A stretch of DNA of 64,000 bases. Source: an uncultured Pelagibacteraceae bacterium (GTDB taxonomy: Bacteria > Pseudomonadota > Alphaproteobacteria > Pelagibacterales > Pelagibacteraceae). The notes under the pieces were generated by a model. It ran no database searches. It was not told where the DNA came from and saw nothing but the letters and a program-made list of their open reading frames with translations. Positions 1-64,000 of this stretch are shown piece by piece; within the stretch, counting starts at the first letter, position 1, and the number at the start of each line of letters is the position of its first letter. The DNA lies in the NCBI GenBank assembly GCA_902581605.1, contig CACHPE010000002.1, forward strand, positions 62,001 through 126,000, given 5' to 3'. The position numbers and the translations under genes were made by a program.

Positions 1-647
1 GAGATCATAGGACTGGATTTACCACACCACCGAAATTTACTTTGGATAGTTTATTGAGTTTTGCAATGAGACCAGGATGGGTTTTCAAATACTTTACAAA
101 TAAAAAATTTGAATTAGCAAACATAAAAAACAAAACTGATAAAGGCACTAATATTGCAAAATCAGTTATGGATTACATTAATGAACAATACGATCCAGCA
201 ATGAATTGGAAAGATGCAGAATATTGCATAAAAAAATGGAATAAGCCTATGGCATTAAAAGGTGTAATGTCAGTAGAAGATGCTAAAAGAGCAATAGATA
301 TTGGTTGTACAGCAATTATGATTTCAAATCATGGAGGAAGACAACTTGATGGATCAAGATCTCCATTTGATCAAGTTAAAGCAATTTCAGATGCAGTTGG
401 TGATAAATTAGAAATTATTCTTGATGGCGGTGTAAGAAGGGGAACACATGTTCTTAAAGCTCTAGCTGCTGGAGCAACAGCTTGCAGTTTTGGAAAAGCA
501 TTTCTTTTTAGTTTAGGCGCAGGTGGACAAAAAGGTGTTGAGAGACTTTTAGAAAATATGCAAAAAGAAATTAGAAGAAATATGATTTTAATGGGTTGTA
601 AGTCTGTTAAAGATCTTGATGCGTCAAAAATAATATATAGAGACTAA
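1..647 (+). CDS. lldD: FMN-dependent alpha-hydroxyacid dehydrogenase (lactate dehydrogenase family), 5' truncated by window edge
   Basis: The reading frame is open from the first bases of the window, so only the last ~215 residues are seen; any apparent start inside is not the true one. The family oxidises L-2-hydroxyacids (L-lactate, glycolate) to 2-oxoacids with FMN. Visible are the SNHGGRQLD segment (about bases 325-350), which carries the catalytic His and the substrate-binding Arg, and the downstream DGGVRRGTHVLKALAAGA phosphate-binding segment that holds FMN. Its position just upstream of an aminotransferase and glycolate oxidase genes fits 2-hydroxyacid catabolism. The family is certain. 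The substrate (lactate, glycolate or another 2-hydroxyacid) cannot be settled from the C-terminal part, so the symbol is provisional. Confidence 0.85.
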   Translation, partial: DHRTGFTTPPKFTLDSLLSFAMRPGWVFKYFTNKKFELANIKNKTDKGTNIAKSVMDYINEQYDPAMNWKDAEYCIKKWNKPMALKGVMSVEDAKRAIDIGCTAIMISNHGGRQLDGSRSPFDQVKAISDAVGDKLEIILDGGVRRGTHVLKALAAGATACSFGKAFLFSLGAGGQKGVERLLENMQKEIRRNMILMGCKSVKDLDASKIIYRD

Positions 648-699
648 AATATAAGAATTTTAAGCATTTATTTGATAAATTAAACCTTCAAACTAAATA

Positions 700-740
700 G
701 ACAAAAAACTAATTTTCGTTTAGTTTGTCGATTTTAATTT
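700..740 (+). terminator. weak terminator-like hairpin after the hydroxyacid dehydrogenase gene
   Basis: Bases 700-712 pair with 720-729 in an AT-rich stem of ten pairs with a three-A bulge, followed by a T-rich stretch (731-740). It lies in the 103-base gap before the aminotransferase gene. The low G+C makes it a weak terminator candidate. It could equally be part of the aminotransferase 5' leader. Confidence 0.35.
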
Positions 741-750
741 TAAAATTACT

Positions 751-1914
751 ATGGAACTTGCAAAATCTTTAAATAGGCTTGGAACTGAAAGCGCTTTTTC
801 TGTTTTAGCTGAAGCAAAAAAACTCGAAGCTCAAGGTAAACCTATGATTCATTTAGGATTAGGTCAACCTGATTTCAAAACTCCAAAACATGTAGTTGAC
901 GCAGCCAAAAAAGCTCTAGATGATGGACACCACGGATATGTTCTCTCTAATGGTATTTTAGAGTGTAGACAATCAGTTACTAGATGGATTAAGAAAAGAT
1001 ATAGCGCAGACGTAGATCCTGAAAGAATTATTATTATGCCAGGTGGAAAGCCAACAATGCATTATGCAATTCAGTGTTTTGGTGAGCCAGGAGCAGAGAT
1101 AATTCATCCAACCCCAGCTTTCCCTATTTATGAATCAATGATTAATTATACTGGTTCTACTGCAGTGCCTTACGATCTAACTGAAGATAAAGATTTAAAG
1201 TTTAGTGCAGATAAAATTTTATCTCTAATTACTGATAAAACTAGATTATTAATTTTAATAAATCCAAACAACCCAACAGGGAGTTTTGTGGAAAAATCAG
1301 AAATAGACAAATTGGCTGAAGGTTTAAAAAAACATCCTCATGTTACTATTTTAAGTGACGAAATTTATAGTAGACAAATTTTTGATGATAAAGAAATGCC
1401 AACATTCTTTAATTATCCTGAGTTAAGAGAAAGATTAATAGTTTTAGAAGGTTGGAGTAAAGCTTACTCAATGACAGGTTGGAGACTTGGTTGGAGTTTT
1501 TGGCCAGAAAATTTAGTTGAACATGTAAATAAATTATTAATTAATAGTGTATCATGTGTTAATGCTGCTGCTCAGTTCGCAGGTATTGCTGCCTTAGATG
1601 GACCTGATGACTCAATTGATGAGATGATGGAAAAGTTCACATTAAGAAGAAAATTAATTCATGAAGGTTTAAATAGTTTACCAGGTGTAGAGTGTAGTTT
1701 ACCTGGTGGAGCATTTTATGCATTCCCAAAAGTTATTGGAACTGGAATGAATGGTAGTGAATTTTGTAAAAGAGCTATGCATGAGGCAGGTGTTGCTATA
1801 GTTCCCGGTACAGCTTTTGGAAAAACATGCAAAGATTACGTAAGATTTAGCTTTGCTGCTTCAAGAGATAACATTTCTAACGCATTGGAAAATATCAAAA
1901 AAATGTTAGGTTAA
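751..1914 (+). CDS. PLP-dependent class I/II aminotransferase, candidate glyoxylate transaminase
   Basis: A 387-residue fold-type I aminotransferase of the aspartate aminotransferase superfamily. The PLP-binding Lys is K237 in the motif WSKAYSMTGWRLGW, and NPNNPTG (the cofactor/substrate Asn region) and the C-terminal substrate Arg in DYVRFSFA are present. Length matches the family. The stop codon is three bases before the glcD start, so the two are almost certainly co-transcribed and translationally coupled. Inference: because glcDEF makes glyoxylate, this enzyme may transfer an amino group to glyoxylate to give glycine. The exact donor and acceptor cannot be read from sequence; aspartate or alanine specificity remain possible. 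Confidence 0.85.
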   Translation: MELAKSLNRLGTESAFSVLAEAKKLEAQGKPMIHLGLGQPDFKTPKHVVDAAKKALDDGHHGYVLSNGILECRQSVTRWIKKRYSADVDPERIIIMPGGKPTMHYAIQCFGEPGAEIIHPTPAFPIYESMINYTGSTAVPYDLTEDKDLKFSADKILSLITDKTRLLILINPNNPTGSFVEKSEIDKLAEGLKKHPHVTILSDEIYSRQIFDDKEMPTFFNYPELRERLIVLEGWSKAYSMTGWRLGWSFWPENLVEHVNKLLINSVSCVNAAAQFAGIAALDGPDDSIDEMMEKFTLRRKLIHEGLNSLPGVECSLPGGAFYAFPKVIGTGMNGSEFCKRAMHEAGVAIVPGTAFGKTCKDYVRFSFAASRDNISNALENIKKMLG

Positions 1915-1917
1915 GCT

Positions 1918-3414
1918 ATGTCTGAATTAGCTTTACCAAAAATTGATAACTCTATTTTAAATAGAAAAAGTGAGATAGTAAAAAATCTTTCAAAATTAAC
2001 AGATAAAGAAAATGTTTTAAGTGAAGTTGATGAATTGAGACCTTATGAAACTGATGCTCTGTCAGTTTACACGCAAACACCTTTAGCAGTAGTACTTCCA
2101 GAAAATACTGATGAGGTAAGTGAGATATTAAAATATTGTTATAGTGAAAACATAAAAGTAGTTCCAAGAGGTGCAGGCACAGGTTTATCTGGAGGTGCAT
2201 TACCCCTTCAAGATGCTATTCTTCTTGGTCTAGGAAAATTCAATAAAATACTTGAAATTGATTATAAAAATAAATGTGTAGTAACACAGCCTGGAGTAAC
2301 AAATCTTGGAATTACTCATGCAGTCCAACATAAAGGGTTTTATTATGCGCCAGATCCTTCTAGCCAGTTAGCATGTTCTATAGGTGGAAATGTTGCTGAA
2401 AATTCTGGTGGAGTTCATTCACTAAAGTATGGAACGACTACAAACAATATTCTTGGCGTACAGATGGTAATGATGGATGGAACCGTTTGTAGATTTGGAG
2501 GAAAGTCTTTTGATCAAGAGGGATATGATCTTATGGGTTTAATTTGTGGATCAGAAGGTTTGTTGGGAGTTGTTACCGAAGTAACAGTTAAAATTTTGAA
2601 AACACCTGATGTGGTAAGAGCGGCTTTAATAGGCTTTCCATCTATAAAAGAAGGAGGAGATGCTGCTTCAGAAATTATTTCAAGTGGAATAGTGCCAGCA
2701 GGAATGGAAATAATGGATAAAGCTTTAATTGAGGCAACAGATAATTTTAGCAAAGCAGGATATCCAAGAGATGCGGAATTATTATTAATAGTAGAACTTG
2801 ATGGAACAGAGTCAGAGGTTAATGAATTAATTAGAAAAGTAGAAGCTATCTGTAAAAAAAATAATTGTTCTAGTCTTAAACTCAGCAATAGTGAGAAAGA
2901 AAGACTTTCTTTCTGGGCTGGAAGAAAAGCTGCTTTTCCAGCTTGTGGAGCTATGGCCCCTGATTATTATTGTATGGATGGATCTATTCCAAGAGGTAAG
3001 CTTGCTGAAGCATTATTAGAAATTAAAAAATTATCAGAAAAATATGAATTACCGGTTGCAAATTGTTTTCATGCAGGTGATGGAAATTTACATCCACTTA
3101 TTATGTTTGATGGAAATGATAAAGAGCAACTTAGAAAAACTGAGGAATTTGGTTCCGAGATATTAAAAACATGTGTAAGACTTGGTGGAGTGATTACAGG
3201 TGAGCATGGTGTTGGTATAGAAAAAAGAGAACTTATGTGCGAAATGTTTAATGATAACGATATACAACAACAACTGAGTATTAAAAAATCATTAGATGAA
3301 AAAAATCTATTAAATCCTGGAAAAGTTTATCCTATACTTAGAAAATGTGCAGAGGAAGGAAGGGTTCATGTCCACAAAAATAAAGATAAATTCCCAGATC
3401 TTCCAAGATTCTAA
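1918..3414 (+). CDS. glcD: glycolate oxidase subunit GlcD (FAD-linked oxidase)
   Basis: A 498-residue FAD-binding PCMH-type oxidase, the catalytic subunit of membrane-associated glycolate dehydrogenase GlcDEF, which oxidises glycolate to glyoxylate. The N-terminal FAD domain contains VVPRGAGTGLSGGALP and CSIGGNVAENSGGVHSLKYG. The C-terminal FAD-oxidase domain contains the NCFHAGDGNLHPL and GEHGVGIEKR motifs typical of the GlcD/D-lactate dehydrogenase family. Length equals that of E. coli GlcD. It follows the aminotransferase by three bases and its 3' end overlaps glcE, which supports one operon. D-lactate dehydrogenases share the motifs, but the glcE and glcF neighbours decide the call. Confidence 0.95.
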   Translation: MSELALPKIDNSILNRKSEIVKNLSKLTDKENVLSEVDELRPYETDALSVYTQTPLAVVLPENTDEVSEILKYCYSENIKVVPRGAGTGLSGGALPLQDAILLGLGKFNKILEIDYKNKCVVTQPGVTNLGITHAVQHKGFYYAPDPSSQLACSIGGNVAENSGGVHSLKYGTTTNNILGVQMVMMDGTVCRFGGKSFDQEGYDLMGLICGSEGLLGVVTEVTVKILKTPDVVRAALIGFPSIKEGGDAASEIISSGIVPAGMEIMDKALIEATDNFSKAGYPRDAELLLIVELDGTESEVNELIRKVEAICKKNNCSSLKLSNSEKERLSFWAGRKAAFPACGAMAPDYYCMDGSIPRGKLAEALLEIKKLSEKYELPVANCFHAGDGNLHPLIMFDGNDKEQLRKTEEFGSEILKTCVRLGGVITGEHGVGIEKRELMCEMFNDNDIQQQLSIKKSLDEKNLLNPGKVYPILRKCAEEGRVHVHKNKDKFPDLPRF

Positions 3415-4648
3415 TAACGTATATTACCCCAAAGATGAAGTTGAAGTTTCAGATTTAATTCGGGAACTATATAAACAAGATTCTCCAACGGAAATTATCG
3501 GTAACAATTCAAAAAGCTTTATTGGAAACAAAACTCAATCGGCTAACACTACTTCTTTGTCTAAAATTTCTGGTATCATCGACTATAGACCTGAAGAATT
3601 GTATATTAAAGTAAAAGCCTGCACACCAATTAATGAAATCGAAAAAGTCTTAAGTGAAAATAGTCAGGAGCTAGCTTTTGAACCAATAGACTTCGGGTAT
3701 ATTAAAGATGGCAAATCAAATAAAGGTACGATAGCAGGATACTTATCATGTAATTATGCAGGTTCACGAAGATTTAAAGTTGGAAGTGTACGAGATCATG
3801 TCCTAGGTTTTAAAGGAGTTAATGGAAAAGGAGATATAATTAAATCAGGAGGTACTGTCGTTAAAAATGTTACGGGTTATGATTTATCGAAACTTATAGC
3901 TGGTTCTTTTGGTACACTTGTTGCTTTGACTGAAATTACATTAAAGGTACTACCAAAGAAAGATTCTTCTAAAACTGTAATAATTTATCCTAATAATTTT
4001 GAACAAATTTATGATTTATTTAATAAATTATCTAGTTCAAGTAGTGAAATTTCTGGTGCTGTCTTTATTCCAGAGCAATCAAATGATAAAGAATTTTCAG
4101 CTAAAAGAAATAATGTTTTTAAGTTTAATGATCTTAAATCAAAAGTTTCGTTTGTGGCATTTAGAGTTGAGGGGGATAAAATTTCAATTGAGGAAAAAAT
4201 TAATAATTTAAAAAAAGAACTAGAATTAAACAATTCAGATATTTCTATTCTTGATGTTTATCAATCAGAACCATTTTGGGAAAAAATAAATAATTTAGAG
4301 GTATTCGAAAAGACCGAACACAATTTAATACGAATGGTGATACCACCAGGGAATGGTTCAAAATTATGCAAATATTTGGAAAATAACCATAATTATTTTA
4401 TTGATTGGTGTGGGTCGTTATTCTGGATTGAAGTTAATAGTAAAAAAGAGGAAAAGATTAAAGATTTAAAAAAAATGGCAAACGATTTTGGAGGTTATTT
4501 GACAGTAATTAAAACTTCATCTGAATATGATTATGGTGAACCTATTTTTACAGTTGATAAAGTACGTTTGATGATTTCTGAAAAAGTAAAACAAAGTTTT
4601 GATCCAAAAAGAATTTTAAACCCAGGTAAAATGTATAGAGGTGTTTAA
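3368..4648 (+). CDS. glcE: glycolate oxidase subunit GlcE (FAD-binding)
   Basis: Second FAD-binding subunit of glycolate oxidase, about 426 residues from the chosen start. It has the PCMH FAD domain (VGSVRDHVLGFKGVNGKG, then SGGTVVKNVTGYDLSKLIAGSFGTL) but lacks the full catalytic cap of GlcD, as usual for GlcE. The frame is open further upstream to 3347, but ATG 3368 is preferred: a strong purine-rich ribosome-binding site (GGAAGGAAGG) lies five bases upstream, inside the glcD coding sequence. The gene thus overlaps glcD by 47 bases. Its stop codon shares a base with the glcF start (TAATG). Confidence 0.93.
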   Translation: MSTKIKINSQIFQDSNNVYYPKDEVEVSDLIRELYKQDSPTEIIGNNSKSFIGNKTQSANTTSLSKISGIIDYRPEELYIKVKACTPINEIEKVLSENSQELAFEPIDFGYIKDGKSNKGTIAGYLSCNYAGSRRFKVGSVRDHVLGFKGVNGKGDIIKSGGTVVKNVTGYDLSKLIAGSFGTLVALTEITLKVLPKKDSSKTVIIYPNNFEQIYDLFNKLSSSSSEISGAVFIPEQSNDKEFSAKRNNVFKFNDLKSKVSFVAFRVEGDKISIEEKINNLKKELELNNSDISILDVYQSEPFWEKINNLEVFEKTEHNLIRMVIPPGNGSKLCKYLENNHNYFIDWCGSLFWIEVNSKKEEKIKDLKKMANDFGGYLTVIKTSSEYDYGEPIFTVDKVRLMISEKVKQSFDPKRILNPGKMYRGV

Positions 4649-5937
4649 TGCAAACAAAATTTACTGAAGAACAGCTTAGAGATCCAGATAATTTTGCTAA
4701 CGAAAAAGTTTTTAAAAAATGTGTGCATTGTGGCATGTGTAATGCCACATGCCCCACACATCAACTTTTGGGTGATGAGCTAGATGGACCTAGAGGACGT
4801 ATCTATCTCATTAAAGATATGTTAGAAAATAATCGGAAGCCAACTGAAAAAGTTGTAAAGCATATCGATCGATGTCTCTCATGTTATAGTTGTATGACGA
4901 CTTGCCCAGCTGGTGTAAATTATATGCACATAATTGACCATGGAAAAAAATATATTGAAAAAAATTATCAAAGATCATTCTTTGATAAGTTAATAAGATA
5001 TTTTTTATCTATCACTCTTCCAAATACAAAAATTTTTAGATTATCAAGTTTATTAGTAAAATTATCGAAGCCATTTAAATTCTTAATGCCTTCAAAAATT
5101 AAGGACATGATTGAGTTAATGCCTACAAAATTTCCTAAAAAAAGCTTACCAATTAAAGAAGTTTACAAATCCTCAACTAAAAAAAGAACTGCTAGAGTTG
5201 CTCTCTTAACAGGATGTGTACAAAAAGAAATATCTCCTCAAATTAATGAAGCAACAATAAGGCTATTAAACAGACATGGCGTAGAAGTAGTTGTTCCAAA
5301 AAAAATTCGTTGTTGTGGATCTTTAAATCATCATCTAGGAAAAGAGAAGGATGCACATCAAGATTTTAAGAACAATATAAACACTTGGTATGAGGAGCAT
5401 CAAAAAGGAAATTTAGATGCAATTTTATCAAATACATCAGGTTGTGGGACAACAATGAAAGATTATGGATTTATTTTTCGTGAGGATAAAGAACTAGGTA
5501 AAAAAGCAAAAGTAATATCAGAGCTCACAAAAGATATATCGGAATATATATTTGAAAGTTTAAAACTTGATATTAAGGATAAAGGAAAAAAATATAAAGT
5601 AGCTTATCACTCTGCGTGTTCAATGCAGCATGGTCAAAAAGTTCATTCTCAGCCAGTATCACTACTTGAAAAAACTAATAATGAAATTTTGGAAATCCCA
5701 GAAGGACATATATGTTGTGGATCGGCTGGAACTTATAACATATTGCAATCAAAAATTGCAAAACAATTGTTGAAGAAAAAAGTAAATAATATTGAAAGTT
5801 TAAATCCAGATTTTATTTCTACTGGAAATATTGGTTGTATTACCCAAATCGCTCATGGTACTAAAGTTCCAATATTACATACAATTGAAGTTTTAGATTG
5901 GTACACAGGTGGACCAAAACCTGAAATTTTAAAATAG
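4648..5937 (+). CDS. glcF: glycolate oxidase iron-sulfur subunit GlcF
   Basis: A 429-residue iron-sulfur subunit that passes electrons from the GlcD/GlcE flavins towards the respiratory quinone pool. Two N-terminal 4Fe-4S clusters are visible (CVHCGMCNATCP near residue 30 and CLSCYSCMTTCP near residue 80). Two C-terminal CCG-type modules follow (RCCGSLNHH near residue 227 and ICCGSAGTY near residue 355). Order and length match E. coli GlcF. The start overlaps the glcE stop by one base, so translation is coupled. Heterodisulfide-reductase-like proteins share these modules, but the glcDE context makes the assignment firm. Confidence 0.94.
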   Translation: MQTKFTEEQLRDPDNFANEKVFKKCVHCGMCNATCPTHQLLGDELDGPRGRIYLIKDMLENNRKPTEKVVKHIDRCLSCYSCMTTCPAGVNYMHIIDHGKKYIEKNYQRSFFDKLIRYFLSITLPNTKIFRLSSLLVKLSKPFKFLMPSKIKDMIELMPTKFPKKSLPIKEVYKSSTKKRTARVALLTGCVQKEISPQINEATIRLLNRHGVEVVVPKKIRCCGSLNHHLGKEKDAHQDFKNNINTWYEEHQKGNLDAILSNTSGCGTTMKDYGFIFREDKELGKKAKVISELTKDISEYIFESLKLDIKDKGKKYKVAYHSACSMQHGQKVHSQPVSLLEKTNNEILEIPEGHICCGSAGTYNILQSKIAKQLLKKKVNNIESLNPDFISTGNIGCITQIAHGTKVPILHTIEVLDWYTGGPKPEILK

Positions 5938-5942
5938 AAATT

Positions 5943-6896
5943 ATGAAAAAAGTTTTAATTACAAGACGCTTGATAAGAGAAAGTGAAGACAAAGCATCTA
6001 AGTTATTTGATGCTAAATTTAATACTAATGATGAACTTTATTCACAAAAAAAAATTATTGAAATGAGTCAAGGATTTGATGGCATATTATCATCACTAAC
6101 TGAAAAATTAGATGCAGAAACAATCAATCAATTACCAGACACAATTAAAATAATTTCTAATTTTGCAGTAGGATTTGGAAACATTGATTTAGAAGCAGCA
6201 AAAAATAAAGGTATAACAGTAACAAATACACCAGAAGTTTTATCAGATGCTACAGCAGAGATTGGAATTTTATTAATTCTAGGAGCATGCAGAAGAGCTT
6301 CCGAAGGAATAGAGTCTGCAAGAGAGGGTGGATGGAAATGGTCTGCTGACTATTTAATTGGAAAACAATTAACTGGAACAAGATTAGGAATTTTAGGTAT
6401 GGGTCGTATTGGCCAAAAAATTGCAAAAATTGCAAAATCTTTGGGTATGGTTATTCATTACCATAATCGTTCAAAATTAAGTGAAGATAAAGAACAAGGT
6501 GCAACATATCATCAAAGCATAAAAAGTCTTTTTTCAGTTTCAGATGTTTTATCAATTTGTTGTCCAGCAACTAAAGAAACAGAGAACTTAATAAATAAAG
6601 AGACTGTTGAGTATTTTCCTAAAGGTGCTGTGATAACTAATGTTGCAAGAGGTGATATAGTAGATGATGAAGCTCTAATTGATGCCTTGAATAGAAGAAA
6701 AATTTATGCAGCAGGATTAGATGTTTATAAAAATGAACCAAATTTAAATCCTGGTTATTTAAAAATCCCAAGTGCTTTCGTTTTACCACATCTTGGGAGT
6801 GCAACAAAAGATACAAGAATTGCAATGGGAAATTTAGCAATTGATAATCTAGACGAGTTTTTTAAAACTGGAAACTGTATCAATAAAGTAAATTAA
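5943..6896 (+). CDS. D-isomer 2-hydroxyacid dehydrogenase (glyoxylate/hydroxypyruvate reductase-like)
   Basis: A 317-residue NAD(P)-dependent enzyme of the D-2-hydroxyacid dehydrogenase family. The Rossmann motif GMGRIGQKIAKIAKSLGM begins near residue 153. The catalytic Arg is in NVARGDIVDDEAL and the catalytic His in LPHLGSATKDTR. Family members reduce glyoxylate to glycolate and hydroxypyruvate to D-glycerate. It starts five bases after glcF and ends two bases before the next gene, so it belongs to the glycolate operon. Context favours glyoxylate or hydroxypyruvate as substrate. Phosphoglycerate dehydrogenase is unlikely because there is no C-terminal ACT domain. Confidence 0.85.
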   Translation: MKKVLITRRLIRESEDKASKLFDAKFNTNDELYSQKKIIEMSQGFDGILSSLTEKLDAETINQLPDTIKIISNFAVGFGNIDLEAAKNKGITVTNTPEVLSDATAEIGILLILGACRRASEGIESAREGGWKWSADYLIGKQLTGTRLGILGMGRIGQKIAKIAKSLGMVIHYHNRSKLSEDKEQGATYHQSIKSLFSVSDVLSICCPATKETENLINKETVEYFPKGAVITNVARGDIVDDEALIDALNRRKIYAAGLDVYKNEPNLNPGYLKIPSAFVLPHLGSATKDTRIAMGNLAIDNLDEFFKTGNCINKVN

Positions 6897-6897
6897 A

Positions 6898-7812
6898 ATG
6901 TCTCAATCGATAGCTTTCATTGGCGTTGGCAACATGGGTTGTCCAATGGCTGAAAATCTAATGAAGGCGGGTAAATACGTAAAAGTTTTTGATGTCTCAA
7001 AAAAAATGCTTGAGATTGCAAAAAATAAAAATCTTGAGATAGTATCGAACTTAGATGAATTAATTACGGATGATGTTGAAACAGTTATTACTATGCTACC
7101 AGAAGGTAAGCATTCTAAGGATGTTTATTTAGGAGAAAGTGGAATAATAAATAAAGTTTCAAAAAATTGTTTGCTAATTGATTGTTCAACAATTGATATT
7201 CAAACTTCAATAAAAATTGGAAAAAAAGCTGCAGAATTGGGAATAAAAATGATTGATGCCCCAGTTAGTGGCGGAGTGATGGGAGCTCAAAAAGCTACTT
7301 TAAATATAATGGTTGGTGGATCAAAAGAAGCATATGAAAAAGCGCTTCCTTTATTAAAAATTATGGGAAAAAATATATTTCATGCAGGTGATTTAGGTAG
7401 TGGGAATGGTGCTAAAATTTGTAACAATATGGCTTTAGGAATTGCAATGATTGCAGCTTCTGAGTCATTAATGTTAGCAAAAAGATTAAAAATCGATATT
7501 AAAAAAGTTCATGAAATCATGAAAAATGCATCAGGTAACAGTTGGCCAATTTCTGTTTATCCACCTTTACCTGGTTTAATTGACGGTACACCCTCAAATA
7601 ATAATTATCGACCGGGTTTTTCTGCAGGCATGATGAATAAAGATCTTAAACTTGCAAATGATTGTGCGCAAAGCGTAAATGCCAAAACACCATTAGGGAA
7701 AATGGCTTTAGAAATTTACGATCAATTTTGTAAAGAAGGAAATGAAACTAAAGATTTTTCAGCTATTTCTAAAATTATAGGTGGAAATGCTTGGGACTAT
7801 CCAATTGATTAA
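6898..7812 (+). CDS. mmsB: 3-hydroxyisobutyrate dehydrogenase family protein
   Basis: A 304-residue beta-hydroxyacid dehydrogenase. The N-terminal NAD motif is FIGVGNMGCPMAENL, the substrate motif is DAPVSGGVMGAQKATLN, and the catalytic Lys lies in GAKICNNMALGIAM. The segment YPPLPGLIDGTPSNNNYRPGF and the ending AWDYPID resemble 3-hydroxyisobutyrate dehydrogenase (valine pathway) more than tartronate semialdehyde reductase. MmsB makes methylmalonate semialdehyde, the substrate of MmsA encoded 43 kb downstream at 49922. In this operon, however, tartronate semialdehyde reduction from glyoxylate carboligation would also make sense, though no carboligase is visible. Convergent with the regulator, six bases apart. 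Confidence 0.75.
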   Translation: MSQSIAFIGVGNMGCPMAENLMKAGKYVKVFDVSKKMLEIAKNKNLEIVSNLDELITDDVETVITMLPEGKHSKDVYLGESGIINKVSKNCLLIDCSTIDIQTSIKIGKKAAELGIKMIDAPVSGGVMGAQKATLNIMVGGSKEAYEKALPLLKIMGKNIFHAGDLGSGNGAKICNNMALGIAMIAASESLMLAKRLKIDIKKVHEIMKNASGNSWPISVYPPLPGLIDGTPSNNNYRPGFSAGMMNKDLKLANDCAQSVNAKTPLGKMALEIYDQFCKEGNETKDFSAISKIIGGNAWDYPID

Positions 7813-7818
7813 ATAAAT

Positions 7819-8907
7819 TTATTGTAAGTGTTTATAAATTGTTGTTCTAGAAATACCTAATTTTCTAGAAGTTGCAGAAATATTATTTGTTTCATCAAAA
7901 GTTGATCTAATTAAAGTACATTTCTCTCTTTTGATTTTTGTGTCTTCACAATTTTTACAAGTACTTCCTTTTTTTCCTTTTTTTGTTTCAACAAATTTAT
8001 TTTCCTTAAAAATTTGACTTTTGACCACAAAGACAGATGAGCCTAAATGATCAGTAATCATTAATGTTTTATTGTTTAATAAATCTGATGCGATAGATGA
8101 AAATGAATTGGTAAAAATTTTATTAAAATTTTCATTTTTAAGATCTACTAATCCATTAAGCATGACTTTTGCATTACTGTTAGCACCTACAATTAGACCA
8201 TCTCCATTTACAGCCAGCAAACCAACACTTGTTGTTGATAAATATTCTTGTCGTGGGTGAAAGGATAAAATTAATTCATGCTCAAACTTTTTTAAAAATA
8301 ATTTTGTTTCGATGCTTCTGGTTGCTAGTTTCACTAAAGCTAGAGTATGTTGCTCTCTAGACATATAGTCAGTTGAAGCATCTATAATTCCAATAGTCTT
8401 ACCGTCATAATTAATTATTGGACTTGCAAAACATGATATATTCTCATGTGCTGTAAAAAAATGTTCTTTACCAGAAACTATTGTTGGTTTTTTTAATTCT
8501 ACTGATAATCCCAAACCGTTAGTGCCACAGACTTTTTCAGCCCAAATTGATCCAGGTATTACAGTCTTACCTACATCGGTTTGAAGACAAGTTTTGTCAT
8601 ATATAGTGTCAAGCACTAACCCATTCTCATTTGAATATGCGACCATAAAATTAGTTCCAGCAATTTGTGAGTATAAAAGTTCCAATTCTGGGAGTACAAT
8701 TTTTCTAAGAGCTTTATTTTTTTCTTTGATTTCATTTAATTCTATGGAAGAAATTATGCTTTGTCTTGGATCTTTAAATGGATTAAGTCCCTTAGTAATA
8801 CATCTAGACCAACTATCAGAAATATCTTTGCCCATTTTATAGGACATCATTCCTCTTTTTTTTAAAATATTTTTAAACTCATTATTTATCGCTGATAAAT
8901 TGCTCAT
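7819..8907 (-). CDS. GAF-domain/Fis-type HTH transcriptional regulator lacking the AAA+ domain
   Basis: A 362-residue regulator with AcoR-like architecture. The N-terminus contains SDSWSRCITKGLNP, typical of acetoin/alcohol-responsive regulators. A GAF sensor follows (about residues 60-190; CGTNGLGLSVELKKP and FFTAHENISCFASPI), then a PAS-like segment (about 220-310), then a C-terminal Fis-type helix-turn-helix (ISATSRKLGISRTTIYKHL). The AAA+ sigma-54 activation domain, including any GAFTGA loop, is absent. A Cys cluster (CKNCEDTKIKREKC) just before the HTH could bind metal or sense redox. It is divergent from the alcohol dehydrogenase/ABC operon, its likely target. The ligand is unknown. Confidence 0.8.
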   Translation of the reverse strand: MSNLSAINNEFKNILKKRGMMSYKMGKDISDSWSRCITKGLNPFKDPRQSIISSIELNEIKEKNKALRKIVLPELELLYSQIAGTNFMVAYSNENGLVLDTIYDKTCLQTDVGKTVIPGSIWAEKVCGTNGLGLSVELKKPTIVSGKEHFFTAHENISCFASPIINYDGKTIGIIDASTDYMSREQHTLALVKLATRSIETKLFLKKFEHELILSFHPRQEYLSTTSVGLLAVNGDGLIVGANSNAKVMLNGLVDLKNENFNKIFTNSFSSIASDLLNNKTLMITDHLGSSVFVVKSQIFKENKFVETKKGKKGSTCKNCEDTKIKREKCTLIRSTFDETNNISATSRKLGISRTTIYKHLQ

Positions 8908-8974
8908 TTTTAAAGGATAGTTAAAAATATTATATTCAACAACTAACCACAGGTTGTATTTGTAAACTTACTGA

Positions 8975-8988
8975 ACACTTAAAAGTGT
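8975..8988. promoter_or_regulatory. inverted repeat, candidate operator/activator site
   Basis: Perfect inverted repeat with arms ACACTT and AAGTGT around a two-base centre, two bases upstream of the -35 element of the alcohol dehydrogenase promoter. Its centre lies about 44 bases before the predicted transcription start, the position of a class II activator site. The adjacent, divergently encoded Fis-type HTH protein is the obvious candidate binder; this is inference from position only. Confidence 0.5.
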
Positions 8989-8990
8989 CA

Positions 8991-9019
8991 TTGACTCCAG
9001 TGGACTTCGATTTTTTAAT
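8991..9019 (+). promoter_or_regulatory. sigma-70-type promoter for the alcohol dehydrogenase/ABC operon
   Basis: A -35 box TTGACT (8991-8996) and a -10 box TTTAAT (9014-9019), each 5 of 6 matches to consensus, are separated by exactly 17 bases. Transcription would begin near 9026, leaving a short leader with a purine-rich ribosome-binding site (GGGAGAAAAAG) before ATG 9053. Confidence 0.6.
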
Positions 9020-9052
9020 AGGTTTTTAAAAAAAATATAGGGAGAAAAAGAA

Positions 9053-10114
9053 ATGAAAGCACAGGTTTTGCACAAGTATGATCCAGAGATGAAAGAAAAG
9101 GTTTGGGTCACAGGTGAAGAGTTACCAAATCCAAAAATAGAGAAAGCCAGTGATGTAATAGTAAAAATTGGTGCAGCTGGGGTTTGCAGAACAGATTTAC
9201 ATATTATTGAAGGTGTGTGGAAACATATTCAAGACCCAGATGGAAAATTACTTCCTTGCGTTATGGGTCATGAAAATGCAGGCTGGATAGAAGATGTTGG
9301 AAAAGATGTAACAGAATTTAAAAAAGGGGATCCAGTAATTTTGCACCCTTTAATTTCAGGAACAGATGGAACCTGTTTAGATTGTAGAAGAGGCAATGAT
9401 ATGCATGCAGCAGCAGGTGCATTTCCGGGATTAAGTATTAAAGAAGGTGGATATTCAGAACTTTTAAAAACAAGTGTTAGAAACTTGATTAAGTTGCCAA
9501 AAGTCTTAGCTCCCAAAGACGTAGCTCCTTTTTCTGATGCAGGCTTAACAGCTTATAGAGTTGTTAAAAAAGCGACAAGACACTTGCTTCCTGGTCAAAG
9601 TTGTGTGGTGATAGGCGCTGGAGGTTTAGGTCATATCGCAATTCAATGTTTAAAAGCAATGTGTGCAGCAGATATTATTATCGTTGAAAAATCTGAAAAA
9701 GCTTTAAAACATGCTATGGAACTCGGAGGAGATCATGGAGTAATTATTGATGGAAACGAGGTTGAAAAAGTTAAGGAAATAACAAAAGGTGTTGGTGCAG
9801 AAGCAGTTATAGATTTTGTAGGAGAAAAAGGTTCAACATCAATGGGTCTAAATATGACTGCTAACGGTGGTTTCTTTTACATAGTTGGTTATGGTGAGGA
9901 AATAAAAATACTCGCTGTTGATGTAATTATATCTGAAAGAAACATAATTGGAAATTTAGTAGGAACGTGGTCTGAATTATATGAATTAATGGAGTTAGCT
10001 GACAGAGGAAAGGTTAAGTTGTCCATGCAAGAATATAAATTAGACGATGCTAACAAAGCGCTACATGATCTTAATGATGGAAAAGTCAAAGGTCGTGCAG
10101 TGTTAGTTCCATAA
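9053..10114 (+). CDS. zinc-dependent NAD(P) alcohol dehydrogenase (MDR family)
   Basis: A 353-residue medium-chain zinc alcohol dehydrogenase. The catalytic zinc ligands are the Cys in GVCRTDLH and the His in VMGHENAGWIEDVG. The Rossmann motif is VIGAGGLGHIAIQCLKAM. Only the Cys of CLDCRRGNDMH remains of the four-Cys structural zinc lobe, so the structural site looks reduced. It oxidises an alcohol or polyol, or reduces the aldehyde. The binding-protein gene of an ABC importer follows after 23 bases, so the enzyme probably acts on the imported compound. Divergent from an AcoR-like regulator, a family often linked to alcohol or diol use. Substrate unknown. Confidence 0.88.
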   Translation: MKAQVLHKYDPEMKEKVWVTGEELPNPKIEKASDVIVKIGAAGVCRTDLHIIEGVWKHIQDPDGKLLPCVMGHENAGWIEDVGKDVTEFKKGDPVILHPLISGTDGTCLDCRRGNDMHAAAGAFPGLSIKEGGYSELLKTSVRNLIKLPKVLAPKDVAPFSDAGLTAYRVVKKATRHLLPGQSCVVIGAGGLGHIAIQCLKAMCAADIIIVEKSEKALKHAMELGGDHGVIIDGNEVEKVKEITKGVGAEAVIDFVGEKGSTSMGLNMTANGGFFYIVGYGEEIKILAVDVIISERNIIGNLVGTWSELYELMELADRGKVKLSMQEYKLDDANKALHDLNDGKVKGRAVLVP

Positions 10115-10137
10115 ATAACAAAAGAGAGGAAAGAAAG

Positions 10138-11673
10138 ATGAAGACAATAAAAACTTGCGTAACTGCTCTTATATCAGCTTTGTTGGTATTTAGTCCAGTC
10201 GCGTATGCAGATAAGTGGAGCGATCAGTTTCCACATATCAAGGCTACTGGAGATATTCCAGGTGAGTGTTCTTACGAGTCTATGTCTAAGAAAAATTACA
10301 AAGGTAAGACACTTAAAATAAATACACATGCTGTTCCAGTTATGGGAGAACCAACAGCTTTACATGCTGAGCAATTTGCTAAACTTACAGGAGCAAAAGT
10401 TGATGTAACACATACACCTGCTGGTGATTTGTATGCAAAAGCTATGGTTCCATTTCAAGCAGGTCAAGCTCCATATGATATAGTTTTTGGATTTTCAAAC
10501 TTTATTAATGATTGGAAAAGATACTTAGAACCAGTTCCAAAAAAGTATGTTGAGATGAAACAAATGCAAGACGTTACTCCATCTCACATTGGTATAGCAT
10601 CTTGGGATGGTGTTATGTATCAGTTTCCAGTTGATGGTGACAGACACTATTTAAAATATAGAAAAGACGTAATTGACAATCCTAAGTATCAAAAAAAATA
10701 TAAGGCTGATACTGGTAAAGAGTTAAGAGTCCCGCAAACATGGAAAGAGTATGGAGAAATGGCAGCATACTTTAATGATTGGGACTGGGATGGTGATGGT
10801 GAGAAAGAATATGGATCTGCAGAGGTTATGAAAAAAGATGACTTGATGTATGCAGCTTTTTATTCAAGATCTGCCGCTTATTCGAAAAATCCTAGAACTC
10901 CAGGTGGTTTTTTCTTTGATTTAAAAACTATGAAACCATTAATTAACAATCCAGGTTTTGTGGAAGCTTTAACCGACTGGGTTGCAGCTACTAAATATGT
11001 TCCTCCAGGAGGAATAAACTTTGGTCTAGGTGATGAAATTGGATCATTCGGTGGAGGACAAACTTTATTTAGTTTTTCATGGGATGATGCATTTGTTGCT
11101 GCTATGCAACCTGATAGCCCAATTAACAATAAAGTTGGTGCCGCTCAATTACCAGGCGCAATGAAAGTTTGGAATAGAACAACTAACTCTTGGGATGAAG
11201 GATTTAACCAAGCTCCTTTCTTCGTGTGGGGATGGGCAGTTGGTGTTGCTAAGAAAAGTAAAGAAAAAGAAATGGCTTTTGATTACTTATGTTTCTTTGC
11301 AAACGAAGCAAATCACCAAGCCGACATAGGTATTGGTCGTTTTGGAGTTAACCCATTTAGAAATGATGACTTTAAAGCAGATGTTTGGACTCAAATTGGT
11401 TGGGATAAAGATATTGCTCAATCATATGTTGATACCTTAGCTCAAATGGAGGAAAGTAAAAATAGAGTTTTTCCTTTAAGAGTTCCAGGTACATTTGAGT
11501 TTAATGCTGCATTAGCTACAGCTGCAGCAAAAGCTTTAGCCGGACAGTTATCACCGCAAGCTGCTTTAGACGAGGCTGCTAAGCAGTGGGAAGATATACT
11601 TAATAGAGTAGGAAAAGATAATGTAAGAGCAGCTTACTCTGTTGGTGTAGCAATGGAAGATAATAAGCTTTAA
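10138..11673 (+). CDS. ABC transporter substrate-binding protein (carbohydrate/polyol, family 1)
   Basis: A 511-residue periplasmic binding protein with a Sec signal peptide (basic start MKTIKTC, hydrophobic core, cleavage after AYA near residue 24). The body resembles family 1 extracellular solute-binding proteins (PYDIVFGFSNFINDW; MAFDYLCFFANEANH), but it is longer than the usual 400-450 residues. An acidic DWDWDGDGEKEYG loop (about D214-G226) has the spacing of an EF-hand-like calcium-binding loop. It heads an operon of two permeases and two ATPases, downstream of a zinc alcohol dehydrogenase. The number and type of genes recall the rhizobial glycerol importer GlpSTPQV, but the ligand is not proven. 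Confidence 0.88.
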   Translation: MKTIKTCVTALISALLVFSPVAYADKWSDQFPHIKATGDIPGECSYESMSKKNYKGKTLKINTHAVPVMGEPTALHAEQFAKLTGAKVDVTHTPAGDLYAKAMVPFQAGQAPYDIVFGFSNFINDWKRYLEPVPKKYVEMKQMQDVTPSHIGIASWDGVMYQFPVDGDRHYLKYRKDVIDNPKYQKKYKADTGKELRVPQTWKEYGEMAAYFNDWDWDGDGEKEYGSAEVMKKDDLMYAAFYSRSAAYSKNPRTPGGFFFDLKTMKPLINNPGFVEALTDWVAATKYVPPGGINFGLGDEIGSFGGGQTLFSFSWDDAFVAAMQPDSPINNKVGAAQLPGAMKVWNRTTNSWDEGFNQAPFFVWGWAVGVAKKSKEKEMAFDYLCFFANEANHQADIGIGRFGVNPFRNDDFKADVWTQIGWDKDIAQSYVDTLAQMEESKNRVFPLRVPGTFEFNAALATAAAKALAGQLSPQAALDEAAKQWEDILNRVGKDNVRAAYSVGVAMEDNKL

Positions 11674-11682
11674 ACAAAAACT

Positions 11683-11709
11683 TTGTGGCCGTCTTAATGA
11701 CGGCCACAA
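11683..11709 (+). promoter_or_regulatory. strong intercistronic hairpin without T tract (mRNA stabiliser)
   Basis: A perfect 11-base-pair GC-rich stem (11683-11693 with 11699-11709) around the loop TTAAT lies ten bases after the binding-protein stop. No T run follows, so it is not a typical terminator. Such a hairpin can protect the upstream message from 3' exonucleases and raise binding-protein yield over the permeases. Confidence 0.75.
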
Positions 11710-11734
11710 CTAACAAAATCCAAAAATTGCAATT

Positions 11735-12601
11735 ATGAATTTTAAGCACAAGTATGTTTTTTTATTTCCTGGCTTATTTGTGCTTATAGGAATACTTATT
11801 TTTCCAATTATTTTTACTATCAGATTAAGTTTATCAGGCTGGAATAGTTATACACCTGAAATGAATTTTATAGGGATTACAAATTATATTAGACTTTTTA
11901 CTGATGACCCAAGATTTTGGGAGTCTTTTTTTAGACTCAGTTTTTTATCAGTTACTACAGTTATTCTTCAATACATTATTGGTTTTGCATTAGCACTTAT
12001 AGTGTGGAGAGAAATTAAATTTAAAAGATTCTTCAGAGTCATATTCTTGATTCCTATGATGACTACTCCTGTAATTATGACAGTAATTTGGAGAACTTTT
12101 TTTCATGAGTCTTTAGGTCCTGTAAATGATCTTTTGGGAAACTTTGGAGTAAAGCCTATTTTATGGCTCAGTGATCCAGTTATTGCTAAATTTACTGTAA
12201 TTATTGTTGAAGTATGGCAGTGGACACCATTTATGTTTTTATTGTTACTTGCAGGTTTATTATCTCTGCCAAAAGAACCTTTTTTAGCCGCTGCAATAGA
12301 TGGGGCAAGTCCTTTTAGAAAGTTTGTATATGTTACATTTCCACTTATGGCGCCAATATCAATAGGGGCAATTATTATTAGATTAATTGAGGCCTCAAAG
12401 ATAATGGATACAGTTTTTGTATTAACTTCTGGAGGACCAGGTACCGCAACAGAAACTTCAAGTTTTTATATTTATATTAAAGGCTTAAGGGAGTTTCAAA
12501 TGGGTTATGCTGCAACTCTTTCTTTTACTTATTTAGTTATAATGATCATAAGTTTAACAATCATTGCAAAGGTCTTAACAAAATTAATGATTAAAGAATA
12601 A
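11735..12601 (+). CDS. ABC transporter permease (carbohydrate type, MalF-like)
   Basis: A 288-residue inner-membrane permease with six predicted membrane segments, beginning FLFPGLFVLIGILIFPIIFT. The ATPase-contact (EAA) loop reads EPFLAAAIDGASPFRKFVYVTFPLM, shown here only by its landmarks EPFLAAAIDGAS and FVYVTFPLM. TSGGPGTATETSSFYIY is typical of sugar and polyol permeases. It pairs with the next permease, whose ATG follows or overlaps the stop codon, so the two are made together. The low hydrophilic content and lack of any N-terminal extension are ordinary for the family. Confidence 0.9.
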   Translation: MNFKHKYVFLFPGLFVLIGILIFPIIFTIRLSLSGWNSYTPEMNFIGITNYIRLFTDDPRFWESFFRLSFLSVTTVILQYIIGFALALIVWREIKFKRFFRVIFLIPMMTTPVIMTVIWRTFFHESLGPVNDLLGNFGVKPILWLSDPVIAKFTVIIVEVWQWTPFMFLLLLAGLLSLPKEPFLAAAIDGASPFRKFVYVTFPLMAPISIGAIIIRLIEASKIMDTVFVLTSGGPGTATETSSFYIYIKGLREFQMGYAATLSFTYLVIMIISLTIIAKVLTKLMIKE

Positions 12602-13449
12602 TGGAAAAACTATACAAATTTTTAAAATATACTTTTATTATTCTCTGGACTGTTTTTATTGTAGCTCCTTTTCTGTGGGCTATCTCTACTTCTTTTAAAG
12701 ATTTCCAGTCAGTAAATAGTAAGGTTACTTACATTCCCTGGTTAGATTTTGAACCAACACTTGAAGGATGGCGTGTATTAGTTAAATCACCTGCAAGAGG
12801 TGGTGTCGATATTGTTGAACCTTACTTTAATAGTCTTTTTGTAACCTGTACAGCAAGTTTAATAAGTATAGTTTTAGGAACTTTGGCAGCTTATGCTCTA
12901 TCAAGATTTACTTTTAAAGCTGGTTTTGTCAGAAATAACGATATTACTTTCTTCTTTATATCACAAAGAATAATGCCACCCATTGTTTTATCAATTCCCT
13001 TCTTTATATTTTTAAGCACAATAGGATTATTAGATAGTTTGATAGGACTAGTAGTAGTTTATATAGTTCTTTTAATGCCTATTGCAGTTTGGATTATGGT
13101 AGATTTTTTTAACAGAGTTCCAAAAGAGTTAGATGAAACTGCACTTATTGATGGATGTAATCCCTATCAAGCCTTTTATAAAGTAGTTTTACCAAACTCC
13201 ATCCCTGGATTAATTGTTGCTGGTATGTTTTGTATAATATTTGGTTGGATTGACTTCTTCTTTGCTTTTATTTTAACTTTTACTGAAGTGCAATTATTAC
13301 CAGTTAAAGTGGTAGCTTTAAATTCTTCTATTACGCCTTGGTGGAGTCTATCAGCATCTGCCTTAATATCTGTGGCTCCACTTATAATAGTCGCTTTTGT
13401 GGTTGAAAGATATTTGTCTAAAGGAAATTTATCAGGAGCCTTAAAATAA
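12601..13449 (+). CDS. ABC transporter permease (carbohydrate type, MalG-like)
   Basis: A 282-residue MalG-type permease, six predicted membrane segments. The N-terminus has the WAISTSFKDFQ segment of this family, and the EAA loop contains ELDETALIDGCNPYQAF and VVLPNSIPGL. It overlaps the upstream permease stop and the downstream ATPase start by one base each, so the transporter genes are translationally coupled. It forms the second half of the membrane pore. Substrate as for the operon: a sugar or polyol is likely. Confidence 0.9.
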   Translation: MEKLYKFLKYTFIILWTVFIVAPFLWAISTSFKDFQSVNSKVTYIPWLDFEPTLEGWRVLVKSPARGGVDIVEPYFNSLFVTCTASLISIVLGTLAAYALSRFTFKAGFVRNNDITFFFISQRIMPPIVLSIPFFIFLSTIGLLDSLIGLVVVYIVLLMPIAVWIMVDFFNRVPKELDETALIDGCNPYQAFYKVVLPNSIPGLIVAGMFCIIFGWIDFFFAFILTFTEVQLLPVKVVALNSSITPWWSLSASALISVAPLIIVAFVVERYLSKGNLSGALK

Positions 13450-14528
13450 TGAACCTGATTGCAAAACATTTAACTTACAAACCTGATGATCAGTATCATC
13501 TTAATGATGTTTCTTTTAATTTTGAAAAAGGAAGACTTTATACTATTCTTGGACGTACATTGTCTGGCAAAACAACACTATTAAAGACAATAGCTGGTTT
13601 ATTAAATCCAGATAGTGGAAATATAAATTTTGAAGATAAAAATTTTAGCAAAGTGCCAGTATGGGAAAGAAATGTTGCTATGGTTTATCAGCAATTTATC
13701 AATTACCCCCATTTGAGTGTTTATGAAAATATTTCATTTCCACTAAAACAGAGAAAATTAAATGAGGAAAATATAAAAAAGAACGTTGACGATGCCTTAA
13801 AAACGGTTGGTTTAGTAGGTTTTGAAAATAGAAAAATCCAAGAATTATCTGGAGGACAGCAACAAAGGGTAGCATTAGCAAGATCATTAGCGAAAAAAGC
13901 AAAAATCTTATTATTAGATGAACCTCTTGTTAACCTTGATTATAAACTTCGTGAACAACTTAGAGAGGAATTTAAAACCATATTTAATGAGGGATTGGCT
14001 AATGAGACTATTTTAATTTATTCAACCACTGACCCACAAGAAGTTATGGAATTAAATGGAGAGGTAATTGTACTTGATGAGGGTAAAGTTTTACAAACAG
14101 GTCCAGCTAAAGATATTTTTGAAAATCCAATTAACCTCAAAGTTGCTGAAATTTCAAATGACCCTCCGATGAATATTATAAATGGCTTAAAAATTGATGG
14201 TAAAATTACTTTCGAAAATATCAACATCAAACTACCAAAACATTTATCTCAATTAGATAATAAAAATTATAATTTTGGAATTAGATCTTCAGAAATTAAG
14301 CTTAGTGATAGCGGTGAGGAATTTGAAATAGAGTTAGCAGAAATTAGTGGGTCAGAAACACTATTACATTTAAAAAGAGGAAGTATAAAAGTTATTGCAT
14401 TGATTGAAGAAGTTATGAATTTTAAAATTCACGAAAAAGTAAAAGTTGTGTTCAATGTTGATAAATTTTATGTTTTTGCAGAGGATGGAAAATTAATCTC
14501 ATCACCATATAGGATTAATAATGGCTAA
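13449..14528 (+). CDS. ABC transporter ATP-binding protein A, H-loop His replaced
   Basis: A 359-residue MalK-like ATPase with a C-terminal TOBE/OB region. Walker A (GRTLSGKTT), Q-loop (VYQQF), signature LSGGQ at residues 133-137 and Walker B (ILLLDEP) are intact. The switch His, expected in a THD motif, is Thr (STTDPQEV; T194). This protein's own ATP site is therefore probably impaired, while its signature can still serve the partner. It shares eight bases with the next ATPase gene. Two different ATPase genes in one importer operon indicate a heterodimer, as known for the rhizobial glycerol transporter. Confidence 0.9.
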   Translation: MNLIAKHLTYKPDDQYHLNDVSFNFEKGRLYTILGRTLSGKTTLLKTIAGLLNPDSGNINFEDKNFSKVPVWERNVAMVYQQFINYPHLSVYENISFPLKQRKLNEENIKKNVDDALKTVGLVGFENRKIQELSGGQQQRVALARSLAKKAKILLLDEPLVNLDYKLREQLREEFKTIFNEGLANETILIYSTTDPQEVMELNGEVIVLDEGKVLQTGPAKDIFENPINLKVAEISNDPPMNIINGLKIDGKITFENINIKLPKHLSQLDNKNYNFGIRSSEIKLSDSGEEFEIELAEISGSETLLHLKRGSIKVIALIEEVMNFKIHEKVKVVFNVDKFYVFAEDGKLISSPYRINNG

Positions 14529-15594
14529 AATAGATCTATCAAATATCTCACATACTTATAACCCAAAAGATTTAGAACCTACTTATGCACTAAATCCATT
14601 TTCGATGACATGGGAAAATGGTAAACGTTACGCAATACTTGGACCATCTGGTTGTGGAAAAACAACTATGTTAAATATTGTATCAGGTTTAATAAAGCCT
14701 ACTCAAGGTAGGATACTGTTTGATAATGAAGATGTAACTGGCCAAAAAACTGAAACCAGAAATATTTCGCAGGTATTTCAGTTTCCGGTAATTTACAACA
14801 CAATGTCAGTATATGATAATTTAGCGTTTCCGTTAAAGTGTCGAGATTTTGAAAAGAATAAAATTGAGGAGAGAGTTCAATCTGTATCTGAAACATTAAA
14901 TCTTTCTTCATTTCTTAACATGCCCGCAAGGAAACTTACGGCAGATCAAAAACAACTCATTTCATTAGGAAGAGGATTAGTAAGGGAAGATGTAGCTGCT
15001 GTATTAATGGATGAACCATTAACGGTTATTGATCCAGACTTAAAATTTAGATTGAGAAGAAATTTAAAAGAAATTAATGAAGAATATAAAACAACATTAG
15101 TATATGTTACTCATGATCAAAATGAAGCGATGACATTTGCTGACAATATTATTGTAATGGACCAAGGTGAAATAGTTCAGGTTGGGCTTCCCAAAGATTT
15201 ATTTGAAAGACCTAAAACTACTTTTGTTGGTTATTTTATTGGTTCTCCTGCAATGAATTTATTTGAAACCCAATTACACACAGACAATAGTGTAAAAATT
15301 AACGACACAATAATAAAAACAAATACAAATTTATCAAAATTGAAAAATAATAATATAAAACTAGGAATTAGATCAGAATTTGTAAAAGTAGCAAAAGATG
15401 AAAGCGAGAATTTGGTAGAAGTTAATATTCAAAAAATAGAAGACTTTGGAAACTTCAAACTACTAACCACAAGAATGGGTCAACTAACAATAAAGTCAAA
15501 AATCAATAGAGAAATTGAAATTACTAATGATAAGGTAAAATTACATTTTCCCCCTGAAAAATGTTGTGTATACCAAAATAACAAATTGATCTAA
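14521..15594 (+). CDS. ABC transporter ATP-binding protein B, degenerate signature motif
   Basis: A 357-residue MalK-like ATPase with intact Walker A (GPSGCGKTT), Q-loop (VFQFP), Walker B (AVLMDEP) and switch His (YVTHDQNEAM). The ABC signature is degraded: LTADQ at residues 139-143 instead of LSGGQ, and the D-loop reads TVID rather than the usual LD-containing form. The C-terminal regulatory/TOBE region is present. Its defect complements that of protein A, so the heterodimer would have one complete and one crippled ATP site. The start overlaps the upstream gene by eight bases. Confidence 0.9.
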   Translation: MAKIDLSNISHTYNPKDLEPTYALNPFSMTWENGKRYAILGPSGCGKTTMLNIVSGLIKPTQGRILFDNEDVTGQKTETRNISQVFQFPVIYNTMSVYDNLAFPLKCRDFEKNKIEERVQSVSETLNLSSFLNMPARKLTADQKQLISLGRGLVREDVAAVLMDEPLTVIDPDLKFRLRRNLKEINEEYKTTLVYVTHDQNEAMTFADNIIVMDQGEIVQVGLPKDLFERPKTTFVGYFIGSPAMNLFETQLHTDNSVKINDTIIKTNTNLSKLKNNNIKLGIRSEFVKVAKDESENLVEVNIQKIEDFGNFKLLTTRMGQLTIKSKINREIEITNDKVKLHFPPEKCCVYQNNKLI

Positions 15595-15695
15595 GTAAAT
15601 TTCTACTGAGGATTGTAAAAAATTTAATTTGCCTTAAATAGTGACAATCTGTGCCTCTTTTTAGAAAGACTCTAATATGAATCTATGTTTTACTT

Positions 15696-15719
15696 TCCCC
15701 TAGTTAATTAACTAGAGGA
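15696..15719 (+). promoter_or_regulatory. inverted repeat overlapping the ribosome-binding site of the first TRAP gene
   Basis: A perfect 16-base palindrome (15700-15715) with core GTTAATTAAC extends to 12-base arms with one mismatch, from 15696 to 15719. Its right arm contains the GAGGA of the ribosome-binding site. As RNA it could hide that site; as DNA it could be an operator. The same 10-base core recurs before the second TRAP binding-protein gene. Confidence 0.55.
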
Positions 15720-15725
15720 GAAGAA

Positions 15726-16883
15726 ATGATTAAAAATAAAAAATCGTTGAAGGGTTCTAAAACTCCTTCAAGAAGAAAGTTCTTCAAAGCCGCAGCAGCA
15801 ACTGGTGCAGCCGCAGCAACAGCTGTAGCAATGCCAAATGTTGCTTTTGGTGCTCCGCAAACATTAAAGATGCAAGCAGCATGGCCATCAGGTGCTAACA
15901 TCTTTTTTGAAATGGCTGGAGACTATGCCAAAATGGTTGGAGACATGTCAGGTGGAAGTTTAAAAATTGATCTTCAGCCTGTTGGAGCGGTTGTAAAAAC
16001 TGGAGAAATTGGACAAGCTGTAAGTGATGGTGTTCTTGATATGGGACACTGGGTTACTGCTTATTGGTATGGAAAAAATCCTGCCGCGTCTCTTTTCGGA
16101 ACTGGTCCATCATACGGTCTATCATCTCAAGAAGTAATGGCTTGGATGGAAGAAGGTGGTGGAAGAGCATTGTATGAAGAAACATTAGCAAAAGTTGGAT
16201 ATGACTATGTTGGTGTTTTTGCTATGCCTATGCCAGCTCAACCATTTGGTTGGTTCAAAAAAAACGTAACTAAAGTAAGTGACGTTAAAGGTATGAAGTA
16301 TAGAACAGTTGGTCTTGCAACTAACGTTCTTACTGCAATGGGTATGGTAGTTAGACAATTACCAGGTGGTGAAATTCAGCCAGCTATGAAAACTGGTTTG
16401 ATTGAAGCTGCAGAGTTTAATAACCCAACTTCAGACTCTCAATTTGGTATGCAAGATGTTTCTAAGCATTATCACTTAGGATCTTTCCACCAATCTCAGG
16501 AGATGTTTGAAATACCTATTAACAAAAAAACATTTAATAGCTTATCTCCTGCAAACCAAGCAATATTAAAAAATGCTTCGTATGCAGCAAATACCGCTAA
16601 CTACTTTAAAGCTTTGGTAAGATACTCAGCTGATTTATCTAAATTGATGAATGAGCATAAAGTAAACGTTTACCAAACTTCAGATGCAATTTTAGCAGAG
16701 CAGTTAAAAGGTTGGGATAAAGTTGTAGGTGATTTCTCTTCTAAAGATCCATTCTTTAAGAAGATTGTTGATTCTCAAAAAGCTTACGCGAAAAGAGTAA
16801 TGAAATACTTACTAATGAATCAACCTAACTACAGACTTGCTTACGAAAACGAGTTTGGTCCGTTAGCGAAAGTTAAAATCTAA
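15726..16883 (+). CDS. dctP: TRAP transporter substrate-binding protein DctP (first cluster)
   Basis: A 385-residue periplasmic binding protein of the DctP family. The N-terminus carries a Tat-type signal: twin-arginine motif SRRKFFK near residue 18, an Ala-rich hydrophobic core and cleavage after AFGA near residue 43. In the mature part, GMKYRTVG holds the conserved carboxylate-binding Arg, and LPGGEIQPAMKTGLIEAAEF matches the helix found in TakP-like proteins for 2-oxoacids. A strong ribosome-binding site (GAGGAG) lies within an inverted repeat. A terminator separates it from its membrane partners. A carboxylate ligand is likely; the identity is unknown. Confidence 0.9.
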   Translation: MIKNKKSLKGSKTPSRRKFFKAAAATGAAAATAVAMPNVAFGAPQTLKMQAAWPSGANIFFEMAGDYAKMVGDMSGGSLKIDLQPVGAVVKTGEIGQAVSDGVLDMGHWVTAYWYGKNPAASLFGTGPSYGLSSQEVMAWMEEGGGRALYEETLAKVGYDYVGVFAMPMPAQPFGWFKKNVTKVSDVKGMKYRTVGLATNVLTAMGMVVRQLPGGEIQPAMKTGLIEAAEFNNPTSDSQFGMQDVSKHYHLGSFHQSQEMFEIPINKKTFNSLSPANQAILKNASYAANTANYFKALVRYSADLSKLMNEHKVNVYQTSDAILAEQLKGWDKVVGDFSSKDPFFKKIVDSQKAYAKRVMKYLLMNQPNYRLAYENEFGPLAKVKI

Positions 16884-16904
16884 GGTTTAAATATATAAAA
16901 AATT

Positions 16905-16932
16905 AAGGGGGCTTTTTAGCCCCCTTTTTTTT
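16905..16932 (+). terminator. rho-independent terminator/attenuator between TRAP binding protein and permeases
   Basis: A nine-base-pair stem with five G-C pairs in a row (16905-16913 with 16918-16926), a TTTT loop and an eight-T tail. It lies 21 bases after the dctP stop and 40 bases before dctQ. It probably ends most transcripts after dctP, so that the binding protein is made in excess. Confidence 0.9.
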
Positions 16933-16972
16933 AATTGAATTTATTAAGAAAATTAAGATAAGCTAGTTAAAT

Positions 16973-17557
16973 ATGTACTCTTATATAAAATTTGCAGACA
17001 CTCTTAGCTCATCAATGGGTAAAGCCTTTTCATGGTGCATAGTAATTTTAATGGGTGGAACATGCTATGAGGTCGTCATGGCTTACGCATTTAATGCTCC
17101 AACTTTATGGAATTTTGATTTTAGTTTACAAATGTACGGAGCGATATTTATGATGGCTGGAGCTTACACTTTAGCAACAGAGGCTCACGTTAGAGGGGAT
17201 GTTATTTACAGGTTGTTCCCAACTAAAGCTCAAGGATGGATTGATTTAATATTATATTTCATCTTCTTTTTTCCAGGGGTGATTGCACTTGCATTTTATG
17301 GATATGAATATGCAGCTAAGGCATGGATGGTGAAAGAAACAAGTTGGAATAGTCCAGCACAAATTCAAATTTATATGGCAAAATCATTAATACCTTTATC
17401 AGGGATACTTCTTACTCTCCAAGGAATTAGTGAAGTTTTTAGAGCAATTATTTGCATTAGAACAGGACATTGGCCAGAGAGAGATGCTGGTGCAGAAGAA
17501 ACAGAGAAAATTTTAATGAGAAAATCTAAAGAGGAAGAAAAAATAGATGTTGTTTAG
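16973..17557 (+). CDS. dctQ: TRAP transporter small permease DctQ (first cluster)
   Basis: A 194-residue small TRAP permease with four predicted membrane segments. The family landmark EAHVRGDVIYRLF is present near residue 73, and the charged C-terminus (KSKEEEKIDVV) would be cytoplasmic. Length is usual for DctQ. It overlaps dctM by 11 bases. It stabilises the large permease and helps dock the binding protein. Expression probably depends on read-through of the terminator upstream, since no better promoter is evident in the 89-base gap. Confidence 0.9.
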   Translation: MYSYIKFADTLSSSMGKAFSWCIVILMGGTCYEVVMAYAFNAPTLWNFDFSLQMYGAIFMMAGAYTLATEAHVRGDVIYRLFPTKAQGWIDLILYFIFFFPGVIALAFYGYEYAAKAWMVKETSWNSPAQIQIYMAKSLIPLSGILLTLQGISEVFRAIICIRTGHWPERDAGAEETEKILMRKSKEEEKIDVV

Positions 17558-18908
17558 TCTAACAAATCCAGAAATTGCAATTTTAATGATGGTGATATTT
17601 CTGTTTGCTGTATTACTAGGATTTCCTATTGCATTTACTTTAATGGCAATGGGTCTAGGATTTGGGTATTACGCATATTTTGATCCGTCAAGAATGGATC
17701 ATTTATTAGATAATAGGATATTTAATTTATTTGTTTCAAATACCTATTCTGTCATGGATAACCATGTCCTCACCGCCGTGCCTTTATTTTTATTTATGGG
17801 CTATTTAGTTGAAAGAGCAGGTATAGTTTCAAGATTGTTTTATGCCATAAGACTTGCATCTCATTCACTACCAGCTTCGATGGCTGTCGCCGCCCTTGTT
17901 ACTTGTACTTTATTTTCTACAGCAACGGGTATAATAGGAGCAGTAGTGACTTTAATGGGTTTGCTTGCTTGGCCTGCAATGGTGAAGGCTGGTTATGATA
18001 AAAAATTTGCATCAGGAGTAATATGTGCTGGAGGCTGTTTAGGAATTTTAATTCCCCCTAGTATTATGCTTATTGTTTATGCAGTAATTGCTCAGTTATC
18101 CCCATTAAGATTATTTGCTGCAGCAATATTTCCTGGTTTGATGTTAGCGGGTTTATATATTTTATATGCAATTATTTTGGCTTATTTTAATCCATCAGTT
18201 GCACCTAAGCCTCCTAAAGAGGAAATCCCTCCAAGATCAGTGATCTTAAAAGAAGTTTTGGTTTCATTCTTACCATTATTTTCATTAATTATTTTAGTAT
18301 TAGGAAGTATTCTTGCTGGTTTGGCTACTCCTGCGGAAGCAGCAGGTGTTGGAGCTTTTGGAGCATTAGTTTTATCTTTCTTTTATAAATCTCTAAAATG
18401 GAAAAATTTTAAAGAGTCCGTCTTTCTAACCGCAAAAACTACTGCAATGATTATGTGGTTGTTTATTGGATCATGGACGTTTGCGTCAGTATTTTCATAT
18501 TTAGGAGGACATGAAGTATTTGAGCATTTTTTTAAATCAATGGATATACAGCCTTGGCAATTTTTAGTAATTACACAAATTATAATTTTCTTATTAGGCT
18601 GGCCATTAGAGTGGACTGAAATATTAATTATATTTGTTCCAATATTTTTACCTTTAGTAGAATTTTTTGGAGTAAACCCTTATTTTTTTGCTATGTTAAT
18701 TGCGTTAAATTTACAAACATCATTTTTAACGCCCCCCATGGCCATGTCGGCTTATTATTTAAAAGGTGTGCAATCTAAAAATGTTGAATTAATTGAGGTA
18801 TTCAAAGGCATCATGCCATTCTTGGCGATAGTTATTTTTGGAATGGTTTTGATGTATTTATTTCCAGGTATAGCTCTGTGGTTACCTGATCAATTATTTG
18901 CAAACTAA
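17547..18908 (+). CDS. dctM: TRAP transporter large permease DctM (first cluster)
   Basis: A 453-residue large TRAP permease, the sodium-driven transport subunit, with 11-12 predicted membrane segments. Characteristic segments are TAVPLFLFMGYLVERAG, STATGIIGAVVTLMGLLAWP, GGCLGILIPPSIMLIVYAV and the C-terminal LQTSFLTPPMAMSAYYLKG. The length is normal, unlike the second DctM in this window. The start overlaps dctQ and the next gene begins four bases after the stop. Substrate is set by the binding protein; a carboxylate or amide-bearing acid is suggested by the amidase next door. Confidence 0.93.
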   Translation: MLFSLTNPEIAILMMVIFLFAVLLGFPIAFTLMAMGLGFGYYAYFDPSRMDHLLDNRIFNLFVSNTYSVMDNHVLTAVPLFLFMGYLVERAGIVSRLFYAIRLASHSLPASMAVAALVTCTLFSTATGIIGAVVTLMGLLAWPAMVKAGYDKKFASGVICAGGCLGILIPPSIMLIVYAVIAQLSPLRLFAAAIFPGLMLAGLYILYAIILAYFNPSVAPKPPKEEIPPRSVILKEVLVSFLPLFSLIILVLGSILAGLATPAEAAGVGAFGALVLSFFYKSLKWKNFKESVFLTAKTTAMIMWLFIGSWTFASVFSYLGGHEVFEHFFKSMDIQPWQFLVITQIIIFLLGWPLEWTEILIIFVPIFLPLVEFFGVNPYFFAMLIALNLQTSFLTPPMAMSAYYLKGVQSKNVELIEVFKGIMPFLAIVIFGMVLMYLFPGIALWLPDQLFAN

Positions 18909-18912
18909 TTTA

Positions 18913-20250
18913 ATGAATGAAATTGTAAATTATTCTGTTGAAGAATTAATAAATAAAATTTCAAATTCTCAAATTACTTCTGTCGAAATATGTGAAGCTT
19001 ACATTGAGAGAGTTAATAAGTTTGAAAAAGATATAAATGCTTGGGCTTTTTTTGACAAAGAATTGTTATTGGAAAAAGCCAAAGAGTCAGATGCTTACAA
19101 AAAATCTGGAAAACCAACTGGACCGTTACATGGTATTCCTGTAGCTGTTAAGGATATTGTTGGTACTTTAGATATGCCAACAGAATGTGGAACGCCAATA
19201 AGAAAAGGAAAATCTTATTCACAAAATGCAGAAATAATTGATTTATTAACATCTTCAGGGGCCATTGTGATGGGTAAAACAGTTACTACAGAATTAGCAT
19301 ATTTAAATCCCTCTAAAACAAAAAACCCACATGATTATTCACGAACACCAGGAGGATCATCAAGTGGATCTGCTGCAGTAATTGCATCTTATATGGCTCC
19401 ACTTTCTATTGGATCACAAACAGGTGGCTCAATAATCAGACCAGCATCTTATTGTGGTGTTGTTGGATACAAACCTTCATTTGGCTTAATTTCTAGAAAC
19501 GGAGTATTAAAGACTTCCGAAAAACTTGATCATTTAGGAGTTTTTGGAAAAACAGTCGAGGACATAGCTTATTTAGTTAAAGAGTTAATTAAAAAAGATT
19601 CCCATGACCCTGCCACTGTTTATTATTCCTCGAATAATATGGTTGATGCTGTAAAAAAAGGTCCTTTATATGAACCTAAGTTCATATTTTATAAAACTGA
19701 ATTTTGGAAATCAATTGACAAAAAATCTAAGGAGGCTTTTGAATATTTTATAAAGTCGTTTAAAAAAAATATAGAAGTTCATGATACTCCTTCTTATTTT
19801 AAAGATATCCATAAATATCATCAAATAATTTATGAAAGTGATCTAGCTAATAATTTTAGTGATTATTACAAACATTATAAATCTAAACTTTCAAAAATTA
19901 TGCAAAATGCGATTGCAAATGGAAGAAAACATACTGCAAAAGAATATGCTGAAGCAATAGATTTTATGAAAAGAAGCTACGATTCTTATAAAGAAGTATT
20001 TGAGGACTATCACGGGGTTTTATCCCCATCCAGTCCAGGCGTTGCTCTAAAGGGTCTTAAGAGCACTGGATCAGCTGATTTCAATAAAGTTTGGTCTTAT
20101 TTAGGAACTCCTTGTATTTCACTTCCTTTACTTCAGGGTGAAAATAATTTACCATTAGGAATTCAAGTTATTGGAGAGAGATATGATGATAATCGTTTCT
20201 TAGGAGTTTCCAGTTGGCTTGAAAAGGAAAGTGAGAAATTTAATGAATAA
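18913..20250 (+). CDS. amidase signature family hydrolase
   Basis: A 445-residue amidase. The Ser-cisSer-Lys triad is visible: K80 in AVKDIVG, the cis-Ser in GGSSSGSAAV, and the nucleophile S173 in GSQTGGSIIRPAS. The family hydrolyses amides to acid plus ammonia; GatA is a relative, but no gatB or gatC is adjacent, so a catabolic role is likelier. The frame is open to a TTG at 18898 inside dctM; ATG 18913 is preferred because it follows the dctM stop. Being in the TRAP operon, it probably acts on the imported compound, releasing nitrogen. Substrate unknown. Confidence 0.88.
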   Translation: MNEIVNYSVEELINKISNSQITSVEICEAYIERVNKFEKDINAWAFFDKELLLEKAKESDAYKKSGKPTGPLHGIPVAVKDIVGTLDMPTECGTPIRKGKSYSQNAEIIDLLTSSGAIVMGKTVTTELAYLNPSKTKNPHDYSRTPGGSSSGSAAVIASYMAPLSIGSQTGGSIIRPASYCGVVGYKPSFGLISRNGVLKTSEKLDHLGVFGKTVEDIAYLVKELIKKDSHDPATVYYSSNNMVDAVKKGPLYEPKFIFYKTEFWKSIDKKSKEAFEYFIKSFKKNIEVHDTPSYFKDIHKYHQIIYESDLANNFSDYYKHYKSKLSKIMQNAIANGRKHTAKEYAEAIDFMKRSYDSYKEVFEDYHGVLSPSSPGVALKGLKSTGSADFNKVWSYLGTPCISLPLLQGENNLPLGIQVIGERYDDNRFLGVSSWLEKESEKFNE

Positions 20251-20419
20251 ACTTGTAACACTAATAGGACTTTCTTTTGCAATCTTTTTTCTTGTTGGTT
20301 TAGCAACAACACTTACAAGATCTATGATGATAGGTTTCTTTGATGTATTACCAGTTTACATATTGATGATACTTGCGATATCGATGATGTTATACGAAGC
20401 CTTTTTTGATAAAAAATAA
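20243..20419 (+). CDS. 58-residue two-helix membrane protein, unknown function
   Basis: A small protein with two hydrophobic segments (residues about 4-24 and 33-53) joined by a short loop with one Arg, ending FFDKK. I do not recognise a family. It overlaps the amidase 3' end by eight bases (ATGAATAA arrangement), which supports real, coupled translation. The frame is open from 20219, but ATG 20243 fits better because the upstream codons would add a charged tail before the first helix. A role as an accessory to the TRAP system or amidase is only a guess from position. Confidence 0.6.
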   Translation: MNKLVTLIGLSFAIFFLVGLATTLTRSMMIGFFDVLPVYILMILAISMMLYEAFFDKK

Positions 20420-20517
20420 TTTTAAATAATCCTAAATTTACTACCTCTGATTGTATTTTGTTATTCAGAAGATATTTTAATCTAGACTTAAACGTCCAAT
20501 TGTAATTTACTCTGTAA

Positions 20518-20529
20518 TGTTAATTAACA
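20518..20529. promoter_or_regulatory. palindrome before the second TRAP binding-protein gene
   Basis: A perfect 12-base palindrome, TGTTAATTAACA, 16 bases before the ATG and just before the ribosome-binding site AGAGGAG. It shares the 10-base core GTTAATTAAC with the palindrome before the first TRAP gene (15703-15712), which is the same distance class from its start codon. Candidate shared operator. Confidence 0.5.
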
Positions 20530-20545
20530 AAGAAGAGGAGAAATA

Positions 20546-21676
20546 ATGATTAAAGAAAAAAAATCATTGAAGGGTAAATCACCTTCAAGACGTAAATTCT
20601 TTAAGGCTGCTGCTGCGACTGGTGTTGCTGCTGTAGCTGCATCAACTTTAGCTGCTCCAGCCGTTGCCAAGGAAAGAATTGAAGCTTCTATGGTAGCTAC
20701 ATGGGGAAGAGATTTCCCAGGTTTAGGAACTGGTGCGCAAAGATTTGCTCAAAGAATTATAGATATGAGTGATGGAAGAATTCAAGTCACTTACTATGCA
20801 GCAAACGAAAGGGTTAAAGCGTTTGACTCATTTGATGAAGTTGCTTCAGGTAACTCGCAAATGTATCACGCAGCTGACTACTACTGGGTTAAAAAAGATC
20901 CAGCTTGGGGTTACTTTACAGCTGTACCTTTCGGTTTCACTTACACTGAAATGAATGCATGGATTAGATTTGCTGGTGGTCAACAATTATGGGATGAACT
21001 AGCAGACAAATTTGGTCTAAAAAACTTTATGTGCGGAAGCACAGGAGTTCAAATGGGCGGATGGTTTAACAAGAAAATTAGAAGCCCTAATGACTTCAAA
21101 GGTCTTAAAATGCGTATGCCTGGATTAGGTGGACAAGTTATCGGTAAACTTGGCGGATCTCCAGTTTCACTTCCTGGTGGACAAATTTACGAAAACCTTG
21201 TTTCTGGTGCAATTGATGCAACAGAGTGGGTAGGTCCATGGAATGATGAAGCTATGAAATTTCAAGAAGCTGCTAAATACTACTACTATCCTGGAATGCA
21301 CGAGCCAGGATCTATGTTAGCTGTCGGTACTAACAAATCTTGGTTTACAAGCTTATCAAAATCAGATCAGCTATTAATTGAAGCTGCAGCAGCGATGGAA
21401 AATGACGTTATGATGTCAGAGTACAACGCTAAAAACGGTGCTGCGCTTGCAAGATTAATAAACGACCATGGTGTTAAACTAGAGAAGTTTAGCGACAAAG
21501 TTTATGATGGTTTTGCTAAAGCTGCTAATGAAGTATTTGAGGAAACAAGAGCAAGCAGTGGTCTCGCTGAGAGAGTCCACTCTAGTTTCTTACAGGCTAG
21601 AAAAGACATTGGTTCTTGGACCAACTTGTCTGACTCACCTTACATTTCTCAAAGAAACAGAGCATTAGGAATGTAA
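20546..21676 (+). CDS. dctP: TRAP transporter substrate-binding protein, TakP-like (second cluster)
   Basis: A 376-residue TRAP binding protein with a Tat-type signal (SRRKFFK near residue 16, then an Ala-rich core ending APAVAKE). The first 30 residues are almost the same as in the first TRAP binding protein, while the mature domains differ. GLKMRMPGLGGQV carries the conserved carboxylate-binding Arg and IDATEWVGPWNDEA matches the Glu-Trp substrate/cation site of TakP, a 2-oxoacid binding protein. Ligand therefore probably a 2-oxoacid or similar hydroxyacid, such as pyruvate or lactate. A terminator follows. Confidence 0.9.
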   Translation: MIKEKKSLKGKSPSRRKFFKAAAATGVAAVAASTLAAPAVAKERIEASMVATWGRDFPGLGTGAQRFAQRIIDMSDGRIQVTYYAANERVKAFDSFDEVASGNSQMYHAADYYWVKKDPAWGYFTAVPFGFTYTEMNAWIRFAGGQQLWDELADKFGLKNFMCGSTGVQMGGWFNKKIRSPNDFKGLKMRMPGLGGQVIGKLGGSPVSLPGGQIYENLVSGAIDATEWVGPWNDEAMKFQEAAKYYYYPGMHEPGSMLAVGTNKSWFTSLSKSDQLLIEAAAAMENDVMMSEYNAKNGAALARLINDHGVKLEKFSDKVYDGFAKAANEVFEETRASSGLAERVHSSFLQARKDIGSWTNLSDSPYISQRNRALGM

Positions 21677-21696
21677 TCTAACTAAATTTAGTTATT

Positions 21697-21725
21697 AAAG
21701 GGCCCTTAATTGGGCCCTTTTTTTT
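21697..21725 (+). terminator. rho-independent terminator/attenuator after second TRAP binding protein
   Basis: A nine-base-pair stem, AAAGGGCCC with GGGCCCTTT (21697-21705 and 21712-21720), with loop TTAATT and a continuous T tail to 21725. It is 20 bases after the stop and 39 bases before the small permease gene, the same design as in the first TRAP cluster. Confidence 0.9.
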
Positions 21726-21764
21726 CAAACAAAATCGAGTATTACTTAGGTATTTTAAAGTACT

Positions 21765-22754
21765 ATGGTGACAAAAAATTCCAATTTATCTCTATATCTA
21801 AGAATAATCAGTTATTCAGTTTTAGCTTTTACTTTAGCATTTCTTATTAATAATGTTTTAACAGTTTGGAGTGATTGGCCAGGAATAAAAAAAATGTTTT
21901 CACATTATGAGATTTTTGGACATAAGAAAAAAGCTCTAGAGGGATCTGATTTAAATTATGGTTTCATACAAATTGGATTGTATTTGATTTGTATTGCTGC
22001 AGTCGTTTTTTATGTTTTTAAAACATATAGCCAAACTTTGGAGCAAGATTCAAAAATTTTATCAAGATTTTCAGCATATCTTGTTAGATCATCATTTTGG
22101 GCGGTATTTTTAGTTGGTATAGCTGACTTTGTAATATCTTTTATGGTTGTTGAAAGATTATGGGAAGCAATCTTCAGTCCTGAAGTAAAAGCATTGATGG
22201 TTAAGGCCCCTGTAAGAATTACTTATATTCACTTTCCAATAATATTAATTTCTTTCGTTATTGGATATTTTACGAAATCAGTTGGTTTTATTTGGTTAGC
22301 AGTGTTGGTTGTTGTTAGTGAATTTGTAATTGTATTATCAAGATTTATATTTTCATATGAACAGGCATTCCAAGGGGATCTAGTTAGATTTTGGTATGCT
22401 GCACTTTATTTATTTGCTAGTGCATATGCATTAATTCATGAAGGTCATGTAAGAGTTGATGTACTCTATTCTTCTTTCAGTGAAAAAAAGAAGGCATGGA
22501 CAAATATGGTTGGATCGGCAATTTTAGGAGTACCACTTACATTAATAGTTATATTTTTAGGTCTAGATGGAAAAGCCAGCATTATAAATGGTCCGGTTGT
22601 AGCTTTTGAAGTTACGCAGCAAGGATCTAATGGTCTTTATCTTTTATATTTGATGGCTGTTTATCTAGCTGTTTTTGCTGTCACGATGTTAATTCAGTTT
22701 ACTAGCTATTTTATGGAAAGTAGTCACAAAATTTTAAAAGGTATCAAAAATTAA
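21765..22754 (+). CDS. dctQ: enlarged TRAP transporter small permease (DctQ domain with extra N-terminal membrane region)
   Basis: At 329 residues this is well above the usual 160-200 for DctQ. The C-terminal part is recognisable as DctQ by ALIHEGHVRVDVLYSSF near residue 225 and the helices around it. The N-terminal ~110 residues add about two membrane segments with a charged loop (HYEIFGHKKKALEGSD). Seven to eight membrane segments are predicted overall. It is separated from the large permease by three bases. Enlarged small permeases are known with TakP-type systems, but the role of the extra helices is unknown. Confidence 0.85.
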   Translation: MVTKNSNLSLYLRIISYSVLAFTLAFLINNVLTVWSDWPGIKKMFSHYEIFGHKKKALEGSDLNYGFIQIGLYLICIAAVVFYVFKTYSQTLEQDSKILSRFSAYLVRSSFWAVFLVGIADFVISFMVVERLWEAIFSPEVKALMVKAPVRITYIHFPIILISFVIGYFTKSVGFIWLAVLVVVSEFVIVLSRFIFSYEQAFQGDLVRFWYAALYLFASAYALIHEGHVRVDVLYSSFSEKKKAWTNMVGSAILGVPLTLIVIFLGLDGKASIINGPVVAFEVTQQGSNGLYLLYLMAVYLAVFAVTMLIQFTSYFMESSHKILKGIKN

Positions 22755-22757
22755 ATT

Positions 22758-25421
22758 ATGGAAACATTCTTTTTAGCTGTTCTAGTTGTGATAATGATTG
22801 TTGCTCTTGCGTCAGGTTACCCTGTTGCTTTTGCACTACCTGGTTCAGCTATAATTGCTATTGGTTTAGCTGCATTTTTTGGTTACATGTTTGAGGGAGA
22901 CTCCAGTGCCTTTTTTGCTGTAGATGGACCTAGAGAATGGCTCGTTGCTGGTATTACAAATTTTAGGAGTAATTACTGGGATGTAGAAACAGATACTTTG
23001 ATTGCAATTCCTTTATTTATATTCATGGGAATTATGCTTCAAAAATCAAAAATTGCCGAAGACTTATTAATAACAATGGGCCAATTATTTGGACCAATTC
23101 CTGGTGGTTTAGGAATTTCTGTTATATTTGTTGGAGCTCTATTAGCAGCAACGACAGGTATAGTTGGAGCAACTGTAATTGCGATGGGACTAATCTCGTT
23201 ACCAACGATGTTAAATAACAAGTATGACAGACAACTTGCTAGTGGAATAGTTTGTTCATCAGGAACATTAGGTCAAATTATTCCTCCTTCAATTGTTTTA
23301 ATTATTATTGCCGACCAGTTGGCAAGTGCATCTGATGTTGCAAACAACTTAAGACAAAATGATTATAAAGCCTTAACTGGTGAATTTAATATGCCAGGTG
23401 AATTTAGAGTAGGTTCATCAAGTGCAGGTGATATGTTTTTAGGAGCACTCTTACCAGGCCTTGTCTTAGTTGCTCTTTATATGATCTATGTGTTTATTTT
23501 TGCTAGAATAAAGAAAGGTGTCGCACCGCCAGTTCCATTTAAAGGAAATTTTGATTTAAAATTTTGGTTAAGAGTAGTTGTAATTATCATACCACCACTT
23601 GCACTAATATTCGCTGTATTAGGTTCAATTTTAATGGGTATTGCTACTGTAAACCAAGCTGGTTCAATAGGAGCAATTGGTGCCACTTTGATGGCTGGTT
23701 ATAGATTATATGAAGGAAAGAAAAGTGCGTTCTATCCTTTAATTTTAATTATTGGATCTTTAATTCCAATTACATTCTTTGCATCAAATTATGAATTAAA
23801 TGTAAAAAATTTGGAGGAAAGAGATTTAAGTGCAATCTTTATTACAGCTTTCTTTGTGGTCATACTTGTTTACGGAATAGGTTGGAGTTTTTGGAGAACT
23901 TTTAAAACAGAAAATGTTCTAAAAGAAGTTGTAACAGAAACGTGTGTGACTACTTCAATGGTATTTATTATTCTTTTAGGAGCAGCGATGCTTACTTCAG
24001 GATTTAGAGCTTTTGGGGGAGAAGAATTAGTAAGAGACTTTTTACAGGATTTACCGGGTGGTTTTTGGACACAATTTGTTGTCGTGATGATTGTAATTTT
24101 CTTGCTAGGATTTTTCCTAGACTTTATTGAAATTGCAGTTGTTGTTGTTCCAATAATTGCACCAATATTATTAGCTGAAACAGGGGCTAACGTTACAGCA
24201 GTTTGGCTGGGAGTTATGATTGGTGTTAACTTGCAGACTTCCTTCTTAACGCCACCATTTGGATTTGCACTCTTTTATTTAAAAGGTGTAGCTCCCAAAA
24301 TTGTTAAAACACTTGATATTTGGAAAGGTGTTGTGCCATTTATAATTCTACAGCTTATAGGATTGGGAATAGTTGGTGCGTACCCTAGCTTAGTAAATTA
24401 TCTACCAAATAGAGTATATTTAACTTCGAATGTTGCTCCTCCACCAATGAATCCTAAATTACAGTACTGTTTGCAAGAGTACAAATTTGCAAGATTTGAT
24501 ACCAATGGTGAGACAATTAAAAATGCAATATTAAAATTCCAATCTGAGGCACCAACTAATCTGCCAGATGATAAAATGGAAATTTTAGAAGATCATTTTG
24601 ATAGTGCATTAGGAACTTTTGCATTAGTTGATAAATTAAAAAAAGTTGAGGTCGAATACAATGCATATGCTGTTAATTATAGAGATCTACATTTTACTGT
24701 AAGAAAAAAGCAAAAGAAAATACTTAAATTAAATAAAAAAATAGATAAATATAAAGCAGAAATTAGAAATTTAGATGATGACGAATTAGATGAGAAAAAT
24801 AAAATAGAATTAAGAATTGAGGATATAAAACTTGAAATTGAGGAAATTAAAAACTCCATTCCAGAAATTTGGCAAGCTAAGAATTCAGAATTTGACGTTA
24901 TAAATAAAGCTAAAAATACAACAACAAAAAGATACAGAAAGAATGTAGATGAAGCCTATGATCTACTTGATCAGTTTGCAATGTTCATAAACGACGTAGA
25001 AAGACTTAAAGAAGTATCAAAAGATATTAAAGAACTTGAGAAATTTATTACTGAGGAAAGCTATACAAATAAATATGAAAATTCAATAGCAGTTATGGAT
25101 GGACTTTTCGATAAACTAAGTGAGATTTCTGGTATGGATGAATTTTTAAATAGTGTTGATGATTTATTATCAATAATCGACTCAGATGAAGTTGATTCTA
25201 TGGAAGTAAGAGCAAAATCAAAAGAAGTTATAGAACTTTTTAATAAAGAAGTTAGATGGAGAGCGGATGCCAAACAAAATCTAATGCCTAAACTTGAAGA
25301 ATATAATAATGCAATCAAAGAAACAATTGGACTAAGGTTGCAGTCAAAACTAACTAAAGAGCAAGCTATCTATGTATCTAAATGTAACTCTATTCATAGA
25401 GATATTTCTCTAAATTTCTAA
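22758..25421 (+). CDS. dctM: TRAP transporter large permease DctM with ~330-residue coiled-coil-rich C-terminal extension
   Basis: An 887-residue protein, twice the family length. Residues 1 to ~555 form the membrane permease: AIPLFIFMGIMLQKSKIAE, ATTGIVGATVIAMGLISLP, GTLGQIIPPSIVLIIIADQL and LQTSFLTPPFGFALFYLKG. A hydrophilic insert of about 40 residues (near 195-235) is also present. From ~557 on the sequence is soluble, rich in Lys, Glu, Ile and Leu, with heptad-like stretches (RKKQKKILKLNKKIDKYKAE and others) and ends DISLNF. No stop or frameshift separates the parts, so it is one protein. The tail is unrecognised. The 3' end overlaps the convergent reductase gene by four bases. Confidence 0.88.
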   Translation: METFFLAVLVVIMIVALASGYPVAFALPGSAIIAIGLAAFFGYMFEGDSSAFFAVDGPREWLVAGITNFRSNYWDVETDTLIAIPLFIFMGIMLQKSKIAEDLLITMGQLFGPIPGGLGISVIFVGALLAATTGIVGATVIAMGLISLPTMLNNKYDRQLASGIVCSSGTLGQIIPPSIVLIIIADQLASASDVANNLRQNDYKALTGEFNMPGEFRVGSSSAGDMFLGALLPGLVLVALYMIYVFIFARIKKGVAPPVPFKGNFDLKFWLRVVVIIIPPLALIFAVLGSILMGIATVNQAGSIGAIGATLMAGYRLYEGKKSAFYPLILIIGSLIPITFFASNYELNVKNLEERDLSAIFITAFFVVILVYGIGWSFWRTFKTENVLKEVVTETCVTTSMVFIILLGAAMLTSGFRAFGGEELVRDFLQDLPGGFWTQFVVVMIVIFLLGFFLDFIEIAVVVVPIIAPILLAETGANVTAVWLGVMIGVNLQTSFLTPPFGFALFYLKGVAPKIVKTLDIWKGVVPFIILQLIGLGIVGAYPSLVNYLPNRVYLTSNVAPPPMNPKLQYCLQEYKFARFDTNGETIKNAILKFQSEAPTNLPDDKMEILEDHFDSALGTFALVDKLKKVEVEYNAYAVNYRDLHFTVRKKQKKILKLNKKIDKYKAEIRNLDDDELDEKNKIELRIEDIKLEIEEIKNSIPEIWQAKNSEFDVINKAKNTTTKRYRKNVDEAYDLLDQFAMFINDVERLKEVSKDIKELEKFITEESYTNKYENSIAVMDGLFDKLSEISGMDEFLNSVDDLLSIIDSDEVDSMEVRAKSKEVIELFNKEVRWRADAKQNLMPKLEEYNNAIKETIGLRLQSKLTKEQAIYVSKCNSIHRDISLNF

Positions 25422-26437
25422 ACTGTTAATTTATCAATTAATTCTGATCTTGTATAAAGACCTAAGTATTCTGCCTTGGACTTTAATTCTTTATTAATCT
25501 CTTTTAATTTTGGAACATTTAAATCAAGCTTATTTGCAATTTCTATAATTGAACCAATTATTGGATCTATTTCTAATGGTTTACCAGCATTTAAATCTTG
25601 AGCGGTCGAAGGTCTATGTCCTATAATTGAGACTCCACCTTTAATTCGTTCCTCAATTGATATATTGAATTTAACTCCGATTTTTTCCCCAACTTGCTTG
25701 CACTCCTGCATTAAAACTTTTATTAAATTATAAGTCTTTGGATCATTACCCATCTCATCCATAGTTTTATTTGTTAGAGCACTTACTGGGTTGAATGAAC
25801 AGTTTCCCCACAGTTTCACCCAAATTTCGTCTCTTAAATTTTTCTTCTGAGGAGCTTTTAAACCCCCTTCTATGAATAAACTTGAAATTATTTTTAGTCT
25901 TTCTGATTTAGTCCCATCTGGTTCACCTAAAGAAAATCGTTCACCATTACCATTATGTTTAATAACACCTGGCTCTAATATCTGACAAGCTGGATAAACT
26001 ACACAACCAATCGCTCTTTCAGGTCCAAGAGTTTGCCATATCTTTCCACCTGGATCTACACTTTCAACTATTTGATTGTCTAATTTGGTACCCGTATTAG
26101 CTTTATAAAAGTACCACCAAGGTAATCCATTAATGGCGCATATAATTGAAGTTTTTTTACCAATAATTGGTTTTAAGCTTTCTGAAATTTTACTAATAGC
26201 ATTAGCTTTTACAGAAATAATTATGAAATCTTGTTTATCTAAATCTTTAGGATTGTCTGTTACATCAAATTTAAAATTAATTTTATTATCATCTCTTATA
26301 AAAGTTAATCCATTTTGTTCTATTGCTTTTTTGTGTTCCCCTCTAGCAATTAAAGAGACTTGTGCGTTTGTTTTTTTCAGACTTGTAGCAATAAATCCAC
26401 CAATAGACCCTGCTCCAAATATACAAATTTTAGTCAT
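25418..26437 (-). CDS. ketopantoate reductase family (2-dehydropantoate 2-reductase-like)
   Basis: A 339-residue NADP-dependent reductase with an N-terminal Rossmann motif (IFGAGSIGGFIATSL) and the catalytic Lys in the C-terminal helical domain (WVKLWGNCSFNPVSALT). It is longer than PanE (~300 residues) and has an insert around residues 120-145. The family includes true PanE enzymes for pantothenate synthesis as well as catabolic 2-oxoacid reductases. It sits last in an operon with a CoA ligase and a gamma-glutamyltransferase-like enzyme, sharing one base with the ligase stop. This context favours a catabolic role, so I leave the symbol empty. Confidence 0.82.
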   Translation of the reverse strand: MTKICIFGAGSIGGFIATSLKKTNAQVSLIARGEHKKAIEQNGLTFIRDDNKINFKFDVTDNPKDLDKQDFIIISVKANAISKISESLKPIIGKKTSIICAINGLPWWYFYKANTGTKLDNQIVESVDPGGKIWQTLGPERAIGCVVYPACQILEPGVIKHNGNGERFSLGEPDGTKSERLKIISSLFIEGGLKAPQKKNLRDEIWVKLWGNCSFNPVSALTNKTMDEMGNDPKTYNLIKVLMQECKQVGEKIGVKFNISIEERIKGGVSIIGHRPSTAQDLNAGKPLEIDPIIGSIIEIANKLDLNVPKLKEINKELKSKAEYLGLYTRSELIDKLTV

Positions 26438-27945
26438 TAGTTCACTAATCCAAACTTTTTAGCTAAAGTATTTCTTTGTAGTTTGCCTGTTGCACCCTTG
26501 GGAATTTCATTCACAAAAAATATTTTTTTTGGAACTTTAAATTTTGCAAGTTTTTCATTTGCATAAATTTTTATATCATCTTCAGTACACTTCTTGCCTT
26601 CTTTTATGATTATTGCGGTAGCTATATCTTCTCCAAGCATTTTATCCTCATATCCAAAGCAAACGGCTTGCTCAATATTTGGATGATCCATAAGGATGTT
26701 ATCGACTTCTAAAGGCGAAATCTTTTCACCACCTTTATTAATTATTTCTTTTAATCTTCCAGAGATTTTTAGATATCCATCTTTATCAAAATATCCCTGA
26801 TCTCCTGTTCTAAACCAACCATTTGAAAAGCTATTTTTATTTGCATCTGGATTATTTTCATATCCAGATGTAACATTTTCACCTTTAATACAAACTTCTC
26901 CTTCTTCCCCTTGATTTAAAATCTTGTTATTAGCATCCATAATACAAACTTCCGGCCCAGCAGGAATTCCTACAAATCCTGGTTTTTGGGACTTAGGTGG
27001 TAACGGATTTGAGGTCATTTGATGAGTAGCTTCCGTCATCCCGTATGCCTCTATTACTGGACAATTAAATACCTCATTTAGTTTTTCAAATACAGCTGGA
27101 GGCAGAGATGCTGATGATGATCTTAAAAATCTGAGATTTAATTGTTTAGCTGTTTCTAGATTTTTGTCTGCTCTCATTAATATTGCTTGATGCATTGTTG
27201 GTACTCCAGAATACCAAGTTATTTTTTCTCTTTTTGCATTATCTAAAAATTTTAATGCATTAAATCCACTACTTGCACATACAGAAGCTCCTACCTTTAT
27301 AGAGGCTGCAAGAACTGCAATTAAGCCATGTATGTGAAATAGTGGCATAATATTTAGACAATGATCTTTAGCAGTTAAATTAAGACTTTTGGAAATATTA
27401 TCTGCCGAAGAAAAAATATTTTTATTTGTTAATGGAACAATCTTAGGTCTTGAAGTAGTGCCTGAAGTATGTAGCACAAGTGCTTCATGATCTTCGCCTG
27501 GTAACACATAATCACCGCTTTTTTCAAAAAGATTAAAATTTCCGCTTAAAGTATTTCTGTCTGATTTTATTTCACAAACAGGAATTTTTAATTTATTTGC
27601 AACTCCTACTACTGAATTCTTAGAATTTTTCTCTACAATTACTATCTTTGGCTTTAAATCCTTTAGGTAAAATTCGAATTCCTCAGATTTATAATTAGGG
27701 TTTAAAGGTGCAGCAGACATGTAGCTTGAAATTGCCAAAAAACTAGTTGCCATGAAAGGACCGTTTGGCAAAACTATAGCTGCTCGATCTTTATTATTAA
27801 TACCATTACCTGATAATTGTTTTGAAACTCTTTCTATTAATGATTTTAAATCACTAAATTTAAGTGGAGAACTATTTTCAGATGTTATTGCAATTCTATC
27901 ATCGTTTTGTAATTCTATAATATTTCTTACAATTCTAGAGCTCAT
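26437..27945 (-). CDS. AMP-forming acyl-CoA synthetase, oxalyl-CoA-synthetase-like
   Basis: A 502-residue ANL-superfamily ligase activating a carboxylic acid with ATP and CoA. Motifs: LHTSGTTSRPKIVPLT (phosphate loop), EAYGMTEATHQMTSNPLP (adenine-binding region), GWFRTGDQGYFDKDGYL, and the C-terminal catalytic Lys in PKGATGKLQRN. The segments PLFHIHGLIAVLAAS and TEATHQMTSNPLPP closely resemble the plant/yeast AAE3/Pcs60 oxalate-CoA ligases and their bacterial homologues, from family knowledge; the substrate is not proven. It lies between the gamma-glutamyltransferase-like gene (four bases upstream) and the reductase (one-base overlap). Confidence 0.85.
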   Translation of the reverse strand: MSSRIVRNIIELQNDDRIAITSENSSPLKFSDLKSLIERVSKQLSGNGINNKDRAAIVLPNGPFMATSFLAISSYMSAAPLNPNYKSEEFEFYLKDLKPKIVIVEKNSKNSVVGVANKLKIPVCEIKSDRNTLSGNFNLFEKSGDYVLPGEDHEALVLHTSGTTSRPKIVPLTNKNIFSSADNISKSLNLTAKDHCLNIMPLFHIHGLIAVLAASIKVGASVCASSGFNALKFLDNAKREKITWYSGVPTMHQAILMRADKNLETAKQLNLRFLRSSSASLPPAVFEKLNEVFNCPVIEAYGMTEATHQMTSNPLPPKSQKPGFVGIPAGPEVCIMDANNKILNQGEEGEVCIKGENVTSGYENNPDANKNSFSNGWFRTGDQGYFDKDGYLKISGRLKEIINKGGEKISPLEVDNILMDHPNIEQAVCFGYEDKMLGEDIATAIIIKEGKKCTEDDIKIYANEKLAKFKVPKKIFFVNEIPKGATGKLQRNTLAKKFGLVN

Positions 27946-27949
27946 TTAA

Positions 27950-29533
27950 TTAATAACCCTTTGCGTATCCATCTTTTCTTGGATCTGAACCACCGACTAA
28001 AATTCCTTTTTCCCTATCTATTTGAATTGCTTGACCACCTCCATGAGTACCATCTATATACTCAACATTATGACCTAATTTTTTTAGACCGTGAAAAATC
28101 TCTTTATCAATAGTTTTTTCAAGCTTATAAATATTATTAAAATGAAATCCCCTTGGAAAACTTAAAGCCTCTTGAGGTCCCATCCCAAAATCAATCATAT
28201 TATTTAAAACATGGGCTTGTCCCACTGGCTGATATTGGCCTCCCATAACTCCATAATTTAAAGTTGCTTTATTGTTTTTATCAATAATCATACCAGGAAT
28301 AATTGTATGTAATGGTCTTTTTAAACCCTCAATACAGTTTGGATGTCCGTGTTCTACTCTGAAATTTGTACCCCTATTATGTAAAAGTATTCCACTTTTT
28401 TTTGTAGTAATACCTGATCCGAATACGTAGCAAACAGAATTGATTATTGATACGCTATTTAAGTCTTTATCTACTACTGTTAGATATATTGTTTCTGGAT
28501 GAGCTGGAATATTTAGATCACCAACATCACTGCATGAATTTAAGCTAATTTTATTAAAAATATCCTCAATATTTTTATCACTCAAAATATCTTCCAAATT
28601 AAAGTTTACAAAACTTGGATCACCCAAAATAGTTTCTTTAACTTTATAAGCCTGCTTTGTAACTTCTGCTTCAAGATGAAATCTTTCTGTGCTATTGAAT
28701 TTATAGTTTTGAATATTTAGTTTTTCCAATAATTTCATCATAATTAATACCGTAACACCAGGACCATTGGGAGGGCATTGATGAATAAAATTACCTTTAT
28801 AGTTAGACTTGATTGTATCTGATCTTATTGTAGTCTGTTTTGAAAAATCTTCAAAAGTATGTACACCACCTAATTCATTTAAAGTTTCAATTATATCTTT
28901 TGCAGTTCCACCTTCATAAAACTCTTTACTTCCATTTTTACTAATTGCTTCAAGTGTTTCTCCCAAAGCGATATTTTTCATTAATTCATTTTCCTTATAT
29001 GTACGACCATCTTTCAAAAAAATTTTTTTTGAATTTTCATTATTATTGATTTTATTAAAACTATTTTGCCAAGCATTTGATACAACTTTGGTTACTTTAT
29101 GTCCATTTTTTGCTATATCAATTGCACCTAAAAATAATTGCTCAAAATCTAATTTACCAAATTCATCATGAATTTTTTCCCAAGCATTAACTGCACCTGG
29201 AATTGTAACTGAATGTGGACTTGTAAGTCCAATTTTATCTATCTTCTTGTCTTTAAAAAAATCATAATTTAATTTTTCTGGAGATAACCCTGATCCATTA
29301 AAAGATACTGGATCCATTTTATCCATTTTGACTATCGCAAAACAGTCACCGCCAATACTCGTTGCATTAGGCTCCACTACAGATAAAACAATCGATGCAG
29401 CAATCGATGCGTCTACTGCATTTCCACCCATTTTAAGTATTTTTAATGCTTCTTCTGTAGCTAAAGGATGTGAAGTTGCAGCCATTGCATTTGAAGAACA
29501 CGCATCTTTGTCTTTTGTTGATTGATTATTCAT
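27950..29533 (-). CDS. ggt: gamma-glutamyltransferase family protein (Ntn hydrolase)
   Basis: A 527-residue gamma-glutamyltransferase-family proenzyme. The self-processing Thr is in ETIYLTVVDKD near residue 350 and would become the N-terminus of the small subunit. FGSGITTKKSGILLHNRG and the late GVMGGQYQPVGQAH segment are family landmarks. No signal peptide is visible (start MNNQSTKDKDACSS), so the enzyme seems cytoplasmic, unlike classical periplasmic Ggt. Relatives include cephalosporin acylases, so another amide substrate is possible. First gene of a leftward operon with a CoA ligase and a reductase; divergent from an MFS permease 29 bases away. Confidence 0.87.
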   Translation of the reverse strand: MNNQSTKDKDACSSNAMAATSHPLATEEALKILKMGGNAVDASIAASIVLSVVEPNATSIGGDCFAIVKMDKMDPVSFNGSGLSPEKLNYDFFKDKKIDKIGLTSPHSVTIPGAVNAWEKIHDEFGKLDFEQLFLGAIDIAKNGHKVTKVVSNAWQNSFNKINNNENSKKIFLKDGRTYKENELMKNIALGETLEAISKNGSKEFYEGGTAKDIIETLNELGGVHTFEDFSKQTTIRSDTIKSNYKGNFIHQCPPNGPGVTVLIMMKLLEKLNIQNYKFNSTERFHLEAEVTKQAYKVKETILGDPSFVNFNLEDILSDKNIEDIFNKISLNSCSDVGDLNIPAHPETIYLTVVDKDLNSVSIINSVCYVFGSGITTKKSGILLHNRGTNFRVEHGHPNCIEGLKRPLHTIIPGMIIDKNNKATLNYGVMGGQYQPVGQAHVLNNMIDFGMGPQEALSFPRGFHFNNIYKLEKTIDKEIFHGLKKLGHNVEYIDGTHGGGQAIQIDREKGILVGGSDPRKDGYAKGY

Positions 29534-29562
29534 AGTAAAGATTAATTTTTAAAAATTTATAA

Positions 29563-30786
29563 ATGATTACTAAAGTAAATAAAAGTATTATCATATTCTG
29601 TGTTTTTGCCTTCGGTTTTTTATTATCTAATCTGGTTAGATCTATAACAGCAACTTTAACTCCAGTTCTTACTTATGAATTTGATTTAACTGCAGGAAAT
29701 CTAGGTTTATTGGCAGGAGGCTATTTTATTGGTTTTTCTATAATGCAAATTCCAGTAGGACTTTTATTAGATAAAATTGGCCCAAAAAAGGTAATTGGAT
29801 ATTTTTTAATAATAGCATTGGTTGGAACAATATCATTTGCACTTGCAAAAAGTTTCACTGGATTATTTGTATCTAGAATATTTATTGGTATTGGGGTTAG
29901 TGCTTGTATGATGGGACCCCTTACTGGGTATAGAGTATGGTTTGCAGAAAAATACCAACAGAGGGCAAATTCTTGGATGTTGATGGTGGCAAATATTGGA
30001 TTTGTATCATCAACATTACCAGTTCAAATATTATTACCATATATTGGATGGAGATGGATTTTTATTTTAATAGCTGTTCTCATCTTATTAAGCATAATTT
30101 TGATTTTTTTATTAATTCCTGATTGGGAGAAAAAAGAGAACACTTCAATAAAATCTGAAAAAGATTCATTAAGTCAAATTTGGAAAAATAAATTTTTTAT
30201 AAGTATGATCCCCCTGGCATTTATTAATTATGGAGGTATTCAAGCAATTCAAACTCTATGGGCTGGTCCTTGGATGTTAAATATTAGTGGTTACTCTCCT
30301 CTCCAAAGTGCAACAGGATTATTTTGGATAAATATTACCATGTTAATTTCATATTTAATTTGGGGATACATTTTACCAAAAATTTCAGAATATGGGGTAA
30401 GTAGTATTAAACTAATAAAATTAGGTCTGCCTGTAAGTTACTTTTCACTATTTTTAATTATTTATTTCGGAGAAAATGCTGGAGCATTTTTATTCACCAT
30501 ATACATCATGACTTCAATTGTTATATCTTTAACACAGCCTGCAATTGCGCTCAATTTTTCAAAAAATTTAGCTGGTAAATCGCTTACCTCATATAATGTA
30601 TTTCTTTTTTCTGGAACTTTTTTTATTCAATGGGGTATAGGATTGGTAATTGATTTATGTAATAATAAAGGATTTGATATTGTAAGTAGTTATAGAATTT
30701 CATTTTCTGCATTTTTAATTCTTTGTGTATTAAGTTATATTTTTTTTATCTATTTAAATAAAAAAAAATATGAAAATAAAACGTAG
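29563..30786 (+). CDS. MFS transporter
   Basis: A 407-residue major facilitator permease with 12 predicted membrane segments. The first-half loop motif is QIPVGLLLDKIGPKKV, and GIGVSACMMGPLTGYRVWF follows in the fourth and fifth segments. It starts 29 bases from the divergent gamma-glutamyltransferase-like gene, and its 3' end overlaps the alpha/beta hydrolase gene by 17 bases. The substrate cannot be told. Import of a compound handled by the divergent operon is one reading; export is another. Confidence 0.85.
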   Translation: MITKVNKSIIIFCVFAFGFLLSNLVRSITATLTPVLTYEFDLTAGNLGLLAGGYFIGFSIMQIPVGLLLDKIGPKKVIGYFLIIALVGTISFALAKSFTGLFVSRIFIGIGVSACMMGPLTGYRVWFAEKYQQRANSWMLMVANIGFVSSTLPVQILLPYIGWRWIFILIAVLILLSIILIFLLIPDWEKKENTSIKSEKDSLSQIWKNKFFISMIPLAFINYGGIQAIQTLWAGPWMLNISGYSPLQSATGLFWINITMLISYLIWGYILPKISEYGVSSIKLIKLGLPVSYFSLFLIIYFGENAGAFLFTIYIMTSIVISLTQPAIALNFSKNLAGKSLTSYNVFLFSGTFFIQWGIGLVIDLCNNKGFDIVSSYRISFSAFLILCVLSYIFFIYLNKKKYENKT

Positions 30787-31588
30787 GAATTTTTTTTTGG
30801 AATTATTAATTGGTATTATTGCAATTTACTTGATTGTATTAATTTTCCTATTCTTTTTTCAAAGAAATTTAATGTATCATCCTGATGAGAACAATTATTC
30901 TGGAGATAATTTAGAGGTTAAAATTGAAAAAGTAAGTATCCAAACAACAGATAATATTAATCTTTTAGCTTGGTTTCATAACAAAAATTTAAAAAGTTAT
31001 AAAACAATTGTTTATTTTCATGGAAATGCTGGAACACTTGAAAATAGAGTTCATAAATTAAATCATTTTAAAGACATGGATGTTAATTTTTTAATTGTTG
31101 CATGGAGAGGGTTTAGCGGCAATAAAGGAAAACCGAGTGAAGAGGGTCTTTATACAGATGGTGCTAGTGCAATAAACTGGCTTAAAGAAAAAGGTCTAAA
31201 GGAAGAAGATATAATTATTTACGGAGAGTCATTAGGAACAGGTATTGCTACTGAAATTACTCAGAATAAAAATTTTGCAGGATTAATCTTAGAAACGCCC
31301 TTCACATCAATGATAGAGGCTGCAAAAAATTTTTATCCATATATTCCTGTAAGTTTAATTTTAAAAGATAAGTACGAAAATAATAAAAAAATTAAAAATA
31401 TTAATATTCCAGTATTAGTAATGCATGGCGAGGCTGACCAAATAGTTCCATTTTGGATGGGTAAAAAAATTTTTAATTTAGCAAGTGAACCTAAATATTC
31501 ATATTTTACAAAATATGACGATCATATGATGGAATATGATGATAAACTTGTATTAGCTCTTAAATCATTTGTTGATAGTTTAAATTAA
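30770..31588 (+). CDS. membrane-anchored alpha/beta hydrolase
   Basis: A 272-residue serine hydrolase of the BEM46/ABHD13-like group. One N-terminal membrane segment (residues ~10-30, LLIGIIAIYLIVLIFLFF) anchors it. The oxyanion region is VYFHGNAGT, the nucleophile is S154 in GESLGTG, the acid is in HGEADQIVP and the catalytic His in YDDHMMEYDD. Catalytic domain probably periplasmic or at the membrane surface. It overlaps the MFS gene by 17 bases. The substrate is unknown; lipid or ester hydrolysis is typical of relatives. Confidence 0.85.
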   Translation: MKIKRRNFFLELLIGIIAIYLIVLIFLFFFQRNLMYHPDENNYSGDNLEVKIEKVSIQTTDNINLLAWFHNKNLKSYKTIVYFHGNAGTLENRVHKLNHFKDMDVNFLIVAWRGFSGNKGKPSEEGLYTDGASAINWLKEKGLKEEDIIIYGESLGTGIATEITQNKNFAGLILETPFTSMIEAAKNFYPYIPVSLILKDKYENNKKIKNINIPVLVMHGEADQIVPFWMGKKIFNLASEPKYSYFTKYDDHMMEYDDKLVLALKSFVDSLN

Positions 31589-31636
31589 GCCACAATCTAA
31601 ACAAACATAACTCAAATTTTTTTTTTAAATTATATT

Positions 31637-32200
31637 ATGAAAAATCTTTTCATATTTTTTATTATTTTGTTTTCTTTAAGTAATTTATCAAATGCTAAAG
31701 AAAATTTAGCATCTGTAGATAGCCTTTTCCATATTGATCAAATGAATTCGCACGATGAAAATTTTGCATTATATTTTAAAACCCGCGAAAAAGCTGTCTT
31801 GGCTCGAGGAGAAAATTCAAATTATATTAATGATTTTCCAAAAGATCTTTATATTTATAACTATAAAACAAAAGAATCTTTGCCATTAATCTCTTATGAA
31901 TGGTTTCCCAAAACTGCAAAATATTTTTTGCAAGAGTATGATTTCCCAGTTTTCCCAGATGATTTTGCATATTATCTTTTAAAAGATAACAAAACTCTTG
32001 TGATGATTAGTGCTGTAAAAAGTTTAAAAGCTAATTTTAAATTTGATATTGTTGAAAAAAAGTTAGAGCTTTATCCTGCAAATGGAAAATTTGATTTTAT
32101 TATTTCTTCGATAGCTAAAAATTGTGGACATTATGAATTTAGAGAAAATTATAAGTGTAGTTTTTATAAACCTTTAATTTCGAGTACCTTAATTAATTAA
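31637..32200 (+). CDS. small exported protein, unknown function
   Basis: A 187-residue protein with a clear signal peptide (MKNLFIFFIILFSLSNLSNA, cleavage near residue 20). The mature part is rich in aromatic residues, with two Cys near the C-terminus (NCGHYEF and YKCSFYK) that could form a disulfide in the periplasm. I recognise no family. It is convergent with ftsY and overlaps its end by eight bases. The preceding 48-base gap is T-rich and may hold a weak terminator for the hydrolase. Confidence 0.65.
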   Translation: MKNLFIFFIILFSLSNLSNAKENLASVDSLFHIDQMNSHDENFALYFKTREKAVLARGENSNYINDFPKDLYIYNYKTKESLPLISYEWFPKTAKYFLQEYDFPVFPDDFAYYLLKDNKTLVMISAVKSLKANFKFDIVEKKLELYPANGKFDFIISSIAKNCGHYEFRENYKCSFYKPLISSTLIN

Positions 32201-33110
32201 TTTGAGTAAATGCTTCTGCAAATTTTTCGGCCTCAAAAATTTGCAAATCATCTTCTTTTTCACCCAATCCAAGGGCAATAATTGGTATTTTATATTTTTT
32301 TGCAACTGCTAAAAGGATTCCTCCTTTTGCTGTACCATCTAACTTTGTCATAATAAGACCAGTTATTGGAATAATTTTATTAAATTCTTCAACTTGATTA
32401 ATTACATTTTGGCCAGAAGTTGCATCCAAAATTAAAATAACATCATGTGGAGCATCAGGATCAATTTTTTTAGTAACATTTGCAATTTTTTTATATTCTT
32501 CCATCAAATTTTTTTTATTTTGTAATCTCCCAGCTGTATCAATTAAAACTTGATTGAAATCATTATTTAATGCCTCTTCAATAGCCTTGTAGGCAACTGA
32601 CGCAGGGTCAGAGCCTTGAGATGATTTTGTAATTTGAACATCAACTTTGTTTGCCCAATTTTCTAACTGTTCTATGGCTGCCGCTCTAAAAGTATCTGAT
32701 GCAGCTAGCATTACTTTATTTCCATTACCTTTTAATATTTTACTTATTTTGCCAATAGTAGTTGTTTTTCCCACACCATTGACACCTGAAATTAATGTTG
32801 CATTTAATTTCTCTTTTTTTTTGAAGAATTCAATATTTTCTAAAGGTTTCATTATTGAAATAATATAATTTTTTAAAATATTATTGATTTCTTCTGTTAA
32901 ATCTTTATTAGAATCAATTTTTGTTTGAGAAATTATTTCTCTTATTTCTGAAGCAGAAACTATGCCAACATCTGATTGAATTAAGTAATCTTCAATTTTG
33001 TCTAATGTTTTGTCATCAATCTCTTTTTTTACAACTATATCTCTTAAACCTGTTGTAAAAGCTGAGGCACTTTTTTTAAAACCTGATTTAAATTTTTCAA
33101 AAATTCCCAT
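32193..33110 (-). CDS. ftsY: signal recognition particle receptor FtsY
   Basis: A 305-residue SRP-receptor GTPase. The N domain is followed by the G domain with SGVNGVGKTTTIGKI (G1), DTFRAAAIEQLENW (G2), DTAGRLQNKKNLMEE (G3) and TKLDGTAKGG (G4). The long acidic A domain of E. coli FtsY is missing; only the short basic, amphipathic N-terminus (MGIFEKFKSGFKKSASAF) remains, which can bind lipids. It docks Ffh-ribosome complexes at the membrane. The start overlaps the dapF stop by one base. The partner gene ffh lies divergently, just beyond dapF. Confidence 0.96.
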   Translation of the reverse strand: MGIFEKFKSGFKKSASAFTTGLRDIVVKKEIDDKTLDKIEDYLIQSDVGIVSASEIREIISQTKIDSNKDLTEEINNILKNYIISIMKPLENIEFFKKKEKLNATLISGVNGVGKTTTIGKISKILKGNGNKVMLAASDTFRAAAIEQLENWANKVDVQITKSSQGSDPASVAYKAIEEALNNDFNQVLIDTAGRLQNKKNLMEEYKKIANVTKKIDPDAPHDVILILDATSGQNVINQVEEFNKIIPITGLIMTKLDGTAKGGILLAVAKKYKIPIIALGLGEKEDDLQIFEAEKFAEAFTQIN

Positions 33111-33934
33111 TAAATTTTAAAATTTATCTCCTCAATATCTGAAACTGGACCTTTCATATGAATACTATTGTTTTCATCAATTGAAATTGTCAAACTACCT
33201 GTAGAAAATTCAATATCCACTTTATCATTTACCAGTCCGTTTTGTTTTGCGGCAAAAGCTGTTGCGCAAGCTGCAGTTCCACAAGCTTTAGTAAGTCCAG
33301 CTCCTCTTTCCCACACTCTAACTTTTATTAATTCTTTGTTAACAACAGTTGCTAAAGTAACATTACATCTTTCTGGAAATAGAGAGTGGGTTTCGATTTT
33401 TGGTCCAATTTTTTCAATTTCAAAATTTTCGTTATTATCAACAAAAAAAACTACATGTGGGTTTCCAACATTTACAGCAGTTCCGCCAGAAAATTCGTTA
33501 TTATTTTTGTCATTAATTTTAATTCCTAAATTATTCGTATTTAATTCTTTAGACAATGGAATCTCATCCCAGTTTGTTTTTGCAACACCTATTTCTGTAG
33601 AAACCATTTTTTCTCCAACAATATTTGATTTTAATTTGCCAGATAAAGTTGTTAAGACAATTTCTTTTTTGTTATTTTCTTTGCCTAATAAATCAGCAAT
33701 ACATCTTGTACCATTTCCACATGCACCAGACATTCCTCCATCTGAATTATAAAATTCTAGTGAAGCATCTGAAATATCATTTTTTTTAATCACTATTAGT
33801 TGGTCACAACCAATAAAATTTCTGTCACAAATCTTTATTATTTGCTCTTTTGTCAAATTTGTAATTGTTTGCCTATTATCTATGATGACGAAATCATTAC
33901 CTAAACCGTCCATTTTAAAAGCTTTAATATCCAT
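33110..33934 (-). CDS. dapF: diaminopimelate epimerase
   Basis: A 274-residue DapF that converts LL- to meso-diaminopimelate for lysine and peptidoglycan synthesis. Both catalytic Cys are visible: GMSGACGNGTRC near residue 75 and GLTKACGTAACA near residue 218, with NPHVVFFV and ERGAG also typical. The start gives MDIKAFKMDGLGNDFVIIDNR, the standard beginning. It forms a two-gene leftward operon with ftsY. In many alphaproteobacteria a methylthiotransferase gene stands between them; here they overlap directly. Confidence 0.96.
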   Translation of the reverse strand: MDIKAFKMDGLGNDFVIIDNRQTITNLTKEQIIKICDRNFIGCDQLIVIKKNDISDASLEFYNSDGGMSGACGNGTRCIADLLGKENNKKEIVLTTLSGKLKSNIVGEKMVSTEIGVAKTNWDEIPLSKELNTNNLGIKINDKNNNEFSGGTAVNVGNPHVVFFVDNNENFEIEKIGPKIETHSLFPERCNVTLATVVNKELIKVRVWERGAGLTKACGTAACATAFAAKQNGLVNDKVDIEFSTGSLTISIDENNSIHMKGPVSDIEEINFKI

Positions 33935-33974
33935 ATATAGATATTTAACTTATTTATTGACTTTTTGAACCTCT

Positions 33975-33980
33975 ATTATA
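33975..33980 (-). promoter_or_regulatory. -10 element for dapF-ftsY
   Basis: On the minus strand this reads TATAAT, a perfect -10 box, 41 bases before the dapF ATG. The expected -35 position is only T-rich (no clear TTGACA), so the promoter may be extended or activator-dependent. The AT-rich genome makes chance matches fairly likely. Confidence 0.45.
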
Positions 33981-33984
33981 GGTT

Positions 33985-34094
33985 GATGCCGTTTCCGCAA
34001 AAACATTAACTTTGCGGTGTCTTTGGAAACAAAGAGATCGACACTAGTCAGCGAGGGTTCGCCCACTAGTGCGTTACTGCTATGCGTAATAAAT
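33985..34094 (+). ncRNA. structured 5' leader of ffh
   Basis: The 160-base gap between divergent dapF and ffh is far more structured and GC-rich than other gaps. Hairpin 1: 33995-34001 pairs with 34011-34017 (seven pairs). Hairpin 2: TCTTTG-GAAA-CAAAGA (34020-34035), a GNRA-capped stem that can add GTGTC/GACAC (34017-34021 with 34040-34044). Hairpin 3: CACTAGT/ACTAGTG (34042-34048 with 34065-34071) around GGG-TTCG-CCC (34055-34064). The extended hairpin 2 and hairpin 3 compete for 34042-34044. No good ribosome-binding site precedes ATG 34095. From memory, a candidate RNA upstream of ffh was reported for Pelagibacter; I could not check identity. Confidence 0.65.
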
Positions 34095-35453
34095 ATGTTT
34101 GAAAATTTAACAAATAAATTTGAAGAAATTTTTTCTTCTCTGAAAAAGGCACCTTCACTTGATGAAGCTCAAGTAGATGAAGGTTTAAGGGGTATTAGGC
34201 AAGCCTTACTTGAAGCAGATGTCTCTTTGGATGTTGCAAAAGATTTTATTGAAAAAGTTAAGCCAAAAGCATTAGGCCAAGAGATAATAAGGTCTACCTC
34301 ACCTGGAGATATGGTTGTTAAAATTGTTTATGACGAACTCGTAAATTTACTAGGCTCCACAAATAATGAAATAAACTTAAATGCAGTCCCACCTGTACCA
34401 ATGATGTTAGTTGGATTACAAGGTTCAGGTAAAACGACAACAACAGCAAAATTAGCAAAATTTTTAGAAACTAATAAAAAGAAAAAAGTAATGATGGTCA
34501 GTTTGGACATTTATAGACCCGCTGCACAAGAGCAACTAAGATCTTTAGGTGAACAGAATAATATTTTAACTTTACCTATTATAGATGGCCAACAACCTGC
34601 GGATATTTGTAGAAGAGCAATAAGTGCCGCTAATTTAAATGGAGCTGAAATAATTTTATTTGATACTGCTGGTAGAACTCAAATCGATTTACAAATGATG
34701 AGTGAGATTAAGCAAATCGAGGCTGTCGTTAATCCAACAGAAACTTTCTTAGTTGCAGACTCTTTAACAGGTCAAGTTGCTGCCTCAGTGGCAAAAGAAT
34801 TTAAAAATACAGTTAATTTATCTGGAATTATCCTAACCAGAGCAGATGGTGATGCAAGAGGTGGAGCTGCAGTGAGTATGAAATATGTTTCAAACGTTCC
34901 AATTAAATTTTTAGGGATAGGAGAAAAAATAGATAATCTTGAAGTATTCCATCCAGATAGAATTGCAAACAGAATACTTGGAATGGGGGATATCGTATCC
35001 CTTGTAGAAAAGGCGGCTCAAGATTTAGGGGAAGAAAATCTTAAAAAAGCCGAGGAAGATTTAAAAAAAGGTCAATTCTCTATGGAAAATTATTTATCTC
35101 AATTAAGACAAATGAAAAAAATGGGCGGTATTGAGGGAATTATGTCTTTTATGCCAGGAGTTTCTAAAATTAAATCTCAAATGGACTCAGCAGGAATTGA
35201 TGAAAGTATAATTACTAAAAATGAAGCTATTATTTTATCAATGACAAAAAAAGAAAGAGAGAACCCAAAAATAATTGATGGTTCTAGAAAAAAAAGAATT
35301 GCTAATGGCTCTGGCACAGATCCGGCCACTATCAATAAATTGCTTAAGCAATTTAAAATGATGTCTGAAATGATGAAAAAGATGTCAAAAGGAAATCTGA
35401 AAGGTATGTCTGATAAAGGTATACCGCCAGAGCTATTTAACCAATTAAAGTAA
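34095..35453 (+). CDS. ffh: signal recognition particle protein Ffh (SRP54)
   Basis: A 452-residue SRP GTPase that binds 4.5S RNA and signal peptides. Domains: N (1-~90), G with [42 protein letters not shown] and [12 protein letters not shown], then a Met-rich M domain ([31 protein letters not shown]). The frame is open from GTG 34017, but the 26 extra codons run through the leader hairpins and do not resemble Ffh. ATG 34095 gives [13 protein letters not shown], the normal beginning. First gene of the long rightward array. Confidence 0.97.
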
Positions 35454-35466
35454 AAAAGGAGAAGAA

Positions 35467-35931
35467 ATGTTAAAATTAAGATTATCAAGAGGTGGAACAA
35501 AAAAACGTCCTGTTTATAAAGTTGTTGTTGCTGACAGTCGTTTCGCAAGAGATGGAAGATTTATAGAAAAGGTTGGTTTCTTTAATCCTCTATTACCAAA
35601 AGAGAAAAAAGAAAGAGTGGGCCTAGAAGCTGAGAGAATTAAATATTGGCTTGGTCAAGGAGCTCAACCAACAACTAGAGTAGCAAGAATTTTAGGTGAG
35701 AACGAACTAATGCCTATGCCTGCAAATGGAAATAATCCAAATAAAGCAGTGCCAAAAAAAGAGAGAAATAAAAAAGAAGAGGATAATAAAGAAGCTCCTA
35801 AAGCAGCAGAAGCTCCAGCAGCAGAAGCTCCTAAGGAAGAAGCTCCTAAAGCAGCAGAAGCTCCAGCAGCAGAAGCTCCTAAGGAAGAAGCTCCTAAAGC
35901 AGAAGCAGCTCCAGCAGAGGAAAAAAAATAA
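35467..35931 (+). CDS. rpsP: 30S ribosomal protein S16 with Ala/Pro/Glu/Lys repeat tail
   Basis: The first ~85 residues are a normal bS16 ([42 protein letters not shown]). A low-complexity tail of ~70 residues follows, charged, then repeats of the 16-residue unit [16 protein letters not shown] (twice, identical also in DNA) and a partial third. Total 154 residues against the usual 80-90. The tail should be disordered and exposed on the 30S subunit. A good ribosome-binding site (AAGGAG) lies six bases before the ATG. Position between ffh and trmD is ancestral. Confidence 0.95.
35791..35912 (+). repeat. in-frame tandem repeat in rpsP tail (48-base unit)
   Basis: Two identical 48-base units (35791-35838 and 35839-35886) and a partial third (35887 to ~35912) encode [16 protein letters not shown]. 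The perfect DNA identity implies recent slippage or unequal recombination. A 26-base segment at the end (35884-35909) recurs exactly in rplS (37087-37112). Confidence 0.9.
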
Positions 35932-35945
35932 TTTAAAGATTATTT

Positions 35946-36632
35946 ATGTGGCAAGCTCAAGTGTTTACACTTTATCCAGAGGTTTTTCCTGGTCCTTTAT
36001 CTAAAGGACTTTATGGAAAAGCTTTATCAAATAATTTATGGAAACTTAAAGTTGTAAACATAAGAGATGCAGCTGATGACAAACATAAATCAGTAGATGA
36101 CACACCTTATGGGGGTGGTTCAGGGATGTTGTTAAAAGCAGATGTTCTTGCAAAGTCTTTAGATGAAAACAAAAATGAGAATGAGAGAATTTTATACTTA
36201 TCACCAAAAGGAAAAAAATTTGATCAAAATTTAGCAAAAGAGCTAGCTAATGAAAAATCTCTGTCTTTAATTTGTGGTCATTTTGAAGGTGTGGATGAAA
36301 GAATACTTTCAACAAGAAATATTGAGGAAATTAGTATTGGAGATTATGTTTTGTCAGGCGGAGAGTCAGCGGCATATGTAGTTATAGATAGTATTTTAAG
36401 ATTGCTGCCAGGTGTATTAGGAAATGAAAACTCTAAATTAGATGAAACCTTTGAAAATGGTCTTCTAGAGTATCCTCAGTATACAAAACCTCAAATTTGG
36501 GAGGAAAAAGCTGTGCCAGACGTACTATTATCAGGTGATCATAATAAAATTAAACACTGGCGTTTATCTCAATCTGAGGCTATAACACGCGTCCGAAGAC
36601 CAGATTTATGGAAAAAATATAAGAAAAATTAA
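35946..36632 (+). CDS. trmD: tRNA (guanine-N1)-methyltransferase TrmD
   Basis: A 228-residue SPOUT methyltransferase that makes m1G37 in tRNAs reading CNN codons, preventing frameshifts. Motifs: [29 protein letters not shown] and [12 protein letters not shown], the trefoil-knot SAM site. The C-terminal helix has the [11 protein letters not shown] ending. It starts 14 bases after rpsP with no rimM between them, although rpsP-rimM-trmD-rplS is the common bacterial order. rplS follows after 16 bases. Confidence 0.97.
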
Positions 36633-36648
36633 CTTGATAAATACTAAC

Positions 36649-37191
36649 ATGAAAACAATTGAAGAAATAAACCAGCATAACGTTAACAAAATTCTTTCAG
36701 AGAAAAAAATTCCAGAATTTTATCCTGGAGATGTTGTTAAGGTTGGTGTGAGAATTACTGAGGGTAAAAAAGAAAGAATTCAATATTTTGAGGGAGTATG
36801 TATTGCTAAAAAAAGTAGAGACCTAAACTCATCTTTTACAGTTAGAAAAATTTCCTTTGGAGAGGGTGTTGAGAGAACTTTTCCATTATTTGGTACTTTA
36901 ATTGATTCAATTAAGGTTATTAGATCAGGTAAAGTAAGAAGAGCAAAACTTTACTATCTAAGAGACAGAACTGGTAAATCAGCAAGGATTGCCGAAAAAA
37001 TTAGAAAAAAAATTGGTATTGATATCGAGGCAAAACCAGAAACAGTTACAGAGGAAAATGTAGCTCCTGTAGTAGAAGCACCAAAAGAAGAAGCTCCTAA
37101 AGCAGAAGCAGCACCTAATGAAGAGGCTGCTCCATCAGCAGAGGCTCCTAAAGAAGAACAAAAATCAGAAAGTTCTACAGAAAAAAAATAA
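36649..37191 (+). CDS. rplS: 50S ribosomal protein L19 with charged Ala/Pro tail
   Basis: The first ~118 residues are a standard bL19 ([60 protein letters not shown]). A ~60-residue tail of [17 protein letters not shown] type follows, so the protein reaches 180 residues against the usual 115-130. The tail resembles that of S16 in the same operon. The frame is open to a TTG at 36634; ATG 36649 (MKTIEEINQ) is preferred. No clear ribosome-binding site precedes it, so coupling to trmD translation is likely. Confidence 0.95.
37087..37112 (+). repeat. 26-base segment in rplS identical to one in rpsP
   Basis: Identical to 35884-35909 in the rpsP tail, in the same reading frame (coding EEAPKAEA). 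Neighbouring codons also encode Ala/Pro/Glu/Lys. It suggests recombination or copy transfer between the tails of two ribosomal protein genes about 1.2 kb apart. Confidence 0.85.
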
Positions 37192-37202
37192 TTTTTTTTT
37201 CA

Positions 37203-38606
37203 ATGTTTACAACATTATACGATAAAATTTGGAACGATCATCTAGTTGATCAACAAGATGATGGCACATCTTTACTTTTTGTAGATAGACATTTAATTCA
37301 TGAGGTGACAAGCCCCCAAGCTTTTGAAGGATTAAGAAATTCTAATAGAAAAGTTAGACACCCAAATTTAACTTTAGCAGTTGCAGACCATAATGTTCCA
37401 ACAACTGACAGATCAAAAGGTATTTCAGATGAAGAGTCAAAAATTCAAGTAGATACTTTAGAGGCAAATTGTAAAGAATTTGGTGTTCAGTTATTTGGTA
37501 TGGATGATAAGAGGCAAGGTATCGTTCATATCATAGGACCTGAACAAGGTTTTACTCAGCCAGGTACAGTTATTGTTTGTGGAGACAGTCATACCGCAAC
37601 GCATGGAGCATTTGGTGCTTTAGCATTTGGAATAGGAACTTCAGAAGTTGAACATGTTTTAGCAACCCAAACACTAGTTCAAAAGAAAGCTAAAAATTTT
37701 AGAATTAATGTTAATGGTGAACTTCCTTTAGGAGTTACTTCTAAAGATGTAATACTTCAAATAATTGGAAAAATAGGTACAGCGGGTGGAACAGGATCTG
37801 TTGTGGAATATGCTGGAGATTTAATAAGATCTTTAAGTGTTGAGCAAAGAATGACTATTTGCAATATGACAATTGAAGGTGGTGCAAGAGCAGGATTAAT
37901 TGCACCAGATGAAAAAATTTTTGAATATTTAAAAGGAAAACCAATGTCTCCAAAAGGTGAATATTGGGATAAAGCTTTGAACTATTGGGAAACTTTAAAA
38001 ACAGACGCTGATGCTAGTTTTGATAAAGAAATTAGCCTAAATGCAAATGAAATTTTACCCATGATTACATGGGGTACGTCACCACAAGATGTAATAACAA
38101 TTGATGGAAAAGTTCCAAATCCAAATAATGAGACCGATGAAGATAAAAAAAATTCAATTGAAAGAGCTTTAAGGTATATGGGTCTAAAACCTGACATGGC
38201 AGCCACAGATATAAAAATAGATAAAGTATTTATTGGTAGTTGTACTAATGGCAGAATAGAAGATTTGAGAGAAGCAGCAAAAATCTTAAAAGATAAAAAA
38301 GTATCATCGCATGTTAATGCTATAGTAGTTCCAGGGTCAGGCTTAGTTAAAGAACAAGCAGAGCAAGAAGGACTAGATAAAATTTTTGTTAGCTCAGGGT
38401 TTGAATGGAGAGAACCAGGTTGCTCTATGTGTTTGGCGATGAATGCAGATAAATTAAAGCCAGAAGAAAGATGCGCCTCTACATCAAATAGAAATTTTGA
38501 GGGAAGACAAGGTAGAGGTGGTAGAACCCATCTAGTTAGTCCAGGAATGGCTGCAGCAGCTGCAATTTCAGGTAATTTAGATGATGTCAGAAAGTATCAA
38601 AATTAA
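37203..38606 (+). CDS. leuC: 3-isopropylmalate dehydratase large subunit
   Basis: A 467-residue aconitase-family subunit that, with LeuD, isomerises 2- to 3-isopropylmalate in leucine synthesis. The 4Fe-4S Cys ligands are in [14 protein letters not shown] and [28 protein letters not shown] and [19 protein letters not shown] are family signatures. The start ([15 protein letters not shown]) matches homologues. It follows rplS by 11 bases, so leucine genes appear continuous with the ribosomal protein operon; leuD starts on the next base after its stop. Confidence 0.97.
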
Positions 38607-39212
38607 ATGCAAAAATTTAATAAATTAAAAAGTATCCCAGCTTATTTACCAATTGTAAATATTGATACAGACATGATAATTCCAAAACAGTTTTTAAAAA
38701 CTATCAAAAGAACTGGCCTCGGAAAAAACTTGTTTTTTGAAATGCGATATGATGATCAAGGCAAAGAAATAAATGATTTTGTGTTAAACAAAGATCCATT
38801 TAATCAATCTAAAATTTTAATTGCTGGAAAAAACTTTGGATGTGGTTCGTCAAGAGAACATGCTCCTTGGGCTTTATTAGATTTTGGAATTACTTGTGTA
38901 ATAAGTTCAAGTTATGCAGATATTTTTTTTAGTAATTGTTTTAAAAATGGAATTTTGCCTATAATCCTTGAAGAAGAAAAAATAAAAGAGCTATCTGAAT
39001 ACGCAAATAGACAAGAAGAAATTTCTATTGATTTGCAAGAGGAAAAAATAGTTTATGGAAATAATGAGCTAAAATTTGAAGTTGATCCATTCAAGAAAAA
39101 ATGTTTGTTAGAAGGGCTTGATGATATTGCTTTATCACTAAAAAAATCAGAAAAAATAGAAAAGTTTGAAACAAATTTGAAAAATGAAAAGCCTTGGGTA
39201 TTTAATGATTAA
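38607..39212 (+). CDS. leuD: 3-isopropylmalate dehydratase small subunit
   Basis: A 201-residue swivel-domain subunit that completes the LeuCD active site. Landmarks: [16 protein letters not shown] near residue 18 and [21 protein letters not shown] near residue 75 (beginning [15 protein letters not shown]). The start directly abuts the leuC stop. Its last codons overlap the leuB start by eight bases, so the three leucine genes are translationally linked. Confidence 0.97.
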
Positions 39213-40311
39213 AGTTAAAAAAAGAAAAATACTTTTACTTCCTGGTGATGGTATTGGTCCAGAGGTAATAACTGAGGTAAAAAAAATCATTAACTGGTTT
39301 AATGATAAAAAATCCTTAGATTTTGAAATTGATCAGGAGCTAGTTGGTGGTTGTTCTTATGATAAACATGGCACCCCAATCACTGATGAGGTTTTTTATA
39401 AAGCACTAGAAAGTGAAGTAATTATGCTTGGTGCGGTTGGTGGTCCCACATGGGATAACCTAGAATTTTCCAAAAAACCAGAAAGAGCATTATTAAAACT
39501 TAGGAAAGAATTAAAGCTTTTTGCAAACTTAAGACCTGCAATTTGTTTTAAACAATTAGTCGATGCTTCAACCCTTAAACCAGAGGTAGTTTCAGGACTA
39601 GATATTATGATAGTAAGAGAGTTAACGGGTGGAATATATTTTGGTGAACCTAGAGGAATAAAGCCAATTGAAAATGGTGAAAGAAAAGGAATTAATACTC
39701 ATACATATACAACTAGTGAAATTACAAGAGTAGCTAGAGTTGCTTTTGATTTAGCAAGAAAAAGATCAAACAAAGTTACATCATGCGAAAAGTCAAATGT
39801 AATGGAAGCTGGACAATTGTGGAAAGAAGAAGTTAAAGAACTTCATGAAAAAGAATACAAAGATGTAGAGTTAAGCCATATGTTAGCAGATAACTGCGCA
39901 ATGCAACTTTTAAGAAACCCAAAGCAATTTGATGTAATTGTAACCGATAATTTATTTGGGGATATGCTGTCTGATCAAGCTTCGATGTTAACTGGATCTT
40001 TAGGTCTTTTGCCGTCAGCGTCTTTGGGTGCAAAAAATAAAGATGGTGAGATGAGAGCAATGTATGAGCCAATACATGGATCGGCTCCTGATATAGCTGG
40101 ACAAGGCATTGCAAATCCAATTGCTTCTATTTTAAGTTTTGCTATGGCTTTAAGGTACTCTTTAGATCTTGATAAAGAAGCAGATGTTTTAGAAAAGGCA
40201 GTTCAAGATGTTCTAAATGATGGTTTAAGAACAAAAGATATAATGTCAGAAGGCATGAAAGAAACGTCTACTTCAGCAATGGGTGATGCGATAATTTCAA
40301 AATTGCAATAA
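39205..40311 (+). CDS. leuB: 3-isopropylmalate dehydrogenase
   Basis: A 368-residue NAD-dependent enzyme that oxidises and decarboxylates 3-isopropylmalate to 2-oxoisocaproate. Seen are [25 protein letters not shown] (substrate Arg residues), [15 protein letters not shown], and the metal site [17 protein letters not shown]. The frame is open from 39184 inside leuD; ATG 39205 ([16 protein letters not shown]) is preferred because the extra residues are not part of the family. In many alphaproteobacteria asd follows leuB; here the DMSP genes come between. Confidence 0.96.
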
Positions 40312-40337
40312 AACTAGAATTATTTTAAGGTTTATAT

Positions 40338-42101
40338 ATGCCAAGTTATACAGCTCCAGTAAAAGACATGATGTTTCTCTTTGAAAAATTAAGAGACAAT
40401 AAAAATTATAATGAACTTGAAAAATATAATGAAGTTAGTTCAGATCTAGTGAAAGATATTTTAGAAGAAGCAGCCAAGATAAATCAAAATTTAATTTTAC
40501 CTCTTGCTAAATCGGGAGATGAAAATCCAGCAGTTTTAGAAAATGGTGTTGTCAGAACACCCCCAGGCTACAAAGAGGCGTATCAAAAGTATATTGAGGA
40601 TGGTTGGACTTCATTGTCTTGTGATCCAAAGTATGGAGGTCAAGGAATGCCAAAAACAGTAAGTGCATTTTTTGATGAAATGCTATCTTCAGCAAGCTTA
40701 TCATTTAAATTATATAGTGAACTAAGTATTGGTGCTTATAATTGTATCAATCATCATGCTTCTGATGAAATTAAAAATAAGTATTTACCAAAAATTGTAG
40801 AAGGTAAGTGGAGTGGTACAATGTGTTTAACAGAACCAGTCTGTGGTACTGACCTTGGCTTGTTAAAAACTAAAGCAATTAAACAATCAGATAATACTTA
40901 TAAAATCAGCGGTCAAAAAATATTTATAACTTCAGGAGACCATGATTTAACCGAAAATATTATTCACTTAGTTTTGGCAAGATCACCAGACTCTCCATCT
41001 GGTACTAAGGGAATTAGTTTATTTTTAGTTCCAAAATATATTGTGAACCAGGATGGTAGTATTGGTCCAAGAAATGGAATTTCAACTGGATCAATTGAGA
41101 GCAAGATGGGTATTAAAGGTTCAGCTACTTGTGTTTTAAATTTTGATGATGCAACTGGTTACATGATTGGTAACAAAGATAAAGGTCTTAGTGCAATGTT
41201 CACAATGATGAATTTAGAGCGAATAGTTGTAGGCATTCAAGGTTTAGGTATTTCTGAAATTGCTTATCAAAATTCACTTTCTTACGCAAAAGAAAGAAAG
41301 CAAGGAAAAACAAATAATTCAAAATCAAATAATGGTGCAGATTTTATAATTGATCATGCAGACATCAGAAGAACTTTACTTAATATGAAATCAATAATTG
41401 AGGGTGAAAGAGCATTATGTTTTTGGCTTTCTCAACAAACAGAAGTAAGTCTTTATCATCCAGACGAAAAAATTAAACAAGCTGCTTTAGATTACGTTTC
41501 ATTAATGACACCTGTGGTTAAATCACTTTTTACAGATTTAGCTATGGAAATTACTAGCGATGCAATGCAGATACATGGAGGATACGGATATACTAAAGAC
41601 CAAGGTATTGAGCAATTATATCGAGATAATCGTATTACTCCAATTTATGAAGGAACAAATTCCGTACAGGCTGCAGATTTAGTATTTAGAAAATTATCTA
41701 ACAAAAAAGGTGACGTTATAAATAAGTTTTTAGAAATGATTAAATCTGAATGTGAGAGCAAAAATGAAAAAGTAAAAACATTTTCTAAAGAATTAAACCA
41801 TTATTTAGGTATTTTATCCAAATTCACGGATTGGATAAATGATAAAAATAAAATTGAAAAGGATGATGTTAGTGCTGCAGCAAATGATTATTTAAAAAGC
41901 TTAGGTTATGTTTCAATTGCTTATGCTTGGATTAAAATTTTAGAGGTTAGTTTTAATGATTTTAATACAAATAAAGAATTTTATAGTGATAAAATAAATA
42001 CAGCTAAATTTTATTTTGATAAGGTATTGCCTCGGGCTGAGTATCATTACAAATCAGCAATCTCAGGAAGCTCAAATATAATGAATTTTAAGTTTAATTA
42101 A
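40338..42101 (+). CDS. dmdC: 3-methylmercaptopropionyl-CoA dehydrogenase DmdC
   Basis: A 587-residue acyl-CoA dehydrogenase with the extended C-terminal domain typical of DmdC and the start MPSYTAPVKDMMFLF. It oxidises methylmercaptopropionyl-CoA to methylthioacryloyl-CoA with FAD. Motifs: CLTEPVCGTDLGLLKTKA (FAD/substrate site), QIHGGYGYTKDQGIEQLYRD and the catalytic Glu in RITPIYEGTNSVQAADL. The general fold call is certain; the DMSP role rests on the family and the dmdB and dmdA neighbours. 26 bases after leuB; its stop overlaps the dmdB start (TAATG). Confidence 0.92.
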   Translation: MPSYTAPVKDMMFLFEKLRDNKNYNELEKYNEVSSDLVKDILEEAAKINQNLILPLAKSGDENPAVLENGVVRTPPGYKEAYQKYIEDGWTSLSCDPKYGGQGMPKTVSAFFDEMLSSASLSFKLYSELSIGAYNCINHHASDEIKNKYLPKIVEGKWSGTMCLTEPVCGTDLGLLKTKAIKQSDNTYKISGQKIFITSGDHDLTENIIHLVLARSPDSPSGTKGISLFLVPKYIVNQDGSIGPRNGISTGSIESKMGIKGSATCVLNFDDATGYMIGNKDKGLSAMFTMMNLERIVVGIQGLGISEIAYQNSLSYAKERKQGKTNNSKSNNGADFIIDHADIRRTLLNMKSIIEGERALCFWLSQQTEVSLYHPDEKIKQAALDYVSLMTPVVKSLFTDLAMEITSDAMQIHGGYGYTKDQGIEQLYRDNRITPIYEGTNSVQAADLVFRKLSNKKGDVINKFLEMIKSECESKNEKVKTFSKELNHYLGILSKFTDWINDKNKIEKDDVSAAANDYLKSLGYVSIAYAWIKILEVSFNDFNTNKEFYSDKINTAKFYFDKVLPRAEYHYKSAISGSSNIMNFKFN

Positions 42102-43717
42102 TGAGCCATTACGATACAAATTTAGATAAAAATAAAGCAAATCACGTACCACTCACTCCCTTAACTTTTTTAAAAAGAGCAAAAGAAATTTACCCAAATT
42201 ATGAGGCTATAATTTATGAAGAAAGAAATTATACCTGGGCTGAAGTTTATAAAAGAGTTGTAAAATTTGCTAGTGCGTTGACAAAAATAGGTATTAAAAA
42301 AGGTGACACGGTTTCATTCTTAGCTTTCAATACACCGGAGATTTTTGAAGCACACTACTCTGTACCTATGACTGGTGCAGTTCTTAATACTATAAATATA
42401 AGATTAGATGCCAAAACAATTTCTTATATTTTAGATCATAGCGAAGCAAAAGTGTTAGTTGTGGATAGACAACTTCATGGAGAAGTAAAAAAAGCATTAA
42501 AAAATCTTAATAAAAAAATAACTATTATTGACATAAACGATAAATATGCTGACCAATCAAAATTGGAAAAAATTGGTGATTTAGAATATGAAAGTTTTTT
42601 AAAAACAGGTGATGAAAATTACCAATGGCAAATGCCCGAAGATGAGTGGCAAGCTATATCACTAAGTTATACATCAGGTACTACAGGAAATCCTAAAGGT
42701 GTTGTCTATCATCATAGGGGAGCATATTTAATGTCTACAGGAAGCTCAGTTGCTTGGAATATGCCAAATAGATTAAATTTTTTAACAGTTGTTCCAATGT
42801 TCCATTGCAATGGCTGGTGTTATCCATGGACTGTGCCGATGCTAAACGGAAGAACAATATGTTTAAGAAATATAGATATTAAAAAAATTTTTGAACTTAT
42901 TGATAAATATGAAATCACTCATTTTGGTGGTGCTCCAATAGTATTGAATATGATTACTGGAGCGCCAGAAAGTGATAAGAAAAAATTAAAACAAAAAGTT
43001 TATGTTTTAACTGCTGGTGCTCCTCCACCAAGTATAATTTTTAAAAAAATGAGAGCTCTTGGATTTGAAGTAATGCATGTATATGGTTTAACAGAAACTT
43101 ATGGTCATGTAACTCAGTGTGCCTGGAATGATAAATGGAATAATTTTGATGAAGAAAAACAAAACGAGATTAAAGCAAGACAAGGTGTGAAGTACCCTAA
43201 TACGGAAGGTGTAGTTGTTTTAGACCCTGACACAATGAAAGAGGTTCCTAGAGATGGAAAGACAATCGGTGAAATCATGATTAGAGGAAATGTCGTAATG
43301 AAGGGATATTTCAAAGATAAAGAGGCTACCGAAAAAGCCATGAAAGATGGTTGGTTTCACAGTGGTGATTTAGCTGTAATGCATTCTGATGGATATATTA
43401 AAATACAAGATAGATCAAAAGATATAATTATTTCTGGAGGAGAAAATATTTCTTCAATTGAAATTGAAAATACCTTATCCAAACACCCATCTGTTTCGAT
43501 TGCAGCAGTTGTAGCAAAACCAGACGAAAAATGGGGTGAGGTGCCATGTGCATTTATCGAAGCAGTTAAAGACAAACCAGTTAGCGAGAAAGAATTAATT
43601 GATTTTTGTAAAGAAACTTTAGCGGGATTTAAAGTTCCCAAGAAAGTTGTCTTCTGTGAGTTGCCAAAAACTTCGACAGGAAAAATACAAAAGTTTGAAT
43701 TAAGAAAACAAGTTTAG
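42101..43717 (+). CDS. dmdB: 3-methylmercaptopropionate-CoA ligase DmdB
   Basis: A 538-residue AMP-forming CoA ligase that activates methylmercaptopropionate, the product of DMSP demethylation. Motifs: LSYTSGTTGNPKGVVYHH, the adenine-site VYGLTETYGHVT, GWFHSGDLAVMHSDGYI and the C-terminal catalytic Lys in PKTSTGKIQKFELR. The CNGWCYPW segment in the acyl pocket is typical of medium-chain/MMPA ligases. Gene order dmdC-dmdB-hydrolase-dmdA supports the role; on its own it could be called a fatty-acid ligase. Confidence 0.92.
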   Translation: MSHYDTNLDKNKANHVPLTPLTFLKRAKEIYPNYEAIIYEERNYTWAEVYKRVVKFASALTKIGIKKGDTVSFLAFNTPEIFEAHYSVPMTGAVLNTINIRLDAKTISYILDHSEAKVLVVDRQLHGEVKKALKNLNKKITIIDINDKYADQSKLEKIGDLEYESFLKTGDENYQWQMPEDEWQAISLSYTSGTTGNPKGVVYHHRGAYLMSTGSSVAWNMPNRLNFLTVVPMFHCNGWCYPWTVPMLNGRTICLRNIDIKKIFELIDKYEITHFGGAPIVLNMITGAPESDKKKLKQKVYVLTAGAPPPSIIFKKMRALGFEVMHVYGLTETYGHVTQCAWNDKWNNFDEEKQNEIKARQGVKYPNTEGVVVLDPDTMKEVPRDGKTIGEIMIRGNVVMKGYFKDKEATEKAMKDGWFHSGDLAVMHSDGYIKIQDRSKDIIISGGENISSIEIENTLSKHPSVSIAAVVAKPDEKWGEVPCAFIEAVKDKPVSEKELIDFCKETLAGFKVPKKVVFCELPKTSTGKIQKFELRKQV

Positions 43718-43724
43718 GTAATTT

Positions 43725-44501
43725 TTGAATTTTCAATTGGAAAATAAAAATATTTATGCTTCTGATGCAGGACAGGGTATTGATAAAAATAAAGAAACAA
43801 TAGTATTTCTTCATGGAAGTGGTCTTTCGCATATTGTTTGGTCTCTAACTGAACAGTTTTTTTCAAATAATAATTTTAACGTATTATCTATAGATCTACC
43901 TGGGCACGGTAATTCATATGGCCCCTGTTTAGATAGTATTGAAAAAATAGCTGATTGGCTAGAACAAGTGTTTGTAAAATTAAATTTAAAACAACTAATT
44001 ATCGTTGGGCACTCTCAAGGATGTTTAGAGATACTTGAATATGCATCTAAATATAAAAAAAGATTAAAAAAATTAGTTTTTATTGGTGGTTCAAATAGAA
44101 TGCCAGTTCATCCAGATCTAATCGATTTAGCAAAAAATGGAGATACTGATGCTGTTAAATTGATGATGAAGTGGGGTTATGAAGGTTCAAAAAAATTTAT
44201 AGGAGGTAATCCAGTGGAAAGAATAATACAGTCACCAAGAGATATTAGAGAAATATTAGCAGTCGATTTAATTGCATGTAATAATTATACCAATGGTTCT
44301 GATGCTGCTAGATCAATAGACTGTCCCTCTTTGTTGATATTTGGATCATTAGACAAAATGGTAAATCTAGAGTCAGGTAAAAAGTTTTCTAGTTTCATTA
44401 AAAATTCAACAACACATATTATTGAGGGTTGTGGTCATATGATTATGATTGAAAAAGCATTCGAAATGAGAGACAAGATCTTAGAATTTTTAAAAAAATG
44501 A
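43725..44501 (+). CDS. alpha/beta hydrolase within the DMSP demethylation cluster
   Basis: A 258-residue cytoplasmic alpha/beta hydrolase: oxyanion motif [12 protein letters not shown] near residue 28, nucleophile S97 in VGHSQGCLE, acid in FGSLDKMV and His in [12 protein letters not shown]. It appears to start at TTG 43725: the in-frame stop at 43716 excludes anything upstream, and no early ATG exists. It overlaps dmdA by four bases (ATGA). Function unknown. Its place between dmdB and dmdA suggests a step in methylmercaptopropionyl-CoA breakdown, for instance ester or thioester hydrolysis; no DmdD (crotonase) gene is present nearby. Confidence 0.85.
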
Positions 44502-45607
44502 AAAGTTTTTCAATTGCAAAATCAAGAAGGCTTAGAGGCACCCCTTATACCTCTAGAATAGAAAAACAAGGGGTTACGGCTTATACAATATATAATCATA
44601 TGTTGCTTCCCGCAGCGTTTGGTTCAATTGAGGACTCATACCATCACTTAAAACAGTATGTTCAAATTTGGGATGTAGCTGCTGAAAGACAGGTGGAAAT
44701 TTCTGGTAAAGACTCAGCGAAATTAGTTCAGTTAATGACTTGTAGAGATTTATCTAAATCAAAAGATGGAAGATGTTATTATTGTCCAATAATTGATGAT
44801 AACGCGGGTCTGATTAATGATCCAGTTGTACTTAGATTGAATGAAAATAAATGGTGGGTTTCTCTTGCTGACTCAGATGTAATATTATTTGCAAAAGGAT
44901 TAGCTATTGGAAATAAATTTGACGTAAAGATTTTTGAACCTGATGTTGATATAATGGCTATACAAGGTCCAAAGTCATTTGAATTAATGGAAAAAGTTTT
45001 TGGAGATAAGATAGTTAATTTAAAATTCTTTGGTTTTGATTATTTCGAATTTGGTGGTGATAAACATTTAATTGCAAGATCTGGTTGGTCTAAACAAGGT
45101 GGTTACGAAATTTATGTTGAGCATAATGTTTCTGGATTAAAATTATATGATCATCTTTTTGAAATTGGAAAAGAATTTAATATCAAACCAGGTTGTCCAA
45201 ATTTAATAGAACGTATTGAAAGTGGATTATTATCGTATGGAAATGATATCGATAATGGAGACAATCCATATGAATGTGGATTTGATAAATACATTAACAT
45301 AGACAGCGAAGTTAATTTTTTAGGCAAAGAGAAATTAAAAAAAATTAAATCTGAAGGAATTAAAAAAAAATTAATGGGAGTAATGCTTGATATAGATAAA
45401 ATAAGTATCACAGGATCATTAGACTTAAGTGATCAAGACAATAATATAATTGGAGAATTGAGATCAGCTTGCTATTCACCACATTTTAAAAAAGTAATTG
45501 GTATTGCTATGATGAAAAAATCGCATTGGAATATAGACCAGAACTTAAAAGCAACCATAAATGGTGATATTTGTAGTGGTAAAGTTTGCGATTTACCTTT
45601 TATTTAG
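44498..45607 (+). CDS. dmdA: dimethylsulfoniopropionate demethylase DmdA
   Basis: A 369-residue GcvT-fold enzyme that moves a methyl group from DMSP to tetrahydrofolate, giving methylmercaptopropionate. Sequence from the start ([20 protein letters not shown]) onward closely matches the characterised SAR11 DmdA as I know it, including [61 protein letters not shown] and the ending GKVCDLPFI. These distinguish it from glycine-cleavage GcvT and dimethylglycine enzymes. It supplies C1 units and reduced sulfur, which SAR11 cells need because they cannot reduce sulfate. Confidence 0.97.
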
Positions 45608-45622
45608 TATAACAACTTTAAA

Positions 45623-46618
45623 ATGAACATAGCTATAGTAGGTGCAACAGGAAATGTTGGAAGGAAAACTCTGGAGGTATTTGATAAAAAAAACTTCAAG
45701 TTTGATAATCTATATTTAGTTGCCTCAGAAAAAAGTGCAGGAAAAAAAATCTCTTTTAGAGATAAAGAGTATGTTATTGAAAATTTAGAGACATATGATT
45801 TTTCAAAAGCAGATATAACTTTTTTTGCAGCAGGAGGAAAAATTGCTGAAAAATTTGCAGAAAAGGCTGCTAAGCACACAATTGTAATAGATAATTCAAG
45901 TTTTTTTAGAATGGATCCTGATGTTCCATTGATCGTTCCACAAGTGAATGCAGCCGAAATTAAAAATATGAAAAAAAATATTATTGCCAATCCGAATTGT
46001 TCTACAGCACAACTTGTTATAGCACTTAAACCACTGCATAATTTATTTAAAATTAAAAGAGTTGTAGTTTCAACTTACCAATCTGTTTCAGGTGGTGGTA
46101 AAAGTCCAATGGACGAATTAATTGATCAAACTAAACAATATTTAGATGGAAAAAAAATAGAGTCAAAAAATTTTACTAAACAAATCGCTTTTAATGTTAT
46201 TCCACATATCGACGTTTTTGCTGACGATGGATACACAAAAGAAGAATTAAAAATGACAAATGAAACAAAAAAAATCTTAGATGAGTCAATTGAACTGACA
46301 GCTACATGTGTAAGAATTCCCGTTTTAGTATCTCATTCGGAATCTGTAAATATAGAATTTGAAAAACCATATACTTTAGAAAAAGTGAGAGATGTTCTAA
46401 GTAAAGCAGATGGATGTGAGGTTATTGATAAAAGAGAAAATGGAGGTTATAGCACACCATTTGAGGCAGCTGGGAGTGATGAGACATATATATCTAGAAT
46501 TAGAGAAGACAAAACTAAAAAAAATTCATTAAATTTGTGGATTGTATCAGACAACCTATTGAGAGGTGCTGCACTTAATTCTGTTGAAATTGCTGAAACA
46601 ATTATTAATTCAAAATAA
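45623..46618 (+). CDS. asd: aspartate-semialdehyde dehydrogenase
   Basis: A 331-residue NADPH enzyme reducing aspartyl phosphate to the semialdehyde, for lysine, threonine and methionine synthesis. Motifs: IVGATGNVGRKTLEVF (cofactor), active-site Cys in NPNCSTAQLVIALKPL, STYQSVSGGGKSPMDEL and the ending LNLWIVSDNLLRGAALN. 15 bases after dmdA and three before sdhC. Its usual partner leuB lies 5.3 kb upstream, across the DMSP cassette. Confidence 0.97.
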   Translation: MNIAIVGATGNVGRKTLEVFDKKNFKFDNLYLVASEKSAGKKISFRDKEYVIENLETYDFSKADITFFAAGGKIAEKFAEKAAKHTIVIDNSSFFRMDPDVPLIVPQVNAAEIKNMKKNIIANPNCSTAQLVIALKPLHNLFKIKRVVVSTYQSVSGGGKSPMDELIDQTKQYLDGKKIESKNFTKQIAFNVIPHIDVFADDGYTKEELKMTNETKKILDESIELTATCVRIPVLVSHSESVNIEFEKPYTLEKVRDVLSKADGCEVIDKRENGGYSTPFEAAGSDETYISRIREDKTKKNSLNLWIVSDNLLRGAALNSVEIAETIINSK

Positions 46619-46621
46619 AAT

Positions 46622-47002
46622 ATGGAAAACAGACCTTTATCACCACACATACAGATTTATAAATGGCATATTTCTTCATTAGTATCTATTTCACACAGAA
46701 TTACAGGAATAATTAATTTTTTTGCAATCACATTAATTTGTATTTGGTTTGCATTAATGCTTCTAGGAGAAAGCAATTATCAAATTATTAAATATTTTTT
46801 AGAAACTTTTTTAGGTAAATTTATTTTAATTGGAATAACCTGGTCATTTAGTTTTCAAATGTTAAGTGAAGTAAGACACTTGATTATGGATTTAGGTTAT
46901 GGATTTGAATTACAAACAACAAAAATTACTGGTTTGTTAGTTATTTTTGGTTCGATTGTTTTAACTATCTTAATTTATTTAATAGGCAGAGGATTAATAT
47001 AA
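46622..47002 (+). CDS. sdhC: succinate dehydrogenase cytochrome b556 subunit
   Basis: A 126-residue membrane anchor of complex II with three predicted helices. The start MENRPLSPHIQIYKWHISS and the motif SISHRITGIINF (quinone-site Ser and Arg) are typical, and the heme-ligand His is in EVRHLIMDLG. Three bases after asd; overlaps sdhD by one base. Confidence 0.95.
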   Translation: MENRPLSPHIQIYKWHISSLVSISHRITGIINFFAITLICIWFALMLLGESNYQIIKYFLETFLGKFILIGITWSFSFQMLSEVRHLIMDLGYGFELQTTKITGLLVIFGSIVLTILIYLIGRGLI

Positions 47003-47331
47003 TGCTTCCAGTAACAAAAAAATGGTTATTCTTAAAAATTAGTTCCGCAATCTTATTACCTTTAATGCTTTGGTTTATTATAAATTTAGTAAATATCTAT
47101 GATAAAAGTTATCTTGAAATAGTGAATTTTTTAACAACACAACCATCTAAATTCCTAATTGGATTATTTTTAGTTATTGCTTATTTTTTTTCAGCTTTGA
47201 CTATAAGTGAGGTTTTTGAAGACTATATTAACGATAAAAAAACCAAAAATGCCGCAAACAAAGTTCTAAATTTTTTTGCTATAACAATTCCAGTAATTAC
47301 AATAATTGTAATTTTTAACTTAAATACATGA
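47002..47331 (+). CDS. sdhD: succinate dehydrogenase hydrophobic anchor subunit
   Basis: A 109-residue protein with three predicted helices, a little short for SdhD. Sequence is diverged, as usual for this subunit: [14 protein letters not shown] in the first helix, and an [11 protein letters not shown] segment near the quinone side. The identity rests mainly on its place between sdhC (one-base overlap) and sdhA (four-base overlap). Confidence 0.9.
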
Positions 47332-49103
47332 AAACATATAATATTATAGACCATAAGTATGATGTTGTTGTACTTGGTGCAGGTGGATCAGGTTTAAGAG
47401 CGGCAGTAGGGCTTAGTGAAGCTGGCTTAAAAACAGCTTGTATCTCAAAAGTATTTCCTACCAGAAGTCATACATCAGCTGCACAAGGTGGAATATCAGC
47501 AGCATTAGGAAATATGGGAGAAGATGATTGGAGATGGCACATGTATGATACTGTCAAAGGTGCAGATTGGTTAGGTGATCAAGATAGTATTGAATACCTT
47601 TGTAAAGAAGCACCTAAAGCGGTTTTAGAATTGGAGAAATATGGAGTTCCATTTAGTAGAACTGAAGAGGGAAAAATTTATCAAAGACCATTTGGTGGAA
47701 TGACAAAAAATTATGGAAATGGAATAGTCCAAAGAACTTGTGCAGCAGCTGATAGAACAGGACATGCTATTTTACACACATTATATGGACAAGCGTTAAA
47801 GCATAATACAGAATTTTTTATAGAATATTTTGCATTAGATTTGTTGATGAAGAATGGAGAATGCAAAGGTCTAATTGCTTGGAATCTAAATGATGGCACA
47901 ATTCATAGATTTAGAGCGCATACAGTAATTATTGCTACTGGTGGTTATGGAAAAGTTTATTATTCAGCAACCTCAGCACATACTTGCACTGGCGATGGCA
48001 ATGCAATGGTTTTAAGAGCTGGATTACCGCTTCAGGATATGGAGTTTGTTCAATTTCACCCAACAGGAATTTATGGCCATGGTACCTTAATAACAGAAGG
48101 TGCGCGAGGAGAAGGAGGCTATCTTACAAATTCTAAAGGTGAAAGATTTATGGAAAGGTATGCTCCAAATGCAAAAGATTTAGCATCAAGAGATGTTGTT
48201 AGCAGATCTATGTCTATTGAGATTAATGAGGGAAGAGGTGTTGGAAAAGATCAAGATCATGTTCATTTGAATCTAAGTCACTTAGATAAAGATATTATTG
48301 AAAGCAGACTTCCTGGAATTACTGATGCAGCAAGATTATTTGCAAATGTAGATGTAACTAAAGAACCAATTCCTGTTGTACCAACAGTTCATTATAATAT
48401 GGGAGGTATTCCAACAAACTATAAAGCAGAAGTATTAACTGTAAATGGCTCAGAAAAAACTGTTCCAGGTTTAATGGCTATAGGAGAAGCAGCATGTGTC
48501 TCTGTTCACGGAGCAAATAGACTTGGTTCTAATTCTTTAATTGATTTAGTAGTATTTGGAAGAGCAGCAGCAAAAAGGGCAGCTGAATTAGTTAAGCCAG
48601 GAACACCTCATGAGGAAATTCCTGAGTCAGAAACACAAAAATGTTTAGATAGATTTGATAAACTTAGAAATGCACAAGGAAATAATAGTACTGCAGAACT
48701 TAGACTTTCAATGCAAAAAACCATGCAGTCGAAATGTGCAGTTTTTAGAACAGAAAAAAATCTTAAAGAAGGTGTTGATGAGATTAAAAAAACTTATGAT
48801 GGTATGGACTCAATTTCAGTTAAAGATAGGTCTTTAGTATTTAATACTGATTTAGTTGAAACATTAGAATTTGATAATTTAATAAGACAAGCAGTAACTA
48901 CTGTTGAGTCTGCATATCATAGAAAAGAGAGCAGAGGTGCTCACGCGAGAGATGACTATCCAAAAAGAGATGACGAAAAGTTTATGCAACATACTCTTGC
49001 TTGGTGTGATGGAAAAAATACAAAGATTAGTTACAGAGCAGTACACAAATCAACTTTAACAAATGAAGTTCAATATTTTCCACCACAAGAGCGAGTATAT
49101 TAA
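47328..49103 (+). CDS. sdhA: succinate dehydrogenase flavoprotein subunit
   Basis: A 591-residue catalytic subunit that oxidises succinate to fumarate with covalently bound FAD. The FAD motif is [19 protein letters not shown], the FAD-linking His is in [16 protein letters not shown], the catalytic region is [12 protein letters not shown] with GERFMERY, and [18 protein letters not shown] and the C-terminal [14 protein letters not shown] are standard. Overlaps sdhD by four bases and sdhB by one. Confidence 0.98.
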
Positions 49104-49882
49104 TGGTTCAGCTAAGCTTACCTAAAAATTCAGAGGTTAAAAAAGGCAAATATTTTAAAGATAAAACTGGATCTAAAAATTTAAGAAAAGTAAATATTTA
49201 TAGATGGGATCCATCGACAGAAGAAAATCCTAGAATTGATACATACGAAGTTGATATAGATAATTGTCCATCTAAGGTGCTGGATATTCTAAATAAAATT
49301 AAAAACGAAATTGATCCTACATTGGCCTATAGAAGATCTTGTGCTCATGGTGTTTGTGGTTCTTGTGCTATGAATATGGGAGGAAAAAACGGACTTGCTT
49401 GTACAACTCCCCATGCAGAGATAGATGGTGACATTGATATTTATCCTCTACCTCATCTAAAAGTTAAAAGAGATTTGATTGGTGATTTAGATGGCTTATA
49501 TAAACAATATCAATCTATTGAACCTTGGTTAAAAAATAACTCAACAAAACAGACGACAGAAATTTACCAGTCTAAAGAAGATAGAGCAAAACTTGATGGT
49601 GCTTACGAATGTATTATGTGTGCCTGCTGTTCTACATCTTGCCCAAGTTATTGGTGGAATGGAGATAAATATTTAGGTCCAGCAGTTCTGCTACAGGCTT
49701 ATAGATGGATTATTGATAGTAGAGATGAAGAGAGAAAAGCTAGATTAAAAAAAGTTTCAGATGAATTAAAATTGTATAGATGCCATACAATATTAAATTG
49801 TACAAATGCATGTCCTAAGGGCTTGAATCCAGCAAAAGCTATAGCTGAAATAAAAAAAATGTTAGCTACAGCTAATGTTTAA
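49103..49882 (+). CDS. sdhB: succinate dehydrogenase iron-sulfur subunit
   Basis: A 259-residue subunit with three clusters: 2Fe-2S ligands in [14 protein letters not shown] plus the Cys of GLACTTP, 4Fe-4S in [13 protein letters not shown], and 3Fe-4S in [17 protein letters not shown]. It carries electrons from SdhA to quinone. A 39-base gap follows, the largest gap in the 28-kb array. Confidence 0.98.
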
Positions 49883-49921
49883 ATAGACTATTCGATATTT
49901 TTGATCTAAAACACCGTATTC

Positions 49922-51415
49922 ATGAAATTAATAGAACACTTTGTAAGCGGTAAAATAATTCCGGGATCTTCAGATAAAAAGGGAAAAGTTTTTAATCCAG
50001 CAACTGGCGAACAAGAGTCAGAGGTAAGACTTGCTTCAAAATCTGATCTAGACAGTGCTGTTGAGGTAGCAAAAAAAGCATTTGAAACTTGGTCTTTAAA
50101 ACCTGCTCTACAAAGAGCTAGAATAATATTTAAATTTAAAGAATTAATTGAAAAAAATTCTGATGAATTAACGAAGTTAATAGTTTCAGAACATGGAAAA
50201 GTTTATGAAGATGCAAGAGGCTCTTTAACTAGAGGACTTGAGGTGGTAGAATTTGCTTGTGGAATACCACATTTATTAAAAGGTGAGTTTTCAGAAAATG
50301 TTGGAACCAATGTTGACAGTTGGTCAATCAGACAACCATTGGGAGTTGTTGCAGGTATTACACCTTTTAATTTTCCTGCTATGGTACCAATGTGGATGTT
50401 TCCAATAGCAATAGCTTGTGGAAACACTTTTATTCTTAAACCATCTGAAAAAGACCCTTCTTGCGCAATAAGATTAGCAGAACTACTTTCTGAGGCGGGT
50501 CTTCCAGAAGGAGTATTTAACGTAATAAATGGAGATAAAGAAGCTGTTGATGCAATTTTGGAAAACAAAGATATCAAAGCTGTTAGTTTCGTAGGATCTA
50601 CTCCTATTGCAAAATATATTTATGAAAATTCAGCTAAAAATGAAAAAAGAGTTCAAGCTTTGGGTGGAGCAAAAAACCATTTAGTTGTTATGCCAGATTG
50701 TGACTTAGATGGTGCAGTAAATGGTTTAATGGGTGCCGCTTATGGTTCAGCTGGGGAAAGATGTATGGCTCAATCAGTTGCTGTCGCGGTCGGAGATATC
50801 GGTGATGAACTTGTATCAAGATTATCAAAAAAAGCTGAAGCTTTAAAAGTTGGTCCTGGAATGGATAAGGCATCAGAAATGGGACCTTTAGTTACAAAAG
50901 AACATTTAGAAAAAGTCACAAGCTACGTTGATTTAGGTGTTAAGGAAGGCGCAAAACTAGTGGTTGATGGAAGAGGTTTAAAACTTCAAGGTTATGAAAA
51001 TGGTTTCTATATAGGTGGATGCTTGTTTGATCATGTAAATAAAGATATGAGAATTTACAAAGAGGAAATATTTGGTCCAGTCTTATCAGTTGTTCGAGTA
51101 AAAACTTTTGAAGAAGCTGCAAAATTAATTAACGACCATGAGTACGGAAATGGAGTTAGTATTTATACAAGAGACGGTGATGCAGGCAGAACTTTTGCAA
51201 GTAAAATTCAAGTAGGTATGGTTGGTATTAACGTGCCGATCCCAGTTCCAATGGCATTTCATAGTTTTGGTGGTTGGAAAAGATCATTGTTTGGAGATAG
51301 TGGAATGCATGGTATGGAAGGAATAAAATTTTATACCAAACTTAAAACAGTAACATCTAGATGGCCTTCAGGTGTCCGATCAAATGCGGAATTTGTTATG
51401 CCAACAATGAAATAA
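49922..51415 (+). CDS. mmsA: methylmalonate-semialdehyde dehydrogenase (CoA-acylating)
   Basis: A 497-residue aldehyde dehydrogenase of the MmsA branch, converting methylmalonate (or malonate) semialdehyde to propionyl-CoA (or acetyl-CoA), NADH and CO2. The catalytic Cys is C281 in AGERCMAQSVAV; GVVAGITPFNFPAMVPMWMF and NVPIPVPMAFHSFGGWKRS are MmsA hallmarks, unlike ordinary aldehyde dehydrogenases with GQxC motifs. It is embedded among TCA cycle genes, nine bases before mdh. Substrates may come from valine, beta-alanine, inositol or 3-hydroxypropionate breakdown. Confidence 0.94.
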   Translation: MKLIEHFVSGKIIPGSSDKKGKVFNPATGEQESEVRLASKSDLDSAVEVAKKAFETWSLKPALQRARIIFKFKELIEKNSDELTKLIVSEHGKVYEDARGSLTRGLEVVEFACGIPHLLKGEFSENVGTNVDSWSIRQPLGVVAGITPFNFPAMVPMWMFPIAIACGNTFILKPSEKDPSCAIRLAELLSEAGLPEGVFNVINGDKEAVDAILENKDIKAVSFVGSTPIAKYIYENSAKNEKRVQALGGAKNHLVVMPDCDLDGAVNGLMGAAYGSAGERCMAQSVAVAVGDIGDELVSRLSKKAEALKVGPGMDKASEMGPLVTKEHLEKVTSYVDLGVKEGAKLVVDGRGLKLQGYENGFYIGGCLFDHVNKDMRIYKEEIFGPVLSVVRVKTFEEAAKLINDHEYGNGVSIYTRDGDAGRTFASKIQVGMVGINVPIPVPMAFHSFGGWKRSLFGDSGMHGMEGIKFYTKLKTVTSRWPSGVRSNAEFVMPTMK

Positions 51416-51424
51416 AGGAAATAA

Positions 51425-52387
51425 ATGACAAAAATATCTTTAATTGGTGCAGGCCAAATAGGTGGAACTCTTGCACATTTAATAGGAACAAAAGAATTAG
51501 TAAATGAAGTGGTTTTATTTGATGTAGCTAGTGGTATTGCAAAAGGAAAAGCATTAGATATTGCACAATCTTCATCTGTAGATGGTTTCAATGTTAGGTT
51601 TTCAGGAACTGATAACTATGAGGATATAAAAGATTCGGATGTAATTATAATTACAGCAGGTGTTCCAAGAAAACCTGGAATGAGCCGAGACGATCTTCTT
51701 GGAATTAATTTAAAAATTATTAAACAAGTTGCTGAGGGGGTAAAGAAAAATGCTCCTAACGCCTTTGTGATCTGTATCACCAATCCTTTAGACGTTATGG
51801 TTATGGCATTTCAAAAATTTTCAGGTTTGCCATCAAATAAAGTTGTTGGTATGGCAGGTATTTTAGATAGTTCGAGATTTAAATTATTTTTATCATTAGA
51901 GCTTAATGTGCCAGTAAGAGAAATTGAGGCAATGGTTATGGGTGGTCATGGTGACACCATGGTTCCTATGCCGAGATTTACAAAAATTTCAGGTAAACCA
52001 TTGTTGGATCTTGTAAAGGATGGAAAGATTTCTTTAGAAAGAGTTGAGGAAATTAATCAAAGAACAAGAGATGGTGGTGCGGAAATAGTTAAATATTTAG
52101 AAAAAGGATCAGCCTTTTATGCACCAGCAGCTTCAGGTGTTCAAATGGCAGAAGCATATTTGAATGATCAGAAAAAATTATTACCCTGCGCTGTACAATT
52201 AAATGGAGAATACGGAGTGAAAAATGTTTATGCAGGTGTTCCCGTTGTCATTGGAAAAGATGGTGTAGAAAAAATTGAAGAAATTGATTTAGATGAAAAA
52301 GAAAAAAAAGAATTTATGCATTCAATAGATGCTGTAAAAGCTTTATGGGAAGCTGCATCTAAAATAGATCCTGATTTATCTAAATAA
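51425..52387 (+). CDS. mdh: malate dehydrogenase
   Basis: A 320-residue LDH-like malate dehydrogenase (alphaproteobacterial type) that oxidises malate to oxaloacetate. Cofactor motif [16 protein letters not shown] with the NAD-selective Asp in [16 protein letters not shown]. Substrate Arg residues are in [14 protein letters not shown] and the catalytic His in [15 protein letters not shown]. Lactate dehydrogenase is excluded by the RKPGMSRDD loop. Two bases before sucC. Confidence 0.97.
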
Positions 52388-52389
52388 TA

Positions 52390-53550
52390 ATGAATATTCA
52401 CGAGCATCAAGCTAAACAAATATTAAAAAAATATGGAGCTGTAGTTCCAGAAGGAGTATTTGCGCTTAATGTTGGTGAACTTATTCAAAAAGCAAAAGCA
52501 CTCAAAACTGAGAAATATGTGCTTAAAGCACAAATCCATGCTGGAGGTAGAGGAAAAGCTGGTGGTGTAAAAATTTTAAACTCTATCGAGGAACTAACGG
52601 TAGCAGCTAAAGAATTATTAGGAAAAACACTAGTTACTCATCAAACTGGCCCTGATGGTAGAGAGGTAAAAAGATTATACGTAGAAGAATCATCAAATAT
52701 AGATAAAGAATTTTACTTATCGTGTTTGGTTGATAGGGCAAGTTCTAAAATTGCATTTATATCAAGTGACCAAGGAGGGATGGACATTGAAGAAGTTGCA
52801 AGCAGTTCACCTGAAAAAATTATAACTACCAAAGTTGATATGAGTGATGAAATTTCCGAGTCAGATTGTGAAAAAATAATTAATATTTTTAATTTAAATG
52901 AAGACGCAAAAAAACAAGCAATAACATTAATTAAATCAATATATAAAATGTTTGTGAATACTGATGCAAACATGGTTGAAGTAAATCCATTAATTTTGAC
53001 AAAAGAGGAAAAAATTGTTTGTTTAGATGCAAAAGTTAATTTCGACTCTAACGCTTTATTCAGGCATCCAGAAATTGTTGAATTAAGAGATTTAAATGAG
53101 GAAGATCCTACCGAGATAGAAGCTAGCAAGCATGATCTTGCATATATCAAGCTAGATGGAAGTATTGGCTGTATGGTAAATGGAGCAGGATTAGCGATGG
53201 CAACAATGGATATAATTAAATTGTATGGTAAAGAGCCAGCAAATTTTTTAGATGTAGGCGGTGGCGCATCCAAAGAAAAAGTATCTGCTGCATTAAAGAT
53301 AATTCTCTCAGATAAAAATGTTAAAGGTATTTTAATTAATATTTTTGGAGGAATAATGAGATGTGATGTCCTTGCCCAAGGAGTAGTTGATGCAGCTAAA
53401 GAAATTAATATTAGTGTACCTTTAGTTGTAAGATTAGCAGGTACAAATTTTAAGGAAGGAAAAGAAATTCTTGATAATTCTGGATTAAAATTAATTTCTG
53501 CAGAAAATTTAGATGATGCTGCTAAGAAAATTGTTGAGGCGATAAATTAA
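52390..53550 (+). CDS. sucC: succinyl-CoA synthetase beta subunit
   Basis: A 386-residue ATP-grasp subunit that makes ATP or GTP from succinyl-CoA. Typical start [17 protein letters not shown], nucleotide loop [14 protein letters not shown], metal-binding [11 protein letters not shown] and the ending [14 protein letters not shown]-type segment (here [17 protein letters not shown]). One base separates it from sucD. Confidence 0.98.
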
Positions 53551-53551
53551 A

Positions 53552-54427
53552 ATGTCGGTTTTGGTAAATAAAAATACTAAAGTAATTTGTCAGGGATTTA
53601 CAGGCTCACACGGAACATTTCATTCAGAGCAGGCTATAAAATATGGAACCAATCTTGTTGGTGGAGTTACGCCAAAGAAAGGTGGACAAAAACATTTAGA
53701 CAGACCAGTTTTTAATAGCGTTTTAGAGGCAAAAAATGAAGTAGGAGCAGACGCAACTATGATTTATGTACCTGCTAAATTTGCAGCAGCAGCAATCATT
53801 GAAGCTGTTGATGCATCAGTTGAACTTATTGTTTGTATAACAGAGGGAATTCCAATTCAGGATATGCTTAAGGTCAGACAAAAATTAAGTGGATCCAGTA
53901 GCAGATTAATTGGACCTAATTGTCCGGGAATAATCACACCAGATGAATGTAAAATTGGGATTATGCCAGGAAGTATTCACAAAAGAGGAAGTGTTGGAAT
54001 TGTATCAAGGTCAGGAACATTGACATATGAAGCAGTAGCCCAAACAACTGAAAATGGACTTGGTCAATCAACTTGTATTGGTATTGGTGGTGATCCTATT
54101 AATGGAACAAATTTTATAGATTGTTTAGATTTATTTTTAAATGACTCTGAAACAGAATCTATTTTAATGATAGGTGAAATTGGAGGAACTGCCGAAGAAG
54201 AAGCGGCTGAATTTATAAAAAATCATAAGATCAAAAAACCAATTATTGGATTTATAGCCGGAATTACTGCTCCTCCAGGAAGGAGAATGGGGCATGCTGG
54301 TGCTATTATATCAGGTGGTAAGGGTGGAGCTGAAGATAAAATAAAAAAAATGGAAGAATGTGGTATTACAGTTGCCAAATCACCATCAATTATTGGAAAA
54401 ACTTTATTTGATAAACTGTCTAATTGA
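53552..54427 (+). CDS. sucD: succinyl-CoA synthetase alpha subunit
   Basis: A 291-residue CoA-binding subunit with [17 protein letters not shown], the Rossmann CoA site, [14 protein letters not shown] and the phosphorylated His in [13 protein letters not shown]. Ends [10 protein letters not shown] 35-base AT-rich gap precedes sucA; I see no clear promoter there. Confidence 0.98.
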
Positions 54428-54462
54428 AAAAAAATATTAGAGGGATATATTAAATAAAAAAG

Positions 54463-57381
54463 ATGTCTTCATCAAAAAATCTTGATTTCGAAAAAACTTC
54501 ATTTTTAAACAAATCTAATAGTGCATTTATAGAAGAAATGTATTTAAAGTTTGTAAATAAAGATGCTGATCTTCCAGAAAGTTGGGTAAATTATTTCGAG
54601 GGAATTGGTGAAGAATTAAATGTTATTGCAAAAGAAATTAATGGACCATCATGGGGACCTACTAAAAAAAAGATTGATATTGATGAATTGCAAAAAAAAA
54701 TAGATGAACAAGATCAAAATGATTTTAATAATATTAAATTAGACAATTCAGAAAAATTTAATTTTCAATTACTTGCTGACTCAAATAAAGATTCTATTAG
54801 TGCTGTAGCATTAATTAGAGCATATAGACTAAGAGGACATTTATTAGCAGATCTTGATCCTTTAGAAATGAGAGAGTCAGAATATCTAGATGAGCTTCAT
54901 CCAGATTTTTACGGTTTTAAAAAAGAAAATTACGATAAGAAAATTTTTCTAAACGGTGTAATCAATCGTAAATATGCAAATATAAGAGAAATACTTAAGT
55001 TTATGAAGAAAACCTACTGTGGAAAAATAGGTTATGAGTTCATGCATATTTCAAACCCAGATGAAAGAAAGTGGTTTAGGGACAGGATAGAGCAAGATAA
55101 AAATGCACTTCAATTTACAAAAAATGGTAAAGAGGCAATTTTAAATAAATTGGTACAGGCAGAAGGATTTGAAAAATTTTTAGCTGCAAAGTATGTGGGA
55201 ACAAAAAGATTTGGTTTAGATGGTGGTGAAAGTTTAATACCTGCTCTTGAACAAATAATAAAAATCGGTGGTCAAAATAATATAAAAGAAGTTAAAATAG
55301 GTATGTCTCATAGAGGTAGACTTAACGTTTTAGCAAACGTTTTACAAAAATCTTACAAAAAAATTTTTAATGAGTTTGCAGGTGAGTTTAGTACTGACTC
55401 TGAAGATAGTGCTGGAGATGTAAAATATCATCTTGGAGCTTCTTCCGATAGAGAATTTGATGGAAATTTAGTACATGTCAGTTTAACAGATAATCCTTCT
55501 CATTTAGAAGCTGTTAACCCAGTTGTTTTAGGTCAAACAAGAGCCAAACAATTTTTTCATAAAGACCGTGAAAGAAATAAAGTTATACCTATTCTCATTC
55601 ATGGGGATGCAGCCTTTGCTGGTCAAGGAGTTGTAGCAGAATGTTTTGCAATGTCTGGACTACCAGGACACAACACTGGTGGAACAATTCATATTATTGT
55701 TAATAACCAAATAGGATTTACTACTAGTCCAAGATTTGCGAGGTCTTCACCTTATCCATCTGATGTTGCAAAAATGGTGGAGGCACCGATCCTTCATGTT
55801 AATGGCGATGATCCAGAGGCAGTTGTTTATGCAACTAGAATAGCAACAGAATTTCGATTAAAATTTAATAGAGACGTTGTAGTAGATTTAATTTGTTATA
55901 GAAGATTTGGACATAATGAGGGAGATGAGCCTTCATTTACTCAACCTTTAATGTATAAAAAAATTAGATCCCATCCCAGTGTTTACAAAATTTATGGAAA
56001 TAAATTAGTAAAAGAAAAATCTATTACTGAAGAATTATTAAATCAAAATGTTAAATCATTTAAAGATTTACTTGATGAACAATACAAAAGTGCAAAAGAT
56101 TATAAACCTAAAATAGAATGGTTTGAGGGCTCATGGTCAAGATATAAACCTGAAAGAGGTAAAGATAAAAGGGGTATAACAGGTTTTGACGAAAATAAAT
56201 TAAAAATAATTTCAGATAAAATAAATGGTATTCCTGAGGAAAAAAATATTCATAAGACTATCTCTAAAATATTTAATGCCAGAAAAGAAAGTATCGAAAA
56301 AGGTATTGGAATCGATTGGTCTTCAGCTGAATCTTTAGCTTTTGGATCTTTGCTAGAAGAGGGATATCCAATTAGACTTGTAGGACAAGACTCTGGAAGA
56401 GGAACATTCAGTCAACGACATTCTGTTTTAAGAAATCAAATAGATAATTCTAGGTACATTCCTCTTAATAATATTTCTAAAAATCAAAAGCAATTTGAAG
56501 TAGTAGATAGTTTTTTATCTGAACTTGCGGTTTTAGGTTTTGAATATGGTTATAGTCTAGTAGAGCCAAACACACTTACTCTTTGGGAAGCGCAATTCGG
56601 TGATTTTGCTAATGGTGCACAAGTAGTAATTGATCAATTTATTGCATCTGGTGAGAGAAAATGGAATAGAGCATCCGGTATAGTAATGTTGTTACCTCAC
56701 GGATATGAAGGACAAGGACCAGAACATTCTTCAGCAAGATTAGAAAGATTTTTACAACTATGCTCAAACGATAATATGCAAGTAATGAACTGCACAACCC
56801 CAGCAAATTATTTTCATGCTTTAAGAAGACAAATGCATAGGAGTTTCAGAAAGCCACTAATCATAATGACACCAAAATCATTATTAAGAAATAAGTATTG
56901 TGTTTCAAGTTTAGAAGATTTTAACAAAAAAAATACTTTCCATAGAGTATTGTGGGATCATGCTATAGATCCTAAGTCTAAAGGATTTATTAAACTAAAA
57001 GAAAGTTCTAAAATAAGAAAAGTAATTCTTTGTTCTGGAAAAGTATATTTTGATTTGTTAGACGCGAGAGAAAAGCTTAAAAGAGATGATGTAGTGATGT
57101 ATAGAATTGAACAATTGTATCCATTTCCAGCAAAAGCTTTAGTTAAGGAGTTAAAACCGTACTCTAAAAATGCTGAATTCTTTTGGTGTCAAGAAGAACC
57201 AAAAAATATGGGTGCTTGGTTTTCAGTTAGAGATTATATCCAATGGACATTAGACACTTTAAAGGCTAATAATAATAAAATTTCTTATATAGGAAGAAGC
57301 CCAGACGCAACTCCTGCAACAGGATATGCCAAAAGGCATAATTCTCAACAACAAGAAATAATTAAAAAGGTATTTGATTAA
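54463..57381 (+). CDS. sucA: 2-oxoglutarate dehydrogenase E1 component
   Basis: A 972-residue thiamine-diphosphate enzyme that decarboxylates 2-oxoglutarate. The N-terminal segment ends with the E2-binding type sequence near residue 20-40. Motifs: EIMSH-type region here [20 protein letters not shown]/Mg site [17 protein letters not shown] to [26 protein letters not shown] and the transketolase-like [29 protein letters not shown]. Pyruvate dehydrogenase E1 is excluded by the HNEGDEP loop. Five bases before sucB. Confidence 0.97.
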
Positions 57382-57386
57382 TTTTA

Positions 57387-58685
57387 ATGAGTGAAAAAAT
57401 AGTAGTCCCAGTTCTTGGTGAAAGTATAACAGAAGCGACTGTTGCAAAATGGTTAAAAACCGCAGGTGATACTGTCGAAGTAGATGAGCCAATTGTAGAA
57501 CTTGAGACAGACAAAGTAAACTTAGAAGTGCCATCTCCAATTTCTGGTGTGTTAACAGAGATAAATTCGCAAGATGGATCAGTCGTTGAAGTAGGAGCAT
57601 TATTAGGTTCTGTATCAGCAGAAGGTGGAGCGGTTAAATCTGCACCAAAAAACCAAAAAGAAGTCAAGCAAGAGGAAATAGTTCCTGCAGAGAGCAATGT
57701 AATAAAATTAGATGCAAATAAAAAAGAACCAAAAATATTTGAAGAAAAAGATATAGAAAAACTCAAAGATAAACCATTGGTTTTAACTGAGGAAATTAAA
57801 CCAAAAGTTGTTCCAAAAAGAAATGTTAATCCAACCTTGTCTCCAGCAGTGAGAAAAATAGTAACTGAAAATAATATCGATATTAATTCAATTCAAGGTT
57901 CAGGAAAAGATGGGAGAGTTTTAAAAGGAGATTTAATAAGTTTGATGGGTGCAAATCCAAAACCATCTGAAAGAAAAATTCAATATGGTGAAGAAGAACG
58001 AATTAAGATGACTAGGTTGAGACAAACTATTGCAAAAAGATTAAAGCAAGCTCAAGAGAATGCCGCTCTTTTAACAACATTTAATGAGGTTGATATGAGC
58101 AGTGTGATGGAAATGAGGAAAGAAAATCAAGAGGATTTCCAAACTCGTTATGGAATAAAATTAGGATTTATGTCTTTCTTTGTAAAAGCATGTGTGGTTG
58201 CTTTAAAAAATTTCCCTGCCGTGAATGCTGAAATAGACGGAGATGAGATTATCTATAAAAACTATTATAATATTAGCTTTGCTGTCGGAACAGATAAGGG
58301 TTTGGTTGTTCCAGTTTTGAGAAATGCAGATGAATTATCCTTTGCTGATATTGAAAAAAATATTAAAGAAATTTCAGAAAAAGCGCGAGATGGAAAGTTA
58401 ACGATTGAAGATCTTCAGGGAGGAACATTTACAATAAGTAATGGAGGCGTGTATGGATCTATGCTTTCAACTCCAATACTAAATTTACCTCAATCTGGAG
58501 TGTTGGGCATGCATAATATAGTGGAAAGACCTGTTGTTGTAGACGGTGAAATCAAAATAAGACCAATTATGTATTTAGCATTATCATATGATCACAGAAT
58601 TATTGATGGAAAAGAATCTGTATCTTTCCTTAAAATGATTAAAGAAAACTTAGAGGACCCTAGAAGGTTGTTTTTAGATATTTAA
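57387..58685 (+). CDS. sucB: 2-oxoglutarate dehydrogenase E2 (dihydrolipoamide succinyltransferase)
   Basis: A 432-residue core acyltransferase. One lipoyl domain (residues 1-~76; lipoylated Lys in ETDKVNLEV), a linker rich in Lys, Glu and Pro, an E1/E3-binding domain ([15 protein letters not shown] near residue 150) and the catalytic domain with [15 protein letters not shown] carrying the active-site His. [18 protein letters not shown] is the succinyltransferase signature. Directly abuts lpd. Confidence 0.97.
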
Positions 58686-60086
58686 ATGTCAGAAAAATTT
58701 CAAGCTGTAGTTATTGGAGGTGGACCGGGTGGTTATGTATGTGCAATCAGACTTGCTCAATTAGGATTAAAAACTGCATGTATAGAATCTAGAGGGTCAT
58801 TGGGAGGTACTTGTTTAAATGTTGGTTGCATCCCATCAAAAAGCTTACTTAATCTGTCAGAAGAATTTCATAAAGTAAAAAGTTTATCAAACAAAGGTAT
58901 TGAAGTTGGCGAAGTAAAATTAAATTTAGATAAAATGATGAAAAGCAAAGATAAAGCTGTAACCGTTCTTACAAAAGGTGTTGAATTTCTATTGAAAAAA
59001 AACAAAGTTAATTATTTTAAAGGACACGGAAGTTTTAAATCTAAAAATGAAATTTTAATAAAGGATGATAAAAATAAAGAAACCATCATCCAAACAGAAA
59101 AAACAGTTATTGCAACAGGATCAGTTCCAGTTTCATTACCAGGAATAGAAATAGATGAGAAAACAATTGTCTCATCAACAGGTGCTTTAAAGTTAGAAAA
59201 GGTACCTAAGAAAATGGTCGTAGTAGGAGGAGGCTATATAGGATTGGAGATGGGATCTGTATGGTCAAGACTTGGAGCAGAGGTACAAGTAGTTGAATTT
59301 TTAGATCATATTACACCAGGAATGGATAAAGAAATCTCTTCAGAATTTATGAAAATTTTAAAAAAACAGGGAATGAAATTTAATATGCAAAATAAAGTTG
59401 AAACAATTAAAAAAAATGCAGCTGGTGCAGTGGTTTCAACAGTTGATAAAGACGGTAATAAAAATAATTTTGAGTGTGATGTTGTTTTGATTTCTGTTGG
59501 TAGAAAACCTAATACAGATGGTTTAAATTTAGAGTCTGTAGGAGTAGATCTTGATGAAAGGAATAGAATTAAAACTGATAAAATTTTTAAGACTAACGTT
59601 GATAATATTTATGCAATAGGCGATGTAATTGTTGGTCCAATGCTTGCACATAAAGCAGAGGACGAAGGTATAGCAGTTGCAGAAAACATAGTTGGTCAAT
59701 CTGGACATGTAAATTACGATACAATCCCAGGAGTAGTTTATACAACACCAGAAGTAGCATCAATCGGTAAAACTGAGGAACAATTAAAAGAATTAAATAA
59801 AAAATATAAAGTAGGGAAATTTTCGTTTATGGCTAATTCAAGAGCTAAGGCCATAGATGATGCGGAAGGTTTTGTTAAAATTTTAGCTGATGAGCAAACA
59901 GATAAAGTACTAGGTGCACATATAATTGGACCTCATGCAGGAGAATTAATTGCAGAGATCGGTGTTGCAATGGAATTTGGCGCAAGTGCAGAAGATATCG
60001 CCCGAACTTGTCATGCTCATCCGACGTTTTCTGAAGCAGTTAAAGAAGCTGCTTTATCAGTAGATAAAAGAGCAATACACTCTTAA
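58686..60086 (+). CDS. lpd: dihydrolipoamide dehydrogenase
   Basis: A 466-residue FAD/NAD disulfide oxidoreductase that reoxidises lipoamide. Redox-active Cys pair in [19 protein letters not shown] motif [22 protein letters not shown] motif [15 protein letters not shown], and the dimer-interface His-Glu in [15 protein letters not shown]. It serves the adjacent sucAB complex and perhaps other lipoyl enzymes. Confidence 0.97.
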
Positions 60087-60108
60087 TTTTTTTTCATATT
60101 ATAAAAAT

Positions 60109-62064
60109 ATGAAATATCCGATTCTTGTACCAAATGTTTTTAATCATCCATTTACTTATGAAAGTAGTTTAAAACTTAAAGTTGGTGATTATGTAATGGT
60201 ACCTTTTGGAAAATCAAAAATTACCGGTGTTGTTTGGGACGAATTTGAAAAAAATAATAATAAAAATTTTAAGATTAAAAATATAATCAAGAAATTAGAC
60301 GTTACTCCGTTAAAAAAAAATACAATAAATTTTTTAAATTGGTTTTCAGAATATAATCTTATCCCAAAGGGTATGGCTTTAAAGTTAGTACTCTTAACTA
60401 GTAATGCGGTAGAGAATAAAGAAACTCAACTTTACCAAATATTTGATAGCAAAATTAAACAAACCTTAATTAAGCTATCTAGTGATCAAAATAAATCTCT
60501 AAAAAAAATGAATACTTCAAATAAAAAATTTAGAGTTCATGTTTTACAAGGTACAACTGGATCAGGAAAAACTTTAGTTTATTTTGAAGCGTTAAAACCA
60601 CTGATAGTAAAGGGTTTTCAAGGATTAATTTTATTACCAGAAATAGGTCTCACCAGTCAGTTTGAACAAAAATTTTTAGAATATTTTGGTTTTAAACCTG
60701 CAGTTTGGCATTCTGGAATTTCAAAAAAAAAGAAAGAATTAATTTGGAGTGGTATTTCTAATGGTAAAATAAAAATAATTATTGGTGCAAGGTCTTCATT
60801 ATTTTTACCATTTAAAAAATTAGGAATGATAATTGTTGATGAGGAACATGATCAATCATTTAAACAAGACGAAGGTATAACCTACAATGCTCGTGATATG
60901 GCAATTTCCAGAGCATCTTTCGAAAATATTCCAATCAATTTGATTACTGCTGTTCCGTCCATAGAAACTTTTGAAAATATTAAAAAAGGTAAATACGAGG
61001 TTTCTAGATTAAATGAAAGATATCAAAACGCAGCATTACCCAATTATGAAATTATTAATTTAAATAATACAAAACTTGAAAAACAATCATGGTTATCAAA
61101 TAAAATTATTGAAAAAGTTAATTTACATTTGGAAAAAAAAGATCAAGTTTTGTTTTTTTTAAACAGAAGAGGTTTTTCTCCAAATGCTTTATGTAATAAG
61201 TGTTTTACAAATTTTACATGTCCAAATTGTAGTATCAATTTAGTTTATCATAAAAATAAAAATAACCTATTGTGCCATTATTGTGGATATAAATCTGATC
61301 TTAAAAGGAACTGTACAAAAGAAGGCAATTGTAAATTTATTTTTAGTGGCCCTGGTGTTGAGAGAATTTCAGAAGAAGTAAAAAGAAAATTTCCAGGTAA
61401 AAAAATAGAGATCTTTTCAAGTGACACAATGAATAAAAAAGATTCAAAAGAAAAAATACATAAAATTATTAATAATGAAACACATATTTTAGTTGGAACT
61501 CAATTAATTTCAAAAGGTTTTCATTTTCCAAGCTTAAATTGTATTGTAGTCGTAGATATTGATCTTTCATCTCAAGGACATGATTTAAGAAGTGCAGAAA
61601 AAAATTTACAGCTTTATCATCAACTTTCAGGACGTGCAGGAAGAACAGGAAAGCCAGCAACTGTATATTTTCAAACTTACGAAAATAATACTAAGATGAT
61701 TTCAGAAATTACAAGTAAAAATCCAGATATTTTTTTAGAAAGAGAACTGGAGATAAGGAAAAAAAATAAACTACCACCATTTCAAAGATTTATTTCTTTA
61801 ATCTTAACGGGAGAAAATGAAATTAAATTAGAAAAAGAAGCTATTAATTTTAAAAATTTTATTGAAAACAAAATAGAAGGAAAAATATTAGGGCCAGTGA
61901 ATGCTCCATTGTTTAGATTAAAGAGAAAATTTAGAATTAGATTTTTAATTAGAGGTTTAAAATCTATGAAACTTCAAAGTTCTCTTGCAAAAATTATTCC
62001 AAAATATAAATTTTCTTCAGGAATAAAACTTTCAGTTGATGTTGACCCAATTAACTTCAATTAA
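60109..62064 (+). CDS. priA: primosomal protein N' (replication restart helicase PriA)
   Basis: A 651-residue 3'-5' helicase, shorter than E. coli PriA (732). The shortened N-terminal 3'-DNA-binding domain is followed by Walker A (GTTGSGKTLVYF), DEEHDQSFKQDEGITYNARD, an eight-Cys zinc insert (ALCNKCFTNFTCPNC, then LLCHYCGY and the later two Cys) and helicase motifs VGTQLISKGFHFP and QLSGRAGRTGKP. It restarts stalled replication forks. Last gene of the rightward array; atpH follows after 108 bases. Confidence 0.95.
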   Translation: MKYPILVPNVFNHPFTYESSLKLKVGDYVMVPFGKSKITGVVWDEFEKNNNKNFKIKNIIKKLDVTPLKKNTINFLNWFSEYNLIPKGMALKLVLLTSNAVENKETQLYQIFDSKIKQTLIKLSSDQNKSLKKMNTSNKKFRVHVLQGTTGSGKTLVYFEALKPLIVKGFQGLILLPEIGLTSQFEQKFLEYFGFKPAVWHSGISKKKKELIWSGISNGKIKIIIGARSSLFLPFKKLGMIIVDEEHDQSFKQDEGITYNARDMAISRASFENIPINLITAVPSIETFENIKKGKYEVSRLNERYQNAALPNYEIINLNNTKLEKQSWLSNKIIEKVNLHLEKKDQVLFFLNRRGFSPNALCNKCFTNFTCPNCSINLVYHKNKNNLLCHYCGYKSDLKRNCTKEGNCKFIFSGPGVERISEEVKRKFPGKKIEIFSSDTMNKKDSKEKIHKIINNETHILVGTQLISKGFHFPSLNCIVVVDIDLSSQGHDLRSAEKNLQLYHQLSGRAGRTGKPATVYFQTYENNTKMISEITSKNPDIFLERELEIRKKNKLPPFQRFISLILTGENEIKLEKEAINFKNFIENKIEGKILGPVNAPLFRLKRKFRIRFLIRGLKSMKLQSSLAKIIPKYKFSSGIKLSVDVDPINFN

Positions 62065-62068
62065 CCGC

Positions 62069-62086
62069 AAAAAAGAGGCCTTTTTT
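62069..62086. terminator. short A/T hairpin, weak bidirectional terminator candidate after priA
   Basis: A seven-pair stem, AAAAAAG (62069-62075) with CTTTTTT (62080-62086), loop AGGC, five bases after the priA stop. The stem is weak, but the oligo-T arm could help release RNA polymerase before the ATP synthase operon. The rest of the 108-base gap has no clear promoter that I can support. Confidence 0.4.
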
Positions 62087-62172
62087 ACGAATCCGCTACT
62101 TGAAGACATAAGGGTCATATGCTATTTAGGGCGTGATTTTTAAATAATATTCAACATTATAGAGGAACCAAG

Positions 62173-62730
62173 TTGAGTAAAGACACCGGATTTTCAATAA
62201 CTTCAGCTGAAAGGTACTCTCTTGCGCTTTTTGAACTTTCAGAGGAAAACAATCTTTTAAGTCAGATCGAAGATCAGTCTTCATCTATACTTAATTTAAT
62301 AGATCAAAGTGAAGATTTTTCTAATTTGATTAAAGATCCAACTACAAGCCAAGAAGATTTACTAAAAGTAATCAATACAATCTCTGAAAATAATAAATTT
62401 GAGTCTTTATTTAAAAATTTTTTAAGTTTCTTAATTCAAAAAAGACGTTTCTTTTTTATTGAGCGTATACTTAAAAGCTTTATTGAAATTTGTTCAAGAA
62501 AAAGAGGTGAACTTAAAGCAGAATTAAAATCAGCAAAAGAATTATCTAATGAAGAAATTGCAAAAATTACAGTAGAGTTAACAAAAAATTTTAGCTCAAA
62601 AATAAAATTAAACTATAAATATGACGAAAGTTTAATAGGAGGTTTGGTAGTACAAGTAGGAAGTACTATGGTCGATACCTCAATTAAAAATAAATTGCAA
62701 CAAATCGAAAATAGAATGATAGAGGCATAA
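62173..62730 (+). CDS. atpH: ATP synthase F1 subunit delta
   Basis: A 185-residue OSCP/delta subunit connecting the F1 head to the stator. Features: SAERYSLALFELSEENN at the start, an all-helical N domain and the C-terminal family motif DESLIGGLVVQVGSTMVDTS. TTG start at 62173 is supported by the ribosome-binding site AGAGGA about seven bases upstream and by the absence of an earlier ATG. Its stop directly abuts the atpA ATG; alphaproteobacteria keep F1 genes (atpHAGDC) apart from Fo genes, which fits. Confidence 0.95.
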   Translation: MSKDTGFSITSAERYSLALFELSEENNLLSQIEDQSSSILNLIDQSEDFSNLIKDPTTSQEDLLKVINTISENNKFESLFKNFLSFLIQKRRFFFIERILKSFIEICSRKRGELKAELKSAKELSNEEIAKITVELTKNFSSKIKLNYKYDESLIGGLVVQVGSTMVDTSIKNKLQQIENRMIEA

Positions 62731-64000
62731 ATGGAAATAAATCCTTCAGAAGTTACAAAAATATTAAAAGAACAAATTAAAAATTTTGGCGATAAAGCAG
62801 AAGTCACAGAAGTTGGTCAAGTTTTATCAGTTGGAGACGGTATTGCTAGGATTTATGGTTTGGATAATGTTCAAGCTGGGGAGATGGTAGAGTTTGCAGA
62901 TGGTTCAAAAGGCATGGCTCTAAACTTAGAAAGTGAAAACGTTGGTGTCGTAATTTTTGGTGATGACAGAAATGTTAAAGAAGGAGATGTAGTAAAAAGA
63001 ACTGGTAATATTGTTGATACTCCAGTTGGAAAAGAATTATTAGGAAGAGTAGTGGATGGTTTAGGAAATCCTATCGATGGAAAAGGACCATTAGATAAAG
63101 GAATTAAAAAAAGCAGGGTTGAAGTAAAAGCTCCTGGTATTATTCCACGACAATCAGTAAGTGAACCAATGCAAACTGGTCTTAAATCAATTGATAGTCT
63201 AGTTCCGATTGGAAGAGGACAAAGGGAATTAATTATTGGTGATAGACAAACTGGTAAAACAGCAGTTGCAGTAGATGCAATTATTAATCAAAAAAAAATC
63301 AATGAGTCTGGTGATGAAAAACAAAAACTGTATTGTATATACGTTGCAGTTGGACAAAAAAGATCAACAGTAAGACAAATTCAAAAAACATTAGAAGAAG
63401 CTGGAGCTATGGAGTACACAACAATCGTCGCTGCTACTGCATCTGACTCTGCTCCTTTACAATTCTTAGCACCATATACAGGTTGTGCTATGGGTGAGTA
63501 TTTTAGAGATAATGGAATGCATGCGTTAATAATTTATGATGATTTGTCTAAACAAGCAGTTGCTTATAGACAAATGTCATTGCTATTAAGAAGACCGCCA
63601 GGACGTGAGGCTTATCCTGGAGATGTATTTTATCTTCATAGTAGATTACTTGAAAGAGCAGCTAAATTAAGTGATGAACATGGTGGTGGATCACTGACTG
63701 CACTACCAATTATTGAAACACAAGGTGGAGACGTATCTGCGTTCATTCCAACTAACGTTATTTCAATTACAGACGGACAAATTTTCCTTGAAACAGAGTT
63801 ATTTAACCAAGGTATAAGACCTGCAATTAACGTAGGTTTGTCAGTATCGAGGGTTGGTTCATCAGCTCAAACAAAAGCGATGAAAAAAGTTTCTGGCTCA
63901 ATGAAATTAGAGCTAGCACAATATAGAGAAATGGCAGCTTTTGCTCAATTTGGATCTGATTTAGATGCATCTACCCAGCAACTTTTAAATAGAGGTTCTA
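62731..64000 (+). CDS. atpA: ATP synthase F1 subunit alpha, 3' truncated by window edge
   Basis: ATG 62731 follows the atpH stop directly and the frame stays open to the window end (423 codons seen of about 510). The start [16 protein letters not shown], the Walker A loop [36 protein letters not shown], and [20 protein letters not shown] are diagnostic. The alpha subunit carries non-catalytic nucleotide sites in the F1 hexamer. The missing part is the C-terminal helical domain. Confidence 0.98.

Follow-up and report, generated by a model that had tools for sequence, protein, structure and literature searches.

Predicted operator of an AAA+-less GAF-HTH regulator beside a sigma-70-type promoter in SAR11 bacteria

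INTRODUCTION

TyrR and GcsR, two regulators of the enhancer-binding protein (EBP) family, carry an AAA+ domain, and DhaR of Escherichia coli works at a sigma-70 promoter. The GAFTGA motif is the loop that contacts sigma-54 (PMC7175178). NtrC proteins without GAFTGA, in Rhodobacter capsulatus and Caulobacter, act at sigma-70 promoters; they keep the AAA+ domain, and ATP binding is reported to be essential in R. capsulatus (PMC10274813). EBPs bind tandem dyads, and the sites of TyrR and GcsR are TGTAAA-N6-TTTACA and TGTAACG-N4-CGTTCCG, respectively (PMC4894688). EBPs that have shifted to sigma-70 are thus already published, and the cases cited here keep the AAA+ domain; in the regulator described below the domain is gone.

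SAR11 bacteria are an abundant marine group with few characterized regulators. The window that we analyzed is a stretch of 64,000 nucleotides from a draft Pelagibacteraceae (SAR11) genome (1.16 Mb, 36 contigs, 82% complete). In it, a 145-bp gap (8908-9052) lies between a leftward regulator gene (7819-8907) and a rightward operon for a Zn-dependent alcohol dehydrogenase (ADH) and an ABC transporter. This regulator resembles NtrC of R. capsulatus and Caulobacter in that it would be an alphaproteobacterial activator that has left sigma-54 for sigma-70 promoters, the promoter type being assigned here by sequence; it differs in that the AAA+ domain kept there is gone here and no sigma-54 was found. 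Its proposed operator is, like those described for TyrR and GcsR, a TGT-led dyad of an EBP-family regulator (tandem in the case of GcsR), but the half-site here is TGTTCA-like and the centre is 5 bp long. A literature search at the level of titles and the beginnings of abstracts, with few subscription journals covered, returned nothing on this regulator or on an AAA+-less EBP-derived regulator.

RESULTS

The locus and the sampled gaps

The dehydrogenase gene (9053-10114, plus strand; Pfam ADH_N and ADH_zinc_N) is the first gene from the promoter, and a Shine-Dalgarno-like GGGAG is seen before it at 9040-9044 on the same strand. ABC transporter open reading frames follow at 10138-15594; a solute-binding protein and one permease were recognized by family search and two ATPases by the Walker motifs in the list of open reading frames.

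Regulator orthologues were present in 18 of 397 genomes drawn from the family and in 36 of 399 drawn from the genus (the window's own genome counted), and 80 of 118 loci in assembled genome contigs were kept. Many of the loci L001-L041 come from the same genomes as L042-L121. Together with the window, L001-L121 made 122 sources and gave 116 gaps between the starts of the regulator and ADH, 77 of them distinct. Two 1035-bp gaps with an inserted SDR gene were excluded from the ADH-type alignment and re-entered as SDR-type gaps, and nine deep gaps (48 to 51% identity) were kept out of the SAR11 counts. The SAR11 sets comprise 66 distinct ADH-type gaps, or 70 gaps when four distinct SDR-type gaps are included; the gaps share kinship, so the counts given below are not independent events.

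A shared architecture with a sigma-70-type promoter

All 70 distinct SAR11 gaps have the arrangement O1-(2 or 3 bp)-O2-(13 bp)-NNGACT-(17 bp)-T[TC]N[AG]ATA, in which O1 and O2 are dyads; this pattern was composed after the alignment had been viewed, so the 70 of 70 is a description and no test. The 13 bp from O2 to the -35 element and the 17 bp from -35 to -10 are constant in every one of them, whereas the distance from the -10 element to the ATG ranges from 28 to 48 bp (70 gaps) and that from the regulator start to O1 from 29 to 33 bp (66 ADH-type gaps). These fixed spacings between variable flanks support the promoter. In the window it reads TTGACT (8991-8996) and TTTAAT (9014-9019) on the plus strand, 17 bases apart, each with five of six consensus matches, and the -10 hexamer is followed by an invariant A. 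The initial annotation had called this a good sigma-70 promoter, and it is indeed sigma-70-like, its 17-bp spacer being kept in all 70 gaps. TTGACT is found in 65 of the 70; the TTG was changed in five, unlike GACT, which is always present. The -10 heptamers are TTTAATA (59 gaps), TTGGATA (5), TTGAATA (2), TCTAATA (2), and TCCAATA (2), and none of the 70 has an A at position 2. A promoter scan requiring an A as the second base of the -10 hexamer omits TTGACT-17-TTTAAT, as TTTAAT has a T there. Promoter-like pairs scoring at least 10/12 arose in 8% of 2000 dinucleotide shuffles of the gap, and the window holds 20 on the plus and 31 on the minus strand. The promoter and the palindrome that overlaps O2 (discussed below) are both real, and neither is remarkable from a single sequence alone.

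Conservation continues past the -35 hexamer in GACTCC (8993-8998), with C8997 kept in 94% and C8998 in 91% of the 66 gaps. When the minus strand of the gap was scanned for a promoter of the regulator gene, no pair scored at least 8/12 with a spacer of 16 to 18, and a convincing regulator promoter was not found in 8908-8938.

O2, the proposed operator

O2 (8961-8977; centre 8969, about -57) is a 17-bp dyad of the type TGTTCA-N5-TGAACA and reads TGTAAA-CTTAC-TGAACA in the window. Of the 145 columns of the 66-gap alignment, 31 are invariant, and at O2 nine of the 12 motif letters coincide with such columns (66 of 66 gaps), compared to five at the next best position; none of 2000 shuffled motifs reached nine. 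Scored against TGTTCA-N5-TGAACA, O2 has 9 to 11 of 12 letters and is the best 17-mer of the gap in 65 of 70 cases, with a different 17-mer ahead by one in the other five; five of 350 shuffled gaps scored at least 10/12. The left half is degenerate in SAR11 (mostly TGTNAA). The 12-letter motif was picked from L141-L143 after the TGT...ACA symmetry had been noticed in SAR11, and this choice was not blind. When a 22-mer O2 pattern was searched with up to two mismatches, it found the gap in six of nine regulator-bearing genomes and missed it in G017, G063, and G078; other matches in the genomes (two mismatches) were at the control level. O2 appears to be an operator bound by the divergent GAF-HTH regulator and inherited from a sigma-54 enhancer system.

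O1, a SAR11-specific dyad

Upstream of O2 lies a second dyad, O1 (ACAAC-N9-GTTGT, 8939-8957, about -78), the centre of which is 21 bp from that of O2. Of the 70 gaps, 65 keep all five of its outer pairs and the remaining five keep four. The full O1 motif (zero or one mismatch) occurs exactly once, at the gap, in each of nine regulator-bearing genomes and in none of four regulator-less genomes. Matches with two mismatches are about as frequent as those of the reversed-pattern control, and the bare dyad is present at three places in the window's own genome (the reversed control at five). Among the relatives examined outside SAR11, no counterpart of O1 was seen. O1 was also compared by eye with the O2 motif as a possible copy of it, and no register fits. 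It is probable that O1 is a second regulator site or an autoregulatory element.

Natural swaps on either side of the gap

An SDR gene, so named from its sequence without a family search, takes the place of ADH opposite the regulator in five loci (L010, L078, L081, L083, and L086), and O1, O2, GACT, and the -10 element are all retained there. ADH follows the SDR gene in L078 and L081; only its last 53 residues match in L010, L083, and L086. The converse case is given by eight genomes (L126 and L133-L139) that have the dehydrogenase and in which a search at E 0.001 found no regulator. In the 200 bp before their dehydrogenase there is neither the full architecture nor GACT-17-(-10); the best 17-mer scores 7 or 8 of 12, and O1 is at least three mismatches off. 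These leaders retain AAGTTGTA at the end of an O1-like stretch, perhaps as a remnant or by chance. They are closely alike and so count as about one case. The gene directly upstream of ADH in these eight genomes is a 2-hydroxyacid dehydrogenase gene, kin of the one at 5943-6896 of the window, and the leader is different.

The regulator protein

The regulator (7819-8907, minus strand) has 362 amino acids and comprises a GAF domain, a PAS-like region, a CxxC...C linker, and a probable Fis-type HTH. Pfam GAF matches with 26.2 bits; HTH_8, at 20.9 bits, is just below its cutoff of 22, and this part of the protein aligns with full EBPs. The AlphaFold model, a weak one (mean pLDDT of 60.7 overall), has three helices at 324-361, and the PAS-like region is modeled there as strands and helices at 212-296. 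The initial annotation had described the regulator as lacking AAA+, and this was borne out: Pfam Sigma54_activat (AAA+) has no match in the window protein, nor in L017, L112, or L141, and the GAFTGA loop is absent from the window regulator, the domain that carries it being missing in the alignment. The sole NCBIfam match is DhaR (NF008485; residues 23-251, 74.3 bits against a cutoff of 551). Searching the PDB with the single protein returned no relatives, and the one match of a profile search, an acetyltransferase at E 0.055, was rejected.

Three states of the AAA+ domain among relatives

At E 1e-20 the regulator was matched in 15 of 385 genomes drawn from the class, two of which are SAR11 genomes. 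In G1065 (L143) and G1027 (L142) this divergent regulator/ADH pair recurs, and the regulator is full length. We added four other genomes from the genus of G1065, plasmids of Aminobacter, Rhizobium (two), Ensifer, Tabrizicola, and Ponticoccus, and G1184.

The intact state is represented by L143 and L155-L162. Sigma54_activat scores 191 to 195 bits in the four proteins scanned (L143, L159, L160, and L162), and the loop is GAFTGA in L143 and L155-L158 and GAFTNA in L159-L162. A -24/-12 promoter, TGGCAC-N5-TTGC, is matched at 10 of 10 letters in eight of nine gaps and at 9 of 10 in L158. The TGTTCA-type 17-mers of these gaps score 9 to 11 of 12; L159 and L162, at 9/12, have weak sites, because random 200-mers reach a best score of at least 9/12 in 14% of cases at 30% GC and 3.4% at 60% GC (at least 10/12: 1.2% and 0.3%). 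These DhaR-type/NtrC-family EBPs are like the SAR11 protein in their GAF-led sensor (36 to 39% identity), divergent ADH, and 17-bp dyad, and they have a Fis-type HTH, which is probable in the SAR11 protein. They are unlike it in that the SAR11 protein is without AAA+, no sigma-54 gene was found, and there is no -24/-12 promoter, the best match in the 70 SAR11 gaps being 5 to 7 of 10 compared to 9 or 10 of 10 in the nine intact-AAA+ relatives.

In the degenerate state, Sigma54_activat scores 28 bits in L142 and 45 bits in L163 and has no match in L164. L142, L163, and L164 have lost loop 1 and the acidic pair of Walker B, as has L168 by reading of its sequence; Walker A is still legible in L142, L163, and L168. 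The loss of GAFTGA, the trait known from R. capsulatus NtrC, is thus found in these four, and in SAR11 the whole domain is lost. No -24/-12 promoter was found in the four gaps (best match at most 7 of 10), and the dyad is kept, at 12/12 in L142 and 10/12 in L163 and L164. L168 also scores 10/12, with TGTCCA-N5-TGGACA, a perfect dyad in which both arms are changed relative to L142. The AAA+-absent state is seen in L141 and in nine distinct gaps of L112-L121, which score 11 or 12 of 12, and SAR11 is in the same state.

Sigma-54 was found in all five relatives with AAA+-length regulators, including G1065 and G1027, and was not found in G750, whose regulator is AAA+-less. PF00309 had no match in 11 SAR11 genomes (completeness at least 90% in 10 and 82% in the window's own genome), and PF04552 had none in four of those same genomes.

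The distance between operator and promoter differs by lineage: it is 13 bp in SAR11, whereas L112 and L114 have their proximal site at 0 bp and L141 its best site at 50 bp. Therefore, no helical phase is common to the lineages. In deep relatives, as read out for L112 and L114, a weaker TGAACA site (8/12) abuts TTGGA[TA]-17-TT[TA]AAT, and class II geometry, as judged from the letters, does occur in these deep relatives rather than in SAR11. Site pairs lie 32 to 34 bp apart in the intact state and in L142, L168, and L164, and 43 to 49 bp apart in L141 and four of L112-L121; they were picked by hand, one per gap where several were possible, and their weaker member scores 8 or 9 of 12. We offer a tandem arrangement of the operator as a suggestion.

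For 40 regulators, a tree was built on 339 columns that exclude AAA+ and correspond to residues 1-295 and 319-362 of the window protein. The 21 AAA+-less regulators of the locus form one clade with support of 100/98. Two degenerate proteins, L142 and L164, branch beside this clade (88/66 and 93/94; long branches), and L163 is unplaced. This placement makes it likely that the sigma-54 loop and the promoter were lost before the AAA+ domain. Two plasmid proteins from Sphingomonas and Aureimonas (L165, 3411-4451; L166, 3411-4484) are GAF-HTH_8 proteins that likewise have no AAA+, encoded divergently to an aldehyde dehydrogenase gene. They differ from the regulators of this locus in that they group with AAA+-length proteins outside the clade, apparently as a separate loss; AAA+ thus seems to have disappeared on more than one occasion.

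DISCUSSION

We propose that the gap at 8908-9052 is the control region of the dehydrogenase/ABC transporter operon and that the regulator descends from a DhaR-like EBP. The AAA+ domain of this ancestor probably lost the sigma-54-contacting loop and the Walker B acidic pair first and would then have been deleted. With +1 assumed at 9026, the regulator would bind O2 (-57) and probably also O1 (-78, two helical turns upstream). The bound regulator would most likely contact RNA polymerase at the alpha C-terminal domain or sigma region 4, and sigma-70 polymerase would be recruited and activated when the GAF domain senses its signal. The -10 element is without the usual A at position 2, so the promoter may need such help. 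Overall, we consider it probable that the ex-EBP regulator binds O2, with O1, and recruits sigma-70 polymerase at TTGACT-17-TTTAAT. This explanation is built on the conservation of the gap, the sharing of the motif, the state of the AAA+ domain, and the fact that no sigma-54 was found in the SAR11 genomes searched. Binding, an activating and not a repressing effect, the surface contacted, the signal sensed, the position of the start site, and the order of the losses are what we infer from these observations.

The chances seem to us evenly balanced that one and the same promoter-regulator pair has been kept at successive stages of a conversion from sigma-54 to sigma-70. These stages would be an intact EBP with a -24/-12 promoter, a protein that has lost the loop and the Walker B acidic pair at a locus without -24/-12, and a protein from which AAA+ has been deleted. 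The lineage of G1027, at the putative middle stage, still has sigma-54; at the SAR11 stage none was found, and the presumed operator stands at a fixed distance from the -35 and -10 elements. If such a stepwise conversion is true, the sensor, the HTH, and the operator would suffice for recruitment of polymerase. The orthologous loci suggest an order of losses with the operator retained, so that the change from an enhancer system to a simple activator becomes testable with matched natural pairs, and they provide a predicted operator for a SAR11 regulator.

A different site had been put forward in the initial annotation, which took a 14-base palindrome, ACACTTAAAAGTGT at 8975-8988, to be the place where the regulator binds as a class II activator and recruits RNA polymerase directly. 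The letters are as described there. Six-base-pair arms (ACACTT and AAGTGT) enclose a 2-bp centre (AA), two bases separate the repeat from TTGACT, and its centre (8981.5) is at -44.5 when +1 is assumed 7 nt past the -10 element, at 9026, which is the right distance in the window. However, the repeat fails when it is compared across the 70 distinct SAR11 gaps, as all six pairs are intact in only seven of them. Counted from the outermost pair inward, departures from the window letter number 53, 20, 43, 9, 11, and 8 in the right arm and 0, 0, 0, 13, 5, and 0 in the left arm, and four of 420 cells are compensated. Three of six pairs are kept in the four SDR-type gaps and two or three in the seven deepest SAR11 gaps. 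The left ACA (8975-8977) is invariant because it is the right end of O2. The seven perfect copies are spread over three parts of the regulator tree (the window; L037; L013 and its kin), so the palindrome may have existed in the common ancestor, but repeats of this class (6-bp arms, centre of at most 2 bp) also arise in 28% of 2000 dinucleotide shuffles of the gap (mean, 0.38), or in 5.8% when at least two G/C per arm are demanded, and the window carries 155 of them, 39 with that G/C content. With a right arm that drifts without compensation beside an invariant left ACA, we rejected the palindrome as the operator, and a regulator site at about -44 appears extremely improbable. The class II position falls with it, as the conserved O2 is centred near -57 and ends 13 bp before the -35 element in 70 of 70 gaps. 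What stands of the earlier proposal is the idea of a former EBP working without sigma-54, none having been found in the SAR11 genomes searched, and direct recruitment of polymerase, as a mechanism, is plausible; its site and its class II geometry do not stand.

The main rival to recruitment from O2 is repression, in which the regulator would repress its own gene through O1, or the operon, and the sigma-70 promoter would work unaided. O1 lies 29 to 33 bp from the regulator start codon in the 66 ADH-type gaps, a position fit for autorepression, and it is limited to regulator-bearing genomes. Against this, neither O1 nor O2 overlaps the -35 or -10 element, the missing A at position 2 of the -10 suits a promoter that needs help, and the relatives that combine an intact AAA+ domain with -24/-12 promoters belong to a family of activators; we therefore regard repression as unlikely, though a serious alternative. 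One could also read the conserved block as an RNA leader rather than as protein sites, with O1 as a hairpin and GACTCC pairing with the Shine-Dalgarno sequence. The 6-bp consensus hairpin of O1 does score -5.0 compared to -0.07 (sd, 0.29) in column shuffles, which is expected of any conserved inverted repeat, and GACTCC is able to pair with GGAGTC in L083. On the other hand, there was no Rfam match up to E = 1, the covariation term is near zero (0.09), and 8936-9052 has no other consensus pair. Moreover, the spacings of 13 bp and 17 bp do not change, whereas the start codon lies at differing distances, and O2-type sites recur in distant GC-rich relatives. This makes an RNA leader very improbable.

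Recruitment of sigma-70 polymerase by a regulator bound at O2 is thus the reading that we prefer. A further feature of the regulator is a cysteine cluster, CxxC-N9-C (C317, C320, and C330), just before the HTH. It does not vary among the 16 AAA+-less proteins that were aligned; L142, L159, L160, L162, L163, and L164 also have it, and L143, L155, L157, and L158 do not. Possibly, this cluster is a metal or redox switch.
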